From Thermoprotei archaeon (lineage in GTDB: Archaea; Thermoproteota; Thermoprotei; QMSL01; B3-G16): DNA of 64,000 nt. Under the pieces are notes generated by a model. It made no database searches. It was not told the origin of the DNA and saw nothing but the letters and a program-made list of their open reading frames with translations. The stretch spans positions 1-64,000 of the forward strand of contig JAGGXX010000027.1 in assembly GCA_021162845.1 (NCBI GenBank), written 5' to 3'. Shown here piece after piece: positions 1 to 64,000 of this stretch. Within the stretch, counting starts at the first letter, position 1. Every line of letters begins with the position of its first letter. Made by a program: the position numbers and the translations under genes.

Positions 1-166
1 ATTTCCCATAGAAGCCCCATCCGTGTAAGACTATAAATTTAGCCTTAAAAGGAGATATGACGAGTAAATCAAGTCACTAAGGCCATTAAGCGTTAAAATG
101 TGATGAAGTGAACCAACGTTCTTGCCTTCTTTTGTACCTCTTAAGGTCAAGAAGGATCCTCCAACC

Positions 167-188
167 AAATGACGCATATGCGTCATTT
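167..188. repeat. Perfect 22-bp palindrome AAATGACGCAT|ATGCGTCATTT
   Basis: Read directly; both 11-nt arms are exact reverse complements; lies in the intergenic region 3' of the GH116 gene. Confidence 0.85.
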
Positions 189-281
189 ACGGACTTGATC
201 TAAGTGGCCGTTAATATCGACAAGAGTAAGAATGAAATTAACCTTAATCTCCTAGCTGATGGGTAAGGTTAGTTTTTGGTA

Positions 282-2855
282 CTAAAGCTGAATGATCAAC
301 TCTTCTCCCCTCTCGATTGAAACTGGCTCACTTAGTATTATCTCCTCATCGCGTCTTTTGAACTCAAGCTCTTTTCCGCTTACGGAGACAGACTTGATCT
401 CCCGATCTTTTAAGAAGGGGAGCCTTAGCCTCCTTACCCTTAGTTCGCCGTATTTGACGCGAATTATGACCTTATCAGGGCTTCTCTCGAAGGTGCCCCA
501 TCCTGTCCCCAATGACCAGAAGCATCTGAACTCTCCGTTCTCGCTTAAGCGTGGATTAAAGCCTATATACTCATTTACTAAGTCATACTCGAAACCACTT
601 AAGGCAAGTAATAGAGCGTAAGAGGCCATGGAACGCACATAGTTACTCCCACATTCGAATTCATTCCACGGGTTTCGCTTTTCCCCATCGTATCTAGCCC
701 GAACGGATTTCACTATTTCCAGTCCTTCCTTAATAAGCCCTTCTTGGATCATGTGGCTAGCGACCGCGTACTCAAATCCGCACATGGTTTCCTCAGCATA
801 GGGAACCGGAATTATGGGCTTGTGCTTGCCCTTAGGCCATTCGCAGATGACGACACCTGACTCATCGTTAAGACTGAAGATACGGCAGGGATTGAAGAAA
901 TCCCTCATGCTCCTCTTGAAGTTATATTTGTAGATGGAGCTCAATGCCTTCTTCACTTGTCCTTTGTCGAATATCTCACCGAGACAGCATATATTCGCAT
1001 GCCACTGGGCCACGACCTGGTCAACTCCGCAGCCTTCACCTATCTGGTACTTGATCTCTCCGTGCTCTTCGTCCCAATATGTATCCATGATATTGGGATC
1101 TTCCTCTTTGAACCGTTCGAGGATCGACTTATCCCTTAAATCTATGAGCTGATGATAGTATTCGCCATTAAAGAGGTTCTCGTCCACCCATTTTCTGCCT
1201 TTCTTAAATAGGCTTAAGTATTCCTCAGCCTTATCCAGCTCACCTAGGTGCTTAGCCATCTCGGAGCAAGCTTTAAGGGCCGCAAGATAAAAGCCAGTTA
1301 GCCAGGAATTAGGACCGAAGAGCTCCATATCAAGGGTATGATGCTGTCTTCCCTCGATTACGCCGTCTTTATCTATGTCCCATTTATCCCTATTTGTTTC
1401 AGCCCAAGCGTATTCCACGGCCTTCTTAATAGCCTCCCATCTTGATCTCAGCCATGAACTATCGCCTGAAAGCTTCCAATACCTATAGGCTCTTATCACG
1501 CATCCGAACTGGCCATCTACAGCAGCATGCGGGAACTCCCATAGACCTCTGCCCAATGGTAACTGCAAGCGGAAGCTAAGGTGACCATCCTCACGCTGAC
1601 AGTACTTGAAGTAAAGGTCCAGCATAGAGCGCTCAAGCTTCGGGAAGAGGAAAGGCAACGCGATGACGTAATTCCACACATGCATGCAACATCCCTCGCA
1701 GCAACCAGAAGTAGGATGACATCCCTCGAATCCATATAGGGATCCGTCCTCTAGTCGCAGGAGAGTTGGCGATTTCAGGATCGAGAGGTTAGCCGATACA
1801 GCATCGAGCACATACGATGGTAAAGTTGATGAGAATAGGGCTTCCTTGAACTCCATGGTCTCCCTATATAGCCTATCCCAATTTTCCAATCCGTAGATGG
1901 CGCTTTCCGTTGAGTCCTTAAATATCGTAGCATAATAATTTCTCCAAGTTCTCGGCTTTTCGCTTTCCGGATTCCAATAATTATAACAGTTCGGGAAATT
2001 CCAGCTTATGATGAACTTAACGCTTCCAGTCTCCCCCGGTTCCACTTGAAGATGGGCCGCTAGCGAGCAGTGATCTTGGATCCCTGGAGCGCCCTTGGGG
2101 TAGCGCCTATTTATGAGTCTACCGGGGGAGGTGAAGTCCCTCCAGAAGACTATTAGGTCGTCGAACCACCTTCCGCGATGCCAATATTCCTGATAACTGA
2201 CGTCAACCGCATCCGTGGCTATAGTTAAATCCCCAAACCTTACGTCGTCCTCATTTAGTTCACTTGAACTAAGCCTTATGAACTTGACCTTCCCCTTCTC
2301 CCCGTATGTATTAACTGTAGTACCTGCCGGTAGCGGGTTCCGCACCGAGAGACAAACTGTATAGGTAATCTTCTCCTTAGTGGTATTCCTGATCCTAATT
2401 TCGAAAAACGCGGCTGGTATGCTAGAGTCCTTATCATTGAGGGGTATGAAGGGATTGAACGCTATCATCTCCACATCTCCGGGGAACTTATCCTCCTTGA
2501 ACCTTAACCTCGCGATTGGATACTCGCCTTCGAATATCACCTCCTTAAAGTGAGGTAAGCCAGCCAGATACTCCCTTGGAGGACCAAAGCCAAACGATTG
2601 AAAGGGAGGCCTGGATAGCTCACCGGTATATGGAGGGAGTAGATCTCCATTGAGGACTCGTGCATCTAATACCTTTCCGTCTACCTCAGCTTTAACAGCG
2701 AAATGCGAGAAGCCGTTCGTACTCCCCTTATTCGGCCTATTGAAGATCTCCCAATCGATCAGTCTCCCGTTTCCCGCAATGCCTATACATCCTGATCCTA
2801 TGCCGCCTAAGGGGAAGGAGATCTCTCTTGTCTTAACTCCCTTATAGACGGGCAT
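282..2855 (-). CDS. GH116 / GBA2-type (DUF608) beta-glucosidase-like glycoside hydrolase
   Basis: 857-aa ORF; N-term 'SFPLGGIGSGCIGIAGNGRLIDWEIFNRPNKG' and C-term catalytic region typical of GH116. Confidence 0.88.
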   Translation of the reverse strand: MPVYKGVKTREISFPLGGIGSGCIGIAGNGRLIDWEIFNRPNKGSTNGFSHFAVKAEVDGKVLDARVLNGDLLPPYTGELSRPPFQSFGFGPPREYLAGLPHFKEVIFEGEYPIARLRFKEDKFPGDVEMIAFNPFIPLNDKDSSIPAAFFEIRIRNTTKEKITYTVCLSVRNPLPAGTTVNTYGEKGKVKFIRLSSSELNEDDVRFGDLTIATDAVDVSYQEYWHRGRWFDDLIVFWRDFTSPGRLINRRYPKGAPGIQDHCSLAAHLQVEPGETGSVKFIISWNFPNCYNYWNPESEKPRTWRNYYATIFKDSTESAIYGLENWDRLYRETMEFKEALFSSTLPSYVLDAVSANLSILKSPTLLRLEDGSLYGFEGCHPTSGCCEGCCMHVWNYVIALPFLFPKLERSMLDLYFKYCQREDGHLSFRLQLPLGRGLWEFPHAAVDGQFGCVIRAYRYWKLSGDSSWLRSRWEAIKKAVEYAWAETNRDKWDIDKDGVIEGRQHHTLDMELFGPNSWLTGFYLAALKACSEMAKHLGELDKAEEYLSLFKKGRKWVDENLFNGEYYHQLIDLRDKSILERFKEEDPNIMDTYWDEEHGEIKYQIGEGCGVDQVVAQWHANICCLGEIFDKGQVKKALSSIYKYNFKRSMRDFFNPCRIFSLNDESGVVICEWPKGKHKPIIPVPYAEETMCGFEYAVASHMIQEGLIKEGLEIVKSVRARYDGEKRNPWNEFECGSNYVRSMASYALLLALSGFEYDLVNEYIGFNPRLSENGEFRCFWSLGTGWGTFERSPDKVIIRVKYGELRVRRLRLPFLKDREIKSVSVSGKELEFKRRDEEIILSEPVSIERGEELIIQL

Positions 2856-2954
2856 CTTCTCGAATCCTCTTGATAATACTTTAGATCAAACATACGTTTA
2901 AGAGGCTGAGGCTCACAAATTCACATGACCATCCAATAACTATTGCTTTCTCAA

Positions 2955-3782
2955 CTATAACTTACTTAAGAGGGCTTTCAGGAACTCTCTGCCCTTCTTT
3001 AGGGAATTCACTACGTCTTTTTCAGTCTCATCTTCAAGGGCTAACCATCCCTTAAACCCTTGGGCCTTAAGCTCCTTAAGATATCTCTCCCAAGGTACTA
3101 GCCCTTCTCCAACGGTAGCCCTTCTAGTCTCAGGGTTATAGTCCTTCGCGTGTGTATGTACTATCCAAGGACCGAGGATCCTCACACCCCTTATCACTTC
3201 TTCGACACCATAACGGAGCAGGTTCGCTGGATCATAGTTCACCTTGAGCGCTGGGCTTCCTACATCCTCTAGGAAGTTCCTTAGGATAACGGTAGGTTCC
3301 ATGCCGGTTTCAATACAAAAGTAGGCCCCGACGTCCTCAGCGAACTTGGCTATCTCGCAGATGCTCCTCCTGATAACCCTATAGGCAGGATCACCCTTGT
3401 CCTCAGGTATCCGTCCTGGATGAGTCGTGACTATTGGCGCCTCCATGGAAGCTGCTAGTTCAAGGGCCTTCTTTGTCTTCTCTATTCTTCTACCAATACC
3501 CTCTGGGTCATCTAGACCTCCGAGTCCTCTCGGACCACTAAGCTGTGCACAAAAACCCGAGATCTCGAGGCCATATGAGGATATTAGTTCAGCTACTTCC
3601 CTCCTGCATTTACTATCACACCTATCAGGATCGAGCGCACATGGCTTATCGGGTCCATAGTCGACACACCATAGCTGAACTCCTTCAACGCCTATTTGCT
3701 TAGCTAACCAAAGTTGCTCCTTTAAAGAATCTAAAGTCATAGTGTAACCTAACGACCATATCGCGAGTCCTATTTTAAACAT
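2955..3782 (-). CDS. Sugar phosphate isomerase/epimerase (xylose isomerase-like TIM barrel)
   Basis: 275 aa; 'IVTTHPGR', 'VNYDPANLL', 'HAKDYN', 'LALEDE' motifs of the AP_endonuc_2 family. Confidence 0.85.
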   Translation of the reverse strand: MFKIGLAIWSLGYTMTLDSLKEQLWLAKQIGVEGVQLWCVDYGPDKPCALDPDRCDSKCRREVAELISSYGLEISGFCAQLSGPRGLGGLDDPEGIGRRIEKTKKALELAASMEAPIVTTHPGRIPEDKGDPAYRVIRRSICEIAKFAEDVGAYFCIETGMEPTVILRNFLEDVGSPALKVNYDPANLLRYGVEEVIRGVRILGPWIVHTHAKDYNPETRRATVGEGLVPWERYLKELKAQGFKGWLALEDETEKDVVNSLKKGREFLKALLSKL

Positions 3783-4031
3783 GTACTTAAGGTATGAACC
3801 TCGTGATAAAAGCTTTTACGTACCACCAGACTAGGGGATTTTATAAGCAGAGTATGAATTCATAATCTGTTCATGGTTGCTCTCATCAACTAACTTTATG
3901 AAGAACTTACGAAAATAGTGAAATTAAATTGAAGGTATTAAAGGTTTATAGTTCATGTATTCTTAGCAGTTACTTCTAATGGGTTATCGGCCTAAAGCTT
4001 ATCTACTCATGTCCTTTCTATATTCTGATGC

Positions 4032-5246
4032 ATGGACATGAAGCGAGAAGATAACGCTATCCACTTAAGACTATTAAGGAAGAACTACAAGGTACTCCTA
4101 ACTAAGCGTATATCATACTCCTTTGCCTCTGGCTTAACTCAGAACTATACATCTATTTACATAGTAAAATTAGGGGCAAACCCCCTTCATCTCGGCGGGC
4201 TTAATAGTCTGGGGAGCCTATTCTCCTCAGTATTGGCCTTACCTGTAGGATGGTTAGCTGATTATTACAGCCTAAAGAGAGTGTACCTTATTTCTCTCGC
4301 ATTTACGCTCTTGGTACCCCTGGTATATGCCACTGCTGGTAGTTGGGAAGTCACCGTAGTGCCCATCATGATATCTTATGTGAGCATGGGCTCCATAGCC
4401 TTTTTGGAGGCGATAATGATCACGGAGAGCCTACAAGAGAGGAATAGGGCTACGGGTTTCGGCCTTTCGTATACTGCATCTGGACTGGCCTCAATAGTAT
4501 CGCCTTCCGTTGCTGGCATTATATTATCTCATATGGGTGGTCTTAGCGTCCAGAACATGAGGATTCTCTTCTTAATTCACCTTCTCATAATTCTAGCCTC
4601 ATACATCTGGATCTCCCTTAATCTTGAGGAGATAATGGTTCATCCAAGGCCTAATCGAAGTTCCCTCAGGGAGTTAAAACACCTATTTAGGCATTACGGC
4701 ATTAGGAAGTGGCTTGCTGTCGAGAGTTTAGGAGCCTTCATCTTCGGAGCAATAAATCCTTTCGTAATGGTCTATGCCGCCGAGGTAAAAGGAGCTAGCG
4801 CTCTAACGTTAGGCTTAATGGGCTCTGCGCAGAACTTGGCTTATACAGTTTCCTCAATTCCGTTAGGGAAATTAGCGGATACGATAGGTAGAAAGAAGAC
4901 CATTGCTCTATTGAGACCATTGCTCTATTCCTCAATCCTATTACTAGTGTTCGCCCCAAATGAAACATTCCTGATTTTAGCCTCTGCTTTAAGAGGGTTA
5001 ACGTGGGGTGCGATGGGTGCATGGTCATCACTTAGGATGGAGTTAGTCGAGAGCGAATGGCGTGGAAGATGGAGTGGGGTGATCGGCTTATTAAGGGGAT
5101 TAGCCAGAACTCCGGCATCCCTAGTAGGTGGGTTATTGTGGACGAGCATTAGCCCTTCAGCGCCCTTCTTAATGCTCATAATGATAGACGCTACCGTGAG
5201 ACTTCCATTAATACTCACGATGCCTGAGACCTTAAGGCAAGGTTAA
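4032..5246 (+). CDS. MFS transporter
   Basis: 404 aa, about 12 hydrophobic segments, 'GWLADYYSLKRVY' and 'GKLADTIGRKKTI' MFS loop motifs. Confidence 0.85.
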   Translation: MDMKREDNAIHLRLLRKNYKVLLTKRISYSFASGLTQNYTSIYIVKLGANPLHLGGLNSLGSLFSSVLALPVGWLADYYSLKRVYLISLAFTLLVPLVYATAGSWEVTVVPIMISYVSMGSIAFLEAIMITESLQERNRATGFGLSYTASGLASIVSPSVAGIILSHMGGLSVQNMRILFLIHLLIILASYIWISLNLEEIMVHPRPNRSSLRELKHLFRHYGIRKWLAVESLGAFIFGAINPFVMVYAAEVKGASALTLGLMGSAQNLAYTVSSIPLGKLADTIGRKKTIALLRPLLYSSILLLVFAPNETFLILASALRGLTWGAMGAWSSLRMELVESEWRGRWSGVIGLLRGLARTPASLVGGLLWTSISPSAPFLMLIMIDATVRLPLILTMPETLRQG

Positions 5247-5490
5247 CCCTAAGCGTGACCCGCAAGGTTGCTGGAAGTGGCCATTACCTTGACGATACCC
5301 TGAGAAGAGCTCATCGTCCTAATGCCTCAGTATAACGAGAGATAGTATGAAGGCTTCTAGTCAATAGATGTAATAGAACGTTTACAGACTATATTTCCTT
5401 TTCACTGTTCATGAGTATAATATCATTTTAAAAATATTAGAAATAAATAATCTTTATAACAAATAATATTCGAAAAGATATTAAGGGAAA

Positions 5491-6675
5491 TTAATAGAGC
5501 TTAAGCGCCTTTGGAAATCGAGGAGGAGGTAATTGCTCAGCCTTCCAAGGTCCAGGAGGATCGACCTCTATTAGCTCGTACTCAGGGCTCCCTAGCGCGT
5601 ATTTCTCGCCATAGTAAATTTGGAGATATGGATCCTTCCACGGTCCATGTATTCGAGCGAATGGATGGAGTTCTGGGTCATCGTTCACCTCAAGCGACCT
5701 AGAGACGTTCTCCTTAATTAGGGGCTTATCCCTAAGTAGATCTAACGTGGCCTTATCAATAGCCACTATATCGGTGGATCCTAGGATCCCTAGATCAGGC
5801 AGTATGTTGCCCGTGGTAAAGCCCCAGCAATCACAGTACTCCGTTATATCAAGTGCTACGTTTATGAAGAACCTGGAATCGTCATCGTATTGCTCCATGA
5901 CGAACTTAGCGGTTATGGCCATAGCCTCAAAGAAGGACTCGAAATTAACCCTCTGGATTTTGAGACAATCCTCCTGGTCCACTAGCTTACATCTCATGCA
6001 TTGATTACAGAGGTCGAAGATGACCCTTAATCTGCCCTTGTCATACTTGATGGCTCCATGAGGGCAAGCGTTAACGAGCCGCTTAGCCGTGGCCTCGACA
6101 TCCTTGCACCTCTCGGGGAACCAGTACTTATCGTACTGCATGGTCCTATGGATGTTGCCCCTGGTTTTCTTGGTGTAACAACCCAGTGCTAGGTTCTTTA
6201 TCGCGGCGCCGAAACCCGATGTGTTATGCCCCTTTACGTGCGATAGATCCACTAATATGTCGGCATCCTTACAGAAGCCCCCCATCTGTATAACCTTGAG
6301 GTTCTTGTAGTTAACCTCTTTTTCAACGTAGTAGGCATCAGCAGGACCAGCGACTGGATATATCGGACAACCTATTACTTCAGGCGTATAGCCCCTATAG
6401 ACCGCATTCTTCACCTGTTCGGGTATATCGACTATGAAGGGGTCACCGCCAGCTCCCTTTATCTTCCTGACCACAAAGCCCACTATGAAGGGATGTAAGC
6501 TAGTAAACCCTACGTTCTGTCCTACATGGATCTTTACCAGAACGCGTTTCCCCTTAACCCTTTCAAGCAGTCCTAGCTCGTTGATTATTTTCTCTAGCTT
6601 GCCTATGATCGAATGCTCAGGCTTGGGCTCAGCACTGGCGGTGGAGCTAAAGTACACCACAGGCTTACCTTTCAC
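5491..6675 (-). CDS. DUF362 domain protein with 4Fe-4S-type cysteines
   Basis: 394 aa; 'VLVKIHVGQNVGFTSLHPF', 'DLSHVKGHNTSGFGAAIKNLALGCYTKKTRGNIH', 'CNQCMRCKLVDQEDC'; GTG start. Confidence 0.83.
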   Translation of the reverse strand: MKGKPVVYFSSTASAEPKPEHSIIGKLEKIINELGLLERVKGKRVLVKIHVGQNVGFTSLHPFIVGFVVRKIKGAGGDPFIVDIPEQVKNAVYRGYTPEVIGCPIYPVAGPADAYYVEKEVNYKNLKVIQMGGFCKDADILVDLSHVKGHNTSGFGAAIKNLALGCYTKKTRGNIHRTMQYDKYWFPERCKDVEATAKRLVNACPHGAIKYDKGRLRVIFDLCNQCMRCKLVDQEDCLKIQRVNFESFFEAMAITAKFVMEQYDDDSRFFINVALDITEYCDCWGFTTGNILPDLGILGSTDIVAIDKATLDLLRDKPLIKENVSRSLEVNDDPELHPFARIHGPWKDPYLQIYYGEKYALGSPEYELIEVDPPGPWKAEQLPPPRFPKALKLY

Positions 6676-6887
6676 GAAAGATCACCGTCAAACTTGCCTC
6701 TAATTAGTGAATGTATGTCTTTATATCTTCTTTTTCTCCCTTGCGATCTGAACAACCATTCCATGTCTATCTCATCCGTGACTTTATAAGGAACCTTACA
6801 GGCCTTGAATTCGCTTTGGACATGTTTATACCAACACGCTTAAGATTTAATATCAGGAGGGCCTTAGGCTAAGGGAAGAGACACTTA

Positions 6888-7521
6888 ATGACCATGTGCT
6901 CCATGATGGGTGACCCGGGTATGCTAGAGGCCGTGATGGAGTTCGGGAGGAAGTATAACTTCGGACGGGGGGCTTAAGCATCCCTTCAAGGTAAGAGACC
7001 TAGCATTGAAAATCTTCGATGGGACAAGAAGGCTTGGCCTACACGACATGGGGGCCAGGGAAAGGCTTTGGCTAGAGGTCGCGGCATTGCTACATGATAT
7101 AGGGGTTAGTGTGGGCGAGGAACACCACGTATACTCTAAGAAGCTCATACTCGAATCTAATGAGCTCAGAGAATCCCTAGATCCTCTGAGCCTAAAGATA
7201 GTAGCCTGGATAGCCTTCTTTCATAGAAAGAAGCCCAATCCACTCGAATATTCTGATGTAGCGTGGAGGGAGCTCCTCAGAAGCGAGTATGGAGATAAAA
7301 TAGTCAAATTAGCCGCTATCTTGAGGATCGCTGATGCCTTAGACAGATCCCTCCGGCAGGTCGTGGAGGATATAAAGCTCAAAAGGTGCGATGATGCCCT
7401 GTCGATTGAAATATCCTCAAGGGGGGATGCCCTTACAGAAATTAAGAGAGCCCAAGAGAAGGCATGGCTCTTCGAGAAGGTTTTCGGCCTTAAACTAAGG
7501 GTTAGACCATGGCTAACATAA
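6888..7521 (+). pseudogene. HD-domain protein related to the C-terminal half of Ppx/GppA, split by an apparent 1-nt frameshift
   Basis: ORF 7006..7521 has 'ALLHDIGVSVGEEHHVYSKKLI' and 'RIADALDRS'; the expected N-term ('LEAVMEFGRKYNF') lies in another frame from ATG 6888; removing one G from the G6 run at 6967-6972 joins them. Confidence 0.6.
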
Positions 7522-7590
7522 CGTATGGTCTTGCTGAGACCTAAAAGACGCTTATTTCGAAAAATTGAAATAATACATAGTTATTTAGGT

Positions 7591-8697
7591 TTAAACTGTA
7601 ATAGCTTCTAATTCCCCATCTTCCTTAACGAGAAACGTATCCTCCTTCTTTACCTGACCGAGGCTGGGTATGAGTATGGGGCTATGCACCATGGCTAAGA
7701 CCATACGGGGCTTCGGCTTCATGAACCTATGTCCAGGCACTATCGTGGTTATAGGAGGCTCCTCCGCCTGTAAGCCGATGCCATGCACGTACCCTACGAC
7801 CCTATAAGCCTTCATATCGTACCTCTCATAAATCCTATCAAGCTCGTTAATGACGTCTTGAAATCTCCTATGAGGCTTAGTAAGCTCGATTGCCCTCACG
7901 TAGATCTCTTCTGTGCATTTCTCGGCTCTTGTGGCTATCTCTGGCTTTACGGATCCGATGAACACTGATCTCGAGACGTTAGCGTAATACCTGAACTTAT
8001 CGGCACCTATAACGATAGTCACAAATGTCCCCTCACGGACCTTAATCGTCGATAAGGGTTCTGAATGAACTCTTGGGTGAGGCCCTGCATTCACGTATAC
8101 GTGCGGCTCCTCAGATCCCAACCTATAAAGGATATCATAGGCCTCGGCGGCGATTTCGGTCTCGGCGATCCCTGGTTTAATCATCGCTAGGACTTCTTCC
8201 ATGGCTTTCTTAGCTATCAAACCAGCCTCTCTAATATATCGAACTTCTGCATAATCCTTAAACATCCTCATCTCAGCTATACGCTCAGAGAGATCAACCA
8301 CCTCGACGTTAGGATTAAGCTTCTTGAACATCTCGAAGAAGAACACATACGCATCTTTCTCTATCCCGAATTCGAAACCGACCCTCTTGACCCCTAGTTC
8401 CCTTAAATAGCCGCTTACCTTCCTCATGACCTCGCCGCCTTCAACATAAGTCTCGACGTTCTTTATCCAGCTTAATTCTTTAAAGCCGTCTTCTTCACCT
8501 TTAGCAAGGAAGACAACAGGCTCTCCATCTACAGGGACGATGATCGTGGGCCTTAACCATTTAACACCTGTGAGGTAAATGAAAGTCGAAAGGGTTCTGA
8601 TCACAGCTACATCAAGGTTCATCTCTTTCATAATGGTTCTAAGTCTGCTCATTCTAGCTCTTAGGATCTCTAAGGGGAACCTAAGCCCTCCATTCAT
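7591..8697 (-). CDS. M24 family metallopeptidase (Xaa-Pro aminopeptidase/prolidase-like)
   Basis: 368 aa; creatinase N-domain plus 'GIAETEIAAEA...', 'VHGIGLQAEEPP'. Confidence 0.85.
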   Translation of the reverse strand: MNGGLRFPLEILRARMSRLRTIMKEMNLDVAVIRTLSTFIYLTGVKWLRPTIIVPVDGEPVVFLAKGEEDGFKELSWIKNVETYVEGGEVMRKVSGYLRELGVKRVGFEFGIEKDAYVFFFEMFKKLNPNVEVVDLSERIAEMRMFKDYAEVRYIREAGLIAKKAMEEVLAMIKPGIAETEIAAEAYDILYRLGSEEPHVYVNAGPHPRVHSEPLSTIKVREGTFVTIVIGADKFRYYANVSRSVFIGSVKPEIATRAEKCTEEIYVRAIELTKPHRRFQDVINELDRIYERYDMKAYRVVGYVHGIGLQAEEPPITTIVPGHRFMKPKPRMVLAMVHSPILIPSLGQVKKEDTFLVKEDGELEAITV

Positions 8698-8885
8698 GTT
8701 ATACCACTAAGAAAGATGGCGACTTCATAAATTATAGCTTATTCCGCATAACCTGAGTCATAGAGGATTTTAAAGTCACAAATGAGTGGACGAGACGTAA
8801 ATGGGCATGATTGATGCTTATCCTCCTTAAGGGCTGGAAGTTAAGTAGGGGGCTTCACTATTAGCTATTACCGCTTACCAGCGTA

Positions 8886-9662
8886 CTAAGAGCCGAACTT
8901 ACAGTACCTCTCGATGTTCAGTATTTTAGCTACTCCAGCAGCGGTAACACCATAGACCATGAGCTTAACGCTTAATTTCTTGGCCTTATCGTATATCGGC
9001 CACAAGGTCGAGTTCACGACCGAACTACCAGTCACTATGGCTATCTCGACCTCTTCAAGTAACCTGAAATTCTCAATATGGCTCATTACCATCGAGTTAC
9101 CTATCCTCTTGCCGATGTTACATGGATTCATGTCAGTTATGTAGAGTTTACTGAGGACGCTGTCTAGTGATCTAGCCATGGCTGGTTGATAGCCTATTAG
9201 CAGGGTAGGTACATCGCCAAATCTGTCTACTACCTCGCAAGCCAACGCTTCAGCGCACTTAATGGGTTCTTCACCCCTACAGTGGAGCGTCCTATCAATG
9301 AGTCCTAAATACCTCATCACCGCATTTAAGCTACCGTAGAACATCGCCCTATTAGCTATAGTTCCGAGACTTAGTTTAAGGATCTCTGAGAGGCTTAGCG
9401 TACCGATGAAGGGCGATGACGTAAACACGTGAGCCTTAGCACTCATGAAGGAACATTCCATGATTACCTCCTTGCCCCTAGCTATCGCATACTCCTTACT
9501 GGGGAGCCTGAACCACTCAGGAGGCACGGTTCTGAAGAGGACATTAACCTTACTCTGCGAAGAGATCCCATATGACGTAGCGGTGACCAGCTTATCATTT
9601 AGATTGAACCTATTTACTAAACTCTTGAAATACTCCCTGACGAGCTCATCGTATCCGTTCAC
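8886..9662 (-). CDS. DUF364 (Rossmann-like) domain protein
   Basis: 258 aa; 'LIGYQPAMARSL', 'DMNPCNIGKRIG', 'IVTGSSVVNSTL' pattern. Confidence 0.65.
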   Translation of the reverse strand: MNGYDELVREYFKSLVNRFNLNDKLVTATSYGISSQSKVNVLFRTVPPEWFRLPSKEYAIARGKEVIMECSFMSAKAHVFTSSPFIGTLSLSEILKLSLGTIANRAMFYGSLNAVMRYLGLIDRTLHCRGEEPIKCAEALACEVVDRFGDVPTLLIGYQPAMARSLDSVLSKLYITDMNPCNIGKRIGNSMVMSHIENFRLLEEVEIAIVTGSSVVNSTLWPIYDKAKKLSVKLMVYGVTAAGVAKILNIERYCKFGS

Positions 9663-9833
9663 ATTAACCGCCCTAAGGCAATAACCTCACCCACCTTAAA
9701 AATAACCCCCCGTTAATATCTACACGAGGGATCTAGGTTAGAGGACATCGATCTAGCTTGAACGAGTACGTACAGAAGCGTTCGAACAGTTTATCAGGGG
9801 ATTACGGCTTAGACCTTATGAGTATATAAAAAG

Positions 9834-11093
9834 TTAAAGTAGAGGAGAGCGCGGGTTCCATTTACCCTGTGCTACAGGCGGTACATACTCTTCCAGCGCC
9901 TCTGGCCTAAAGTCGACCTTAGCTCCCTTTTCCGCAGACATATAGCACGCCATCATTAACTGCACTACTAGCAATCCATCATACCAGTCCTCACGAGGCT
10001 TGATGCCTTTAACGAAGGATTCTACCATGTGCCTATCCTCTGCTTGATAACCGTAGGTCACGGCCTCATCAGGTATGACAGGCATGAGGCCCTGATCGGC
10101 ATTCTGTTTTTCTATGAACTCCTCACTTGGTGGTATCTTCACGTTCCTGCTGAAGAACGTAAATAGCTCGGGTTGGAGGGTGTTTATCCATAATGAGTAC
10201 TCAGGACCTAAGACCTCGAACGTCAGCCTAAGGCCTGCTCCTATGAAGCACCAGGAAGTATGTGTCTCGCTTAGCACAACGTTTCCCTCGTTGTCCTCAT
10301 ACACTACGGTGGCCGTAGCGTAGTCCTCTGCGGGTTCAACGGAGTAATCCACTCCAAACCTCTTCCTGAGGTCTTCGACGTATACCTCTCTAGTCCACTT
10401 AAGTGAGGCGACCTCCGCGTATACCTTACGTGGTCTTAGGCTACCCTTGCCCTTCTCAGGATCCGTTAACAGGAATCTCGCCGCCTCAAGGCTATGACAC
10501 ATCATATCGAGGAGGACACCGCCTCCGGAAATAGTGGGTTTCCAGAACCAGCTCGAGTGCGGCCCGCCGTGTTCTTCAGCCGATCTAGCCAAGTACGGCC
10601 TTCCGGAATACCTCGCACCATACTTCCAGAGAACATCCTTTCCACGTACTAAGGAAGGCATGAACACCTGGTTTTCTAAATACCCATGGATTAACCCGGC
10701 CTTTTCAACCAACTTTATCATCTCCTTGGCTTCGGCTACATTTCTAGCTAGGGGCTTCTCGCAGGCTACCCCTATGAGATTACCCCTACCTTGAGAAGCC
10801 TCCTCAGCTATCGCCTTCACGATGGGTATCCTAACATTATTAGGAACCAGGATCCATACGGCATTAACATCCGGATCACGGAGCATCTCGTACAAGTCAA
10901 CATATACCTTGGGCTTGCCCACTCCTAGGCTCTCAGCAAACGCGGCTAGCTCCTTAGCATGTGCCTCAGTTCTACTATACACGGCTACCAGATCCGCATT
11001 TCTAACGCCCATCCAAGCCCTAACGTGAAACCTCGCCGAAAAGCCAGCGCCTATAAAAGCGACACCTAATCTCTTAGGGCTCATTTCGCTCAC
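9834..11093 (-). CDS. Gfo/Idh/MocA family oxidoreductase
   Basis: 419 aa; 'LGVAFIGAGFSARFHVRAW', 'CEKPLARNVAEAKEMI', 'GGGVLLDMMCHSLEAARFL'. Confidence 0.9.
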   Translation of the reverse strand: MSEMSPKRLGVAFIGAGFSARFHVRAWMGVRNADLVAVYSRTEAHAKELAAFAESLGVGKPKVYVDLYEMLRDPDVNAVWILVPNNVRIPIVKAIAEEASQGRGNLIGVACEKPLARNVAEAKEMIKLVEKAGLIHGYLENQVFMPSLVRGKDVLWKYGARYSGRPYLARSAEEHGGPHSSWFWKPTISGGGVLLDMMCHSLEAARFLLTDPEKGKGSLRPRKVYAEVASLKWTREVYVEDLRKRFGVDYSVEPAEDYATATVVYEDNEGNVVLSETHTSWCFIGAGLRLTFEVLGPEYSLWINTLQPELFTFFSRNVKIPPSEEFIEKQNADQGLMPVIPDEAVTYGYQAEDRHMVESFVKGIKPREDWYDGLLVVQLMMACYMSAEKGAKVDFRPEALEEYVPPVAQGKWNPRSPLL

Positions 11094-11248
11094 CCCGATG
11101 TCCTCTAGTGGATAATATTCTAGGTGAATGGAGCTAAAAGCTCTTTATCCCACTTAAGGAGGAGTGCCATTGGCATCTGGTAAGTAATCTGAGGAAAGAA
11201 CATGGCCTATTTTTCCTTCTGATATTTCGGCTAGGCTTACATCAAGTC

Positions 11249-12844
11249 TCATCGATACCGCGTGCTCTTTAATAGCCTTCCAGCCTTAGCTTTAGTATGC
11301 CTGCCTTCTTCTACAACTATGATGCCGTTCACTATCACGTACTCTATGCCCCTTGGATAATTATGAGGGGATTCGTATGTTGCGGTATCTTTTATTGAGT
11401 GATAATTGAATATCGTTATATCAGCCTTAAATCCTGGCCTTATCAGGCCTCTATCCCATAATCTAAGCTTTCTAGCTGGTAAGCTTGTCATCTTCCTTAT
11501 CGCCTCCGGTAGGCTCAGCAGTTTATGCTTTCTAACGTACTCAGATATCACCCTGGGGAAGGTACCGTAGTTCCTTGGATGCGGCTTGCCCTCACCGAAC
11601 CTGCGGACCGATCCATCGCTTCCTATGGCCACTAATGGATGCGCTAAGGCCCTACGCACATCATCCTCGCTCATCGAGTGTATGATTATAGCAGTCGCGC
11701 CTTCATCTTCCGTTATGATCCTCGCTATGGCTTTAACGGGATCTATCCCCCATAGCTGGGCTATCTCCTCTATGCTCCTTCCCTCAAGCTCCTTATGGAC
11801 CTCTGAATAGGCTATAACTATCTGATTCCACTCCAGATAGCGTTCCTCCATTATCCCCCTTCGCTCGAACTCCTTTGATATCTCGTCCAGGATGCTGGAA
11901 TCCCTAAGTCTTTCAATGAGCTTCAGTATCCCGCCTTCCCTGACCCATGGAGGAAGGAGCGCATCGAGGCCTGTTGAGCTGGCCGCATAGGGATATGCGT
12001 CAGCGCTGATGTCATATCCCCTCTCAGCGTAATTCTCCACAACCGAAAGGGCTGTTTTTATGTAGCCCCAGGCTGGGATCCCCGTGGACTTTAGATGGGA
12101 GATCTCCACACTGACTCCACTACTAATGCCTATAGTGATGGTCTCCATGATTGAGTCAAGTAAGCCGACCCCCTCATTTCTCATGTGCGTTGCATAGATG
12201 CCGTGAAATGGAGCTATGGCTTTAGCCATCTCGATTAACTCTTGAGTCTTAGCGAAGAGTCCGGGCACATAAATGAGACCTGTCGATAGGCCGAAAGCGC
12301 CAGCTTCCATGGCTTTACGAGCTAGATATATCATCTCCTTAAGATCCCTTTCTGAGGGTTGAGCACTCCCAGCCCCTAAGACCGCACTCCTCACAGTACC
12401 ATGTCCTATTAGTGTGACGATATTGACACTCTTCTCAAGTTCACCCAAGGCCTTCATATATTCAGGGAAGCTCCTCCAAGGGATAGTGCCGAATTTCTCA
12501 AGGAGCTTCTTAAGCCCCACACGCATGACATCGATGTTCTCATCTGTTATTGGCGCCGGTGAGAAGCCACAATTTCCGATCACTAAGGTCGTGACTCCCT
12601 GCATTACATAATTATCTGCAGTGGGAACTAGGAATATGCCCTCATCGCTATGATTATGGATATCTATGAAACCTGGGGCTACTATCAGGTTAGATGCATC
12701 TATGACTCTTTCCGCTTCCTTAACGGATAAATTACCGATTTTAACGATCGTATCGTTGACTATTCCGATATCCGCCTTAAAGGGTGGAGCTCCGCTTCCA
12801 TCTACTATGATACCGTTCTTTATGATTAAATCGAAAGCGGACAT
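11249..12844 (-). CDS. N-acyl-D-amino-acid deacylase / D-aminoacylase (amidohydrolase superfamily)
   Basis: 531 aa; 'VAPGFIDIHNHSDEG', 'YVMQGVTTLVIGNCGFSPAPI', 'IGSDGSVRRFGEGKPHPRNYGTFPRV'. Confidence 0.9.
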   Translation of the reverse strand: MSAFDLIIKNGIIVDGSGAPPFKADIGIVNDTIVKIGNLSVKEAERVIDASNLIVAPGFIDIHNHSDEGIFLVPTADNYVMQGVTTLVIGNCGFSPAPITDENIDVMRVGLKKLLEKFGTIPWRSFPEYMKALGELEKSVNIVTLIGHGTVRSAVLGAGSAQPSERDLKEMIYLARKAMEAGAFGLSTGLIYVPGLFAKTQELIEMAKAIAPFHGIYATHMRNEGVGLLDSIMETITIGISSGVSVEISHLKSTGIPAWGYIKTALSVVENYAERGYDISADAYPYAASSTGLDALLPPWVREGGILKLIERLRDSSILDEISKEFERRGIMEERYLEWNQIVIAYSEVHKELEGRSIEEIAQLWGIDPVKAIARIITEDEGATAIIIHSMSEDDVRRALAHPLVAIGSDGSVRRFGEGKPHPRNYGTFPRVISEYVRKHKLLSLPEAIRKMTSLPARKLRLWDRGLIRPGFKADITIFNYHSIKDTATYESPHNYPRGIEYVIVNGIIVVEEGRHTKAKAGRLLKSTRYR

Positions 12845-12960
12845 AAACCCGACCCTAGAGGATCATAGTATCACTTAAAGATTGTTAAGTACTTAATTTA
12901 ATGTAAGTACACTTAATATGCTATTGATAGATTGTTGCATCCCGAAATACTAATTACATA

Positions 12961-13422
12961 TTATTCGTGCCTTCTCCTTAAGGCCTCTCGCTCTATCCTT
13001 CTAGAGATCCACTCATGCCCTAGTTCTTCAAGCTCCCATTCGCGTTTGAAATGCTTGAAGAGCTCTCTTGCTTCTCTCCAAAAACCACCATCATACGCCA
13101 CCTTACCATGTTCTAATGCGTCTAGTAAGGCCAAGTCGAATTTCCTGAGGGCTTCATAGAACTCCTCCTCTGTATATGCCCATGCCTCCACTAATGGTAC
13201 ACATGGTAAAAGTTTAAGCCTCTCAAAGCTCTTTGGAGTAGCTTTCAGCACAACTAGGACGTCTAAGTCACTCGAGGGTTTCCAATCACCTCGAGCTCTT
13301 GAACCGAAGACCACTATGCATCTTACATTATCCTTTACCTTTCGTAGAAGTTCATCGGTAAACTCCGTGAGGTACTTCATTACGTTCACTCCTCTTTCAT
13401 CAGAACCTAATCCTTCAGCCAT
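12961..13422 (-). CDS. MNT-type nucleotidyltransferase domain protein (antitoxin-like)
   Basis: 153 aa; 'IVVFGSRARGDWKPSSDLDVLVVL' (GSxxxG...DxD). Confidence 0.82.
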   Translation of the reverse strand: MAEGLGSDERGVNVMKYLTEFTDELLRKVKDNVRCIVVFGSRARGDWKPSSDLDVLVVLKATPKSFERLKLLPCVPLVEAWAYTEEEFYEALRKFDLALLDALEHGKVAYDGGFWREARELFKHFKREWELEELGHEWISRRIEREALRRRHE

Positions 13423-13438
13423 CGTCTCACCTCACTTA

Positions 13439-13798
13439 TTACCTTTTAGCCACTTCTATGGCCTCTTTAGCAGCTACCTCATCATAAGTTATCCCGTACC
13501 TCCTCCTAGCATCGGGATACCGAGAGGCCGTGCAATGAACGATAAGCTCCATGAGCTTCCCTTGACTGATATCAAGAAAGAGGCCATAACTTCTAGCCCG
13601 CTCATAGAGCATAAGTAGGTCATGCGTTCAAAGGAAATTACCATGAGCTATCAGGAAAGCCTTAAGGGCAAACTCCACCGCTTGTTCTGCGTGGAAGCAG
13701 GCGTAGGCATAATTTCTGTAACGCAATCGTTCTTTAGCCCTTCGTAGTTCAGAGAGACAGCTCTCGATCCACTCTTTATAGCTTATATCTATCGCCAG
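13439..13798 (-). pseudogene. HEPN-domain protein interrupted by an in-frame TGA (13628-13630)
   Basis: Own translation: 'ISYKEWIESCLSELRRAKERLRYRNYAYACFHAEQAVEFALKAFLIAHGNFL*THDLLMLYERARSYGLFLDISQGKLMELIVHCTASRYPDARRRYGITYDEVAAKEAIEVAKR'; one frame on both sides of the TGA; no clear ATG start. Confidence 0.75.
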
Positions 13799-14104
13799 TC
13801 ATAAGCTATAGATAACCTCAGCGATCGAGCTCTTATTACTATCGTAACCAATCTAAGCACCACTATTTCCGCTTGTACATCTAGAGAGCATGTTCTCTCA
13901 TGCTTAGGCTACATTAGGAGTGTTACGTGTACGACAAGTAGATTATAGCTCAGGTTCGTCGTATCTAGCTTCTAGGCCCTAGGAAAATGCAACTTTCCGG
14001 TTTGTGCTTCTCAGCCACGTCAGCCAAGAGGGTTACTAGAAGATGATGCTTTAATCTAACGTAATACCCTTATTATAAGTGAAAAGCGTAATCAGGAGGT
14101 TAAA

Positions 14105-14911
14105 ATGATCCTAAGGCTTAATAAAGTACTTCCTGTACTCAGAGATGTCCTCCTGAAACATAAGGATGTCGAAGTAGCCATAATCTTCGGCTCAATAGTC
14201 GAGAAAGGAGCATCACATCACGATATAGACCTGGCGGTAAAATTTTCCCGAAGAAAAGGAGATCTCTTAACGGTTGGAGGATTAGTGGCAGATATTGCTG
14301 AAGCGCTGAGGATAAGCGAGGATGTCATAGATATAGTGGACTTAGAGAGAGCTGGTCCGGCTTTGTTATGGAGAATACTGAGAAGTGGTATGATAATCAA
14401 GGGAGACGAGAGCATCATTAGGGACATTAGAGCTAAGGCAGAGCGATATCCTGACATAGCCATTGACGTTAGGACGTGGATGACCTTTGATCCTAATCCT
14501 AAGCTCGACAAAATAGCGATAATCTCGAGGATTGAGGAGATAAGGAGAAATATTGAGTTTTTAAGGAATGAGATATTAACACGAAGCTCGGAAGAGCTTA
14601 CTTATAAGGACATCTTAGCCCTCGAGAGGAGCGTACATAGGATAATAGAGGCGATGTTAGACATATGTAAACATCTAGTGGCTGTATTTTCACTTGGACT
14701 AGTAGAAAGTTATGGTGAATATCCAAGGAAGTTAGCTAAGGCAGGAAAGATGCCAGGGGAGTTGGCGGAGGAAGTGAGGAGGCTAGCTGGCTTGAGGAAT
14801 ATACTCGTACATAGGTATTTAGAAGTAGATTTAGATAAGCTATATCAAACAGCAAGAAAAATCGTTGAGGAGATAGCTAATAAGTTTATAGAATGGGTTA
14901 AAGATATGTGA
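14105..14911 (+). CDS. Single-chain fusion: MNT nucleotidyltransferase + DUF86/HepT-like HEPN
   Basis: 268 aa; N-half 'IIFGSIVEKGASHHDIDLAVKF'; C-half ends with 'RNILVHRY', a HepT Rx4HxY motif. Confidence 0.82.
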   Translation: MILRLNKVLPVLRDVLLKHKDVEVAIIFGSIVEKGASHHDIDLAVKFSRRKGDLLTVGGLVADIAEALRISEDVIDIVDLERAGPALLWRILRSGMIIKGDESIIRDIRAKAERYPDIAIDVRTWMTFDPNPKLDKIAIISRIEEIRRNIEFLRNEILTRSSEELTYKDILALERSVHRIIEAMLDICKHLVAVFSLGLVESYGEYPRKLAKAGKMPGELAEEVRRLAGLRNILVHRYLEVDLDKLYQTARKIVEEIANKFIEWVKDM

Positions 14912-15143
14912 TATATTGCCTATATTTTCCATGAAATCCCGTTTTCTAAGACCTTTCCTTATGACCCTTCATAATTTTAAGCGAATAATGCAATTCACCT
15001 CCATTAAGCTTACTTAAGCTTCGGATGCTAAAACTATGATGCTAACTTGGAGGTGTATAACTCACTAACCGTGAAATTTGTTAAACGAAATTGTTTTAAG
15101 TATTCATGAGGATATCGTTTGATGACATTAATGCTCATTAACG

Positions 15144-16430
15144 GTGAGCTTAGTGAAGGGGGAATTTGATAGGAGTTATATTAGGATGGCTTTAAGAGAG
15201 AAGGAAGCGTCCATAGTAGACTTCATATTGAATTCCTTCTATAGAAGGTTAAAGACCCCCATAACGTTGCTAGGGGTATCACCAATTTCAATCCACATAG
15301 TTAAGGGAGCGCTTCTCAGCGCAAAGAAGCATAACGCTCCAATCATGTTTATAGCATCGCTTAATCAAGTCGATGTGGATGGTGGTTACACGGGTTGGAC
15401 TCCTTATAAATTTGTAAGGTTGGTGAAGGAGCTCGTATCCGAGATGAATTTTGAAAATCCCGTGATTATAGCATCGGATCATTGCGGCCCTTGGCTAAAG
15501 GACAAACACCTCGTTGAGGGCCTAAGTTTAGAGGAGGCAATGGAGGACGTAAAGGCCTCAATAGAGGCTGCCATTAAGGCGGGATATGATATCCTGCATA
15601 TCGATACAACAGTGGATATGAATGACCCTAAGCTAGACGTAGAGATCGTGGCAGAGAGGACACTGGAGCTCATCGACTATGCAGAGAACCTACGTAGAGA
15701 GGAAGGATTACCTAAGATAAGCTATGAGGTGGGAAGCGATAGGTGGGGTATTAAGGATCCTAGCAAGGTTAGGGAGCTCTTGGTACTCCTTAAGAGAGGC
15801 TTAAGAGATAAAGGCCTGGATGATATCTGGCCCTCGTTTATCGTAGGGGATCTGGGAACTGCACTACTACCGAGGAACCAAATGAACCTAAGCAGGGGCA
15901 TTGAGCTCGTGAAGATAGCTAGCGAATTCAATTCATACGTGAAGGGACATTCCACGGATTACGTTAAGAATCCTGAGGACTATCCGAAGATAGGGATCGG
16001 CGGAGCTAATGTCGGCCCAGAGTTCGCAGATGTGGAGTACAGGGCCTTGAGGAGATTATCTAAGTTAGAGGAAGAGTACAGTAAGAAGTACGGCATCCGC
16101 TCATCGAACTTAATCAACGCCTTAACGAGGTACATTGAAAGAGATGGGAGATGGAGAAAGTACGCAAAATCCGCTACTAACCTCAATGAGATCCCAGAGG
16201 AACATAGGGAATGGGTCATAGGAATTTCTTCGCGGTATGTATACGCTGAGAGGGAAGTCATTCAAGCAATGGAAAAACTCTGTGAAAATTTAAAGGAGAT
16301 GGGAATTAATGGCAAGGAGTATGTAGTCCGAGAAGTAGCCAAGGCCGTAGAACGATATATCCTCGCATTTAACTTAAGCGATAGCGCACTCAAGCTAAAG
16401 AAGTTGTTAGAGGGCACATCATGTACGTAA
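15144..16430 (+). CDS. Class II D-tagatose-bisphosphate aldolase non-catalytic subunit-like (GatZ/KbaZ family)
   Basis: 428 aa; 'IIASDHCGPWL', 'HIDTTVDMND', 'ERTLELIDYAE', 'YEVGSDRWG', 'KGHSTDYV'. Confidence 0.78.
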   Translation: MSLVKGEFDRSYIRMALREKEASIVDFILNSFYRRLKTPITLLGVSPISIHIVKGALLSAKKHNAPIMFIASLNQVDVDGGYTGWTPYKFVRLVKELVSEMNFENPVIIASDHCGPWLKDKHLVEGLSLEEAMEDVKASIEAAIKAGYDILHIDTTVDMNDPKLDVEIVAERTLELIDYAENLRREEGLPKISYEVGSDRWGIKDPSKVRELLVLLKRGLRDKGLDDIWPSFIVGDLGTALLPRNQMNLSRGIELVKIASEFNSYVKGHSTDYVKNPEDYPKIGIGGANVGPEFADVEYRALRRLSKLEEEYSKKYGIRSSNLINALTRYIERDGRWRKYAKSATNLNEIPEEHREWVIGISSRYVYAEREVIQAMEKLCENLKEMGINGKEYVVREVAKAVERYILAFNLSDSALKLKKLLEGTSCT

Positions 16431-16524
16431 TTTAGGCAATAAAGGCTTTAGGTCTCTCATGATAAAACTTCAAAGAGCCTCTGATTTTTAGAAAAAGACG
16501 AGGAATGGTTCAGTAAGTTCTCAA

Positions 16525-19677
<3,153 letters not shown>

Positions 19678-19945
19678 TTAGACCTGTGTTTAAGAAAAAT
19701 ATAATTCTTCTCCAGGGAGGTACCTAGTCGATGAGGGGGCCGCTAGTTCCAAGAACTCGTTGAGGAGGTTAGGGGTTCAGCGAGGGTGATACACATCACG
19801 AATCAGTGCGACCGAAAGATCATCATCCCATAGCCTAATTTTTTAAGGATAAAAATTTAGTTTTCCCTAGGAGGCCTCTAGAAAACCGTGAAAAGTTAAA
19901 AAGGACTTTGAGTAAGACGATACATGAGCTAGCTCCCTCGATAAC

Positions 19946-21193
19946 GTGCATCAGAGGATGCGTCAAATGCCTTTACTTAGTAAGAAGGCAAGGGTTAGGA
20001 TAGACAGCAGCTTGTGTAGGGGATGCGACTTCTGTAAGACTGTAAACGTATGTTATAGTCCATCCCGCTGCTTGGGCTATCTATCCTGTTATTACTCGTG
20101 CCCATTCGAGGCAAGGGTCATCGAATATGAAGATGAATATGTAAGGGAGGTCACGATCTACGTTGATAAAGTTCGATATAGAGTTCCCGATGGGATCACA
20201 GTAGCTGAGGCGTTACGGTATGTAGGGTTCGAGTTTAAGAGGCCTGGCCTTGGAGAGCCCTCTTTAGCCTGTAAGACTGGAGGATGCTGGGCTTGTGCAT
20301 TGATCATAAACGGCTCCTTAGAGAGGACCTGCATTACACCAGTTATCAATGGTATGAGGATAGATACTCAAGTAAGAGATATCGAGCCAAGGAGGATAGT
20401 TCACGGCCCTTCTCCACATATCGTTGGAGGCAAGGCAACGCCTTGGTAGCAGGTGAACTACGTGGACTACGTTGAGGCGGCTATATGGGTCTCCGGATGT
20501 AATCTCCGCTGTCCCCAGTGCCAGAATTACTCAGTAACATATGATAATACCTCGCTGGCCCTTACACCTCAGGAAGCCGCCAGCCTCGTAGTTTTATGTC
20601 ATAGGAGATATAATACCCGCGGTATAGCAATCAGTGGCGGTGAGCCAGCCCTTAATCGTAGATGGCTGATCGACTTCTTTCATGAGGTAACACGTCATGT
20701 TAAGCCAAATGTTAGGAGACATCTAGATAGTAATGGTACATTACTTAGGCCGGACTATATCGACGAGCTCGTAGAGTCGGGCTGTAACCATATAGGAGTC
20801 GAGCCGAAGTGCCTTTACGTTAAGACGTATATGAAGATAACGGGCTTGAACGAAGAGGGAATTGCTAGGGAATACTTGGAAACCTCATGGAAGGCTATAG
20901 AGTACATTAATGAAAATTATAGAGATGAAGTATATCTCGGCATAGGGCTTGTATACAATAAGGAATTAGTGACATTAGACGAGATAGCCGAGGCCGGGAA
21001 AAGAATAGCGGGAATAGATCCTAACATACAGGTGACCGTACTGGATTATTTTCCAGCATTTCGCAGGAGAAATTTAAAGAGACCTAGCGTAAATGAAATG
21101 CTCATGGTTAAGCGAGTCCTTGAAGAACAAGGATTGAGGACGGTCATAGTGCAGACGGAAAGAGGACATGTAGGGCCTAATGCAAGAGCTTAA
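19946..21193 (+). CDS. Fe-S domain + radical SAM protein, interrupted by in-frame TAG at 20447-20449
   Basis: ORFs 19946..20449 and 20453..21193 are in the same frame; upstream has 'CRGCDFCKTVNVC...CYYSCP' and 'CKTGGCWACAL'; downstream has 'CNLRCPQCQNYSVTY' and 'ISGGEPALN'. Confidence 0.75.
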
Positions 21194-21372
21194 GCTTAAA
21201 GGAGCTCCAAATGAAGGTAAAGATTCGAACATATCCGAGCGACTAATATGCACATTATATCAATCCATCGACATGTCTATCATGAACTTAATCATGGTAA
21301 TCGTCATGAATATTACTATTAAGAGATAGATTATGAATGTTAAGATGGACATTTCAGTCAAAAAATAATCGC

Positions 21373-22638
21373 TTATTTCATAAGCTCTTTAAGCATATCT
21401 CTAGCTTTTGACATCAGTATGTCCCCCGCTTCCGGCGCCACTATTGCCATAGTCGGTTCGTATCCTCCTTCCTCGTATGCTCTAGGAGTTGGTACATAGT
21501 AGATGGTGTCATTGGCTAGTTCGCTTATAAATAACATGTTGACACCTATCTCGCTCGCATATCTCTTAAGCTGAAGCTGATACTCAACGAAGATTTCTCC
21601 GGGTAAGCCTATTAGGGCTACGTCGCCTATCCTAAATGCCTGAACCTCGGTGGCTATATTCTTAGCACCACCCCTGATCTCGTTTATATGATCTCTTAGC
21701 GGATGAGGCTTCATCCATGTTTTAATCATCTCAGGGATATCATCCCTTACGGGTAACTTGATGGTGTCAAGTGCCGAGCGGATCCTCACGTCAGACGTGA
21801 ATTTAGTTATGGTCGTTATCGCCTTTAACGCCGATGCTCCTATCATTAAGCCTATACGCCTTGTCTCCTCTAATCTCGGCTTTAACTCCCTCGGGAAAGT
21901 CCTCTTGGGAGGGATCTTCTCGTCTGGTCTATCCCATATCCATCGTGGGTTTATGTTACCACAACATCCATTAATGAAGATGGCAGGCCCCTTTAAAACG
22001 TCCTCTAGGAGGCCTATCACGTAATTAGGATAGTCCTTGGAGATCCTTAATTCATCCGGGCCCAGCGTAACGGGATGACAGGCATAGTTCACTAAGGTGC
22101 ACATGTTCCTCCCTTCATGGTCCTTGACGAACATCACTGTGACTTCGGGGTCTAAGGGGCCCTCAGGCCAAGAGTACAGGAAGTATGGACCGTATGGACT
22201 CTTAGGGTTCCTACGGTTAGCTCCAGCGAGACAATGGCTCTTGGCGAAGCCTATATAGGCGTCCTTCATATTGCTGATAGCAGAATACACAGTACCGGCT
22301 ATCTGCTTTTTCAGGACCTCTAAATACGCATCGCTCACTTGAGTCAAATCAGGCCCGTAATGGGTATGGATACAAGAGATCATCACTTCCCTTTCGTGAA
22401 GTCCCATCCTCTCCTCTATTGACTTCTTAACATCTTTCACGAAGCTCCTGCTCAGCCATAGGAGGTCACAGACTATTATGGCTATAGTTTTCTCTCCACT
22501 ATCGAGGACTAAGGTCCTAACATATAGGTCATCTAATATGCCCACGGAAGGTTGTACCCTATGAGCATATCCCGATAACCTCGTCCCTATGGGAGGTGTT
22601 ATCACGGCCTTAGCTACTCCTGCCTTAAGCTGATTCAT
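21373..22638 (-). CDS. Neutral/alkaline non-lysosomal ceramidase-type N-domain protein
   Basis: 421 aa; 'GVAKAVITPPIGTRLSGYAHR', 'ISCIHTHYGPDLT', 'VNYACHPVTLGPDELRISKDYPNYV', 'INGCCGNINPR', 'GLPGEIFVEYQ'. Confidence 0.82.
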   Translation of the reverse strand: MNQLKAGVAKAVITPPIGTRLSGYAHRVQPSVGILDDLYVRTLVLDSGEKTIAIIVCDLLWLSRSFVKDVKKSIEERMGLHEREVMISCIHTHYGPDLTQVSDAYLEVLKKQIAGTVYSAISNMKDAYIGFAKSHCLAGANRRNPKSPYGPYFLYSWPEGPLDPEVTVMFVKDHEGRNMCTLVNYACHPVTLGPDELRISKDYPNYVIGLLEDVLKGPAIFINGCCGNINPRWIWDRPDEKIPPKRTFPRELKPRLEETRRIGLMIGASALKAITTITKFTSDVRIRSALDTIKLPVRDDIPEMIKTWMKPHPLRDHINEIRGGAKNIATEVQAFRIGDVALIGLPGEIFVEYQLQLKRYASEIGVNMLFISELANDTIYYVPTPRAYEEGGYEPTMAIVAPEAGDILMSKARDMLKELMK

Positions 22639-22783
22639 AGATCCTACTATGGACTATGGCATATTTTAGCGCATGGATATTGAATGCTACAGCCTGGAAC
22701 CATGAATAAGGGTTGGTAACTGTTTCCTGTTTGTAAGTCTTTTAAGGTCTCTGTAGGTTCTAGTATGCCTCTTTAGGGTTGGA

Positions 22784-23060
22784 AAGTTTATCTAAATCCG
22801 TAAGAAAACTCCCTGCTTTAGCGGGGGGATGGATTGCGGTTAAGCTTAAATACACGTTTACCGTCTTTAAACATGGCATGTTGCCGATGACGAGGCGGAG
22901 CAGTATCCGCCCTGAGAACGGGGAGGGCATAGCCCGCTCCTTAACGAGAGGAGTGGGATGGGGCTGTCGTGAGCCAGCCCTTAACTCCCGTATGAAGCCG
23001 TCCGCCGTAAAGGCGGGTGGAACGGGGGAAGCTCCGTCCCTTAGGGCGGGGTAGCTCACC
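22784..23060 (-). mobile_element. IS200/IS605 right-end / TnpB omegaRNA-like relic (orphan)
   Basis: GC-rich island with many stem-loops; minus strand ends '...GCAATCCATCCCCCCGCTAAAGCAGGGAGTTTTCTTAC', resembling IS605-family right ends; no tnpA/tnpB adjacent. Confidence 0.5.
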
Positions 23061-23187
23061 CATTAACTCGCTAAGGGTAGATCATCAGCCCTTACAAGCG
23101 CGATCATCGGCTTACCTCAGCTAGCCTGGAGTCATCATTTATGGATCTTTATGATTATAGTCGTAGAAAAACTATATAAAGTGAGGG

Positions 23188-24243
23188 CTAGGGCTTGACT
23201 ATTACCTTGATAGGATTGCCTATCTTCTCCATCACGACTTTGAAGGCTTCGTGTATTCTATCGAGCGGAAACGTATGCGTTATGAGGGGCTTAAGCTGTA
23301 CCTTGCCAGCCGCGGCAAGTCTTATCGCTGGTTCGTACGCGTTGGCATACCGGAAAACGCCCCTTATGTCTAATTCCTTATCTATCAGGAGCGCTGGCCT
23401 GAGTGGGATTTCCTCGGCCTCGAATATCCCTATCTGTACGATAACTCCTCCAGGCCTCACAACCCTTAGTGCATCCTCGAAGGCCTTCGTAGCTCCTGAA
23501 ACCTCGAACACGACGTCCGCGCCTCGACCATCTGTTAAGCTTGATATCTTCTTGCTTACGTCTTCCTTAGCCGCGTTCACTACATGATCAGCTCCTAGTT
23601 TCTCAGCTACCTCCAATCGATAGTCGAGTATATCCACCGCTATAGCCGTTGCAGCACCGCTGGCCTTCGCGGCCTGCATAGTCAGCAAGCCTACCGGCCC
23701 GCAGCCGAAAACCGCTATTACGGAGCCATCCTCTAGGTTGCAACGTCTGACCCCCTGCATACCGACTGCAAGCGGCTCTATGAGCGCACCCTCCTCATAG
23801 CTTAAATTAGGAGGTAATTTATATACGAAGGCCGCATCCGCTGGGGCATATTCCCTGAAAGCACCATGGATGGGAGGAGCTCCGTAGAACTTCACATTCG
23901 GACATAAGTTGTACTTGCCTATCTTACAGAAGTAGCAGCGACCGCATGGAAATCCGGGCTCTATAGCTACCCTATCGCCCTTCTTTACGTTAGTCACGTT
24001 CTCCCCGACCTCCACTATTTCCCCAGCGCTTTCATGCCCTAATACTAAGGGCTCCTTAACCACGAATGTGCCACACCTACCGGTCTTATAGAAGTGTATG
24101 TCAGAACCACATATACCTACCGCCTGGATCTTCACCAGAACCTCGTTGGGGCCTATTTCGGGTATTTCCATCTCCTCAAGCCTCATATCGAAGGGCTTGT
24201 AGAGTATAGCGGCCTTCATACGGCCTTTCATGGATCCCACCAT
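23188..24243 (-). CDS. Zn-dependent medium-chain alcohol/polyol dehydrogenase
   Basis: 351 aa; 'GICGSDIHFYKTG', 'GHESAGEIVEVGENV', 'FPCGRCYFCKIGKYNLC'. Confidence 0.92.
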   Translation of the reverse strand: MVGSMKGRMKAAILYKPFDMRLEEMEIPEIGPNEVLVKIQAVGICGSDIHFYKTGRCGTFVVKEPLVLGHESAGEIVEVGENVTNVKKGDRVAIEPGFPCGRCYFCKIGKYNLCPNVKFYGAPPIHGAFREYAPADAAFVYKLPPNLSYEEGALIEPLAVGMQGVRRCNLEDGSVIAVFGCGPVGLLTMQAAKASGAATAIAVDILDYRLEVAEKLGADHVVNAAKEDVSKKISSLTDGRGADVVFEVSGATKAFEDALRVVRPGGVIVQIGIFEAEEIPLRPALLIDKELDIRGVFRYANAYEPAIRLAAAGKVQLKPLITHTFPLDRIHEAFKVVMEKIGNPIKVIVKP

Positions 24244-24321
24244 TAATTATTTTTGAAGGACTAAGTAAATAAGCATGGACGTTACGATAGCACACCTTTA
24301 AAGCGATCGGACTTCATATTA

Positions 24322-25011
24322 GTGGGGGTGTCTGGATTGGTGAAGATGGAGTTCATGGTCCCACGTGAGGTTAGAGCAGAATTGGATAGAAGCCCGATAG
24401 CTTATGTACCGTGGGGCGCCATGGAATGGCATGGAGAACATTTACCCCTAGGTCAAGACGCGCTTAAGGCTGAGAGGATCTGCGTTCTGACGGCTAAACG
24501 CACAGGCGGTATCGTCCTTCCTCCGATTTATATAGGCCATCAGACCATGCAACTATACGGCATGCCCTTCACCCTTGAGTTCAGTCGTGATTTAGTAAAA
24601 GAATTAGCCGTTGAGCTACTACGTCAGCTAGAGCTCATGGGGTTTAAGGTCATAGTGATACTCTGCGGTCACTATGGGCGAGAGCACTTAAATACGATAA
24701 AAGAAGCAGTTGAGGAGTACGTGAAGGGCGGTGGTAAAGCTAAGGTTCTGGCTGAGCCTGAATATGTATTCGCGGAGGATATGGGATATCATGGCGATCA
24801 CGCAGCCAAGTGGGAGACATCTATCTTCTGGTACTTCTACCCCGAGTACACTCATATGGAGCTATTACCTAAGGACCTTAGCGTTAAGCCTAAGGGAGTA
24901 GTCGGCGAGGATCCTAGGGCTCATGCCTCAAGGGAGCTTGGGGAGAAGGTCGTAGAGCTGATAGTTAATAAGCTAGCCGATAAAGTCCTCGCCATGCTAA
25001 GGGAGGGATAG
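24322..25011 (+). CDS. Creatininase family protein
   Basis: 229 aa; 'AYVPWGAMEWHGEHLPLGQDALKAERI', 'GHYGREHLNTI', 'HGDHAAKWETS'. Confidence 0.88.
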   Translation: MGVSGLVKMEFMVPREVRAELDRSPIAYVPWGAMEWHGEHLPLGQDALKAERICVLTAKRTGGIVLPPIYIGHQTMQLYGMPFTLEFSRDLVKELAVELLRQLELMGFKVIVILCGHYGREHLNTIKEAVEEYVKGGGKAKVLAEPEYVFAEDMGYHGDHAAKWETSIFWYFYPEYTHMELLPKDLSVKPKGVVGEDPRAHASRELGEKVVELIVNKLADKVLAMLREG

Positions 25012-25054
25012 GTTAATCTAGATTAAGGGCTTAGCACCTTATAAGGTCATCACC

Positions 25055-26026
25055 ATGAAGGACGCTAAGTTAGCTATGGTCCGAGAAGATGGTATTCTCC
25101 CAAGCGATTTCTTCGTCACTAGCAATCGTCGGACTTGGGTAATGGTAAAGGGAAAGAAGATAGAGGTCGAGGATATCAGAATGGATTGCGCTATAGTCGT
25201 AGATCCAGAGAAGATGAGGGCTACCTGCCTAGAACCACGTAAGATTAAGAAAGGCATGTACGTTGTAGTCGGAAACGAGGGCATTATAGAGGAGGGAGAA
25301 ATGGAGTTCATGTTAAGTGCCGTCTCTTCTGAAAGGCCTGCCGTTCACATCATAAATGAGGTTATTAGGACCCTCTTGGAGGTCAAAAGGAGAGGAGGCA
25401 GAATCTTCGTTGTAGCTGGTCCTGCCGTGATCCATGCTGGCGGTAGGGAGGCTTTAGCTCAGCTCATAAGATGGGGTTACGTGGACGTCTTGATAGCGGG
25501 AAATGGCCTCGCGGTACATGATATGGAGGCCTCCATTTACGGTACGTCCCTCGGCGTATCGCTGAGGGATGGGCGCCATATTCACCATGCACATCATATC
25601 TGGACCATAAACAGGGTGAATGCGTGTGGCTCGATTAAGGATGCTGTAAATCGTGGGTTAGTGAAAGACGGCATCATGTATGAGTGCGTTAAGAATGATG
25701 TAAAGTACATACTCGTAGGTTCCATAAGGGATGATGGCCCCCTAAAGGATACAATAACCGATATGATAAAGGCTCAGGATATGATAAGGGAGGAAATAAA
25801 GAAAGGCGTGGACTTAGTACTGGCCTTGGCTACCATGCTCCTCACCATAGGGGTATGCAATATGTTACCCTACGAAGTTAAGGTTATCGTAGTTGACATT
25901 AATCCAGCAGTCATCAGCAAAGTTTACGACAGAGGATCTCAACAGGTCGTCGGGGTTGTAACAGATGTGGGATTGTTCCTGAGAGAACTAATTAGAGCTA
26001 TGGAACGTAAGATGAGCTCGTACTAG
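25055..26026 (+). CDS. TIGR00300-type LOR/SDH (archaeal ornithine cyclodeaminase-like) protein, apparently lacking the N-terminal domain
   Basis: 323 aa; 'DFFVTSNRRTWVMVKGKKIEVEDIRMDCAIVV', 'VVAGPAVIHAGG', 'AGNGLAVHDMEASIYGTSLG'. Confidence 0.78.
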   Translation: MKDAKLAMVREDGILPSDFFVTSNRRTWVMVKGKKIEVEDIRMDCAIVVDPEKMRATCLEPRKIKKGMYVVVGNEGIIEEGEMEFMLSAVSSERPAVHIINEVIRTLLEVKRRGGRIFVVAGPAVIHAGGREALAQLIRWGYVDVLIAGNGLAVHDMEASIYGTSLGVSLRDGRHIHHAHHIWTINRVNACGSIKDAVNRGLVKDGIMYECVKNDVKYILVGSIRDDGPLKDTITDMIKAQDMIREEIKKGVDLVLALATMLLTIGVCNMLPYEVKVIVVDINPAVISKVYDRGSQQVVGVVTDVGLFLRELIRAMERKMSSY

Positions 26027-27173
26027 ATATGGATTTTATGTAGTATACGCCCTTTATTTTACCCACTAGCCCCCTTAATCGTCTTATCATAGCAACTTTC
26101 TCCTTGTGTCCTGCTCTAGCCTCCTCTACTGCTCTCCTGAGAATACCTATTACCTCATCCATTAGATACCTGTTAACAGGATAGGGCACGCCATCTTTAC
26201 CTCCAAATGCGTAACCAAACCTGAGAGGATCCCGCCACTCTAACTCCTCACCGTACACTAGATCGCTGATTAAAGCGAGCGCCCTTATAGCCGATGGACC
26301 GATACCGCGTATTAACAATAGCTCCTCCATAGTTCTAGGCTTGACCTCATAGGCTCTTTCAAGGGCTCTCCAATTGACCTTCCCAGGATCCAGCCTTAAC
26401 TTTAACATATGACTAGGAGACGGAGGATGATCCCTAAGTCCCATCCATGAAGTGAGGCTGGAATTCTTCTTTATAGCCCTGTAAGCCATGTATAGGTCCC
26501 TTTTGAGCTTTGATGGTGGTTCATTAGCTAGGTCCACTAGCGTCCTATGAGCCCTGGAGCTCTTCCTGCTAGTCAAGTCTAAAGTCAAATCATGCACCTT
26601 AAGGCCTGCTATCCCCGAGTGAGGCTCTACCACTAAGCTTTTAGCGCTATCCAGCCAATGATAGCGTCTGGCGAGCCTAGTATCCTCATTCATGCCCTGT
26701 TGAACTATAGCCCAAGCACCGTCGCGCGTGGCAAAGAGGACATGATGATATAAGGAATATCCGTCCTGAAGCATACAGGTATCCACCTTAGCCACAATCC
26801 TGCTTATATTTCGTAATCGGTTCAGTAAGCTGGAGGATAGGCCTATCCTTTCAGCCTCCTCTTGGAGTATTGCTGGGGTCCTCATTGCCATCAGGCCTTT
26901 ACCTCCTGCCACTGCTATATCTAGGTTCGCTTTCCTAACGGCAGATCTTACGACTGCCGTCACGACAGTGGTCGTACCGCTACTATCCCAATCGAAGCCT
27001 ATGAGCGTCGCGAAGGCCTGAAACCAGAGGGGATCTCCTAATCGTCTCAATATCTCATGTCTTCCATACTCATCGGAGATTATGGAAAGGATCTCAGAGG
27101 ATAATGCTACCATCCTGCGGAATAACCAAGGGGGTACAGAGCCACTATGAAGGGGTAGTTCAATGAATGACAT
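25998..27173 (-). CDS. DUF763 domain protein (start trimmed from 27302 to MSFIELPLHSG at 27173)
   Basis: 'IELPLHSGSVPPWLFRRM', 'GGKG', 'IRGIGPSAIRALALISDLVYG', 'FAFGGKDG'-like region. Confidence 0.82.
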   Translation of the reverse strand: MSFIELPLHSGSVPPWLFRRMVALSSEILSIISDEYGRHEILRRLGDPLWFQAFATLIGFDWDSSGTTTVVTAVVRSAVRKANLDIAVAGGKGLMAMRTPAILQEEAERIGLSSSLLNRLRNISRIVAKVDTCMLQDGYSLYHHVLFATRDGAWAIVQQGMNEDTRLARRYHWLDSAKSLVVEPHSGIAGLKVHDLTLDLTSRKSSRAHRTLVDLANEPPSKLKRDLYMAYRAIKKNSSLTSWMGLRDHPPSPSHMLKLRLDPGKVNWRALERAYEVKPRTMEELLLIRGIGPSAIRALALISDLVYGEELEWRDPLRFGYAFGGKDGVPYPVNRYLMDEVIGILRRAVEEARAGHKEKVAMIRRLRGLVGKIKGVYYIKSISSTSSSYVP

Positions 27174-27244
27174 AGAGGACGTGTGAGACGATGGTAAGCG
27201 TGAATTTAAGTATAACGCTCGAAATGTAGAGAGAGGGAGGGCGA

Positions 27245-28357
27245 GTGAGGAGGGAGGAGCCTTTACTAGCATTCGTAGGACCCATGTCCTCAGGTAAATC
27301 ATCCCTCATAGGGAGGCTTCTGTTGAGGAACAATGTGATTAGTTCATATGCCCTCGCGGATGCGAAAAAGGACGCACTAGCGTTAGGTGACGAGGACAGA
27401 GTCTTCGCATTATTGGTAGATGAAGGGCTCAGAGAGCGAATGGACGGACATACCTATACCATGAGGTTTGTGGGTAAGTTAAGGTTAGGTGATACTAATT
27501 TGAGGCTGATAGATACGCCAGGCGATCTTAGGTACTTAAGGGAGATCCTATCAGGGATATGCGTTTCAGACGTCCTGGCTCTAGTGATAGGTAAGGGAAA
27601 GGCTAAGGAGGGACTGATCAGGTTTTACTTAGATATAGCACGACTTCATGAGGAGGAGTGCATAGTTATCTTAAATGACGTTCATGCTAACGAGATAGAA
27701 GAGGCTGTACTGAAGTCCCTTAAATCAGAATACGATGACGTGATACTCACCGTATGCGAGGTATCGGCCATAGAGGGAAGGGGGTTAAGAGGCTTAGAGG
27801 AGGCTCTTAGCGACATAAGGCCTAAGCGTAGAGAGAGTAAGGAACTTAGGATGCCTGTGCTTAAGATAGCAGGCGATAGCGGGGTGCTCGTAGGCGTGAT
27901 AACACATGGCCGACTTTCCGTAGATGAGGAAGTGCTAATATCGCCTACTTACAAGGTGGGTACCGTGTGCTCAATAGAGCGAGGAGGCGAGAGCTTAAGC
28001 AATGCCCTAGCAGGTGACGACGTGGGTATTCTCCTGAAGGGGATCGGCAGACAATATGTGAAGCCGGGTAACATAGTGGGTTCCTTAAAAGGTCCTCCTC
28101 CCCGAGCGCTCAGTGTGAGACTCCGGGTAATGAGAGGTATCGAAAACTTAATGATGGGTAAAAGGCTGATGGCATTCTCCCATGCTACACGTGTGGGATG
28201 CAGGATTAGCGAGATAAGAGGCGATGAAGTGACAGTGATTTTCGATGAACCCATAGCCATTGAGAGCTATGATGATTACAAGGAGCTAGGGATTCTGGTA
28301 TTGATGAGTGCTACGGCGATCTCAGCTTACGGCGTATGTGAAGAGGTAGTGACATGA
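27245..28357 (+). CDS. Divergent EF1A/EF-Tu-like GTPase
   Basis: 370 aa; P-loop 'GPMSSGKSS', 'DTPGDLRYL' G3-like motif, EF-Tu domain 2/3-like C-terminal half. Confidence 0.7.
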   Translation: MRREEPLLAFVGPMSSGKSSLIGRLLLRNNVISSYALADAKKDALALGDEDRVFALLVDEGLRERMDGHTYTMRFVGKLRLGDTNLRLIDTPGDLRYLREILSGICVSDVLALVIGKGKAKEGLIRFYLDIARLHEEECIVILNDVHANEIEEAVLKSLKSEYDDVILTVCEVSAIEGRGLRGLEEALSDIRPKRRESKELRMPVLKIAGDSGVLVGVITHGRLSVDEEVLISPTYKVGTVCSIERGGESLSNALAGDDVGILLKGIGRQYVKPGNIVGSLKGPPPRALSVRLRVMRGIENLMMGKRLMAFSHATRVGCRISEIRGDEVTVIFDEPIAIESYDDYKELGILVLMSATAISAYGVCEEVVT

Positions 28358-28362
28358 TGTTA

Positions 28363-28382
28363 AAAATGATAAATATCATTTT
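28363..28382. repeat. Perfect hairpin AAAATGAT-AAAT-ATCATTTT
   Basis: Read directly between two co-oriented genes. Confidence 0.75.
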
Positions 28383-28410
28383 ATCATGATCTAATAAATG
28401 GTGTGGCGTT

Positions 28411-29211
28411 TTGAGGAAGGCTGTGAACGTTTGGTGTTATCCAGCAGGCACACCCTATGAGGACATGGTTAAATGGACTAAGAATGCAGGCTATGAGGGA
28501 ATAGAACCCGTAGTTGATGAGGCTGATCTAAAGGAGAAGGATCTAAAGGGCAAGTGGACTAAGATAAAGGAGATAATAGATAGCCATGAATTGAAAGTAT
28601 CCAGCGTAGCTACGGGCCTATTCTGGAGGTATAATTTAGCCTCATCAGATGTCAAACAGATCGAGGAGGGACTTAAGGTCGTCAGGGTAATGTGCGAAGT
28701 AGCTTCGCTCCTCGAGGCCAAGACGATACTCGTTGTCCCGGGCGTCGCTATCCCGAATGTCCCTTATGAGAAGCTCATAGATAATATGGTGAGCTCTATA
28801 AAGAAGGCATCGAGTATAGGCAAGGAATATAACGTTATCATAGGCGTTGAAAACGTCTGGAATAGATTACTAGCGGGACCCCTAGAGTTCAAGTGGTTCC
28901 TGGAGAAGGTGAATGAAGATAATGTTAAAGCCTACTTCGATATAGGTAACACATTACCTCATAGTCTACCTGAACACTGGATACGCGTTCTAGGGAAGGA
29001 CATCGCCATGCTTCACGCTAAAGATTTCGATGTCCGAGATTTAAGGTTTAGGCCTATACTCGAGGGAAGCATCAACTGGAGCGAGGTCGCTAAGGCTATC
29101 AAAGAAGTCGGATACGAGGGCTTCTTAGCTATAGAGATATCCCCCTATGAAGGTCATCCCTACAAGATGGTCTTCGACGTGAAGTCAGCGCTCGATATGA
29201 TATTCAAATGA
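28411..29211 (+). CDS. Sugar phosphate isomerase/epimerase (TIM barrel)
   Basis: 266 aa; 'VGVENVWNR'-like, 'AYFDIGNT', 'HAKDFDVRD', 'AIEIS'. Confidence 0.85.
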   Translation: MRKAVNVWCYPAGTPYEDMVKWTKNAGYEGIEPVVDEADLKEKDLKGKWTKIKEIIDSHELKVSSVATGLFWRYNLASSDVKQIEEGLKVVRVMCEVASLLEAKTILVVPGVAIPNVPYEKLIDNMVSSIKKASSIGKEYNVIIGVENVWNRLLAGPLEFKWFLEKVNEDNVKAYFDIGNTLPHSLPEHWIRVLGKDIAMLHAKDFDVRDLRFRPILEGSINWSEVAKAIKEVGYEGFLAIEISPYEGHPYKMVFDVKSALDMIFK

Positions 29212-29255
29212 GGTTCCATTACTAAACACTAGGTTAAATGTTAAAATTGTGATGA

Positions 29256-29654
29256 TTAAGCGCAATCCTCTGAATACCCTTTTTCGTTTACTTTACCTTC
29301 CTTAAGGACTTTGAGGATCTTCTCGATAAAGGATATGGCATTTCTATATACTTCTAATCCCTTCTCAGTGACTTGATAGTACTTAGTCCCAGACTCCTCA
29401 TGCGTAGTGAGGAGCCCTTCTCGTGTCATTCTATAGAGGACCGTGTATACGGTGACTGTAGCTGCCCTTAGCCCATAGCACTCCCTTAGCTTAACCTTAA
29501 CTTCATAGGCGTACATGGGCCTATCGATCAGTAAGTTAATAATGAAGAGCCATAGATTCTCCTTAGTAAGCTTCTCTACTAGCCGCCTGTACGCAGGGCT
29601 CTCTCTGATGCTGTCATCATTAAATGATGACATATCACTTAAACATAATGTCAT
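29256..29654 (-). CDS. PadR-family transcriptional regulator
   Basis: 132 aa; 'INLLIDRPMYAYEVKVKLRECYGLRAATVTVYTVLYRMTREGLLTTHEESGTKYYQVTEKG'. Confidence 0.85.
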   Translation of the reverse strand: MTLCLSDMSSFNDDSIRESPAYRRLVEKLTKENLWLFIINLLIDRPMYAYEVKVKLRECYGLRAATVTVYTVLYRMTREGLLTTHEESGTKYYQVTEKGLEVYRNAISFIEKILKVLKEGKVNEKGYSEDCA

Positions 29655-29729
29655 GAAAGCGATATAAGGGCACTATATTCACGGTCATGAAAGTATATTA
29701 ATGCGTATGAATATAGAGGGTATGCCAAG

Positions 29730-30833
29730 GTGCGTGATATGCCAAAGGTTAGGGTCGCCATCGTAGGCGTGGGCAATTGCGCTTCAGCGCTAGTACAAGG
29801 AGTACATTACTACGCCTCAGTATCCGAGGATGAACAAGTACCTGGGGTAATGCACGTCAAGTTCGGCTCTTATCATATAGGAGACATAGAGTTCGTCGCG
29901 GCCTTTGATGTTAACAGGAGAAAAATAGGTAAGGATTTAGCTGATGCCATATTCATAGAGCCCAATAATACGGTGAAGTTCACGGATGTCCCGAGAACAG
30001 GCGTTATAGTTAAACCTGGTCCCATCTTAGACGGCGTAGCCTCACATATGAGAAAATCCTTCATGCCATATGAAGAACCTATCGAACCCGTTAATATAGT
30101 TGAGGAGTTAAAGGAGGCTAAAGCGGACGTAGTAGTCAACTTCTTACCGGTCGGTAGCGAACGCGCGACGGCCTATTATGCAAATGCCGCCATTAGGGCT
30201 AAAGCGGCTTTCGTGAACTGTATACCCGTGTTCATAGCATCCGATCCCAGCTGGGCTAAGAAGTTCGAGGACGCGGGATTGCCCGTCTTAGGTGATGATG
30301 TCAAAAGCCAAATAGGAGCTACGATCCTTCATAGGGCTATAGTGAGACTATTACACATGAGGGGGGTGATCATAGAGGAGACCTACCAGCTTAACGTAGG
30401 CGGGGATACCGACTTTAGAAATATGCTAGCCGAGGAAAGGTTAGTCAGTAAGAGGATAAGTAAGACCAAGGCCGTCACGAGCCTTCTTCCATATGGAGGA
30501 GAGCTAGAAGAGAAGGGAAGGATAAGGATAGGGCCCAGCGATTACATACCGTTCTTGAGAAACAAGAAAATAGCTTACATATACGTGCGAGGGCGTAAGT
30601 TCGGGGATATCCCCGTGAAGATAGACGTTAAGCTGGAAGTCGTGGATTCGCCTAATAGCGCAGGCGTAGTCATAGATGCCATTAGGGCCGCTAAGATAGC
30701 TTTAGATAGGGGAATGAAGGGGGCTATCATAGCCCCATCGGCGTACTTCTTCAAGCACCCGCCTAGGCAAGCCCCCAGTGATGAGATGGCTAGGGAATGG
30801 GTTGAGATGTTCATAAAGAGCACATATAATTAA
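29730..30833 (+). CDS. ino1: myo-inositol-1-phosphate synthase
   Basis: 367 aa; 'VAIVGVGNCASALVQG', 'PVGSERATAYYANAAI', 'VGGDTDFRNML', 'DSPNSAGVVIDAIRAAK'. Confidence 0.9.
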   Translation: MRDMPKVRVAIVGVGNCASALVQGVHYYASVSEDEQVPGVMHVKFGSYHIGDIEFVAAFDVNRRKIGKDLADAIFIEPNNTVKFTDVPRTGVIVKPGPILDGVASHMRKSFMPYEEPIEPVNIVEELKEAKADVVVNFLPVGSERATAYYANAAIRAKAAFVNCIPVFIASDPSWAKKFEDAGLPVLGDDVKSQIGATILHRAIVRLLHMRGVIIEETYQLNVGGDTDFRNMLAEERLVSKRISKTKAVTSLLPYGGELEEKGRIRIGPSDYIPFLRNKKIAYIYVRGRKFGDIPVKIDVKLEVVDSPNSAGVVIDAIRAAKIALDRGMKGAIIAPSAYFFKHPPRQAPSDEMAREWVEMFIKSTYN

Positions 30834-30844
30834 TATAAGGATAT

Positions 30845-31121
30845 ATGCCGGACGATCCACTGTTGTCGGGCATAACTCGAGAATCGATAATGGAGATAGC
30901 GAGAGAACTGGGTATAGAGGTTAAGGAATGCCGCATAACGCCTTCCATGCTCTACACAGCCGATGAGATATTCCTATGTGGTACAGCCATGAAAATAAAA
31001 ACCTGTGATAAGCGTAGATGGGAGAATTATAGGTAAAGGGAACATAGGCCCGATAACTGAGAAGCTTATAGAGGCGTTCAAAGAATACGTTAAAAGACAT
31101 TTAACTCCTGTTTATGATTGA
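30845..31121 (+). pseudogene. C-terminal remnant of branched-chain aminotransferase (IlvE-like), truncated and frameshifted
   Basis: 'PLLSGITRESIMEIARELGIEVKECRITPSMLYTADEIFLCGTAMKI' then, one frame over, 'PVISVDGRIIGKGNIGPITEKLIEAFKEYVKRHLTPVYD*'. Confidence 0.82.
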
Positions 31122-31237
31122 TAAGAGCTATAAATTATATATTTTTCTCATAAGGATAAAGTTGAAAGCATCAAGGTTCTCATTAGAAGAAAAATCAAAC
31201 GAAAATTAACATTATCATCTTATATCTTAAATTAATT

Positions 31238-33073
31238 TTAAAGTGTATACTCCATATTTAATGCCCAGGTTAGTGTTCCTACATATCGAAAACGTGGAAT
31301 CCGAACATCGTATATGCCTTTAAGGACGTCTATAACAATTTTAAACAATTTCTCAAGAGATGATATGCTATCTCTCCCTTCCATCTCCGCCACTGAAAGG
31401 AATAGCCTAATGAGTTTTAATAAATGTTCACTTTTAATACTTTTCTCATTTAATAATCTGATGAGAGGACGTACATTAATTGAGGGGAGAAGTATTTCAA
31501 AGCCCGGAACTATGCGTACGGGAGGTATTTTGCAGAGAGTCTTTTTCGCTTCTTCAATGTCCCCCTTTTTCACGTAAATAAGTGCACGCTTGAGCGACTT
31601 TATGTCATGCAATATCTCTAATTGAGGCAGGAAAATAGTGATAAATGGCTTATATAATTCTTCATAATATCCGAGTAAGCATGGTAGGTAAAATGCTTGG
31701 TTAATCACTTTAAAAGCCTTCCTAATATCATGCTCTTTTGCGTTCTTTAGATAATTAATTAGCGTTTTTAATTGAAAATCTAGGACATTAGCTTTCAATT
31801 CCCTTAATTTTCTGCGTATGACCTGCAGGTAATATAGGTAATCAAGGCTTTGGCCCTGATACGCCAATGCATCAAGGAGTCTAGACAGTATATGTGATGC
31901 ATCTTGAAGTAGCTTCAGATCTACTTTCTCGAGGGAGTCCTCATTCGTGTGATAGTACTTCAGATAGCTGGGTATGGTGTGTATGCAAAGTGAAGGTATT
32001 CCATGTAAGCCGAACGAGTAGCAATCCGAGTATGAGGTAAGAGGCTCGTACTCGGCATTTACGTCTTGCGTTAATCTCTCCGCTAGGGCCTGTAATTCAT
32101 AACCTGCAACGCTAATTATGGGCCTTCCAGTGCCTAGTACGTCTACGCTTAGAAAGGCATATATCTTATCTATATCGTCATTCGAGAGCCTTTCCTTGAG
32201 ATAACATCTGGAGCCATATATCCAGTACCAAGGGGAGAAGCCAGGTGCACCTGATTCCTCGGCCGTGAAGCTTATCAATTTAATGGTCCTTAAGGGCGGA
32301 GGTCTCTTCCTCAACGCATTAGCCAATTCGATTAGCATAGCTACACCAATTGTGTTATCGACAACGGCCGTAAACCAGCGATCATGATGAGTTCCAACTA
32401 TGATTTCTTCTTCTCGCTTCCCATTAAAGGTGATCGATACGTTGTAGCCCGTAGATCCCTGACGCACCTCGGTCTCGACTATGAGCCGGGCCCTCAGCTC
32501 TTCATGCTCTAATAACCTCTTGAGAAACAAGCCATCTTCTCGCGTAATGGAAATCACTGGTACTGGGGGTGGAGGGGCTGCTGTGAAGCGATAGTCCTTG
32601 GTTCCGGTTATAACGATGCGCCTTAGAAGGCGGCCGAGATATGCATCATAAACCACGACACCGACAGCCCCTCGCTCTACTGCCTTTAGGTATTGATACT
32701 TGACATCGTCTAGCTCATCTTTAAACCATTCCACAAGTACGAGCTTACCTTCAATATCAAGTCCATCTAGCTCACCCTTAAGGCATGTGCCGCCATAGAC
32801 TAATGGAGCTTCTAGGTCTCCTTGAGGCGAATATGGGATAGCTGCAGCTGGGATATCAATGTGTTGTCTTCCGGGGACATATACCTCTAAGGAGGATCCC
32901 TTATCGATCCATGTGAGAACTTCTACTCTCTGTAAGTCTACATCGAGATCTAGCCTTTCAAATTGATCCCGCAAGTATTCAACTAGCTTAAACTCATTGT
33001 CAGAACCCGCTACTATCTCGCCAAATCGGAGAAGTTCCTTAGTCCGCGCGATAAGGGACTGTAGACTAAACAC
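31238..33073 (-). CDS. M28 family zinc metallopeptidase with PA-like insert
   Basis: 611 aa; 'EIIVGTHHDRWFTAVVDNTIGVAMLIELANAL', 'SFTAEESGAPGF', 'HTNEDSLEKVD'. Confidence 0.85.
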   Translation of the reverse strand: MFSLQSLIARTKELLRFGEIVAGSDNEFKLVEYLRDQFERLDLDVDLQRVEVLTWIDKGSSLEVYVPGRQHIDIPAAAIPYSPQGDLEAPLVYGGTCLKGELDGLDIEGKLVLVEWFKDELDDVKYQYLKAVERGAVGVVVYDAYLGRLLRRIVITGTKDYRFTAAPPPPVPVISITREDGLFLKRLLEHEELRARLIVETEVRQGSTGYNVSITFNGKREEEIIVGTHHDRWFTAVVDNTIGVAMLIELANALRKRPPPLRTIKLISFTAEESGAPGFSPWYWIYGSRCYLKERLSNDDIDKIYAFLSVDVLGTGRPIISVAGYELQALAERLTQDVNAEYEPLTSYSDCYSFGLHGIPSLCIHTIPSYLKYYHTNEDSLEKVDLKLLQDASHILSRLLDALAYQGQSLDYLYYLQVIRRKLRELKANVLDFQLKTLINYLKNAKEHDIRKAFKVINQAFYLPCLLGYYEELYKPFITIFLPQLEILHDIKSLKRALIYVKKGDIEEAKKTLCKIPPVRIVPGFEILLPSINVRPLIRLLNEKSIKSEHLLKLIRLFLSVAEMEGRDSISSLEKLFKIVIDVLKGIYDVRIPRFRYVGTLTWALNMEYTL

Positions 33074-33081
33074 GAGAGAGT

Positions 33082-33534
33082 CTATCTTGAACTAGCGCTT
33101 TTAACGATTATTAAGGGTTCGCCATGAAGTTGTCTTAAGGCAGCCTTTACATGTCGCTTAGCCCTCATTATATCGCCTTCCTCTAGCTTCTTCATTGCTT
33201 CGATAAGATGACGTTCGATTACCGTGAGATTTAACGCCACAGGGAAGATCTCAGGCTTGCATCCTAAACTCCTAAGCATGTCCGCTATGACAGGCATAGT
33301 GCGTTCATCGCATAGTAAACAGCTCCAGGTCCGCCTTTCAAACACTAAGCCCAATTCCTTACTCGTCTCCGATAAGGCCTGCATATGCCTGGAGAGCTTC
33401 ATTCTAATAGCCGGTGTACTACCCTCGAAGTCATAGGATACTACATAGAGCATTCGGGGCCTATCCTTATCCATCTCCTTTAGCAGCCTTCCCCTATAGA
33501 TGCTCCTTAAGCTTCGTCGCCCCATTCCAAGCAC
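33082..33534 (-). CDS. Hypothetical protein
   Basis: 150-aa ORF directly upstream of and co-oriented with the M28 gene; no family recognised. Confidence 0.6.
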   Translation of the reverse strand: MLGMGRRSLRSIYRGRLLKEMDKDRPRMLYVVSYDFEGSTPAIRMKLSRHMQALSETSKELGLVFERRTWSCLLCDERTMPVIADMLRSLGCKPEIFPVALNLTVIERHLIEAMKKLEEGDIMRAKRHVKAALRQLHGEPLIIVKSASSR

Positions 33535-33765
33535 CTTAAATTCGATAGAGAAATTTGATTTATTTAAACATTACCTTTCTTAGCCAGATGATGAAGTTCC
33601 TCGACCTACATGTTTAGAGGACATAGGAGCATGCATGACGTTACATGTGAAACGACAAATTACATTATAAAGCCCTTAAGAACCTGCCAAAGATGATATT
33701 AAGGTAACCTAGAAAAAGCCCAGAAAGGATTATGAAATCTTTTCTTCAAGGAGGAGCCTTACGGC

Positions 33766-34080
33766 TTATTCCTCCTTGACCTCCACTATCTTGCCATATC
33801 GCCCAACATTAAGCCTAGGCGATCCCCTAAATGTGCTCACGAAGCCGTTCAGTAACCTGTAATTACCGTTCACCTTGACCTTGCCTATATCGTCATCCCA
33901 TAGCGTCAGCACTATCGTTCCTGTGTCGTCACCCACAAGTAGCTCAGCAACTCTATGCCTGGAGAAGTCACGACGTGAGTAAACCTCGCGCTCTGACATC
34001 TTCTTTAGGACTTTGAACTGAACGTTCACTCTCCTGGAACCGGGCCTTAGGCTATCTATATTCACATATCGCTCTCCCAT
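33766..34080 (-). CDS. Crenarchaeal-type single-stranded DNA-binding protein (single OB fold)
   Basis: 104 aa; 'LRPGSRRVNVQFKVLKK...ELLVGDDTGTIVLTLWDDDIGKV...RLLNGFVSTFRGSPRLNVGRYGKI'. Confidence 0.82.
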   Translation of the reverse strand: MGERYVNIDSLRPGSRRVNVQFKVLKKMSEREVYSRRDFSRHRVAELLVGDDTGTIVLTLWDDDIGKVKVNGNYRLLNGFVSTFRGSPRLNVGRYGKIVEVKEE

Positions 34081-34221
34081 ACATACACCATTTACTACTT
34101 ACTTCCACAGCCCTCTATGGCTGTAGCAGGGGCTACTTTGGCGTGGAAGCTAATTAAAGTTTTCGTTCCCAATTTAAAGCTAATAAATGGGTCATTGAAG
34201 AGACCTACACGGTAATGCTTT

Positions 34222-35421
34222 ATGGATGAGCTAGCACTTCGAGGAGGCAAACCCGTTAGGGATAAACCCTTACCCCCCATGTATCCGGGAGCGATGTTTA
34301 TAGACGAAGATGAGGAGGAATCCGTACTAGAGGTACTGAGGAGTAAATCGCTCTTCAGATACTATGGACCTAATCTCTTGGGCAAGGTCGATGAGTTCGA
34401 GAGAAGATTTGCGGAATACATGAACGTTAGGTATTCCCTAGGGGTAACCTCCGGCACAGCCGCCCTTTACGTAGCTTTAAGAGCGATAGGAGTGGGTCCT
34501 GGTGACGAGGTCATAGTACCAGCCTATACCTGGATATCCACACCCGCCGTAGTAGCGGCGGTGGGGGCTACGCCGGTAGTAGCTGGAATAGACGACTCCC
34601 TGTTATTAGACCCTGAAGATCTAGAGGAGAAGATAACTGATAAGACGAAGGCCGTGATCCCCGTTCACATGAGGGGAAGTCCCTGTGATATGGAAAACAT
34701 AATGAGGATCGCCGAGGAATACGGACTTAAGGTAGTAGAAGATACGGCTCAGGCCTGTGGGGGCACGTACAAGGAGAGGAAACTCGGATCTATAGGCGAT
34801 ATCGGGGCTTTCAGCTTTCAACTGAATAAAATAATAACCTCTGGTGAGGGCGGTGCCATTATAACTAATGACGAGGAGATCTATAAAAGGGCTGTAGCAG
34901 CCCACGATGTAGCGGCCTACTATAGGAGGCCGGGCTATATACCTCCATTATTGGGACTGAACTTTAGGATGAATGAAATTACAGCCGCGATCTTACTTGA
35001 GCAATTGAAGAAGATAGACCGTATAATAAGTATCATGAGGAAACGTAAAAGGGAGATAATAGCGGGGATAGCGGATCTAGGTTTAGAGTTGAAGAAAGAA
35101 AATGACCCAGAGGGAGATGCAGGAGTCTGCGTGATATTCTACTTACCTAACGCTGAAAAAGCACGTCTAGTTGCTAAGGCCTTAAATGCGGAGAACATAA
35201 ACGCTCATGTGCTTTATAGGCCGGACGCCATCGACGGACACATATGTAGATACTGGCTACCCTTGCTAGACAAGAAGCTGAAATACGATAGGAAGACCTT
35301 TGAAAGGGCATTAGATCTACTGGGAAGAGCGGTACACATTGACGTGAGCCCTCTTCTTACGGAAGAAGACGTCGAGACCATAATTAAAGGGATAAGGAAG
35401 GTGACTAAGGCATTACTATAG
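34222..35421 (+). CDS. DegT/DnrJ/EryC1/StrS family PLP aminotransferase
   Basis: 399 aa; 'GTAALYVALRAIGVGPGDEVIVPAYTWISTPAVVAAVGATPV', 'VVEDTAQACGGTYKERKLGSIGDIGAFSFQLNKIITSGEGG'. Confidence 0.92.
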   Translation: MDELALRGGKPVRDKPLPPMYPGAMFIDEDEEESVLEVLRSKSLFRYYGPNLLGKVDEFERRFAEYMNVRYSLGVTSGTAALYVALRAIGVGPGDEVIVPAYTWISTPAVVAAVGATPVVAGIDDSLLLDPEDLEEKITDKTKAVIPVHMRGSPCDMENIMRIAEEYGLKVVEDTAQACGGTYKERKLGSIGDIGAFSFQLNKIITSGEGGAIITNDEEIYKRAVAAHDVAAYYRRPGYIPPLLGLNFRMNEITAAILLEQLKKIDRIISIMRKRKREIIAGIADLGLELKKENDPEGDAGVCVIFYLPNAEKARLVAKALNAENINAHVLYRPDAIDGHICRYWLPLLDKKLKYDRKTFERALDLLGRAVHIDVSPLLTEEDVETIIKGIRKVTKALL

Positions 35422-35423
35422 AC

Positions 35424-36452
35424 TTAGGCATCCTCCCATTTAAGTATGATACCTAACACTTCATTTTTTGCCTTAATCAGCTTCTCGTAGGCCTCAGGCG
35501 CCCTTCTATAGCTCATCCTAAGGCTTATGAGCTCATTTACGTTTATCCTCCTTGAGGCTATGAGCCTTAACGCGAGAAGGCAATCGTCATGTTTCGTCCA
35601 GAACAGCTTATGAGATTCATGTGTAGGCCTCGCTGAATTATGCGCTCCTATGATAAATAGTCCTTTACGATGTACCTCTGAGTAAAAGTTAATGGTGTTT
35701 GATCCCCTAGTGCTTCCAAGTAGGATCACCCTACCACATGTACCAGCTAGCTTGAAGGCTATGGGAATGCACTCTGGATTGCCCGTAGCTTCAATGACTA
35801 CATCGACTCCCTTGCCCTCAGTTAGCTTCATGACCTCTGAAATTAAATCGTCTCTTCGGGGATTGATCACATAATCCGCTCCTAGCCTTTTAGCTACATC
35901 AAGCCTATAGTCGTAGAGGTCAACTCCTATCAGAGGAATAGCGCCATTAAGCCTTGATAGTTGTAAGGCCAGCTGGCCTACAAGTCCTAAACCAAGTACG
36001 AGGACGGATTCCCCGATCCCTAATAAAGCTCTTCTGACGCCTTGAAGTGCTATGGAGATCAGATTAAAGAAGGAGGCCTCATCAAATGATATCCCCTTGG
36101 GAATTTTATACGCCAAGGTATCCTTCATTACGACTACACTCGCGTGCTGTGCAGACGAGACGACCCTATCCCCCTTTTTAAGGCCTTTTACCCCCTCTCC
36201 AACGTCGATTACAATACCGGCATTAGAATAACCTGGATATTGGGGGAAGTGCTTAGGGGTATTAGGCAAAGCTTGGAGGAATGCGGTCTCCGTGCCAGGG
36301 CTTATGAGGGAACTTATGGTCCTTATCAGGACTTCTCCGGGGCCCGGAGGGGATATTTCGAACTCCTCGATTTCAACCATATTAGGCTTCCTAAAGACTA
36401 CCCTCTTACCTACATGAGCCAAGGCATTCACCGGTGGCGTTTTCTCCCACAT
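35424..36452 (-). CDS. Zinc-binding-type medium-chain dehydrogenase
   Basis: 342 aa; 'PGPGEVLIRTISSLISPGTE', 'VLVLGLGLVGQLALQLSRLNGA', 'VDVVIEATGNPECI'. Confidence 0.83.
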   Translation of the reverse strand: MWEKTPPVNALAHVGKRVVFRKPNMVEIEEFEISPPGPGEVLIRTISSLISPGTETAFLQALPNTPKHFPQYPGYSNAGIVIDVGEGVKGLKKGDRVVSSAQHASVVVMKDTLAYKIPKGISFDEASFFNLISIALQGVRRALLGIGESVLVLGLGLVGQLALQLSRLNGAIPLIGVDLYDYRLDVAKRLGADYVINPRRDDLISEVMKLTEGKGVDVVIEATGNPECIPIAFKLAGTCGRVILLGSTRGSNTINFYSEVHRKGLFIIGAHNSARPTHESHKLFWTKHDDCLLALRLIASRRINVNELISLRMSYRRAPEAYEKLIKAKNEVLGIILKWEDA

Positions 36453-36504
36453 TTCTATCCCTTGGCATCATCTTATATAAGGGGCTAGCTTAGATGAAAA
36501 CACA

Positions 36505-37263
36505 ATGATTGATCCTCTAAGCCTTACTGAACATGTGAAGAAGATGGTAGTTAAGGTTGATGACGTCGAGAAGCGGGCTTACTTCAGGTTCCGTGGAGGA
36601 CGTTGGTATGGGGGTATAGCCACGGCCGATTGTATAGGGTGTAACTTGAGGTGCGTCTTCTGCTGGAGTTGGTACTTTAGGGATAACGCTAAGAAAGGTA
36701 GGTTCTACTCACCCGTTCAGGTTTACCACAAGCTGGTCAACATCGTCAAGAGAAGGAATTATTCCCAAGTTAGGATTAGCGGAGGAGAGCCTACCATAAG
36801 TAGAAAACATCTCTTAGAGGTGATAGACCTTTTTGATAGGGACGGAATCCTCTTCATACTAGAGACCAATGGCATACTAATAGGATATGATAAAAGCTAT
36901 GCTAAGGAGTTAAGTCGATTTGACAACCTTCACGTAAGGGTTTCGATAAAGGGAACGACCGCCGAGGAGTTCAATAAGCTTACTAACGCTAGCCCTGAGG
37001 CCTTTTCCATGCAGTTAAAAGCCCTTGAGAATTTGCTCGATGAAGGCGTCTCAGTACATCCCTCCATAATGCTCAGCTTCAGTGATGAAAGAGGTGTGAG
37101 GAATATAATTGAGCGACTAAGGGATATAGACGAGGGGTTAATTAAGGAGATCGAGGAGGAGTATGTATTCCTATATCCTCATGTGGCTAGGCGGCTACGG
37201 GAAGCGGGCATCTGGCCCAAGAGGGCTTATTATCCGGATAGGATACCAAGGGAGCTGATATGA
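36505..37263 (+). CDS. Radical SAM protein
   Basis: 252 aa; 'CIGCNLRCVFCWSW' (CxxxCxxC variant), 'VRISGGEPTISRKHLLEVI'. Confidence 0.88.
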   Translation: MIDPLSLTEHVKKMVVKVDDVEKRAYFRFRGGRWYGGIATADCIGCNLRCVFCWSWYFRDNAKKGRFYSPVQVYHKLVNIVKRRNYSQVRISGGEPTISRKHLLEVIDLFDRDGILFILETNGILIGYDKSYAKELSRFDNLHVRVSIKGTTAEEFNKLTNASPEAFSMQLKALENLLDEGVSVHPSIMLSFSDERGVRNIIERLRDIDEGLIKEIEEEYVFLYPHVARRLREAGIWPKRAYYPDRIPRELI

Positions 37264-37264
37264 G

Positions 37265-38056
37265 ATGTCGCCGAGCACTAGCATCAAGGAGGAAATAGCT
37301 TCAAAGCTTGGATTACCTTATGAGATCAGCGCTAGAGTAGGAACCGAGATAGTGAACATAGCTATCCCCTCAGGGAGAAGGGGGTTAGTAGTTATCGAGA
37401 TCATCTCCCCAGAGTTAAGAGGGGGATGGGGAAGGGGAATCCTTGGCACGGACGAAGAGGTCGCAGAGAAGATAATAGAGATGGATGAAAAATTCGAGAG
37501 GATAAAGAGGCTTAAGGGACCTATAGCTTGCGTAGGCGTAATGAAGGAACTTGACGAGTGTTTAGTGGACTTTCTTGAGGAGGTAGCGTATGCCGATGAG
37601 ATCCTATTTTACGGTGTTGATGATATATCGGGTAAGGTACGCGAGATAGCTACTGATCCCTGGTATCCAACATTCGTCATAACCCGAGTAAGGGGTATTG
37701 AGATACTAGGTATCGCTCCTCTAGGGACATACTTGAAGGATAGTAAGTTGCGTAGAGAGCCAAGGGCAAGGGGCCTCATAGGGATTGATCCTATGACGGA
37801 AAATACCATAGTGATCAATATAGAGGCCATTATAAACATGATAGTAAGAGCTACGAAGATCGAATTACGTGAGGTTAAGAGGAGAGAGCTTATCGAGCTA
37901 TTGAGAGATCCACACGTAAGGCAGGACGTTAGGAAGTGGAGTGTTGAAAGACCCGAGGAGGTTAAAAGGCTATTAAGTGAAGTAAGGCAATGTAAAGTTA
38001 GATCTGATATCCTTACTGCCTTAAGGGGGGCGCTGGGATTAAACGCCGACGTATAG
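37265..38056 (+). CDS. Conserved-looking hypothetical protein, coupled to radical SAM gene
   Basis: 263-aa ORF starting immediately after 37263; good codon structure; no family recognised. Confidence 0.7.
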   Translation: MSPSTSIKEEIASKLGLPYEISARVGTEIVNIAIPSGRRGLVVIEIISPELRGGWGRGILGTDEEVAEKIIEMDEKFERIKRLKGPIACVGVMKELDECLVDFLEEVAYADEILFYGVDDISGKVREIATDPWYPTFVITRVRGIEILGIAPLGTYLKDSKLRREPRARGLIGIDPMTENTIVINIEAIINMIVRATKIELREVKRRELIELLRDPHVRQDVRKWSVERPEEVKRLLSEVRQCKVRSDILTALRGALGLNADV

Positions 38057-38127
38057 ATAAGCTCATTAGACAACGACTCGCTTCATTATATCTCAGGTTC
38101 ATTCATCAGCTTTTCGCGGATAGAGTA

Positions 38128-38715
38128 GTGGAGATGCAGGGCATTAAGCTGATCCTACTGCACGACGTGTTCTGCCCCATATATACCGTGAGTAGCGGTT
38201 TAACGGCCCGTGTTGTGAGGGCTGAGGCGAAGCGAGGCGAACGAGTATTAGACCTAGGGACCGGAAGCGGCTTACAGGCAATAATAGCCGCTCTCAACGG
38301 CGCGAGGGTCATAGCTACGGACATAAATCCTCAGGCACTAAGGTGTGCGAGGATTAACGCCTTAATCAACGGTGTAGGGGATCGGGTAACATTCAAGCTA
38401 GGTGACCTCTTCGACCCCGTAGAGGGGAAAAGTTTCAACCTAATAGTGTTCACACCACCTTATCTCTGGGGATTGCCAAGAAATATAAGGGAAAGGGGAT
38501 GGTTTTACGGTGAAGGAGGACTCTTACTGAAATTCCTCTCAGAGGCTAAGGAGTACTTGAGGCCGGGGGGAAGGATATTGTTGACGTACTCTACCATAGC
38601 TGATGAATCGCTGCTTAAGCATGGCCTTAGACTTTATGGCTGGCACTCAACGATCATGGCCTCTCGTAACACACCCCTTGAGCGCATTTATGTGCTTAAA
38701 CTTATTCGGAGGTGA
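38128..38715 (+). CDS. SAM-dependent methyltransferase (HemK/PrmC-like)
   Basis: 195 aa; 'VLDLGTGSGLQAIIAALNGARVIATDINPQALRCARINALING', 'FTPPYL' (NPPY-like). Confidence 0.82.
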   Translation: MEMQGIKLILLHDVFCPIYTVSSGLTARVVRAEAKRGERVLDLGTGSGLQAIIAALNGARVIATDINPQALRCARINALINGVGDRVTFKLGDLFDPVEGKSFNLIVFTPPYLWGLPRNIRERGWFYGEGGLLLKFLSEAKEYLRPGGRILLTYSTIADESLLKHGLRLYGWHSTIMASRNTPLERIYVLKLIRR

Positions 38716-38719
38716 CCTC

Positions 38720-39421
38720 ATGTCCAAGAGAGTCGTCAAGGGTGTAGCTATAGCTAAAGGCATAGAGGAACCGATAGAAGCAGCCAAGGGGTTATTAAGG
38801 AGGCTAGGGTTAAAGGGCGATCGGATAGGACGGGCATGCCTCGTTTGGATACCCTTCATGCTGATATCTTATGAGGACAAGAATATGAAGCAGAGACAGC
38901 TCTGCATAGATTCCTTTTTTATAAATAAATTAGCTAGTAGGCTTAATGTGGTGTTCTTGATAAGGAACAGTATGTTAAGATATGGGGTTTGCGAACTCAG
39001 GGTAAGCGAATGGGAGATATTGCCCCTAGAGTACCTGCGACCTGAAGAGGTGCTAGAGATCATAAAGGAAGCATATATGGAGGCGGAAAGATATTACGTT
39101 GAATTGAGGAAGCGCATGAAATTTGGTACGAACTTTTACCCTGAGCTAGTCCGTAGGCTGCGCAACTTACTTTTCATTAAGGATCTCCTCGGGATCATAG
39201 GGCGCATTGAACACGTCCGTAACATAGCGCTTAAGGACTACGTATATTATCCTGAGGTCCTAGTGGAGGTCGGACGCAAGGATATGAAGCCTTTAATGAT
39301 CAGCATGGGCGGTGAAGTGAAGATAGATAGCGTTTATTCATGGCTTATAGAGAAGGATCCACTATTTGAGAAATGGGTCATGACCCTTATCAATCACTAT
39401 CATAGAGATGACAGGCTATGA
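38720..39421 (+). CDS. Hypothetical protein (start trimmed to MSKRVVKG at 38720)
   Basis: ORF follows the methyltransferase; the 38603 start in the track would overlap it by over 100 bp. Confidence 0.65.
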   Translation: MSKRVVKGVAIAKGIEEPIEAAKGLLRRLGLKGDRIGRACLVWIPFMLISYEDKNMKQRQLCIDSFFINKLASRLNVVFLIRNSMLRYGVCELRVSEWEILPLEYLRPEEVLEIIKEAYMEAERYYVELRKRMKFGTNFYPELVRRLRNLLFIKDLLGIIGRIEHVRNIALKDYVYYPEVLVEVGRKDMKPLMISMGGEVKIDSVYSWLIEKDPLFEKWVMTLINHYHRDDRL

Positions 39422-40382
39422 AATGACCGGGCTCTATCTCCTTAAATTCAGGTTCCTCCTTCTGACATATGGGCTTCGCGAAAGGACATCGAGGATGGAA
39501 CCTGCAACCTGGTGGTATATTTATCGGACTGGGTATCTCTCCCTTTATCGGTATCTCACCTATCTTAATCTCCGGATCAGGTACGGGCACGGCCGCTAAC
39601 AGGGCCCTCGTGTATGGATGTAGGGGACTTTCCATTATGTCGTCTATGTCGCCTAATTCCACTATCTTGCCTAAGTACATTATCGCGATCCTATCACACA
39701 CATATCTAGCAGTGGCGAGGTCGTGCGTTATATATAGGTAGGTAAGACCGTATTGCTCCTTAAGATTGAGCATTAGGTTAAGCATCTCAGCCCTTATGGA
39801 CATATCGAGCATGGATATCGGCTCATCAGCTACTATGAACTTAGGCCTCAGCACTAGGGCCCTAGCTATAGCTACCCTCTGCCTTTGACCACCGGAGAGC
39901 TCATGAGGATAACGGTAGAGGAACTCCTCAGGGGGTATTAGTTGAACTGACTCGAGGATCTTGCAGATTATCTCAAGGCGTTCCTCTTCATTCTCCCCTA
40001 TACCGTGAACCCTTAGGGGTTCCGCAATTATATCATAGATGGTCATCCTAGGGTTCAGTGACTCGTAGGGATCCTGAAATATTATCTGCATACGCCTGCG
40101 GTATGGCTTAAGCTCTCTGGAGCTCAGCTTTGTTATATTGGTCCCCTCAAAATATATCTCACCCTCTGTCGGCTCAATGAGCCTGAGTATTAGCCTGCCA
40201 GTAGTCGTTTTACCACTTCCGCTCTCGCCAGCTAATCCGAATATCTCGCCTTTGCGGATTTCAAATGTAATGCCGTCAACCGCACGTACATAGAGCTCGC
40301 GACCAAAAAGAGAAGAGAAGAAGCCCTTCCTAAGCGGGAACCATTTCTTAAGATTAACCACTCTCACTAAGGCCTCGGGCAT
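39390..40382 (-). CDS. Oligopeptide/sugar ABC transporter ATP-binding protein (OppF/DppF type)
   Basis: 330 aa; 'GESGSGKTTTGRLILRL', 'LSGGQRQRVAIARAL', C-terminal oligo_HPY 'GCRFHPRCPFA'. Confidence 0.93.
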   Translation of the reverse strand: MPEALVRVVNLKKWFPLRKGFFSSLFGRELYVRAVDGITFEIRKGEIFGLAGESGSGKTTTGRLILRLIEPTEGEIYFEGTNITKLSSRELKPYRRRMQIIFQDPYESLNPRMTIYDIIAEPLRVHGIGENEEERLEIICKILESVQLIPPEEFLYRYPHELSGGQRQRVAIARALVLRPKFIVADEPISMLDMSIRAEMLNLMLNLKEQYGLTYLYITHDLATARYVCDRIAIMYLGKIVELGDIDDIMESPLHPYTRALLAAVPVPDPEIKIGEIPIKGEIPSPINIPPGCRFHPRCPFAKPICQKEEPEFKEIEPGHFIACHLYDSD

Positions 40383-41359
40383 TATGCGCTCCCCTCTTCA
40401 ATCTTATGACAGACCACGTATCGATCCCTTCCAAGTCTAACGAGGGGTGGTGGCTCTTGCCTGCATATCTCATCAGCGTAAGGACATCTAGGATGGAAAG
40501 GACACCCGCTTGGAGGGTTAAGCAGATCAGGTGGCGTGCCTGGAATAGACCGTAACTTCTTCTTGGGACCTCGTATGCTAGGTATCGCCGCGATTAAGCC
40601 TTGCGTGTAGGGATGCAGAGGATTCTTGAAGATGTCATACGCGCTACCGTACTCCATGATCTTTCCAGCGTACATTATCGCGACCTTATCACAGATCTCA
40701 GATATTATGGATAGATCATGAGTTATCAGAATTAAGCTGAGGTTTAGCTTAGCCCTAAGATCCTTAAGGAGCTTCAATATCTGAGCCTGCACTATGACGT
40801 CAAGAGCGGTTGTTGGCTCATCAGCTATCACTATATCGGGATTACAGGCTAGTGCCATCGCGATCATGACTCGTTGCTTCATCCCCCCACTAAATTCATG
40901 AGGATAATTGTCGGCTCTTGAAGGAGGTATTCCAACGAGTTTAAGTAGTTCCCTAGCCCTCCTATGCGCTTCTTCCTTGGTGACGTCTTCGTGTAATAGT
41001 ATTGCCTCGGCTATCTGGTCTCCAACCCTGAAGACCGGATTTAGGGCGTTCATAGCTCCCTGAAAGACTATTGAGATACGCTTCCAGCGTATCTCCTTCC
41101 TAAGAGTTTCCTCGTTCATTTTAAGGATATCCCTTTCCTCGAGTAATACGGACCCGTCGATTATGCGGGCATTAGAGGGCAAAATCCTTAGCAACGTTAA
41201 AGCCAGGCTACTCTTACCACAACCGCTCTCACCGGCTATGCCTAGCGTTTCACCCTTACCCAGGTTAAATGAAACTCCATCGACCGCCTTAACGAAACCT
41301 CGTCCTACTTGATAATACATCCGCAGGCTCTCTACGCTTAGTAAAGGCATGTGATGCAC
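40382..41359 (-). CDS. Oligopeptide/sugar ABC transporter ATP-binding protein (OppD/DppD type)
   Basis: 325 aa; 'GESGCGKSSLALTLLRI', 'FSGGMKQRVMIAMALACNPDIVIADEPTTALDV', 'GCPFHPRCPYA'. Confidence 0.93.
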   Translation of the reverse strand: MHHMPLLSVESLRMYYQVGRGFVKAVDGVSFNLGKGETLGIAGESGCGKSSLALTLLRILPSNARIIDGSVLLEERDILKMNEETLRKEIRWKRISIVFQGAMNALNPVFRVGDQIAEAILLHEDVTKEEAHRRARELLKLVGIPPSRADNYPHEFSGGMKQRVMIAMALACNPDIVIADEPTTALDVIVQAQILKLLKDLRAKLNLSLILITHDLSIISEICDKVAIMYAGKIMEYGSAYDIFKNPLHPYTQGLIAAIPSIRGPKKKLRSIPGTPPDLLNPPSGCPFHPRCPYADEICRQEPPPLVRLGRDRYVVCHKIEEGSA

Positions 41360-41456
41360 CTCTTGTGATCAGCGAACATCCACTACCCTATTAATGGGCT
41401 CTCCTAGCAATTAAATATGGAGTATATTTAAATCTTATTTCTCAAGGGAGGAGCCC

Positions 41457-41948
41457 GTGTTTATCACTAGGAGATACGTAGAGGAGGAACTTGATAAACT
41501 TGGATTTAAGTCGCTCTGGGAGATACTTCTGAGTACGATAGTATCGTCAATTACTATTTTACTAAAGTTAAATTATTTCATGACTTTCATACCGCCACTC
41601 ACGTTGTCGTTAGTAAGTATGGCCATAACTTCGAGAAAAATGAGGAAGGTCAAGATGAATAGAACGATTAAGGTTAAAACCGTGAAGAGCGCTGGCTTAT
41701 TAGCCGCGTTTGCCTGTCTCCTCTCCATTAGCCCGTTATTATTAATCTATGTATTGGAGCCTAGAGAGTGGATCAGCTGGCTTTTCGGCATGCTTTTATG
41801 TTATCCCGTCTATGACCTGGTGACCGTCGTATACATAAGGGTATTCGAGGCGATTCACAAAATTAAGGTATACCAGTTCTATATCTTGGATCAAGAGGGC
41901 CGCGTAATCGAGAGTGGAATTAAGGCGAAACCCTGGCTTAACGCCTAG
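41457..41948 (+). CDS. Hypothetical membrane protein
   Basis: 163 aa with several hydrophobic segments; antisense-oriented inside the ABC operon. Confidence 0.55.
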   Translation: MFITRRYVEEELDKLGFKSLWEILLSTIVSSITILLKLNYFMTFIPPLTLSLVSMAITSRKMRKVKMNRTIKVKTVKSAGLLAAFACLLSISPLLLIYVLEPREWISWLFGMLLCYPVYDLVTVVYIRVFEAIHKIKVYQFYILDQEGRVIESGIKAKPWLNA

Positions 41949-43455
41949 CGCGAAGTCGAGGGTTCAGAAGCTCATCGATGGCGTAGCCAATGAATATGAA
42001 TGACATGGAGAGTAGGGCTATGGATAAACCTGGGGGAATCACCCACCACCAGTCGGTTATCGCTCCGTAATACTGAACGTCGTGTAGCATTCTACCCCAA
42101 CTCATGACATTCGGGTCGTAGAGGCCAAGCCAACTAAGCGCTGCCTCACTGACTATCGCTGAGGGCACTGAAAGGGCGAGAGCCACGTAGGCTAAGGAAG
42201 CTACATTAGGCAGTATATGCCTTACGATGATGATGGCCGTCCCAGCACCTATAGCTTTCGCGGCTTCAACGAAAGCCCGCTCTTTTAGGCTTAGAACCTG
42301 CGAGCGTATGACCCTAGCGAAGCCCATCCAACCTAAGAAGCCTATTAGGAATATCAAGTTCCATATAGACGCGCCCAGCACTGCAGTAAGGACCAGCAAT
42401 AGGGGCAACGTCGGAAGTACCAATAACATATCGGTAAAGCGCATTAATAGCTCATCCACCAGTCCGCCAACGTATCCGGAGATGAGCCCGACTACTAGGC
42501 CTACTGCTACTGAGAATATGGCTGAGAGGAGCCCTACCAGTAGTGATATCCTAGCCCCGTATAGGAACTGGGAGAAGAGATCACGCCCGTAAGCGTCAGT
42601 GCCCAGTAAACCGAAACAGGTACCGTATAACCTGAGGTAGAAATCATCCACATATACTTTGACTGTGCTCCCCTTCCTTAAGCCCTTTATCGAGAGCTCT
42701 ACTCCATACGTATAATCGCCACTTCTCGAGAATATGACGGATGCTGGATCCTTTAGCACTGACATGAATAACTTCACTCGAAGAGCGGCTTGATAGGAGT
42801 CTATAGGTGGCTGAGGGATAGCCCAGGATCCGTTTCTAAGACTGAGCAGGCTTAACGTATACTCCTTGCCATAAGCATCTTCTAGGAAGACCCTGGCTTT
42901 AATATAAACCCTATTAGGGCTCTCGTCGAATAATGCTACCCTAGCTGTAAAACGAGCTGGAGAACCATTATATGGGTAGTGGAACCTCACGTAGATACGA
43001 ACCTTAACCTCATTTGGGGTATTCTCGCTCCCCGAGATTAATAGAAGTAAGCTACCAGGACCGCTACCTCTGGGATATCCTACATCCTCGGAATGCCTAA
43101 GTTCTATCGGAAAGCCCTGAGGCTGTGCTTCGACCTTTATCCCCTTTGGCTTCGCTTTAAAGCTGGGATCTTCTATGGGCTCTAGGTTCATGCTAAGATG
43201 ATGAAGCCCGGGTAGATATCTAAACCAGAGAGGTTTAGCCCTAGGACCAGCTACGTACTTCGAGTAGACAGGGTCATAAGGCGTTAGATATGGAGCCAGA
43301 AGAGCTACGAGTATGTAGAAGACAAGTATAACGACGCCAGTAACGCCCTTTCTATTCCTAAGGAAGTGCCTTCCAAAGTCCTTGGATTTTCTCCATAGCA
43401 TCCTTAGCTTTACCTTATATGGATGTTCTAGCTTTCTCCCGTTTGACATGCACAT
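41938..43455 (-). CDS. ABC transporter permease (DppC/OppC type) with about 200-aa extracytoplasmic insertion
   Basis: 505 aa; 'LLGTDAYGRDLFSQFLYGARISLLVGLLSA', EAA loop 'EAAKAIGAGTAIIIVRHILPN'. Confidence 0.92.
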   Translation of the reverse strand: MCMSNGRKLEHPYKVKLRMLWRKSKDFGRHFLRNRKGVTGVVILVFYILVALLAPYLTPYDPVYSKYVAGPRAKPLWFRYLPGLHHLSMNLEPIEDPSFKAKPKGIKVEAQPQGFPIELRHSEDVGYPRGSGPGSLLLLISGSENTPNEVKVRIYVRFHYPYNGSPARFTARVALFDESPNRVYIKARVFLEDAYGKEYTLSLLSLRNGSWAIPQPPIDSYQAALRVKLFMSVLKDPASVIFSRSGDYTYGVELSIKGLRKGSTVKVYVDDFYLRLYGTCFGLLGTDAYGRDLFSQFLYGARISLLVGLLSAIFSVAVGLVVGLISGYVGGLVDELLMRFTDMLLVLPTLPLLLVLTAVLGASIWNLIFLIGFLGWMGFARVIRSQVLSLKERAFVEAAKAIGAGTAIIIVRHILPNVASLAYVALALSVPSAIVSEAALSWLGLYDPNVMSWGRMLHDVQYYGAITDWWWVIPPGLSIALLSMSFIFIGYAIDELLNPRLRARR

Positions 43456-43466
43456 CTACCCTCCTT

Positions 43467-44447
43467 TCAATCATACTTAATCCTAGGGTCCACGAAGCCG
43501 TAGAGTATATCGGCGATGAAGTTGGCTCCTATCACCGATACAGCGATAATGTAGAAGATAGCCTGAAGTATGGGGTAGTCCTGGAACTCGATGGCATTCC
43601 ATAACAAGGTACCCATGCCCTCCCATGAGAAGACAGTCTCCGTTAGTATGGCACCGGAGAATAATAAACCAAAGGCCATGGCCGCTTCGGTTATCAACGG
43701 GAGGAGCGCATTTCTAAGAGCATGCTTGAAGAGGATCGTCCTCTCGTCTAAACCCTTAGCTTTAGCCGTAACTATGTAGTCCTCCGTTAATACTTCGAGC
43801 AGGGCGCTTCTCATTAGTAGCACGTAGGTACCATATGAGAATAGAAAGAGCGTAGTCGCCGGGAGGAAGAGATGTCTGAGCATATCAACTACTTGGGGTA
43901 ACAGGCCCTCAGGCGGAGGCCTACTCATGGTTCCGGCGAGTGGAAAGAGCCTTAAGTAATAGCCGAAGACTAGCAAGAATATCATGCCCATCCAAAATGT
44001 AGGAAGCGCATATGTCAGGAGGGATGTAGTTACTGAGATAACATCGAATAACTTACCACGCTTATAAGCAGCTATAACGCCGATAGCAGTTCCGATGACT
44101 ATAGCTAATAGCGTGGATGTGCCCATTAATAGAAGCGTATTAGGAAGACGCGCCATTATCTCCTCCCTTACAGGCTTAAGCGAATAATAGGAGTAACCGA
44201 ACTGCCACGTGAACATGTTGCGTATATAATTTATATACCGAATATAGAGGGGCTTATCGAGGCCGAAGAGCTTCTTGAGGGACTCTACTTGTTCTGGACG
44301 TAAGCGCTTACTGCTAGCTATTATGGCCACGGGATCCCCCGGCATCCATTGGAAAATTAGGAAATTTAACGTAAGCACGAAGAATAAGAGGATCACATTG
44401 TATATAGTACGCCTGACTATGTAAGCCTTTAAGCCCATTAGGTTCAC
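43467..44447 (-). CDS. ABC transporter permease (DppB/OppB type)
   Basis: 326 aa; 'LLFFVLTLNFLIFQWMPGDPV', 'KAKGLDERTILFKHALRNALLPLIT'. Confidence 0.92.
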   Translation of the reverse strand: MNLMGLKAYIVRRTIYNVILLFFVLTLNFLIFQWMPGDPVAIIASSKRLRPEQVESLKKLFGLDKPLYIRYINYIRNMFTWQFGYSYYSLKPVREEIMARLPNTLLLMGTSTLLAIVIGTAIGVIAAYKRGKLFDVISVTTSLLTYALPTFWMGMIFLLVFGYYLRLFPLAGTMSRPPPEGLLPQVVDMLRHLFLPATTLFLFSYGTYVLLMRSALLEVLTEDYIVTAKAKGLDERTILFKHALRNALLPLITEAAMAFGLLFSGAILTETVFSWEGMGTLLWNAIEFQDYPILQAIFYIIAVSVIGANFIADILYGFVDPRIKYD

Positions 44448-44504
44448 CTAAATTCTCGAGGAGGAAAAAAGACTAGGACAGTGATATAAGTTTTAACTCA
44501 CCTT

Positions 44505-46640
44505 CTAAACCGTCGGCCTTCTCTTGGCCCGTAAGTATACAACGGCCACTGCTATTATGACCACCACGACGACCACGGCAGCTATCACGGTAGTCCAGGG
44601 GAATGGTGCCTTAGCTTCCACTGAGAACGAAGCGGACCTAGTGAAGGTACCCAGAGGATTCGTGTACGAGGCATCTACCCTTAGCGTGTACTTGCCAGCC
44701 TCTGGAAGCTTTACCTTAGCTGAGTAGACACCACCTTCCTCATGACTTAGCGAGACCCTCGTGACCTCAGTACCATCCCTTAACACTATTAAGGTGGCGG
44801 TGGCGTTTAGCACAGGGTTTCCGAGGTAGTCAGTTATCTTAACCTGTATCGTCTTCTCCTCGCCTGCCGTAACGGATTCAGGAACTTCAACCGAGGATAT
44901 CGATATGGTCCTTCCAGGATGTCTCCTGAAGTAGTTGACGTTAGCCTTTAATAGCACGTACTCTCCCTTCTTATGCTCGACGAAGACGAAGGGACCACTA
45001 CCTATTAGACACGTCATGCCAGGCTTAATTGGATGTGGAACCTCGTCGGGCTCAAACGTGGTAGGATCTTTGACGTTCTTCCATATGTGCTCAGGCAATA
45101 TCGGTAACCCGCCAATCCAATGCAGAGCCCAGTAGCTCGTTGTATTGAGGTATACCTCTACCGTATAGTCGTCAGGCGTCTTCACGTCAACAACGTTTCG
45201 AACTTGAGCTATCCACTGGGGCGAGTTATAGTCCCTTAGGAAGGTTATTGTAAACGCTACATCCTTTGAGGTAACGGGTTCGCCATCATGGAATGTCGCG
45301 TTCTTAACTAAGTGGAACGTGAGTTTTAAGCCCTTGGTTCCATCAGGAGCGGTCCACGGATCGACGCTCCAGTCAGTGGCCAGCCAGGGCATGTCCTGCG
45401 ATAGGTTGTAGGGGTTAACGGCTATTAGAGTATCATAGATCTTATCAAGCACTAGCCAGTCCCAGTACCATTGGGCCTTATACGGGTTCAGGGTCTCGAC
45501 GTCACTCTTGAAGCCCCACTTTATGGTACCGCCTAACGGCCTGTCTTCTGGATGTGCGTTAAAGAACGTCCACCAGCTCCTAGGTCCAGCGCCTACTTCA
45601 TTGACTACACCCGCCCAGCCCGTCCTAACAGGGATTATGCCAACGTCTGACCAGAGAGGAATGAAGGGTACTTGCTCAGCAAGTATCTCCTGTGCCTTAA
45701 ACGCTGCCTCCCTTATCTTGCTGAGATCGCTTCCGTACTTGACTATCTCTACGTAATGATCATAGGTACTATTAATGAAGCCGACGTAGTTTAAGCTCCA
45801 AGGCTCAGGAGCCCAATACATGCTTGAGTGCCATAGATCATATAGGTAGTCAGGATCCCTGCTAAGCGACCAACCGCCTGTGTACAAGTGATAGTCATAC
45901 TCTATCATCACCTTCTGATAGCAGACCTTCCTCTCTATGACCCTTAAATCCACTGGTACGCCTATTGCTTGTAACTCCTTAGCGACCATCCTCGCGACCT
46001 CAGCTCTTCGCGGGTCGTCTGCCCTACCGTAAATTACTAGGGGTTCCATGTTCTTGCCAGTCTTGGGATCGTTTCTAATACCGTCCCCATCAGTATCCAC
46101 AAAGCCCAGTTCATCGAGGAGCTTGGATGCCATTTCGGGATCATAATCATATTTCTTCACATTGGGGTTGACCCAGAAGCTTAACACTGGAGGTATGGGG
46201 ATGTCAAGACGCATACCGAAGCCCTTAACAACCTCGCTTACTATCCTATCTTTGTCAACTAAATAAGCGATTGCCTGGCGGAACTTGGTCAGATTCGTGG
46301 GCCATCGCTGATTGTTGATATCTAGCTCGAACATACCTAAATCCACGAACTCATAGAGCTTGACATCAGTTAGCCCCTTAAACTCCTCCACCTTCTCAGG
46401 TGGTAAAGGCCAATCCATTAGGTCTATCTCACCGGTCTTTAATGCAAGTGCTTCCGCTTCAGGATTCATGTATATCTTTATCAATAGGTAATCGACTCTA
46501 GGACCTACTTTTTCGAACTTCTGCTCCTCCTGCGCCTTAGCCCCTGGAAAGGCAAACATAGGGACCAGCGCTAAGACCATGAAGCATATAAAGGCGATCG
46601 CGAGGACTTTCCCCTCTAGAGTGCGATTTTCCGATATCAT
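44505..46640 (-). CDS. ABC transporter substrate-binding protein (SBP_bac_5), permuted lobes, C-terminal Ig-like domain and TM anchor
   Basis: 711 aa; C-lobe motifs ('NPEAEALALKTGEIDLMDWP', 'FRQAIAYLVDKDRIV') precede N-lobe motifs ('GGTIKWGFKSDVETLNPY', 'TFHDGEPVTSKDVAFTI'); ends '..VIAAVVVVVVIIAVAVVYLRAKRRPTV'. Confidence 0.9.
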   Translation of the reverse strand: MISENRTLEGKVLAIAFICFMVLALVPMFAFPGAKAQEEQKFEKVGPRVDYLLIKIYMNPEAEALALKTGEIDLMDWPLPPEKVEEFKGLTDVKLYEFVDLGMFELDINNQRWPTNLTKFRQAIAYLVDKDRIVSEVVKGFGMRLDIPIPPVLSFWVNPNVKKYDYDPEMASKLLDELGFVDTDGDGIRNDPKTGKNMEPLVIYGRADDPRRAEVARMVAKELQAIGVPVDLRVIERKVCYQKVMIEYDYHLYTGGWSLSRDPDYLYDLWHSSMYWAPEPWSLNYVGFINSTYDHYVEIVKYGSDLSKIREAAFKAQEILAEQVPFIPLWSDVGIIPVRTGWAGVVNEVGAGPRSWWTFFNAHPEDRPLGGTIKWGFKSDVETLNPYKAQWYWDWLVLDKIYDTLIAVNPYNLSQDMPWLATDWSVDPWTAPDGTKGLKLTFHLVKNATFHDGEPVTSKDVAFTITFLRDYNSPQWIAQVRNVVDVKTPDDYTVEVYLNTTSYWALHWIGGLPILPEHIWKNVKDPTTFEPDEVPHPIKPGMTCLIGSGPFVFVEHKKGEYVLLKANVNYFRRHPGRTISISSVEVPESVTAGEEKTIQVKITDYLGNPVLNATATLIVLRDGTEVTRVSLSHEEGGVYSAKVKLPEAGKYTLRVDASYTNPLGTFTRSASFSVEAKAPFPWTTVIAAVVVVVVIIAVAVVYLRAKRRPTV

Positions 46641-46705
46641 TTTAACACCTAAGCCTCATTTTCAATGAGGACGATATATAAATGTTAGGCGTGGATCTCC
46701 CATGA

Positions 46706-47122
46706 TCACGTTATCCCCAAATATTCCGAGAGGATGAACCCTATGAACATGAAAAGGAGCACTAAGGGCATCTCAACCGTGAGCATCAGTGCCAGCGACT
46801 TTCTTATGAAGTCTATCATTACGGCTTGGGACAAATCGGTATGGATAATCATCACTGGATACGCCACTAATAACATGCCAGTGAGGAGTGATGTTAACTG
46901 CCCTAGAAACATGAATATGAGGAGAGCGCGAATATTATCTATCAATATGCCCAGAAGGAGGGCACTCATTAGGCCTATGGCTACTATCCCCCTCATATCG
47001 ATTCTCTTAAGGTAAAAGGCAACATACGTGTAGGCATAAGGAAGCATGGAGGCCGTGAAGAGGAGAAGGAAATTAAGCGTTTCCCTAATGCGATGGAAGG
47101 CGCGTTTTCTATTTCCTTTCAT
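46706..47122 (-). CDS. Hypothetical membrane protein
   Basis: 138 aa, several hydrophobic stretches. Confidence 0.6.
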   Translation of the reverse strand: MKGNRKRAFHRIRETLNFLLLFTASMLPYAYTYVAFYLKRIDMRGIVAIGLMSALLLGILIDNIRALLIFMFLGQLTSLLTGMLLVAYPVMIIHTDLSQAVMIDFIRKSLALMLTVEMPLVLLFMFIGFILSEYLGIT

Positions 47123-47178
47123 GATGCCCTCCTAAGTAACCTTTATCACTTCAATGTTTTATACATCATTATAACTCA

Positions 47179-47679
47179 ATGCTCTTTAAGGCGTCAGCGA
47201 TGGGTTATTGGAAGCGCATGATAATGATTACCTTAATCGCATTGATGTGCCTTTTAGCTTATATGATGTATGACATGCTTAGCGATTACACGAGGGAAGT
47301 GCTCTCCATCGCTAATTTGGAGGTAGAGATCACTGACATTTCCGTAATTGAGAACGATACCCGCATGATGATCCTTTTACTTACGAGAAATCCCTCTCAG
47401 AGTGAACTAGAGATAGTCTTCCTACGGTGCACAATATATGTGGACGGAGCCTATCTCTGGAGTTTCACAAAGGATATGCGCTATAGCCCATTAAAGGCGA
47501 GTAAAGGAGAGAGGACGTTTAAAATAAGCACGAACTTACCTTCTCGCGTGAGAGATGCCATGAGGAGAGCCGAAAGGATTAGTATAGAGGTGAGCGTCTC
47601 GGTTAAATCGTATTATGCCGTGAGCGTCCTTAAACATGCTTCGTGTATCGTCAATGCTAGTGACGGCATTTCATATTAG
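47179..47679 (+). CDS. Hypothetical membrane-anchored protein
   Basis: 166 aa; one N-terminal TM segment, LEA/FxLD-like beta-rich remainder. Confidence 0.55.
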   Translation: MLFKASAMGYWKRMIMITLIALMCLLAYMMYDMLSDYTREVLSIANLEVEITDISVIENDTRMMILLLTRNPSQSELEIVFLRCTIYVDGAYLWSFTKDMRYSPLKASKGERTFKISTNLPSRVRDAMRRAERISIEVSVSVKSYYAVSVLKHASCIVNASDGISY

Positions 47680-48987
47680 AAGGCTCTTTAACTCGCAGAG
47701 ACGAGCTAGTCCTACGAAATCTCTTCTATGATCACCTAAGATCACATGTACCTTACCATCGTCTAACTCGCTTAATAGCCGCTGAGGATTACCATCTAGC
47801 TTTAGAAATAGATGAGGCCATATCTCAACGTCCTCCCTAAGTCGTTCCCTTGGCACGGGGAATGACTCCCCGCTAGCTATAAGAAGAGCTAGAGAGTCCT
47901 CGCCTTCCATTAATCTTAGAAGGGTCACCCTGCTTCTCTTCACTGAAAAGGACAACGATACCCCCTTTCCCCAATCGCTCCTTTGATTGGAGATCAGCAC
48001 GTTACGCGGATCAGGCGCCATGCTAATAGGTGCACCACCACAGCTTAGAATACGGATAATCCTATCGTGGACTTCTACGTTACTGATGAAACCCGAGAAG
48101 ACGACGTGACCTGTTGTGAAGAAGGCCATCATAGCAGTCATAAGGCCGTATAGGTCCGCATAACAATCGATAGGAAAGCCATCTTCCCAGAGAAGAGAGG
48201 AAGCAAGACAGAGCGTGCCGTAGTCCGATAGCTCCCTTCTGCAGTCAAATAGAAGGGCGTCTAGCTTTTTCTCATAAGCTAACCTCCTGATGGCTAGGTA
48301 TAACTTTAAGGAGTGCAACATCATGGGAGGCGATGCGCTTACCTTAATACCTCTTTCATGGAGTTCTTGCGATATACCGCGTAACTCATCCTCAACGACC
48401 CCCTCCACATACCTCTTTAAAGAGGTAGTTTCAATCTTGACGAACTCGATGCCAAAATGCTTTAAGAACTTCTCAAGGGCATCAGGATGAGACGAGCCTT
48501 TCTTAAGATCGCCCAATACCCCTACCCTCGCTGAGTAAAGCGACACATAACCCTTGGACGCACGTACAAAGGAGGCTACATGTGACGCAACACGACCTTC
48601 CCTAGGCCTACCGTAGATGAAACCATACTTAGCGTGGATTCTCCTAAGAAGGCCTTTCAACTGAAGGCTTGAGGCCGTTGAGATGAGACCTGGATCCCCT
48701 ACATCCCATATGAGGACTGGGATATCCTTAAGCATAAGGGGCCTGAGGAGCTCTTCGGATACCATTGAAGATACTAGGACTATCAAGCAATCCATGGAAC
48801 CTAGTCTAAAGCCCTCAAGGGCCTTGTGCAGGTCATCTACCGAGGTAATGACATCGCTCAAGGGTAATAGCTCGATATTATATCTACGAAGTTCCTCATA
48901 GGCCATTTTATGGTATTCTAGCGCCCTACCTAGACCCTGTCTAGATGAGAGGGTTATGAGACCTACGCGTGAAGGATGATGCCTCAT
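47671..48987 (-). CDS. L-fucose/L-arabinose isomerase-fold protein
   Basis: 438 aa; Rossmann-like N-domain and 'ADLYGLMTAMMAFFTTGHVVFSGF' region; sugar-isomerase-like layout. Confidence 0.6.
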   Translation of the reverse strand: MRHHPSRVGLITLSSRQGLGRALEYHKMAYEELRRYNIELLPLSDVITSVDDLHKALEGFRLGSMDCLIVLVSSMVSEELLRPLMLKDIPVLIWDVGDPGLISTASSLQLKGLLRRIHAKYGFIYGRPREGRVASHVASFVRASKGYVSLYSARVGVLGDLKKGSSHPDALEKFLKHFGIEFVKIETTSLKRYVEGVVEDELRGISQELHERGIKVSASPPMMLHSLKLYLAIRRLAYEKKLDALLFDCRRELSDYGTLCLASSLLWEDGFPIDCYADLYGLMTAMMAFFTTGHVVFSGFISNVEVHDRIIRILSCGGAPISMAPDPRNVLISNQRSDWGKGVSLSFSVKRSRVTLLRLMEGEDSLALLIASGESFPVPRERLREDVEIWPHLFLKLDGNPQRLLSELDDGKVHVILGDHRRDFVGLARLCELKSLLI

Positions 48988-49127
48988 GAAATCACCATGT
49001 TATGGGGTTATTAGTACAATATGTCTCTTTAAGGATTCGTTAGTTAGCTAATCTTCCCCTCCAAGACCTTTAGATGCCTGGAGCTTAATCCTTAATTCAA
49101 AGCGCTCGTCTGAAATAATACAGGAAG

Positions 49128-50105
49128 GTGGTGTCTACGTTAAGAACTGCCGTGACAGGCGGCGCTGGCTTCATAGGTAGTCATTTAGTTGACTACTTGA
49201 TGAGCAAAGGGCATTATGTAAAGGTCTTCGATAATTTTAGTGCAGGGAAAATCGAGAACATAAGACAATGGATGTCTCATGAGAGATTTGAATTATATAA
49301 GGTAGACCTTAAGGATAGGAATGCCGTTTTCGAGAAGTTGAAGGATGTCGATGTGGTTTTCCACTTAGCCGCGAACCCCGAGGTAAGACTTGGATCCCAG
49401 GATCCCTATGCGATATATAGTGATAACGTTGAGGTTACATTCAATGTCCTGGAGGCCATGAGATTGAATGGTATTAAATACATAGTCTTCACATCTTCTT
49501 CCACGGTCTACGGAGAGACCAACGTCAGGCCTACCCCTGAAGATTACTCTCCTATGGAGCCCATATCGGTTTACGGTGCTAGTAAGCTAGCATGCGAAGC
49601 CCTGATAATGGGCTATGCCCATACGTTCAACATTAAAGCCCTCATATTAAGGCTAGCGAACATAGTGGGGCCCCGAGCACAACATGGGGTCATATACGAT
49701 TTTATCCACAAGTTGCTTGCCGATCCCACACAACTTGAGATACTGGGCGATGGAAGTCAGAGGAAATCCTATCTCTATATAAGCGATTGCATTGAGGCCA
49801 TCTACCATCTGTTCATGGAATTCACGAAAAGCAATACCCTTATTGAAGTATATAACATAGGGTCACAGGACTGGATCACAGTTAAGGAAATAGCGGACAT
49901 AGTCGTGGAGGAAATGGGGCTTAAGGGTGTAAAGTACAGGTTTACCGGCGGTGTTGAGGGAGGAAGGGGATGGAGGGGGGATGTGAAGTACATGTTATTG
50001 GATGTAAGTAAAGCCCTGGAGAAGGGGTGGCGACCGAAACATACGAGCCAGGAAGCCGTTAGGCTAGCAGCTAGAGCCCTCATAAAAGAGGTGGGAAAAT
50101 GCTAA
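49128..50105 (+). CDS. galE: NAD-dependent UDP-glucose 4-epimerase-like
   Basis: 325 aa; 'TAVTGGAGFIGSHLVDYL', 'FTSSSTVYGE', 'YGASKLACEAL'. Confidence 0.85.
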   Translation: MVSTLRTAVTGGAGFIGSHLVDYLMSKGHYVKVFDNFSAGKIENIRQWMSHERFELYKVDLKDRNAVFEKLKDVDVVFHLAANPEVRLGSQDPYAIYSDNVEVTFNVLEAMRLNGIKYIVFTSSSTVYGETNVRPTPEDYSPMEPISVYGASKLACEALIMGYAHTFNIKALILRLANIVGPRAQHGVIYDFIHKLLADPTQLEILGDGSQRKSYLYISDCIEAIYHLFMEFTKSNTLIEVYNIGSQDWITVKEIADIVVEEMGLKGVKYRFTGGVEGGRGWRGDVKYMLLDVSKALEKGWRPKHTSQEAVRLAARALIKEVGKC

Positions 50106-51106
50106 AACACGAGCTCAGATGGAACCCCTTACTTAGGGAGTGGATCATAGTCGCAGGACATAGAAGAGCCCGCCCATGGAGGCCTGAAGAGAAAAAGCGG
50201 ATGTGCCCTTTCTGTCCCGGAGCTCCTGAAATAGGGGATAGAGCCGATTGGGATGTAATGGTTCTGCCCAATAAATATCCAGCGCTTAGACCTGACGCCT
50301 TAGAGCCGAAATCGAGACGTGGGCTTTTTAGGACGGCGGCAGCAAAGGGCTTCTGTGAGGTCGTAATAGAGACGCCTGAACATGAGGGCGATCTATGCAA
50401 TCTAAGCTTAGAACACATGAAAAAGGTAGTAGATGCCTATACCGAGGAATATAGGAAGCTAGGACATGAGGACTTCGTTAAGTACGTGATGATATTCAGG
50501 AATAAGGGTAAGGAGATAGGCGTGTCCTTAACGCATCCTCACTCCCAGATATACGCTCTTCCCTTTATACCCCCTAGGCCTAGAAGGGAGCTAGAGTCGT
50601 GCAGGGATTATCACTTAAAGGAAGGGCGCTGCCTGATATGCGACATCCTGGCACAGGAAACGCAGGAAGGCGAGAGATTGATATATGAAAATGATCACAT
50701 GATAGCGTTCCTCCCTTTCTACGCGATGTGGCCTTATGAGGTGCATATCGTACCCCGTAAACACGTTCGATCGCTTATGGACCTTAAGGAGGAGGAGAAA
50801 TACCATCTCGCTGATATCCTAAGAGCGGTAACCGCAATCTACAATGCTCTCTTTGACTTTGACATGCCCTATATCATGGTCTTTCACCAGGAGCCTACGG
50901 ACGGTAATGATTACGGGTATTATCATATGCACATAGAGTTCTACCCGCCATATAGGGAGAGAGACAAGCTAAAGTATGCGGCAGGCATAGAATGGGGAGC
51001 TGGCACCTTTACCTACGACGGAATCCCAGAGGAAAAGGCTAGGGAGTTAAGGAGGGCTGGACATAAAGCTATAGAGAAAGGGGACTATCTGGGCTACGTA
51101 CCATAA
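50099..51106 (+). CDS. galT: Galactose-1-phosphate uridylyltransferase
   Basis: 335 aa; 'RWNPLLREWIIVAGHRRARPW', 'CPFCPG', 'THPHSQIYALPFIPP', 'FHQEPTDG'. Confidence 0.92.
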   Translation: MLKHELRWNPLLREWIIVAGHRRARPWRPEEKKRMCPFCPGAPEIGDRADWDVMVLPNKYPALRPDALEPKSRRGLFRTAAAKGFCEVVIETPEHEGDLCNLSLEHMKKVVDAYTEEYRKLGHEDFVKYVMIFRNKGKEIGVSLTHPHSQIYALPFIPPRPRRELESCRDYHLKEGRCLICDILAQETQEGERLIYENDHMIAFLPFYAMWPYEVHIVPRKHVRSLMDLKEEEKYHLADILRAVTAIYNALFDFDMPYIMVFHQEPTDGNDYGYYHMHIEFYPPYRERDKLKYAAGIEWGAGTFTYDGIPEEKARELRRAGHKAIEKGDYLGYVP

Positions 51107-51151
51107 ATAATATCCATAAAGAAAGGTAAGCATAAGGGATTAGGGGATAAT

Positions 51152-52426
51152 ATGCCTTCCATAGAGGCGGCACTTAAGTGGATGCGCGAGGAGATGGGTA
51201 AAGTAGCTGAGATCGCTGTTTCAGCTCCGGGTAGGTTAGACTTCCTCAATACCCATCAGGATTACAAGGGATTGCCAGTAGTCTCCGTAGGTGTTAACTT
51301 GAGGACCTATGCGCTAGGGGCTCTTAGAGAGGATGATAAGGTAACAATAGCATCACGCAATCTCAAGGAAGAAGGACGAGAATATAGAGATGAGTTCAAC
51401 GTCAGCGGAATTAAATTAAAGGAGAGGGGCTGGTTTGGCAATTATCTGAGGGGGGCTGTAATAGCCCTTAAAAGGCGGGGGATCAGTATAGGGGGAATAG
51501 ATGTGGCCATATGGAGCGATGTCCCGATAGGAGGGGGGCTCGGCAGTAGCGCAGCGCTAACGGTGGCGTTCATAGGCCTACTTAATGAAGCCTATGAACT
51601 TGGCCTTACGAAGAGGGATGTGGCTGAGCTAGCCTATATAGCTGAACATGATATCCTAAGTATACCGTGCGGACGTTTGGATCAGTATGGCTCTGCTTAT
51701 GGCGGGATCATAAGGATAGAGGTTAAGCCTCCCTATAAGGTCGAGAGCATACCCTTCAGCTCTGGGAACTTCGTGGTATTGGATTCCGGTATAAGGCATA
51801 GTACCGCGGAGATACATCCTAGGAGACAAGCCGATATAAACGAGGGGCTAGCTGCACTCATGAATCTCCCGGACCTGCCTGGGGATCTGAGGAGTAAGCT
51901 TGGATTAAGGTATTATGAGCCCCTATGGGAGGAGATCGAGGAAGAGGAGATAGCGCCGTTCCTAGTGCATATCCCTGAGAGGCCAGCCCGTCGCATACTA
52001 TATACCATTAAAGTGCATAAGTCAACCGAATTAGCACTTAGGATAATGTGCGGGAAAGAAGTGAATAAGGACGAGGTACTAGGAGTGCTTGGTGAGAGGT
52101 GGAGAGAAGACATCGAAAGAGCATATCTTGAAAAGGGTGCTAGAAGGCAGATGATGCTCATAGGGATAATAATGAATCAGCAACACGAGCTAATGCGGGA
52201 TCTCTATGACTTGAGCCTCCCCGAATTGGAAAGACAACGCGATGCCGCTTTAAGAGCAGGAGCGCTAGGTGTGAAGATCTCAGGTGCAGGGCTAGGGGGC
52301 TCTCTAATAGCTTTAGTGGAGAATGAATCGATAGGTAATGAAGTCCTCAGAGCAGGAATAAGGGCTGGAGCTAAGAGGGGATGGGTTGTAAGAATAGATG
52401 ACGGACTACGAAAAGAGCCCCTTTAA
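51152..52426 (+). CDS. galK: Galactokinase-family GHMP kinase, non-canonical sugar-binding motif
   Basis: 424 aa; 'SAPGRLDFLNTHQDYKGLPVV', 'VPIGGGLGSSAALTVAF', 'GALGVKISGAGLGGSLIALV'. Confidence 0.82.
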   Translation: MPSIEAALKWMREEMGKVAEIAVSAPGRLDFLNTHQDYKGLPVVSVGVNLRTYALGALREDDKVTIASRNLKEEGREYRDEFNVSGIKLKERGWFGNYLRGAVIALKRRGISIGGIDVAIWSDVPIGGGLGSSAALTVAFIGLLNEAYELGLTKRDVAELAYIAEHDILSIPCGRLDQYGSAYGGIIRIEVKPPYKVESIPFSSGNFVVLDSGIRHSTAEIHPRRQADINEGLAALMNLPDLPGDLRSKLGLRYYEPLWEEIEEEEIAPFLVHIPERPARRILYTIKVHKSTELALRIMCGKEVNKDEVLGVLGERWREDIERAYLEKGARRQMMLIGIIMNQQHELMRDLYDLSLPELERQRDAALRAGALGVKISGAGLGGSLIALVENESIGNEVLRAGIRAGAKRGWVVRIDDGLRKEPL

Positions 52427-53721
52427 GGCTCAACGCGGAATCTATCCCTGGGGAATAATGAAGCTTCTCTTATGTTCTTAAGCCCTACTAGTTTCATGGT
52501 TAACCTCTCAGCCCCCAGCGCAAATCCCCCATGAGGCGGTGCTCCGTACCGGAATGCCTCGAGATAATATTTGAAGTTCTCTGGGTTAAGCCCCTTCTCT
52601 CTCATTCTTCTTATCAGCAGGTCATAGTTGTGGATCCTTTGGCCACCCGTGGATACCTCTAATCCTCTAAAGAGTAGGTCGAACGAACGGCCATAGGTCT
52701 CATCATATGGCATCGTGTAGAAGGGTCTCGAACTAAGCGGGAATAGATCCACGAAGGCGAGAGGTATCTCATGCATCTCCTGGACGTACTGGCATATGAG
52801 CTCCTCTCCTCTCTGATCCAGATCCTCGGCATGCTCGTACTCCCTCAAATTGAAATACTCAGATAGTATTTCCTTGGCCTCTGGAAACTTAAGACGAGGT
52901 ATCTTGTCGAAGTCAGGGATTGTGACGTTTAGTAGTTTTATCTCACGTCTGCAGTTCTCCTCCACTGATTTAAACATAAAACGTACCAGGCCCTCCTCTA
53001 AGTCCATTAAGTCATGCTCATCGCTTATGAAACCCATTTCTAGATCGAGGCTTACGTACTCATTAAGGTGCCGTGTCGTGCTATGCTTTTCAGCACGAAA
53101 GACAGGGCCTACCTCGAAGACCCTTTCAAAGCCAGCTATCACTGCTAGCTGCTTGTAGATCTGAGGGCTTTGAGCTAGGTACGCCTTTCTTTCAAAATAT
53201 TGTACTTCGAAAAGCTCAGCACCCCCCTCCGTACTCATAGCCACTATCTTCGGCGTATATATCTCTATGAAGCCCCTGGACCTGAGATACCTACGAAATG
53301 CATCTATAAGCTCAGCTTGTATCTTGAATACAGCCAAGTTCTCAGGTCTTTTAAGGTCAACTACACGGTATCGTAAACGGGTCCCTAACTCTGCGCCTAC
53401 TGCGCCCGTTACATCCAGGGGTAAAACCTCGGTTGCCCTATTAAGCACCGTCAATTCATCGGCTAGTACTTCGACGGGGGAGATCTTTGACTCGCTCTCA
53501 ACTACTAGGCCCGAGACCTCTACTACGTCCTCCATATTTAGCCTTCTTGCCTTTTGAAGGAGGTCCTGCCTCCCCTTTACGACTATTTGGACTAAACCTG
53601 AAGAATCTCTGAGTACTATGAAGGCGAGCTTGCCTAATACCCGCACCTTGTGTATCCAGCCATGAATCACGACCTTCCTGCCCTTAAGCCCTAAGAGATC
53701 CTTAATGAAGACCTTCTTCAA
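52423..53721 (-). CDS. aspS: Aspartyl-tRNA synthetase, archaeal type
   Basis: 432 aa; 'FRAEKHSTTRHLNEYVSLDLEM', 'GGFALGAERLTMKLVGLKNIREASLFPRD'. Confidence 0.92.
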   Translation of the reverse strand: MKKVFIKDLLGLKGRKVVIHGWIHKVRVLGKLAFIVLRDSSGLVQIVVKGRQDLLQKARRLNMEDVVEVSGLVVESESKISPVEVLADELTVLNRATEVLPLDVTGAVGAELGTRLRYRVVDLKRPENLAVFKIQAELIDAFRRYLRSRGFIEIYTPKIVAMSTEGGAELFEVQYFERKAYLAQSPQIYKQLAVIAGFERVFEVGPVFRAEKHSTTRHLNEYVSLDLEMGFISDEHDLMDLEEGLVRFMFKSVEENCRREIKLLNVTIPDFDKIPRLKFPEAKEILSEYFNLREYEHAEDLDQRGEELICQYVQEMHEIPLAFVDLFPLSSRPFYTMPYDETYGRSFDLLFRGLEVSTGGQRIHNYDLLIRRMREKGLNPENFKYYLEAFRYGAPPHGGFALGAERLTMKLVGLKNIREASLFPRDRFRVEP

Positions 53722-53758
53722 AGGCCTATCCCTCCAGAGAAATTGCGCCTAAAATGAT

Positions 53759-55066
53759 TTAAGTACTTACATCCTTCAAGAGGTTTAAAGTTGACGCCGT
53801 TATCAGTTCTTCGACATCAGGATTCACGATACATGCTGGTAAGGAGACCTCATAGCCACCTTCTTTGAAAGCCTTACTTATGGGTATGTACCCTGCGAAG
53901 GGGCCCACGTAACCAACGATCATGCAGGTGAGAGGATAGGAGTTACGCTTGATGCTGATACCTATTTCAACAAATGGTTCTCCAGGTAGCCCGATGATCA
54001 CCAGGTTACCTATTCGGAAGGCCTTTAACGTTACTTCTGCAATACCCGTAGGGAATAGGGCTCTTAACTTCCTTAACCATCTAGCTTTCGATATCTCAAG
54101 GCTTACGCTCAGCGCTTCCTTCGGTTTTACACCCTTTAGCTCGTTATAGCGAGCATATAACTTCCTAAGCTCATCATCCTCGATAGCCGGGAGATCTCTT
54201 AACCTGAGCCTTAACTCACGTTTGCTCACTTTAAGCTTGCATTCACCCATAGCTTCCGCTGAGTTTAGGAGCTTTAGGGCCTCGCCACTCATCGCGCGTC
54301 CCATTTTGATGGCATCCATAAAAGTGCCCATGGATCGTTCATATGGGCTCTCTAATCTCGTCCCTGGAGTGAAGGGATTTACGTCCCCACATGCCCCATT
54401 AAGGAATAGACATGTGTTTTTCTCCACGCTTTCGACGGTCCTTGAAACATAACCGGGATAGTCGGCGGAGATCATGAGGTTATTAGGGCCTAATACTACT
54501 GCATGACATGTGAAGTTCACCACAGAGGCTATGCTCCTCCCTCCAGCATCCTCCACCCCCATAGTGATTACTTCTTCATCTGTGATGCCATCAAGAGGTC
54601 TCCTCCTATTGATCGTCCAATTACGTACCATGCCCTTAGCGAAGCTAATCCTCGCCTTTTGCATGTTATTATAAGCGCTGATCAACGCTTGTGAGACATA
54701 AGCTGACAACAGGGATACATACTCATCCGTGAATTGATCTTCCATGCATGAATGTATGCCAAGCACGGAGGGACCTGAGTGCGTATGTACGGCAGCTAGG
54801 AGCACGGAATCCCCTGGAATACCCAATTCCCTCTGAGCAACGCGATAGACCGTTTCCGCAACCTGATAAGGCACGTATAGTAACTCCAGGGAGATAAGCG
54901 ATATGAACGTCTCATCATCGCTCAATATAAGGGTTCGGGCCTTTAGGTGATCATGAACTCCCTTCGAAGGCTTATCCCTTATCCCATATCCATCTAATGG
55001 AATACCTGCTGGCGGCGTTATCCTCACGCTTGCCGAGCCAGCTGATAGGAAGTTATTGCATTTCAT
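53759..55066 (-). CDS. Neutral/alkaline non-lysosomal ceramidase-type protein (paralog of 21373..22638)
   Basis: 435 aa; 'ASVRITPPAGIPLDGYGIR', 'AAVHTHSGPSVLG', 'VNFTCHAVVLGPNNLMISADYPGYV', 'LNGACGDVNPF', 'GLPGEPFVEIG'. Confidence 0.82.
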   Translation of the reverse strand: MKCNNFLSAGSASVRITPPAGIPLDGYGIRDKPSKGVHDHLKARTLILSDDETFISLISLELLYVPYQVAETVYRVAQRELGIPGDSVLLAAVHTHSGPSVLGIHSCMEDQFTDEYVSLLSAYVSQALISAYNNMQKARISFAKGMVRNWTINRRRPLDGITDEEVITMGVEDAGGRSIASVVNFTCHAVVLGPNNLMISADYPGYVSRTVESVEKNTCLFLNGACGDVNPFTPGTRLESPYERSMGTFMDAIKMGRAMSGEALKLLNSAEAMGECKLKVSKRELRLRLRDLPAIEDDELRKLYARYNELKGVKPKEALSVSLEISKARWLRKLRALFPTGIAEVTLKAFRIGNLVIIGLPGEPFVEIGISIKRNSYPLTCMIVGYVGPFAGYIPISKAFKEGGYEVSLPACIVNPDVEELITASTLNLLKDVST

Positions 55067-55092
55067 GAAGTAAAATGACGACGTTTCATCTA

Positions 55093-55707
55093 TTAAGGCT
55101 GATCTGAGGAATCCGAGCTAAGTATGCCCTGTTTCAGGAGGAGGTCAAGCGTTTTTCTTATAACTCTCCTTACTAGGCGCCTCTTTTCGAGACCCCCTAG
55201 TTCCTTAGCGGCCCTACGTAAGCTACCAGCTTTAGTTAGTAACCTGAGTATTTCCCGCTCTTCCTTAGAGAGGGGGATTTCATAACGAAGCGCTATACGT
55301 GCGATATCTGCTGGCCTGAAACCATGATAAATGGCGGCTTCATCTTCGTTCTCAGCAAGCTTTACAAGGCGAAAACGTATTATGGTCACATAATCGTTCT
55401 TCTTAATCTTAGGGTACATGCTCTTGAGCTCATTTAAGAGCTCTGCCTTGCTTGAGAATCCATCCCTTATGGCGTCCTTATGCGTGAGATCCTTGACCTT
55501 TTTATATTCGACATCCTCTATTATGGCCTTCCCTATAACATGTCCTCCGCCATGTATTATGATCTCCTTATACTTCGGAATAACTATGCCCCATCGAATG
55601 GTGGTCGTCTTCTCCCTCTGGAGTATCGTCGGTATGTACTTCCCTTTAACCATCAAATGCCTACCCAGGTAAACCCTTCGCAGTCTCCCCCTTCTCGAGG
55701 GCATCAA
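55093..55707 (-). CDS. ASCH domain protein with C-terminal HTH-like region
   Basis: 204 aa; 'GKYIPTILQREKTTTIRWG...GKAIIEDVEYKKVKDLTHKDAIRDGFSSKAELLNELKSMYP'. Confidence 0.75.
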   Translation of the reverse strand: MMPSRRGRLRRVYLGRHLMVKGKYIPTILQREKTTTIRWGIVIPKYKEIIIHGGGHVIGKAIIEDVEYKKVKDLTHKDAIRDGFSSKAELLNELKSMYPKIKKNDYVTIIRFRLVKLAENEDEAAIYHGFRPADIARIALRYEIPLSKEEREILRLLTKAGSLRRAAKELGGLEKRRLVRRVIRKTLDLLLKQGILSSDSSDQP

Positions 55708-57596
55708 CCTCCCCTAATCCTTGAAGCCCTCTCGCTAAACGATAGCTTAGCGTAGTCCCCTATTAAGACATAGGTCGCTACGGGACATGCCCTATTACAG
55801 AGGAGGCATCGATTGCATTTAAGAGCATCGATCTGGATGTCGGGTTCGACTTTCACGGCTCCCTTAGGACACCAGATCTCGCATAGCCCACAACGAGTGC
55901 ATAGGTTGGCCCTAGCTAGGAGGGTAAGGACTAAGGAAGCACTTTGACGTAGCCTATCCTCGGGTGCGCATATGCGGACTATACCATCCTTATTTACGTT
56001 AATGGCTATCTCTTTATCCTGTACGCAGATCCCATCCCTTCCCACCATAATACGTCCGCCGAGGAGCTTCAGTAGTTCCCTGGCCCTAAGTAAGCTTACA
56101 CCGCCGTTTATCCTCACGATAATCTGATCTCTTTCAAGCGATTGCACTATTACGTGAATGGCAGCTCGAGGTACGTTAAACTTTGACTGATCTATCCCTT
56201 CCTTATCTAAGAAGCGCTTGAAGTCACCAGGTAATCGTCTCCACCTCCATGCCCCATATCGAACCCACTCCTGAGGTAAGGAGTGCTTTTTAGCCCACGA
56301 GGTCAGGAACTCCTCCCAAGGCGTCCATAGCTCAGGATGCACTTCCTGGACTATGGCGAATTCAGCGAGCTCACAGGCAGGACATAACCAACATCCTATC
56401 CGATCTAAGCCTTGCCAGTAAAGGGTGTTCGCCTTAAGCCCATGTTTGAAGATGTACATCCACACGTCTAGGGCGGTCCAATCGTTTAAGGGGGCTATCA
56501 CTATGGCGTTGGGTATCCAGCGACTACGGGAGATAACGGGTATGGAAGCCCGACTTGCCGATTCGTATTTCCTCTGGCCTACTATGCTTAGCACACCACC
56601 CGGATAGTGGTCCTTGATGGCCTTGGCTATGGGGGCTAACTTACATACCTTACAGCACCATCGGTAATCTCTAGCCGGTGGGCCGAGCTTATGCATAGAG
56701 CTAAAGAACTTCCCGCCAGCTGATGCTATGATCACGTCTAACCCTAGGGACTCTCTTACCTTCTCGACGTTCTCTATGGTTTCGGGTAGCTCAATCCCGG
56801 TATCGTTAAATATAGCTTCGCTAAGTCCTACGCGTTCCGAACTTATGTGAGCTAACACGAGGCTGTCCTTGCCGCCGGAGAAGGAGATGAAGGCAGGCAA
56901 CCTGAACTTCTCTAGGCCATCATGTATCAATAGCTCCGCCTTATATGAGAGCATCTCTAAGCGATGCTCATTAGTGCGTATGGCATCCCTTATGGTGGAT
57001 GGGCGGTTTATATACCTAGGGGGGCTCGCCTTCCACGATTTAAGGACGTAAAGTCTTTGATTCCTTATAATCCTAGCCACGGCATGGTATTGGTCGTTCT
57101 TCGTGGCTACGGCTACAAACTTGCCCTTCTCATCTGGGAGTTGGGATTTAACTACATGTCCTCTATGTATGGTAAAACCGGGGGCTAATTTAGGCAAGTT
57201 TACTATGGCATAATAGCCCAGCTCCTCATATATCATCCTAGAAACGCCTTCGTAAAGGGGCTTAAATCTCCAATGACCCCCCTTGGGATCGTAGAAGCGA
57301 TGACCTATCACGGAGCCCCCTACGATGATCTCATCACCGGCATCGACGTAAGGCACCTTGTTCAGTAAGATCAGCTGATCACTTGGCAGGAGTAATGAGG
57401 TTAAGGAAGCATCTCCATACTCCCTGATGATCGCCTCTTCCGTTATCCGCCTATCAACACCCATCATGAACCGGACATCGCGTGGGGGAGTAGCTCTTAC
57501 CCTGATTATATTCCCCGGAGGCCGCCAACCCACTAATGGTACGTTTTTGTCCAAATCCCAGAAGATGTGAGCAGAAGGAGGGAGGCGAGGCTTCAT
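55704..57596 (-). CDS. PUA-like + PAPS reductase/ATP-pyrophosphatase-like + ferredoxin multidomain protein
   Basis: 630 aa; 'FISFSGGKDSLVLAHI', 'RWCCKVCKLAPIAKAIKD', C-terminal 'CTRCGLCEIWCPKGAV...CNRCLLCNRACP'. Confidence 0.87.
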   Translation of the reverse strand: MKPRLPPSAHIFWDLDKNVPLVGWRPPGNIIRVRATPPRDVRFMMGVDRRITEEAIIREYGDASLTSLLLPSDQLILLNKVPYVDAGDEIIVGGSVIGHRFYDPKGGHWRFKPLYEGVSRMIYEELGYYAIVNLPKLAPGFTIHRGHVVKSQLPDEKGKFVAVATKNDQYHAVARIIRNQRLYVLKSWKASPPRYINRPSTIRDAIRTNEHRLEMLSYKAELLIHDGLEKFRLPAFISFSGGKDSLVLAHISSERVGLSEAIFNDTGIELPETIENVEKVRESLGLDVIIASAGGKFFSSMHKLGPPARDYRWCCKVCKLAPIAKAIKDHYPGGVLSIVGQRKYESASRASIPVISRSRWIPNAIVIAPLNDWTALDVWMYIFKHGLKANTLYWQGLDRIGCWLCPACELAEFAIVQEVHPELWTPWEEFLTSWAKKHSLPQEWVRYGAWRWRRLPGDFKRFLDKEGIDQSKFNVPRAAIHVIVQSLERDQIIVRINGGVSLLRARELLKLLGGRIMVGRDGICVQDKEIAINVNKDGIVRICAPEDRLRQSASLVLTLLARANLCTRCGLCEIWCPKGAVKVEPDIQIDALKCNRCLLCNRACPVATYVLIGDYAKLSFSERASRIRGG

Positions 57597-57639
57597 AGCG
57601 ACGTTAAAGATAGTAACTTGGAGGGATTAAAGCGTACCG

Positions 57640-58797
57640 TTAGGTTTGAGGCGTAACTTCACGTGCCTTATACCGCTTCACCAATCTATACGTGATCATT
57701 ATGGAGAAGAAAAAGATGGGTAGCAGGGACACTATCATCATCCCCAAGAAGCGGTACTCATGCGCCTTGCTTAAGGAGTGCCTAAGAGTGCTCCTTAACC
57801 TAATGATAATATCTTGAAGTAAGTCTAAGGCTTCAGCGTACTCCCCTTTGCTGACTTTAAGGGAGGCCTTAGTTAGAATTTGAAATCCCCTTTCGCGCTC
57901 TTCGCTGCTCATATATTGCCTACAGGCATTAAGGAGCATAGCAGCTAAGTTTAACCTTTTGCTCAGAACTGAGGGATTGGGGGCCAGGATCATCGAGCTA
58001 ATGTAGAGTAACAGGGCACCGAATATACTAGCGTCCTCGGATAACTCTATTCTGGGACCTGAGAGGAGAACCGGGGATCCATTATAGATATCCAGGACTA
58101 TCATGGGGTAGCCCAGCATGGAGGCTATGTTGCCCTCTGCCTTTTCCGCTGCCGAAAGTTTGAAGAGGGGAAGGGCTATACCTCTGACATTCATGACCGG
58201 ACCATTAGTTTCGATGACCGTTATGTTGGCTGGAAGGAGGTCAGGGGATGGTGAATTCTCAGCTACTAATATCACATTGCCTATGTAGTTGGTGATGAAA
58301 GAAATCACGTTAGGAGCTATCCCCCAGCCTTCATAGCTCGGCTCGAGACTCTCAAAGTAGAGTATCATGCTAGTGGCCGCGTAGGCTCCAGCAGATATGC
58401 CTATGTATCCCCCTCCTAAAGCTAAGAAGCGCTTTAGCGCTACCTCTCCTTCCTTACCAAAGGATTCTACGTACTTCTGCCCGCTCTCTCCCTCAGGCAT
58501 TATCAGCAGGTCGTAAAGTAGGGGGAACACATCGCTTTTCAGGTCAGAGAGATCCACTATGCTCCACGCCAGGGATACGTTTCTTAGGGCTTCTGAGGAG
58601 TTCAACGCCTCCAGTAACTTCACTATCCTAGCCACGCTTGAGCGGTTAGCACCTGGTCCCCCGTAGATTGCCACGTCTAACTTTAACTTATGGCCGTCCC
58701 GTTCGTGTGTAGCGGAATAAGCCAGCCTTGAGGCCGGTATAAAGAAGATGGTAAGGACATAAGAGAAGATTAACAAGTACGGTATGACACTCCTCAA
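57640..58797 (-). CDS. Membrane-anchored BPL_N (biotin-protein ligase N-terminal, GATase1-like) domain protein
   Basis: 385 aa; signal/TM N-term, 'VAIYGGPGANRSSVARIVKLLE', 'LLIMPEGE', 'FLALGGGYIGISAGAYAA', C-terminal TM. Confidence 0.75.
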   Translation of the reverse strand: MRSVIPYLLIFSYVLTIFFIPASRLAYSATHERDGHKLKLDVAIYGGPGANRSSVARIVKLLEALNSSEALRNVSLAWSIVDLSDLKSDVFPLLYDLLIMPEGESGQKYVESFGKEGEVALKRFLALGGGYIGISAGAYAATSMILYFESLEPSYEGWGIAPNVISFITNYIGNVILVAENSPSPDLLPANITVIETNGPVMNVRGIALPLFKLSAAEKAEGNIASMLGYPMIVLDIYNGSPVLLSGPRIELSEDASIFGALLLYISSMILAPNPSVLSKRLNLAAMLLNACRQYMSSEERERGFQILTKASLKVSKGEYAEALDLLQDIIIRLRSTLRHSLSKAHEYRFLGMMIVSLLPIFFFSIMITYRLVKRYKAREVTPQT

Positions 58798-58798
58798 T

Positions 58799-60298
58799 CT
58801 AATCCTCCTCTAGACTTAGCAGCCTTCCTGATAGCTTCCACGTTATATTAGGCATGGGGATTACCTGTGGGGCAGGTCTTTCATGAGGCGCTACGGGAAG
58901 TGAAAGCCTTCTTATCGAGTAGGGTAAGCCCTTTAGGAGTAGTTCATCCACGTATCTCGTATCGTACTTCCCACTTACAAAGCGTTCATCGCTCATCACG
59001 GCCATGTGGAATGGGATGTTAGTCTTCACCCCCTCGATCACGAACTCCTCTAAGGCTCGTCGCATTCTGGCTATTGCCTTAGATCGATCTCTATCCCACA
59101 CTATCAACTTAGCTATAAGTGGATCATAGTACTCGCTGATCTGGGCCCCTGTGTAAACCCAGTCATCTACCCTAATACCGGGTCCACGTGGAGGTAAGTA
59201 ACAGTCTATCGTACCAGGCGAGGGCAGGAATCCGTTATAGGGATCCTCAGCATATATGCGGGCTTCTATGGCGTGGCCATTTGCAGTTATATCGCTCTGA
59301 TCTAACTCGAGCTCCATGCCAGCCGCTATCTTAATTTGCTCCTTAACTATATCCACTCCGACCAACATCTCTGTGACCGGATGTTCTACCTGGATCCTAG
59401 AATTAAGCTCCATAAAGAAGAAGCGCTCTTCATTCGGCACATATAGAAATTCTACGGTACCGGCATTCACGTAGCCAATAGCCTTTGCTACTCTAAGCGC
59501 AAGAGTTGTTACTAAGGCTCGTAAATCATCCCTTAAGGAGGGAGAAGGAGCTTCTTCAATCAGCTTTTGAAAGCGCCTTTGAATTGAACACTCGCGTTCG
59601 TACATGTGTATCACATTGCCTGCACTATCGGCCAGTATTTGGACCTCTATGTGTTTTGCATGAGGATAGAATTTCTCTATATAAAGGGCCTCATAGCCAA
59701 ATGCCGACCGAGCAAGTTCTAGACATACACGCATTGAGTCCTTCAGTTCCTCCGCGTTATGGCATACCTTCATGCCTACTCCTCCACCGCCGAAGCGCGG
59801 CTTAATCATCACAGGATAGCCTAATTTCTCTGCCTCCTCTAAAGCCTGATCTACGTCTTTCACTTCTTTAGAACTACCAGGGATAACGGGTACGCCTTTA
59901 CTCTTCAAGAATAGCTTGGCGTTCAGCTTGTCACCAGAGAACTCATGGACCCTCGCAGGAGGACCTATAAACGTTATGCCCTCTTCTTCGCATCTCCTGA
60001 CGAAGCGAGGATTTTGGGATAGGAAGCCATAGCCTGGGTGTATGGCGTCTACGTCCGCCTTCTTAGCTATTTGAAGTATTTTCTCTATGTTCAGATAGCT
60101 TTTTTCAGGCGAAGGCGAGCCTAGTGAAAAGGCTTCATCAGCCATGAGCACATGAAGAGACCTCCGATCAACGTTCGAGTAAATGGCAACTGTCCGTATA
60201 CCAAGCTCTTTACATGAACGTATTATCCGAACAGCGATCTCCCCTCGATTAGCTATTAGGATCTTATCGAAGAGAGACATAAGGACACTGAACCTCAA
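58799..60298 (-). CDS. accC: Biotin carboxylase subunit of acetyl/propionyl-CoA carboxylase
   Basis: 499 aa; 'KILIANRGEIAVRIIRSCKELGI', 'VMIKPRFGGGGVGMKV', 'FMELNSRIQVEHPVTEM'. Confidence 0.95.
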   Translation of the reverse strand: MRFSVLMSLFDKILIANRGEIAVRIIRSCKELGIRTVAIYSNVDRRSLHVLMADEAFSLGSPSPEKSYLNIEKILQIAKKADVDAIHPGYGFLSQNPRFVRRCEEEGITFIGPPARVHEFSGDKLNAKLFLKSKGVPVIPGSSKEVKDVDQALEEAEKLGYPVMIKPRFGGGGVGMKVCHNAEELKDSMRVCLELARSAFGYEALYIEKFYPHAKHIEVQILADSAGNVIHMYERECSIQRRFQKLIEEAPSPSLRDDLRALVTTLALRVAKAIGYVNAGTVEFLYVPNEERFFFMELNSRIQVEHPVTEMLVGVDIVKEQIKIAAGMELELDQSDITANGHAIEARIYAEDPYNGFLPSPGTIDCYLPPRGPGIRVDDWVYTGAQISEYYDPLIAKLIVWDRDRSKAIARMRRALEEFVIEGVKTNIPFHMAVMSDERFVSGKYDTRYVDELLLKGLPYSIRRLSLPVAPHERPAPQVIPMPNITWKLSGRLLSLEED

Positions 60299-60721
60299 TC
60301 ACAAGAAGAATAGAAACGGGCTAATAAGCGTGATGGAAGAAAAAAGATTAACACAAAACATTTTACAAGGAGACTATTCCACCGGAGGACCTCTCTTGAA
60401 GGGGAAGGTCTTCATACTCCACCACCCCTGGGCTCCTCGTATCTCCAATAAGTTGCATATGTAACGCAATATTTAAACATTTCGTTCATCGTATATTATT
60501 TTATAAATGTAAAGATCCAGAAATCTTAGAAACACACTTATCAAAGAATTCAGTTAGAAGGCGTTGCCTTAGATGATGTGTATTTATCATTCACTTAATG
60601 CAGGAATATCATTTATGTAAGCGTTACAAGGATAACGAAAAATATTCTCGTTCGATACGAGATTACGCGTTATTGGGAATGGCAGCAATCATGAGACGCG
60701 ATGTGCAACTCTTCAGCATTC

Positions 60722-61108
60722 TTATTCGAGGAGTACTAAGGGTTGATTTTGACGGACGCTTTCTGCCTCTCGTACTAAGAGCTTTTTCACGACTCCATTC
60801 ATGGGGCTTCTTACCTCCACCTGTGCTTTCATGGACTCCATTACGAGAAGGACATCGCCTTTCTTTACTTCATCACCTTCTCTAACTTTTATCGAGAGCA
60901 CTCTCCCGGGCATAGGGGCCCTTACTTCGCCTTTACGTACGATGGTTGGTGCTGGCAGGGTTCGCACCCTCCTTAAATTAGACGATAGGTCAGTGCTCTT
61001 AGAGAATGAGCTCGTAAGCTCTGAAAGCTTTCTCTCCATATCCTCTATCTCAACCTCAACCTCATATACTTTATCTTCTATGGTCACTCTGAACCGCCTA
61101 CGTTTCAT
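60722..61108 (-). CDS. Biotin carboxyl carrier protein
   Basis: 128 aa; 'VRAPMPGRVLSIKVREGDEVKKGDVLLVMESMKAQVEVRSPMNGVVKKLLVREAESV'; probable biotin site ESMKA. Confidence 0.92.
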   Translation of the reverse strand: MKRRRFRVTIEDKVYEVEVEIEDMERKLSELTSSFSKSTDLSSNLRRVRTLPAPTIVRKGEVRAPMPGRVLSIKVREGDEVKKGDVLLVMESMKAQVEVRSPMNGVVKKLLVREAESVRQNQPLVLLE

Positions 61109-61115
61109 CCTTTCA

Positions 61116-61265
61116 TCACCTCCTTAGGATCTCGAGGCGGGCTGCTAGCTTCCAAAGTGAGGTATTATGCTTACCCTCATTAACACTGGCTACGGATCTA
61201 GCCTCCTTTAATGTTGAGAAAGCCACAGCAGCTATTAACGCGATGATCCTGGGGTCTTCTTCCAT
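61116..61265 (-). CDS. Small ORF (49 aa) in carboxylase operon, possible epsilon/OadG-like accessory subunit
   Basis: Own translation 'MEEDPRIIALIAAVAFSTLKEARSVASVNEGKHNTSLWKLAARLEILRR*'; fits snugly between CT and BCCP genes; not in supplied ORF track. Confidence 0.65.
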   Translation of the reverse strand: MEEDPRIIALIAAVAFSTLKEARSVASVNEGKHNTSLWKLAARLEILRR

Positions 61266-61269
61266 ATTC

Positions 61270-62820
61270 TCACACAGGCATTATCCCATGCTTTTTAGGT
61301 ACTTTAGGCTGTAGAGCCCGCTTAGAGCTTAATAATTCTAGGAGCTTTATGAGGAGCGGACGGGTTTCATGAGGTACTATGACTTTGTCTACATAGCCTC
61401 GAGACGTAGCAAAGTAGGGGTTAGCGAACCTTTCCCTGTATTGTTTCACGAACTTCTTGATCAGCTCCTCTCTATTCTCCGCCTTTGCTAACTCCCGCTT
61501 ATATATTATCTCCACGGCTCCTTCAGGGCCCATCACTGCGATTTCAGCGGTAGGCCAGGCTACTACGAAGTCAGCCCGCAAGTGCTTGCTCCCTAACGCT
61601 ATGTATCCTCCCCCATATGCTTTCCTCACTATCACCGTTATCTTAGGCACTGTGGCCTGAGAATACGCATATATTATCTTAGCACCATGGCGTATCACAC
61701 CGTTGTGCTCCTGGAAGGTACCAGGCAGGAAGCCAGGCACATCAACGAACGTTATGATAGGGATATTGAAGGCATCGCAGAATAGCACGAACCTCGATAT
61801 CTTATCCGAGGAGTTTATATCAAGCGCGCCCGCGTAGACCTTTGGCTGATTTGCTACTATGCCAACGGGCATGCCGTTAAGCCTTGCAAAGCCCACTATG
61901 ATATTGGGGGCAAAGAACTTATGCACTTCAAGGAATGAACCTCTATCGACTATATGCTCTATAATCATATACATGTCGTAAGGCTCCATGGGGTCTAAGG
62001 GAACTAGATCGTCTAATTCATAATCCATCCTCTCGGGATCGTCATCGCTTTCTACTATAGGAGGGTCCTCCATGTTATTAGAGGGCAGATAACTCAGTAG
62101 GTGCCTTATTAGGAGGAGCGCTTCTTCATCTGTTTCACTCATGAAATGCGCTACCCCGCTCATGGAAGCGTGGACCTCGGCTCCACCTAGTTCTTCGAAC
62201 GAGACCTCCTCGCCAGTAGCGGCTTTAACTACCTTCGGGCCGGTTATGAACATGAAGCTCTTCTTCGTCATTATAATGAAGTCTGCCAAGGCCGGGGAAT
62301 AGACAGCGCCTCCTGCACAGGGACCCATGATAGCTACTATTTGAGGGATGACCCCCGAGGCCAGTACGTTCCTATGGAATATCTCTCCATAGCCTTTAAG
62401 GGAGTCAACACCCTCTTGGATCCTAGCCCCTCCGGAATCATTAAGGCCGATGACGGGAACTCCTAGCTGCAATGCAGCATCATAGAGCTGACAAATCTTC
62501 TTAGCATGCATTTCTCCGACGCTACCACCAATCACCGTGAAGTCCTGAGCGTAGACCGCTACTACCCTTCCGTTTATCTTACCGAAGCCCGTTATGACCC
62601 CGTCCCCTAAATACCTCTTTTTGTCCATCCCGAAGTCGGTGCATCTATGCATGACGAATTCATCAAATTCTATGAAACTGCCCGGATCTAAGAGGAGTTC
62701 CATTCGTTCCCTGGCCGTGAGTTTACCCGAGGAATGTTGACGAGCAATGTAATTAGGCCCTCCACCAAGTAGGCTTTTCTGCCTAAGTTCCTCTAGCCTC
62801 TTGAAGGGATCTGAGCTCAT
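61270..62820 (-). CDS. pccB: Acyl-CoA carboxylase carboxyltransferase subunit (PccB / MmdA family)
   Basis: 516 aa; 'GLNDSGGARIQEGVDSLKGYGEIF', 'GPCAGGAVYSPALADFIIM', 'FVDVPGFLPGTFQEHNGVIRHGAKIIYAYSQATVPK', 'GPEGAVEIIY'. Confidence 0.95.
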   Translation of the reverse strand: MSSDPFKRLEELRQKSLLGGGPNYIARQHSSGKLTARERMELLLDPGSFIEFDEFVMHRCTDFGMDKKRYLGDGVITGFGKINGRVVAVYAQDFTVIGGSVGEMHAKKICQLYDAALQLGVPVIGLNDSGGARIQEGVDSLKGYGEIFHRNVLASGVIPQIVAIMGPCAGGAVYSPALADFIIMTKKSFMFITGPKVVKAATGEEVSFEELGGAEVHASMSGVAHFMSETDEEALLLIRHLLSYLPSNNMEDPPIVESDDDPERMDYELDDLVPLDPMEPYDMYMIIEHIVDRGSFLEVHKFFAPNIIVGFARLNGMPVGIVANQPKVYAGALDINSSDKISRFVLFCDAFNIPIITFVDVPGFLPGTFQEHNGVIRHGAKIIYAYSQATVPKITVIVRKAYGGGYIALGSKHLRADFVVAWPTAEIAVMGPEGAVEIIYKRELAKAENREELIKKFVKQYRERFANPYFATSRGYVDKVIVPHETRPLLIKLLELLSSKRALQPKVPKKHGIMPV

Positions 62821-62832
62821 GGCAAAACACGC

Positions 62833-63780
62833 TCAGCTTAGCTCTTCAACCCAGGCTTCATAGAACTTATGACCAAAATGCAGTCTTACGAGCGTAGCAC
62901 CCCTTCGCAGGGCGTTAACTGCCATTTCTATGATACGCTTTACCTTATGTATTAAGCGAGCGTATGCCTCTTCCTCTCTAACAGCAAGCAAGGGGGATAT
63001 CCTCTTAAAGGAGATCTTGGCTCCTAGCGGAATTCGAGAGAGCATATCTATACTATTCCTAGGGAGAAAACCAAGAAGCGGTTGCTCCTCATTCGAAGGA
63101 TGAGATAATGCCACTAACCTATGTTTTTCACAGATCACTCCCCCTAAGGGGGGATCCATTTCCTCTAGATCAGAGACCGGTACCGTGCCTTTCGGCTCGA
63201 GCACCACACCCATGACCGGATCCTTATCGGCTAGGGCATAATCTTTCAACGCGTTATCCGCTTCAGAAAGGAGGACTAGCTTAAGATCAAAGTTATCTAC
63301 AGTAGGTATATAGCTTGGGGGTAAGTGACGAGCGGGTACCTCTAATAGTAACTCCTCAAAGGGCATGGTGGTAAGGCGCGGCTCAATTACATCCCCTGGT
63401 GCTAAGGAGTAACGCCCAGGGTGAGGTGTTTTAGGAGGAAGAGGGATCTCACCAGCTATCGCCATATATGCTACTGATCCCTCTTCCTCCGTCGATATGG
63501 AGATCTTACTACCCTTCCTCACAGGAATGCATTCCCAAAGGTTCTTTAATGGCTTCCTGTCTAATAGGACGTAGGCTTTACCGGTAACTGAGATTATGGC
63601 GTCTTCTAGGAATTCAAGCTCTACGAAACCCTTTGTTACCTCTAGGGCTGGAGATAGCTCCGGATTGCCTACTAATATATTAGATATGGAATACGCATAT
63701 GCATCGAGCGCCGCTGTACCATGCTTTAGGTCAGTTTCCTTGACTATGAAGGCATTACATTGTTTAAGAACCTTGAACAT
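62833..63780 (-). CDS. AHS2 / PxpC-like (biotin-dependent carboxyltransferase / allophanate hydrolase subunit 2 family)
   Basis: 315 aa; 'LDAYAYSISNILVGNPELSPALEVTKGFVELEFLEDAIISVTGK...AYMAIAGEI' follows the AHS2 N-half pattern. Confidence 0.7.
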   Translation of the reverse strand: MFKVLKQCNAFIVKETDLKHGTAALDAYAYSISNILVGNPELSPALEVTKGFVELEFLEDAIISVTGKAYVLLDRKPLKNLWECIPVRKGSKISISTEEEGSVAYMAIAGEIPLPPKTPHPGRYSLAPGDVIEPRLTTMPFEELLLEVPARHLPPSYIPTVDNFDLKLVLLSEADNALKDYALADKDPVMGVVLEPKGTVPVSDLEEMDPPLGGVICEKHRLVALSHPSNEEQPLLGFLPRNSIDMLSRIPLGAKISFKRISPLLAVREEEAYARLIHKVKRIIEMAVNALRRGATLVRLHFGHKFYEAWVEELS

Positions 63781-64000
63781 CGCTCGAACACCTAGTTCGA
63801 CAGTTACTTGAGTATCTCTTTAACGATCGTCGAGTATTTAAGGCTTCATGAAGGCGCCAAGGTAGCTTGAAGAACAATTTAGCTTCAGTTGATGAATTGT
63901 TAAAGAGCAGATACCTTATAAGCGTTACCGTTTGTCCCTGCTACTTCATTCTATTTCCTAGGACTATATCGTTTTTATAGTACTGAACACTGGAGTATCG

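Follow-up and report, generated by a model that had tools for sequence, protein, structure and literature searches.

Genes at the locus and order of the protein segments

The window, i.e. the whole stretch of 64,000 nucleotides that was analysed, contains a substrate-binding protein (SBP) gene that stands first in a complete dppABCDF operon, with all genes on the same strand, Table 1. The co-encoded DppB, DppC, DppD and DppF genes occupy 39390-44447. For the SBP gene, the reading frame given in an earlier note on this DNA is confirmed exactly; it starts with ATG and encodes 711 residues. To describe the order of the chain, we use a canonical profile made from 40 canonical relatives (487 positions), on which four core segments are set: A (1-190), B (191-338), C (338-415) and D (415-487).

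Table 1. The dpp operon in the window and the parts of its substrate-binding protein.
Feature	Position	Strand	Evidence
Permuted family-5 substrate-binding protein, 711 aa, ATG start	44505..46640	-	ORF; SBP_bac_5 E 3.5e-66, two reversed stretches
N-terminal signal peptide / hydrophobic helix, aa 1-37	46530..46640	-	helix aa 5-30 in the model
Segments B-C-D, first in the chain, aa 45-346 = canonical-profile positions 191-484	45603..46508	-	canonical HMM, 218 bits
Junction of ancestral C-terminus and N-terminus, aa 347-374, ~28 residues	45519..45602	-	gap between profile hits
Segment A, second in the chain, aa 375-576 = canonical-profile positions 5-190	44913..45518	-	canonical HMM, 138 bits; Pfam profile 4-146
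Ig-like (YtkA-like) domain, aa 584-655	44676..44891	-	PF13115 E 2.2e-9, above cut-off; beta strands in the model
C-terminal transmembrane anchor, aa 682-706	44523..44597	-	hydrophobic helix in the model
DppB permease	43467..44447	-	PF00528, PF19300
Enlarged DppC permease, 505 aa	41938..43455	-	PF00528 from aa 319; OppC_N aa 25-63
DppC insert of ~218 aa after TM1 and ahead of the core TM domain, predicted to face outward	42613..43266	-	homologous inserts in type-1 operons
DppD ATPase	40382..41359	-	ORF with Walker/ABC motifs; matches other operons
DppF ATPase	39390..40382	-	ORF with Walker/ABC motifs; matches other operons

The protein belongs to the SBP_bac_5 family, with a Pfam score of 224 bits against a cut-off of 32.4 and a whole-protein E-value of 3.5e-66. 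The match comes in two stretches: residues 47-272 align with profile positions 146-362, followed by a stretch (44916-45389) that aligns with positions 4-146, i.e. the single run from 1 to 368 of the canonical order is not found. A similar picture is obtained with phmmer for the best PDB relative by sequence, AppA of B. subtilis (1xoc), where residues 47-329 match chain positions 212-486 and residues 437-588 match 79-224. When the canonical profile is rotated at position ~195, the window protein is matched in one stretch with 324 bits, compared with 204 bits in the canonical order. All three comparisons agree with the reversed segment order claimed in the earlier note. The restart that it placed near 45540 corresponds to 'LGGTIKWG', starting at 45536, and both the Ig-like domain and the C-terminal anchor that it described are present, Table 1.

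Two other arrangements could be discarded. No full N-lobe is found upstream of the first segment; the nearest open reading frame on the upstream side encodes an unrelated membrane protein of 138 residues without a Pfam hit. Neither is the first half a second complete SBP; it holds profile positions 191-484.

Position of the cut and predicted fold

The earlier note described the protein as a C-lobe followed by an N-lobe. The reversal stands, but a clean lobe swap is excluded as the cut sits inside lobe I. In a comparison with DppA, whose chain crosses between the lobes around residues 260 and 479, the cut of the window protein (type 1, see below) falls within lobe I, between the elements 'NxxYFRRHPG' and 'GPRVDxxLI'. 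This lobe continues through the first ~50 mature residues of the window protein, and lobe II is uninterrupted. Judged from the sequence, the new termini would open in a surface loop.

The AlphaFold model (AF2, 19 aligned relatives) has a pLDDT of 90.0 and a pTM of 0.81, and predicts a single confident bilobed fold. The top Foldseek matches are AppA, NikZ, DppA and OppA, with E-values from 1e-20 to 1e-16, and the two methods together predict a two-lobed flytrap. The sequential Foldseek alignment covers ~290-345 columns of SBPs with ~500 residues, at TM-scores by target of 0.44-0.55; it reaches only the B-C-D part, as expected with segment A out of order. The model of a type-2 protein is weaker, with a pLDDT of 75, a pTM of 0.67 and ~340-390 Foldseek columns. 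In DppA an Asp contacts the alpha-amino group of the peptide. A DppA-type Asp for this contact is not evident in the window protein at 'GWSLSRDPDYLYD'.

Four rotations in one family

The window protein is not unique. A paralog at 73771-75831 on the same contig, outside the window and 27 kb from the gene described here, is 38% identical over residues 22-705 and has the same order, and the domain-order search proposed in the earlier note finds permuted members widely. Matches with E<1e-40 are present in 40 of 400 Thermoproteota genomes, mostly in the window order and some in other orders. Full-length co-linear relatives at 30-48% identity are spread over the Thermoproteota; among the named hosts are Thermofilum sp. 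NZ13, MAGs of Thermofilaceae and Thermofilales, Candidatus Culexmicrobium, Methanomethylicota and Bathyarchaeota.

A long type-1 family, of 800-1090 residues, is present in 177 out of 300 genomes (the order was checked in ~40). Its closest solved relative, 7fi3, is an archaeal OppA (Thermococcus kodakarensis). The homology extends across both halves, with query 387-679 matching chain 21-309 and query 104-299 matching chain 401-610. 7fi3 differs in having the canonical order, i.e. a non-rotated relative exists for the rotated long family. A fourth cut was considered for the long-family members of 920-1087 residues and rejected, as they contain an insertion only.

Four rotations were found: canonical ABCD, type 1 BCDA (the window protein), type 2 CDAB and type 3 DABC. 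The genome of the window itself holds ABCD, BCDA and DABC. Type 2 is found at L157, L158, L159, L163, L165, L167, L171, L173, L176, L177, L284 and L285, at L043:3881-6055(-) and at the bacterial L247. For L043, L158, L163, L165, L173, L176 and L284 the cut lies within lobe II, and it is this lobe that bears the C-terminal anchor. In genome G064 a type-2 SBP is seemingly present in two distant frames, one with C, D and the start of A and the other with the rest of A and B (L286 and L287).

Type 3 is represented by C45:7782-9719 (L217/L003) in the window's own genome, where segment D has moved to the start of the chain, preceded by a TM anchor, by seven relatives at 44-50% identity, and by L290. 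These proteins are missed by Pfam because its model spans only the middle of the family. Beside the type-3 set there are type-1 sisters at 42-46% identity (G007, G021, G049, G339 and others) and a canonical relative at 37% identity (L230), so that a single shallow clade contains three topologies.

Of 25 Thermoproteota genomes drawn evenly, 18 hold type-1 proteins, 23 in all. The same set has three proteins of type 2, at least two of type 3, and ~27 canonical-looking proteins, some of these without a type-3 check. The Bacillota MAG UBA5389 (L247-L250) has three type-1 SBPs and one of type 2, with an enlarged DppC in the type-1 operon on L248. Archaeal contamination was considered for these 'Firmicutes' permutants and rejected, as the neighbourhood of the type-2 gene, a stretch of 61% GC, includes an ORF whose sequence reads as SpoIVA-like.

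Membrane anchors and enlarged DppC

A C-terminal TM helix is present in 28 of 29 long type-1 proteins, 25 of 33 short type-1 proteins and all ten archaeal type-2 proteins. It is found in none of the eight type-3 proteins and none of their eight type-1 sisters; these have an N-terminal TM helix in eight and seven cases, respectively. The bacterial type-1 and type-2 proteins of UBA5389 have no C-terminal TM helix, therefore tethering cannot explain every case. Several rotated SBPs of the Bathyarchaeota type (L069, L073, L075, L087, L092) end in a dockerin-like 'DxDGDxxIDxxD' and the TM helix is absent.

The DppC insert of the window has no Pfam match. Between its first TM helix and the core TM domain, DppC is ~200-220 residues longer in the window and in all short type-1 operons measured except one. 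The inserts of the short type-1 operons are mutually homologous, that of UBA5389 included (E 3e-39). The operon of L266, a deep type-1 member, has an ordinary DppC without insert. The link between the permuted SBP and the enlarged DppC, suspected in the earlier note, holds with this exception in most type-1 operons. Among the canonical archaeal and type-2 operons compared the insert is absent. Long-family operons have DppC inserts of similar size, with no detectable homology to that of the window. In type-3 operons the DppC starts are uncertain due to overlapping ORFs. The Spirochaete DppCs of 480-500 residues were considered as homologues of the window DppC insert and rejected, as they are not homologous.

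Number of origins

For the trees, the sequences were de-rotated in silico to the canonical order and aligned to one profile, with the groups set by chain order beforehand. The trees are quick ones and some branches are long. The tree of 97 rows contains 8 changes of order, compared with a mean of 38 when the labels are shuffled. An AU test was run on a subset of 47 rows. It rejects a single clade for all type 1 (delta lnL 260, p 1e-46) and for all type 2 (delta lnL 221, p 5e-41), and does not reject one clade of the long and short type-1 families (p 0.175). Canonical long-family genes were sought for the tree in one further group (28 genomes) and none was found.

A conservative count apparently gives two origins for type 1, two for type 2 and one for type 3, i.e. 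at least five rotations. Reversal through re-rotation is possible, for instance for L005/L096, which are canonical but fall within type 2 in the tree.

Interpretation and alternatives

The window protein is very probably a circularly permuted Dpp/Opp-type SBP, one case of a recurrent family-5 rotation in Thermoproteota. The ancestral C- and N-termini would be joined via the linker of ~28 residues, with the new termini in a lobe I surface loop after the 'NPxYW' strand, and the permuted chain is predicted to keep the two-lobed flytrap fold. From its family, the protein would bind an oligopeptide or oligosaccharide, and from its operon it would deliver the ligand to the DppBCDF encoded alongside. 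This flytrap role is modelled on E. coli, where the DppB scoop inserts into the DppA cleft (PMC12136057). The assumed route of origin is a tandem duplication followed by loss of the outer parts. On the conservative reading of the trees, the Thermoproteota family-5 SBPs would have undergone at least five rotations, using three cut points.

Our preferred, unproven explanation concerns the membrane. A terminal TM helix would anchor these SBPs to the cell surface, and rotation would thereby shift the tethered point, to the lobe I loop in type 1 and to lobe II in the other two rotated types. For the main lineage of type 1, the shift would be accompanied by the large extracellular DppC insert. Permutation may thus have a role in moving the tether. 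The more specific proposal, that recurrent adaptive rotation at three loops shifted the tether from one lobe of the flytrap to the other, and that the dominant type-1 lineage co-evolved a new extracellular DppC domain, is tentative, and we consider it less likely than not.

The main rival to the tether hypothesis is functional neutrality, to which we give a chance somewhat short of even. The termini would be close, several loops would tolerate opening, and rotated forms would have been fixed by chance, with the tether position and the DppC insert being incidental. The rotated bacterial members without C-terminal anchor fit this, as does the pairing of type 1 with the ordinary DppC of L266. With the type-3 proteins and their type-1 sisters anchored N-terminally there is no single tether logic, and recurrent origins at just three cut points are compatible with loop tolerance. 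However, type 1 has a long history and a very wide distribution (18 of the 25 genomes), and the homologous DppC insert accompanies it even in a bacterium.

Far less probable is a chimera, i.e. the C-terminal part of one SBP joined to the N-terminal part of another, an origin that has been considered for part of TpMglB-2. Such a fusion would likewise yield a reversed profile order. However, trees of the A-part and the BCD-part, made separately, give the same groups, again with 8 changes. Both recover the group of the window protein, the type-3 set and the two main groups of type 2. The two parts thus come from the same ancestral gene and we are dealing with rotations, not chimeras. This largely refutes the chimera, single members such as L247 being less firmly covered by the half-trees.

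An assembly error, gene decay or a misreading of two neighbouring partial SBP genes as one would suit a draft genome of 68 contigs in which a canonical SBP gene on contig C45 has a deletion with frameshift, but it is refuted by the two paralogs in the genome, the dozens of full-length relatives and the single-contig genomes with types 1 and 3 (G007, G011), and its probability is negligible.

The C45 gene, L042:2480-4278(+), has its ~50-bp deletion and frameshift near the type-2 cut, and is either a pseudogene or an assembly error. This gene looked divided exactly at the type-2 cut, and a split-gene origin of type 2 was therefore considered; it was rejected, as the comparison with L096 gives a deletion with frameshift and not a fission.

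The genuine circular permutation claimed in the earlier note is thus borne out by the profile order, the two paralogs, the dozens of co-linear relatives, the confident single fold and the congruent half-trees.

Relation to known systems

The window protein shares its family (E 3.5e-66), its predicted fold and its DppBCDF partners with DppA, OppA and AppA (cluster C, SBP_bac_5). Compared with these it adds the rotated order, the Ig-like domain, the C-terminal TM anchor and the enlarged DppC partner. TpMglB-2 (Tp0684) of Treponema pallidum is a natural circular permutant among the membrane-tethered ABC binding proteins, classified as 'Type Ic / Cluster Bc', and its authors likewise proposed a link between permutation and tethering for this cluster B permutant (PMC4990184). 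It resembles the window protein in being naturally permuted and membrane-tethered. However, it is a cluster B sugar SBP with a single cut, found in bacteria (mostly treponemes and Gram-positives), whereas the window protein is of family 5 (cluster C) and does not have the cluster B sugar-binding fold of Type Ic / Cluster Bc.

In the open-licence papers searched, we found neither a permuted family-5 SBP nor a description of several family-5 cut points, of their recurrence or of their spread over Thermoproteota. No permuted family-5 SBP was found in the CIRPIN preprint either. Circular permutation in family-5 SBPs therefore seems to be previously undescribed; natural permutation of an SBP is itself known from TpMglB-2.

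To our knowledge, natural circular permutation mostly turns up in a protein family as an isolated curiosity. The large transporter family described here has all four rotations of its four segments, several of them within one genome. As rotated forms exist at 42-46% mutual identity, the origin and the effect of permutation can be compared directly. Annotation that is blind to segment order has concealed a major trait of nutrient uptake in Thermoproteota.
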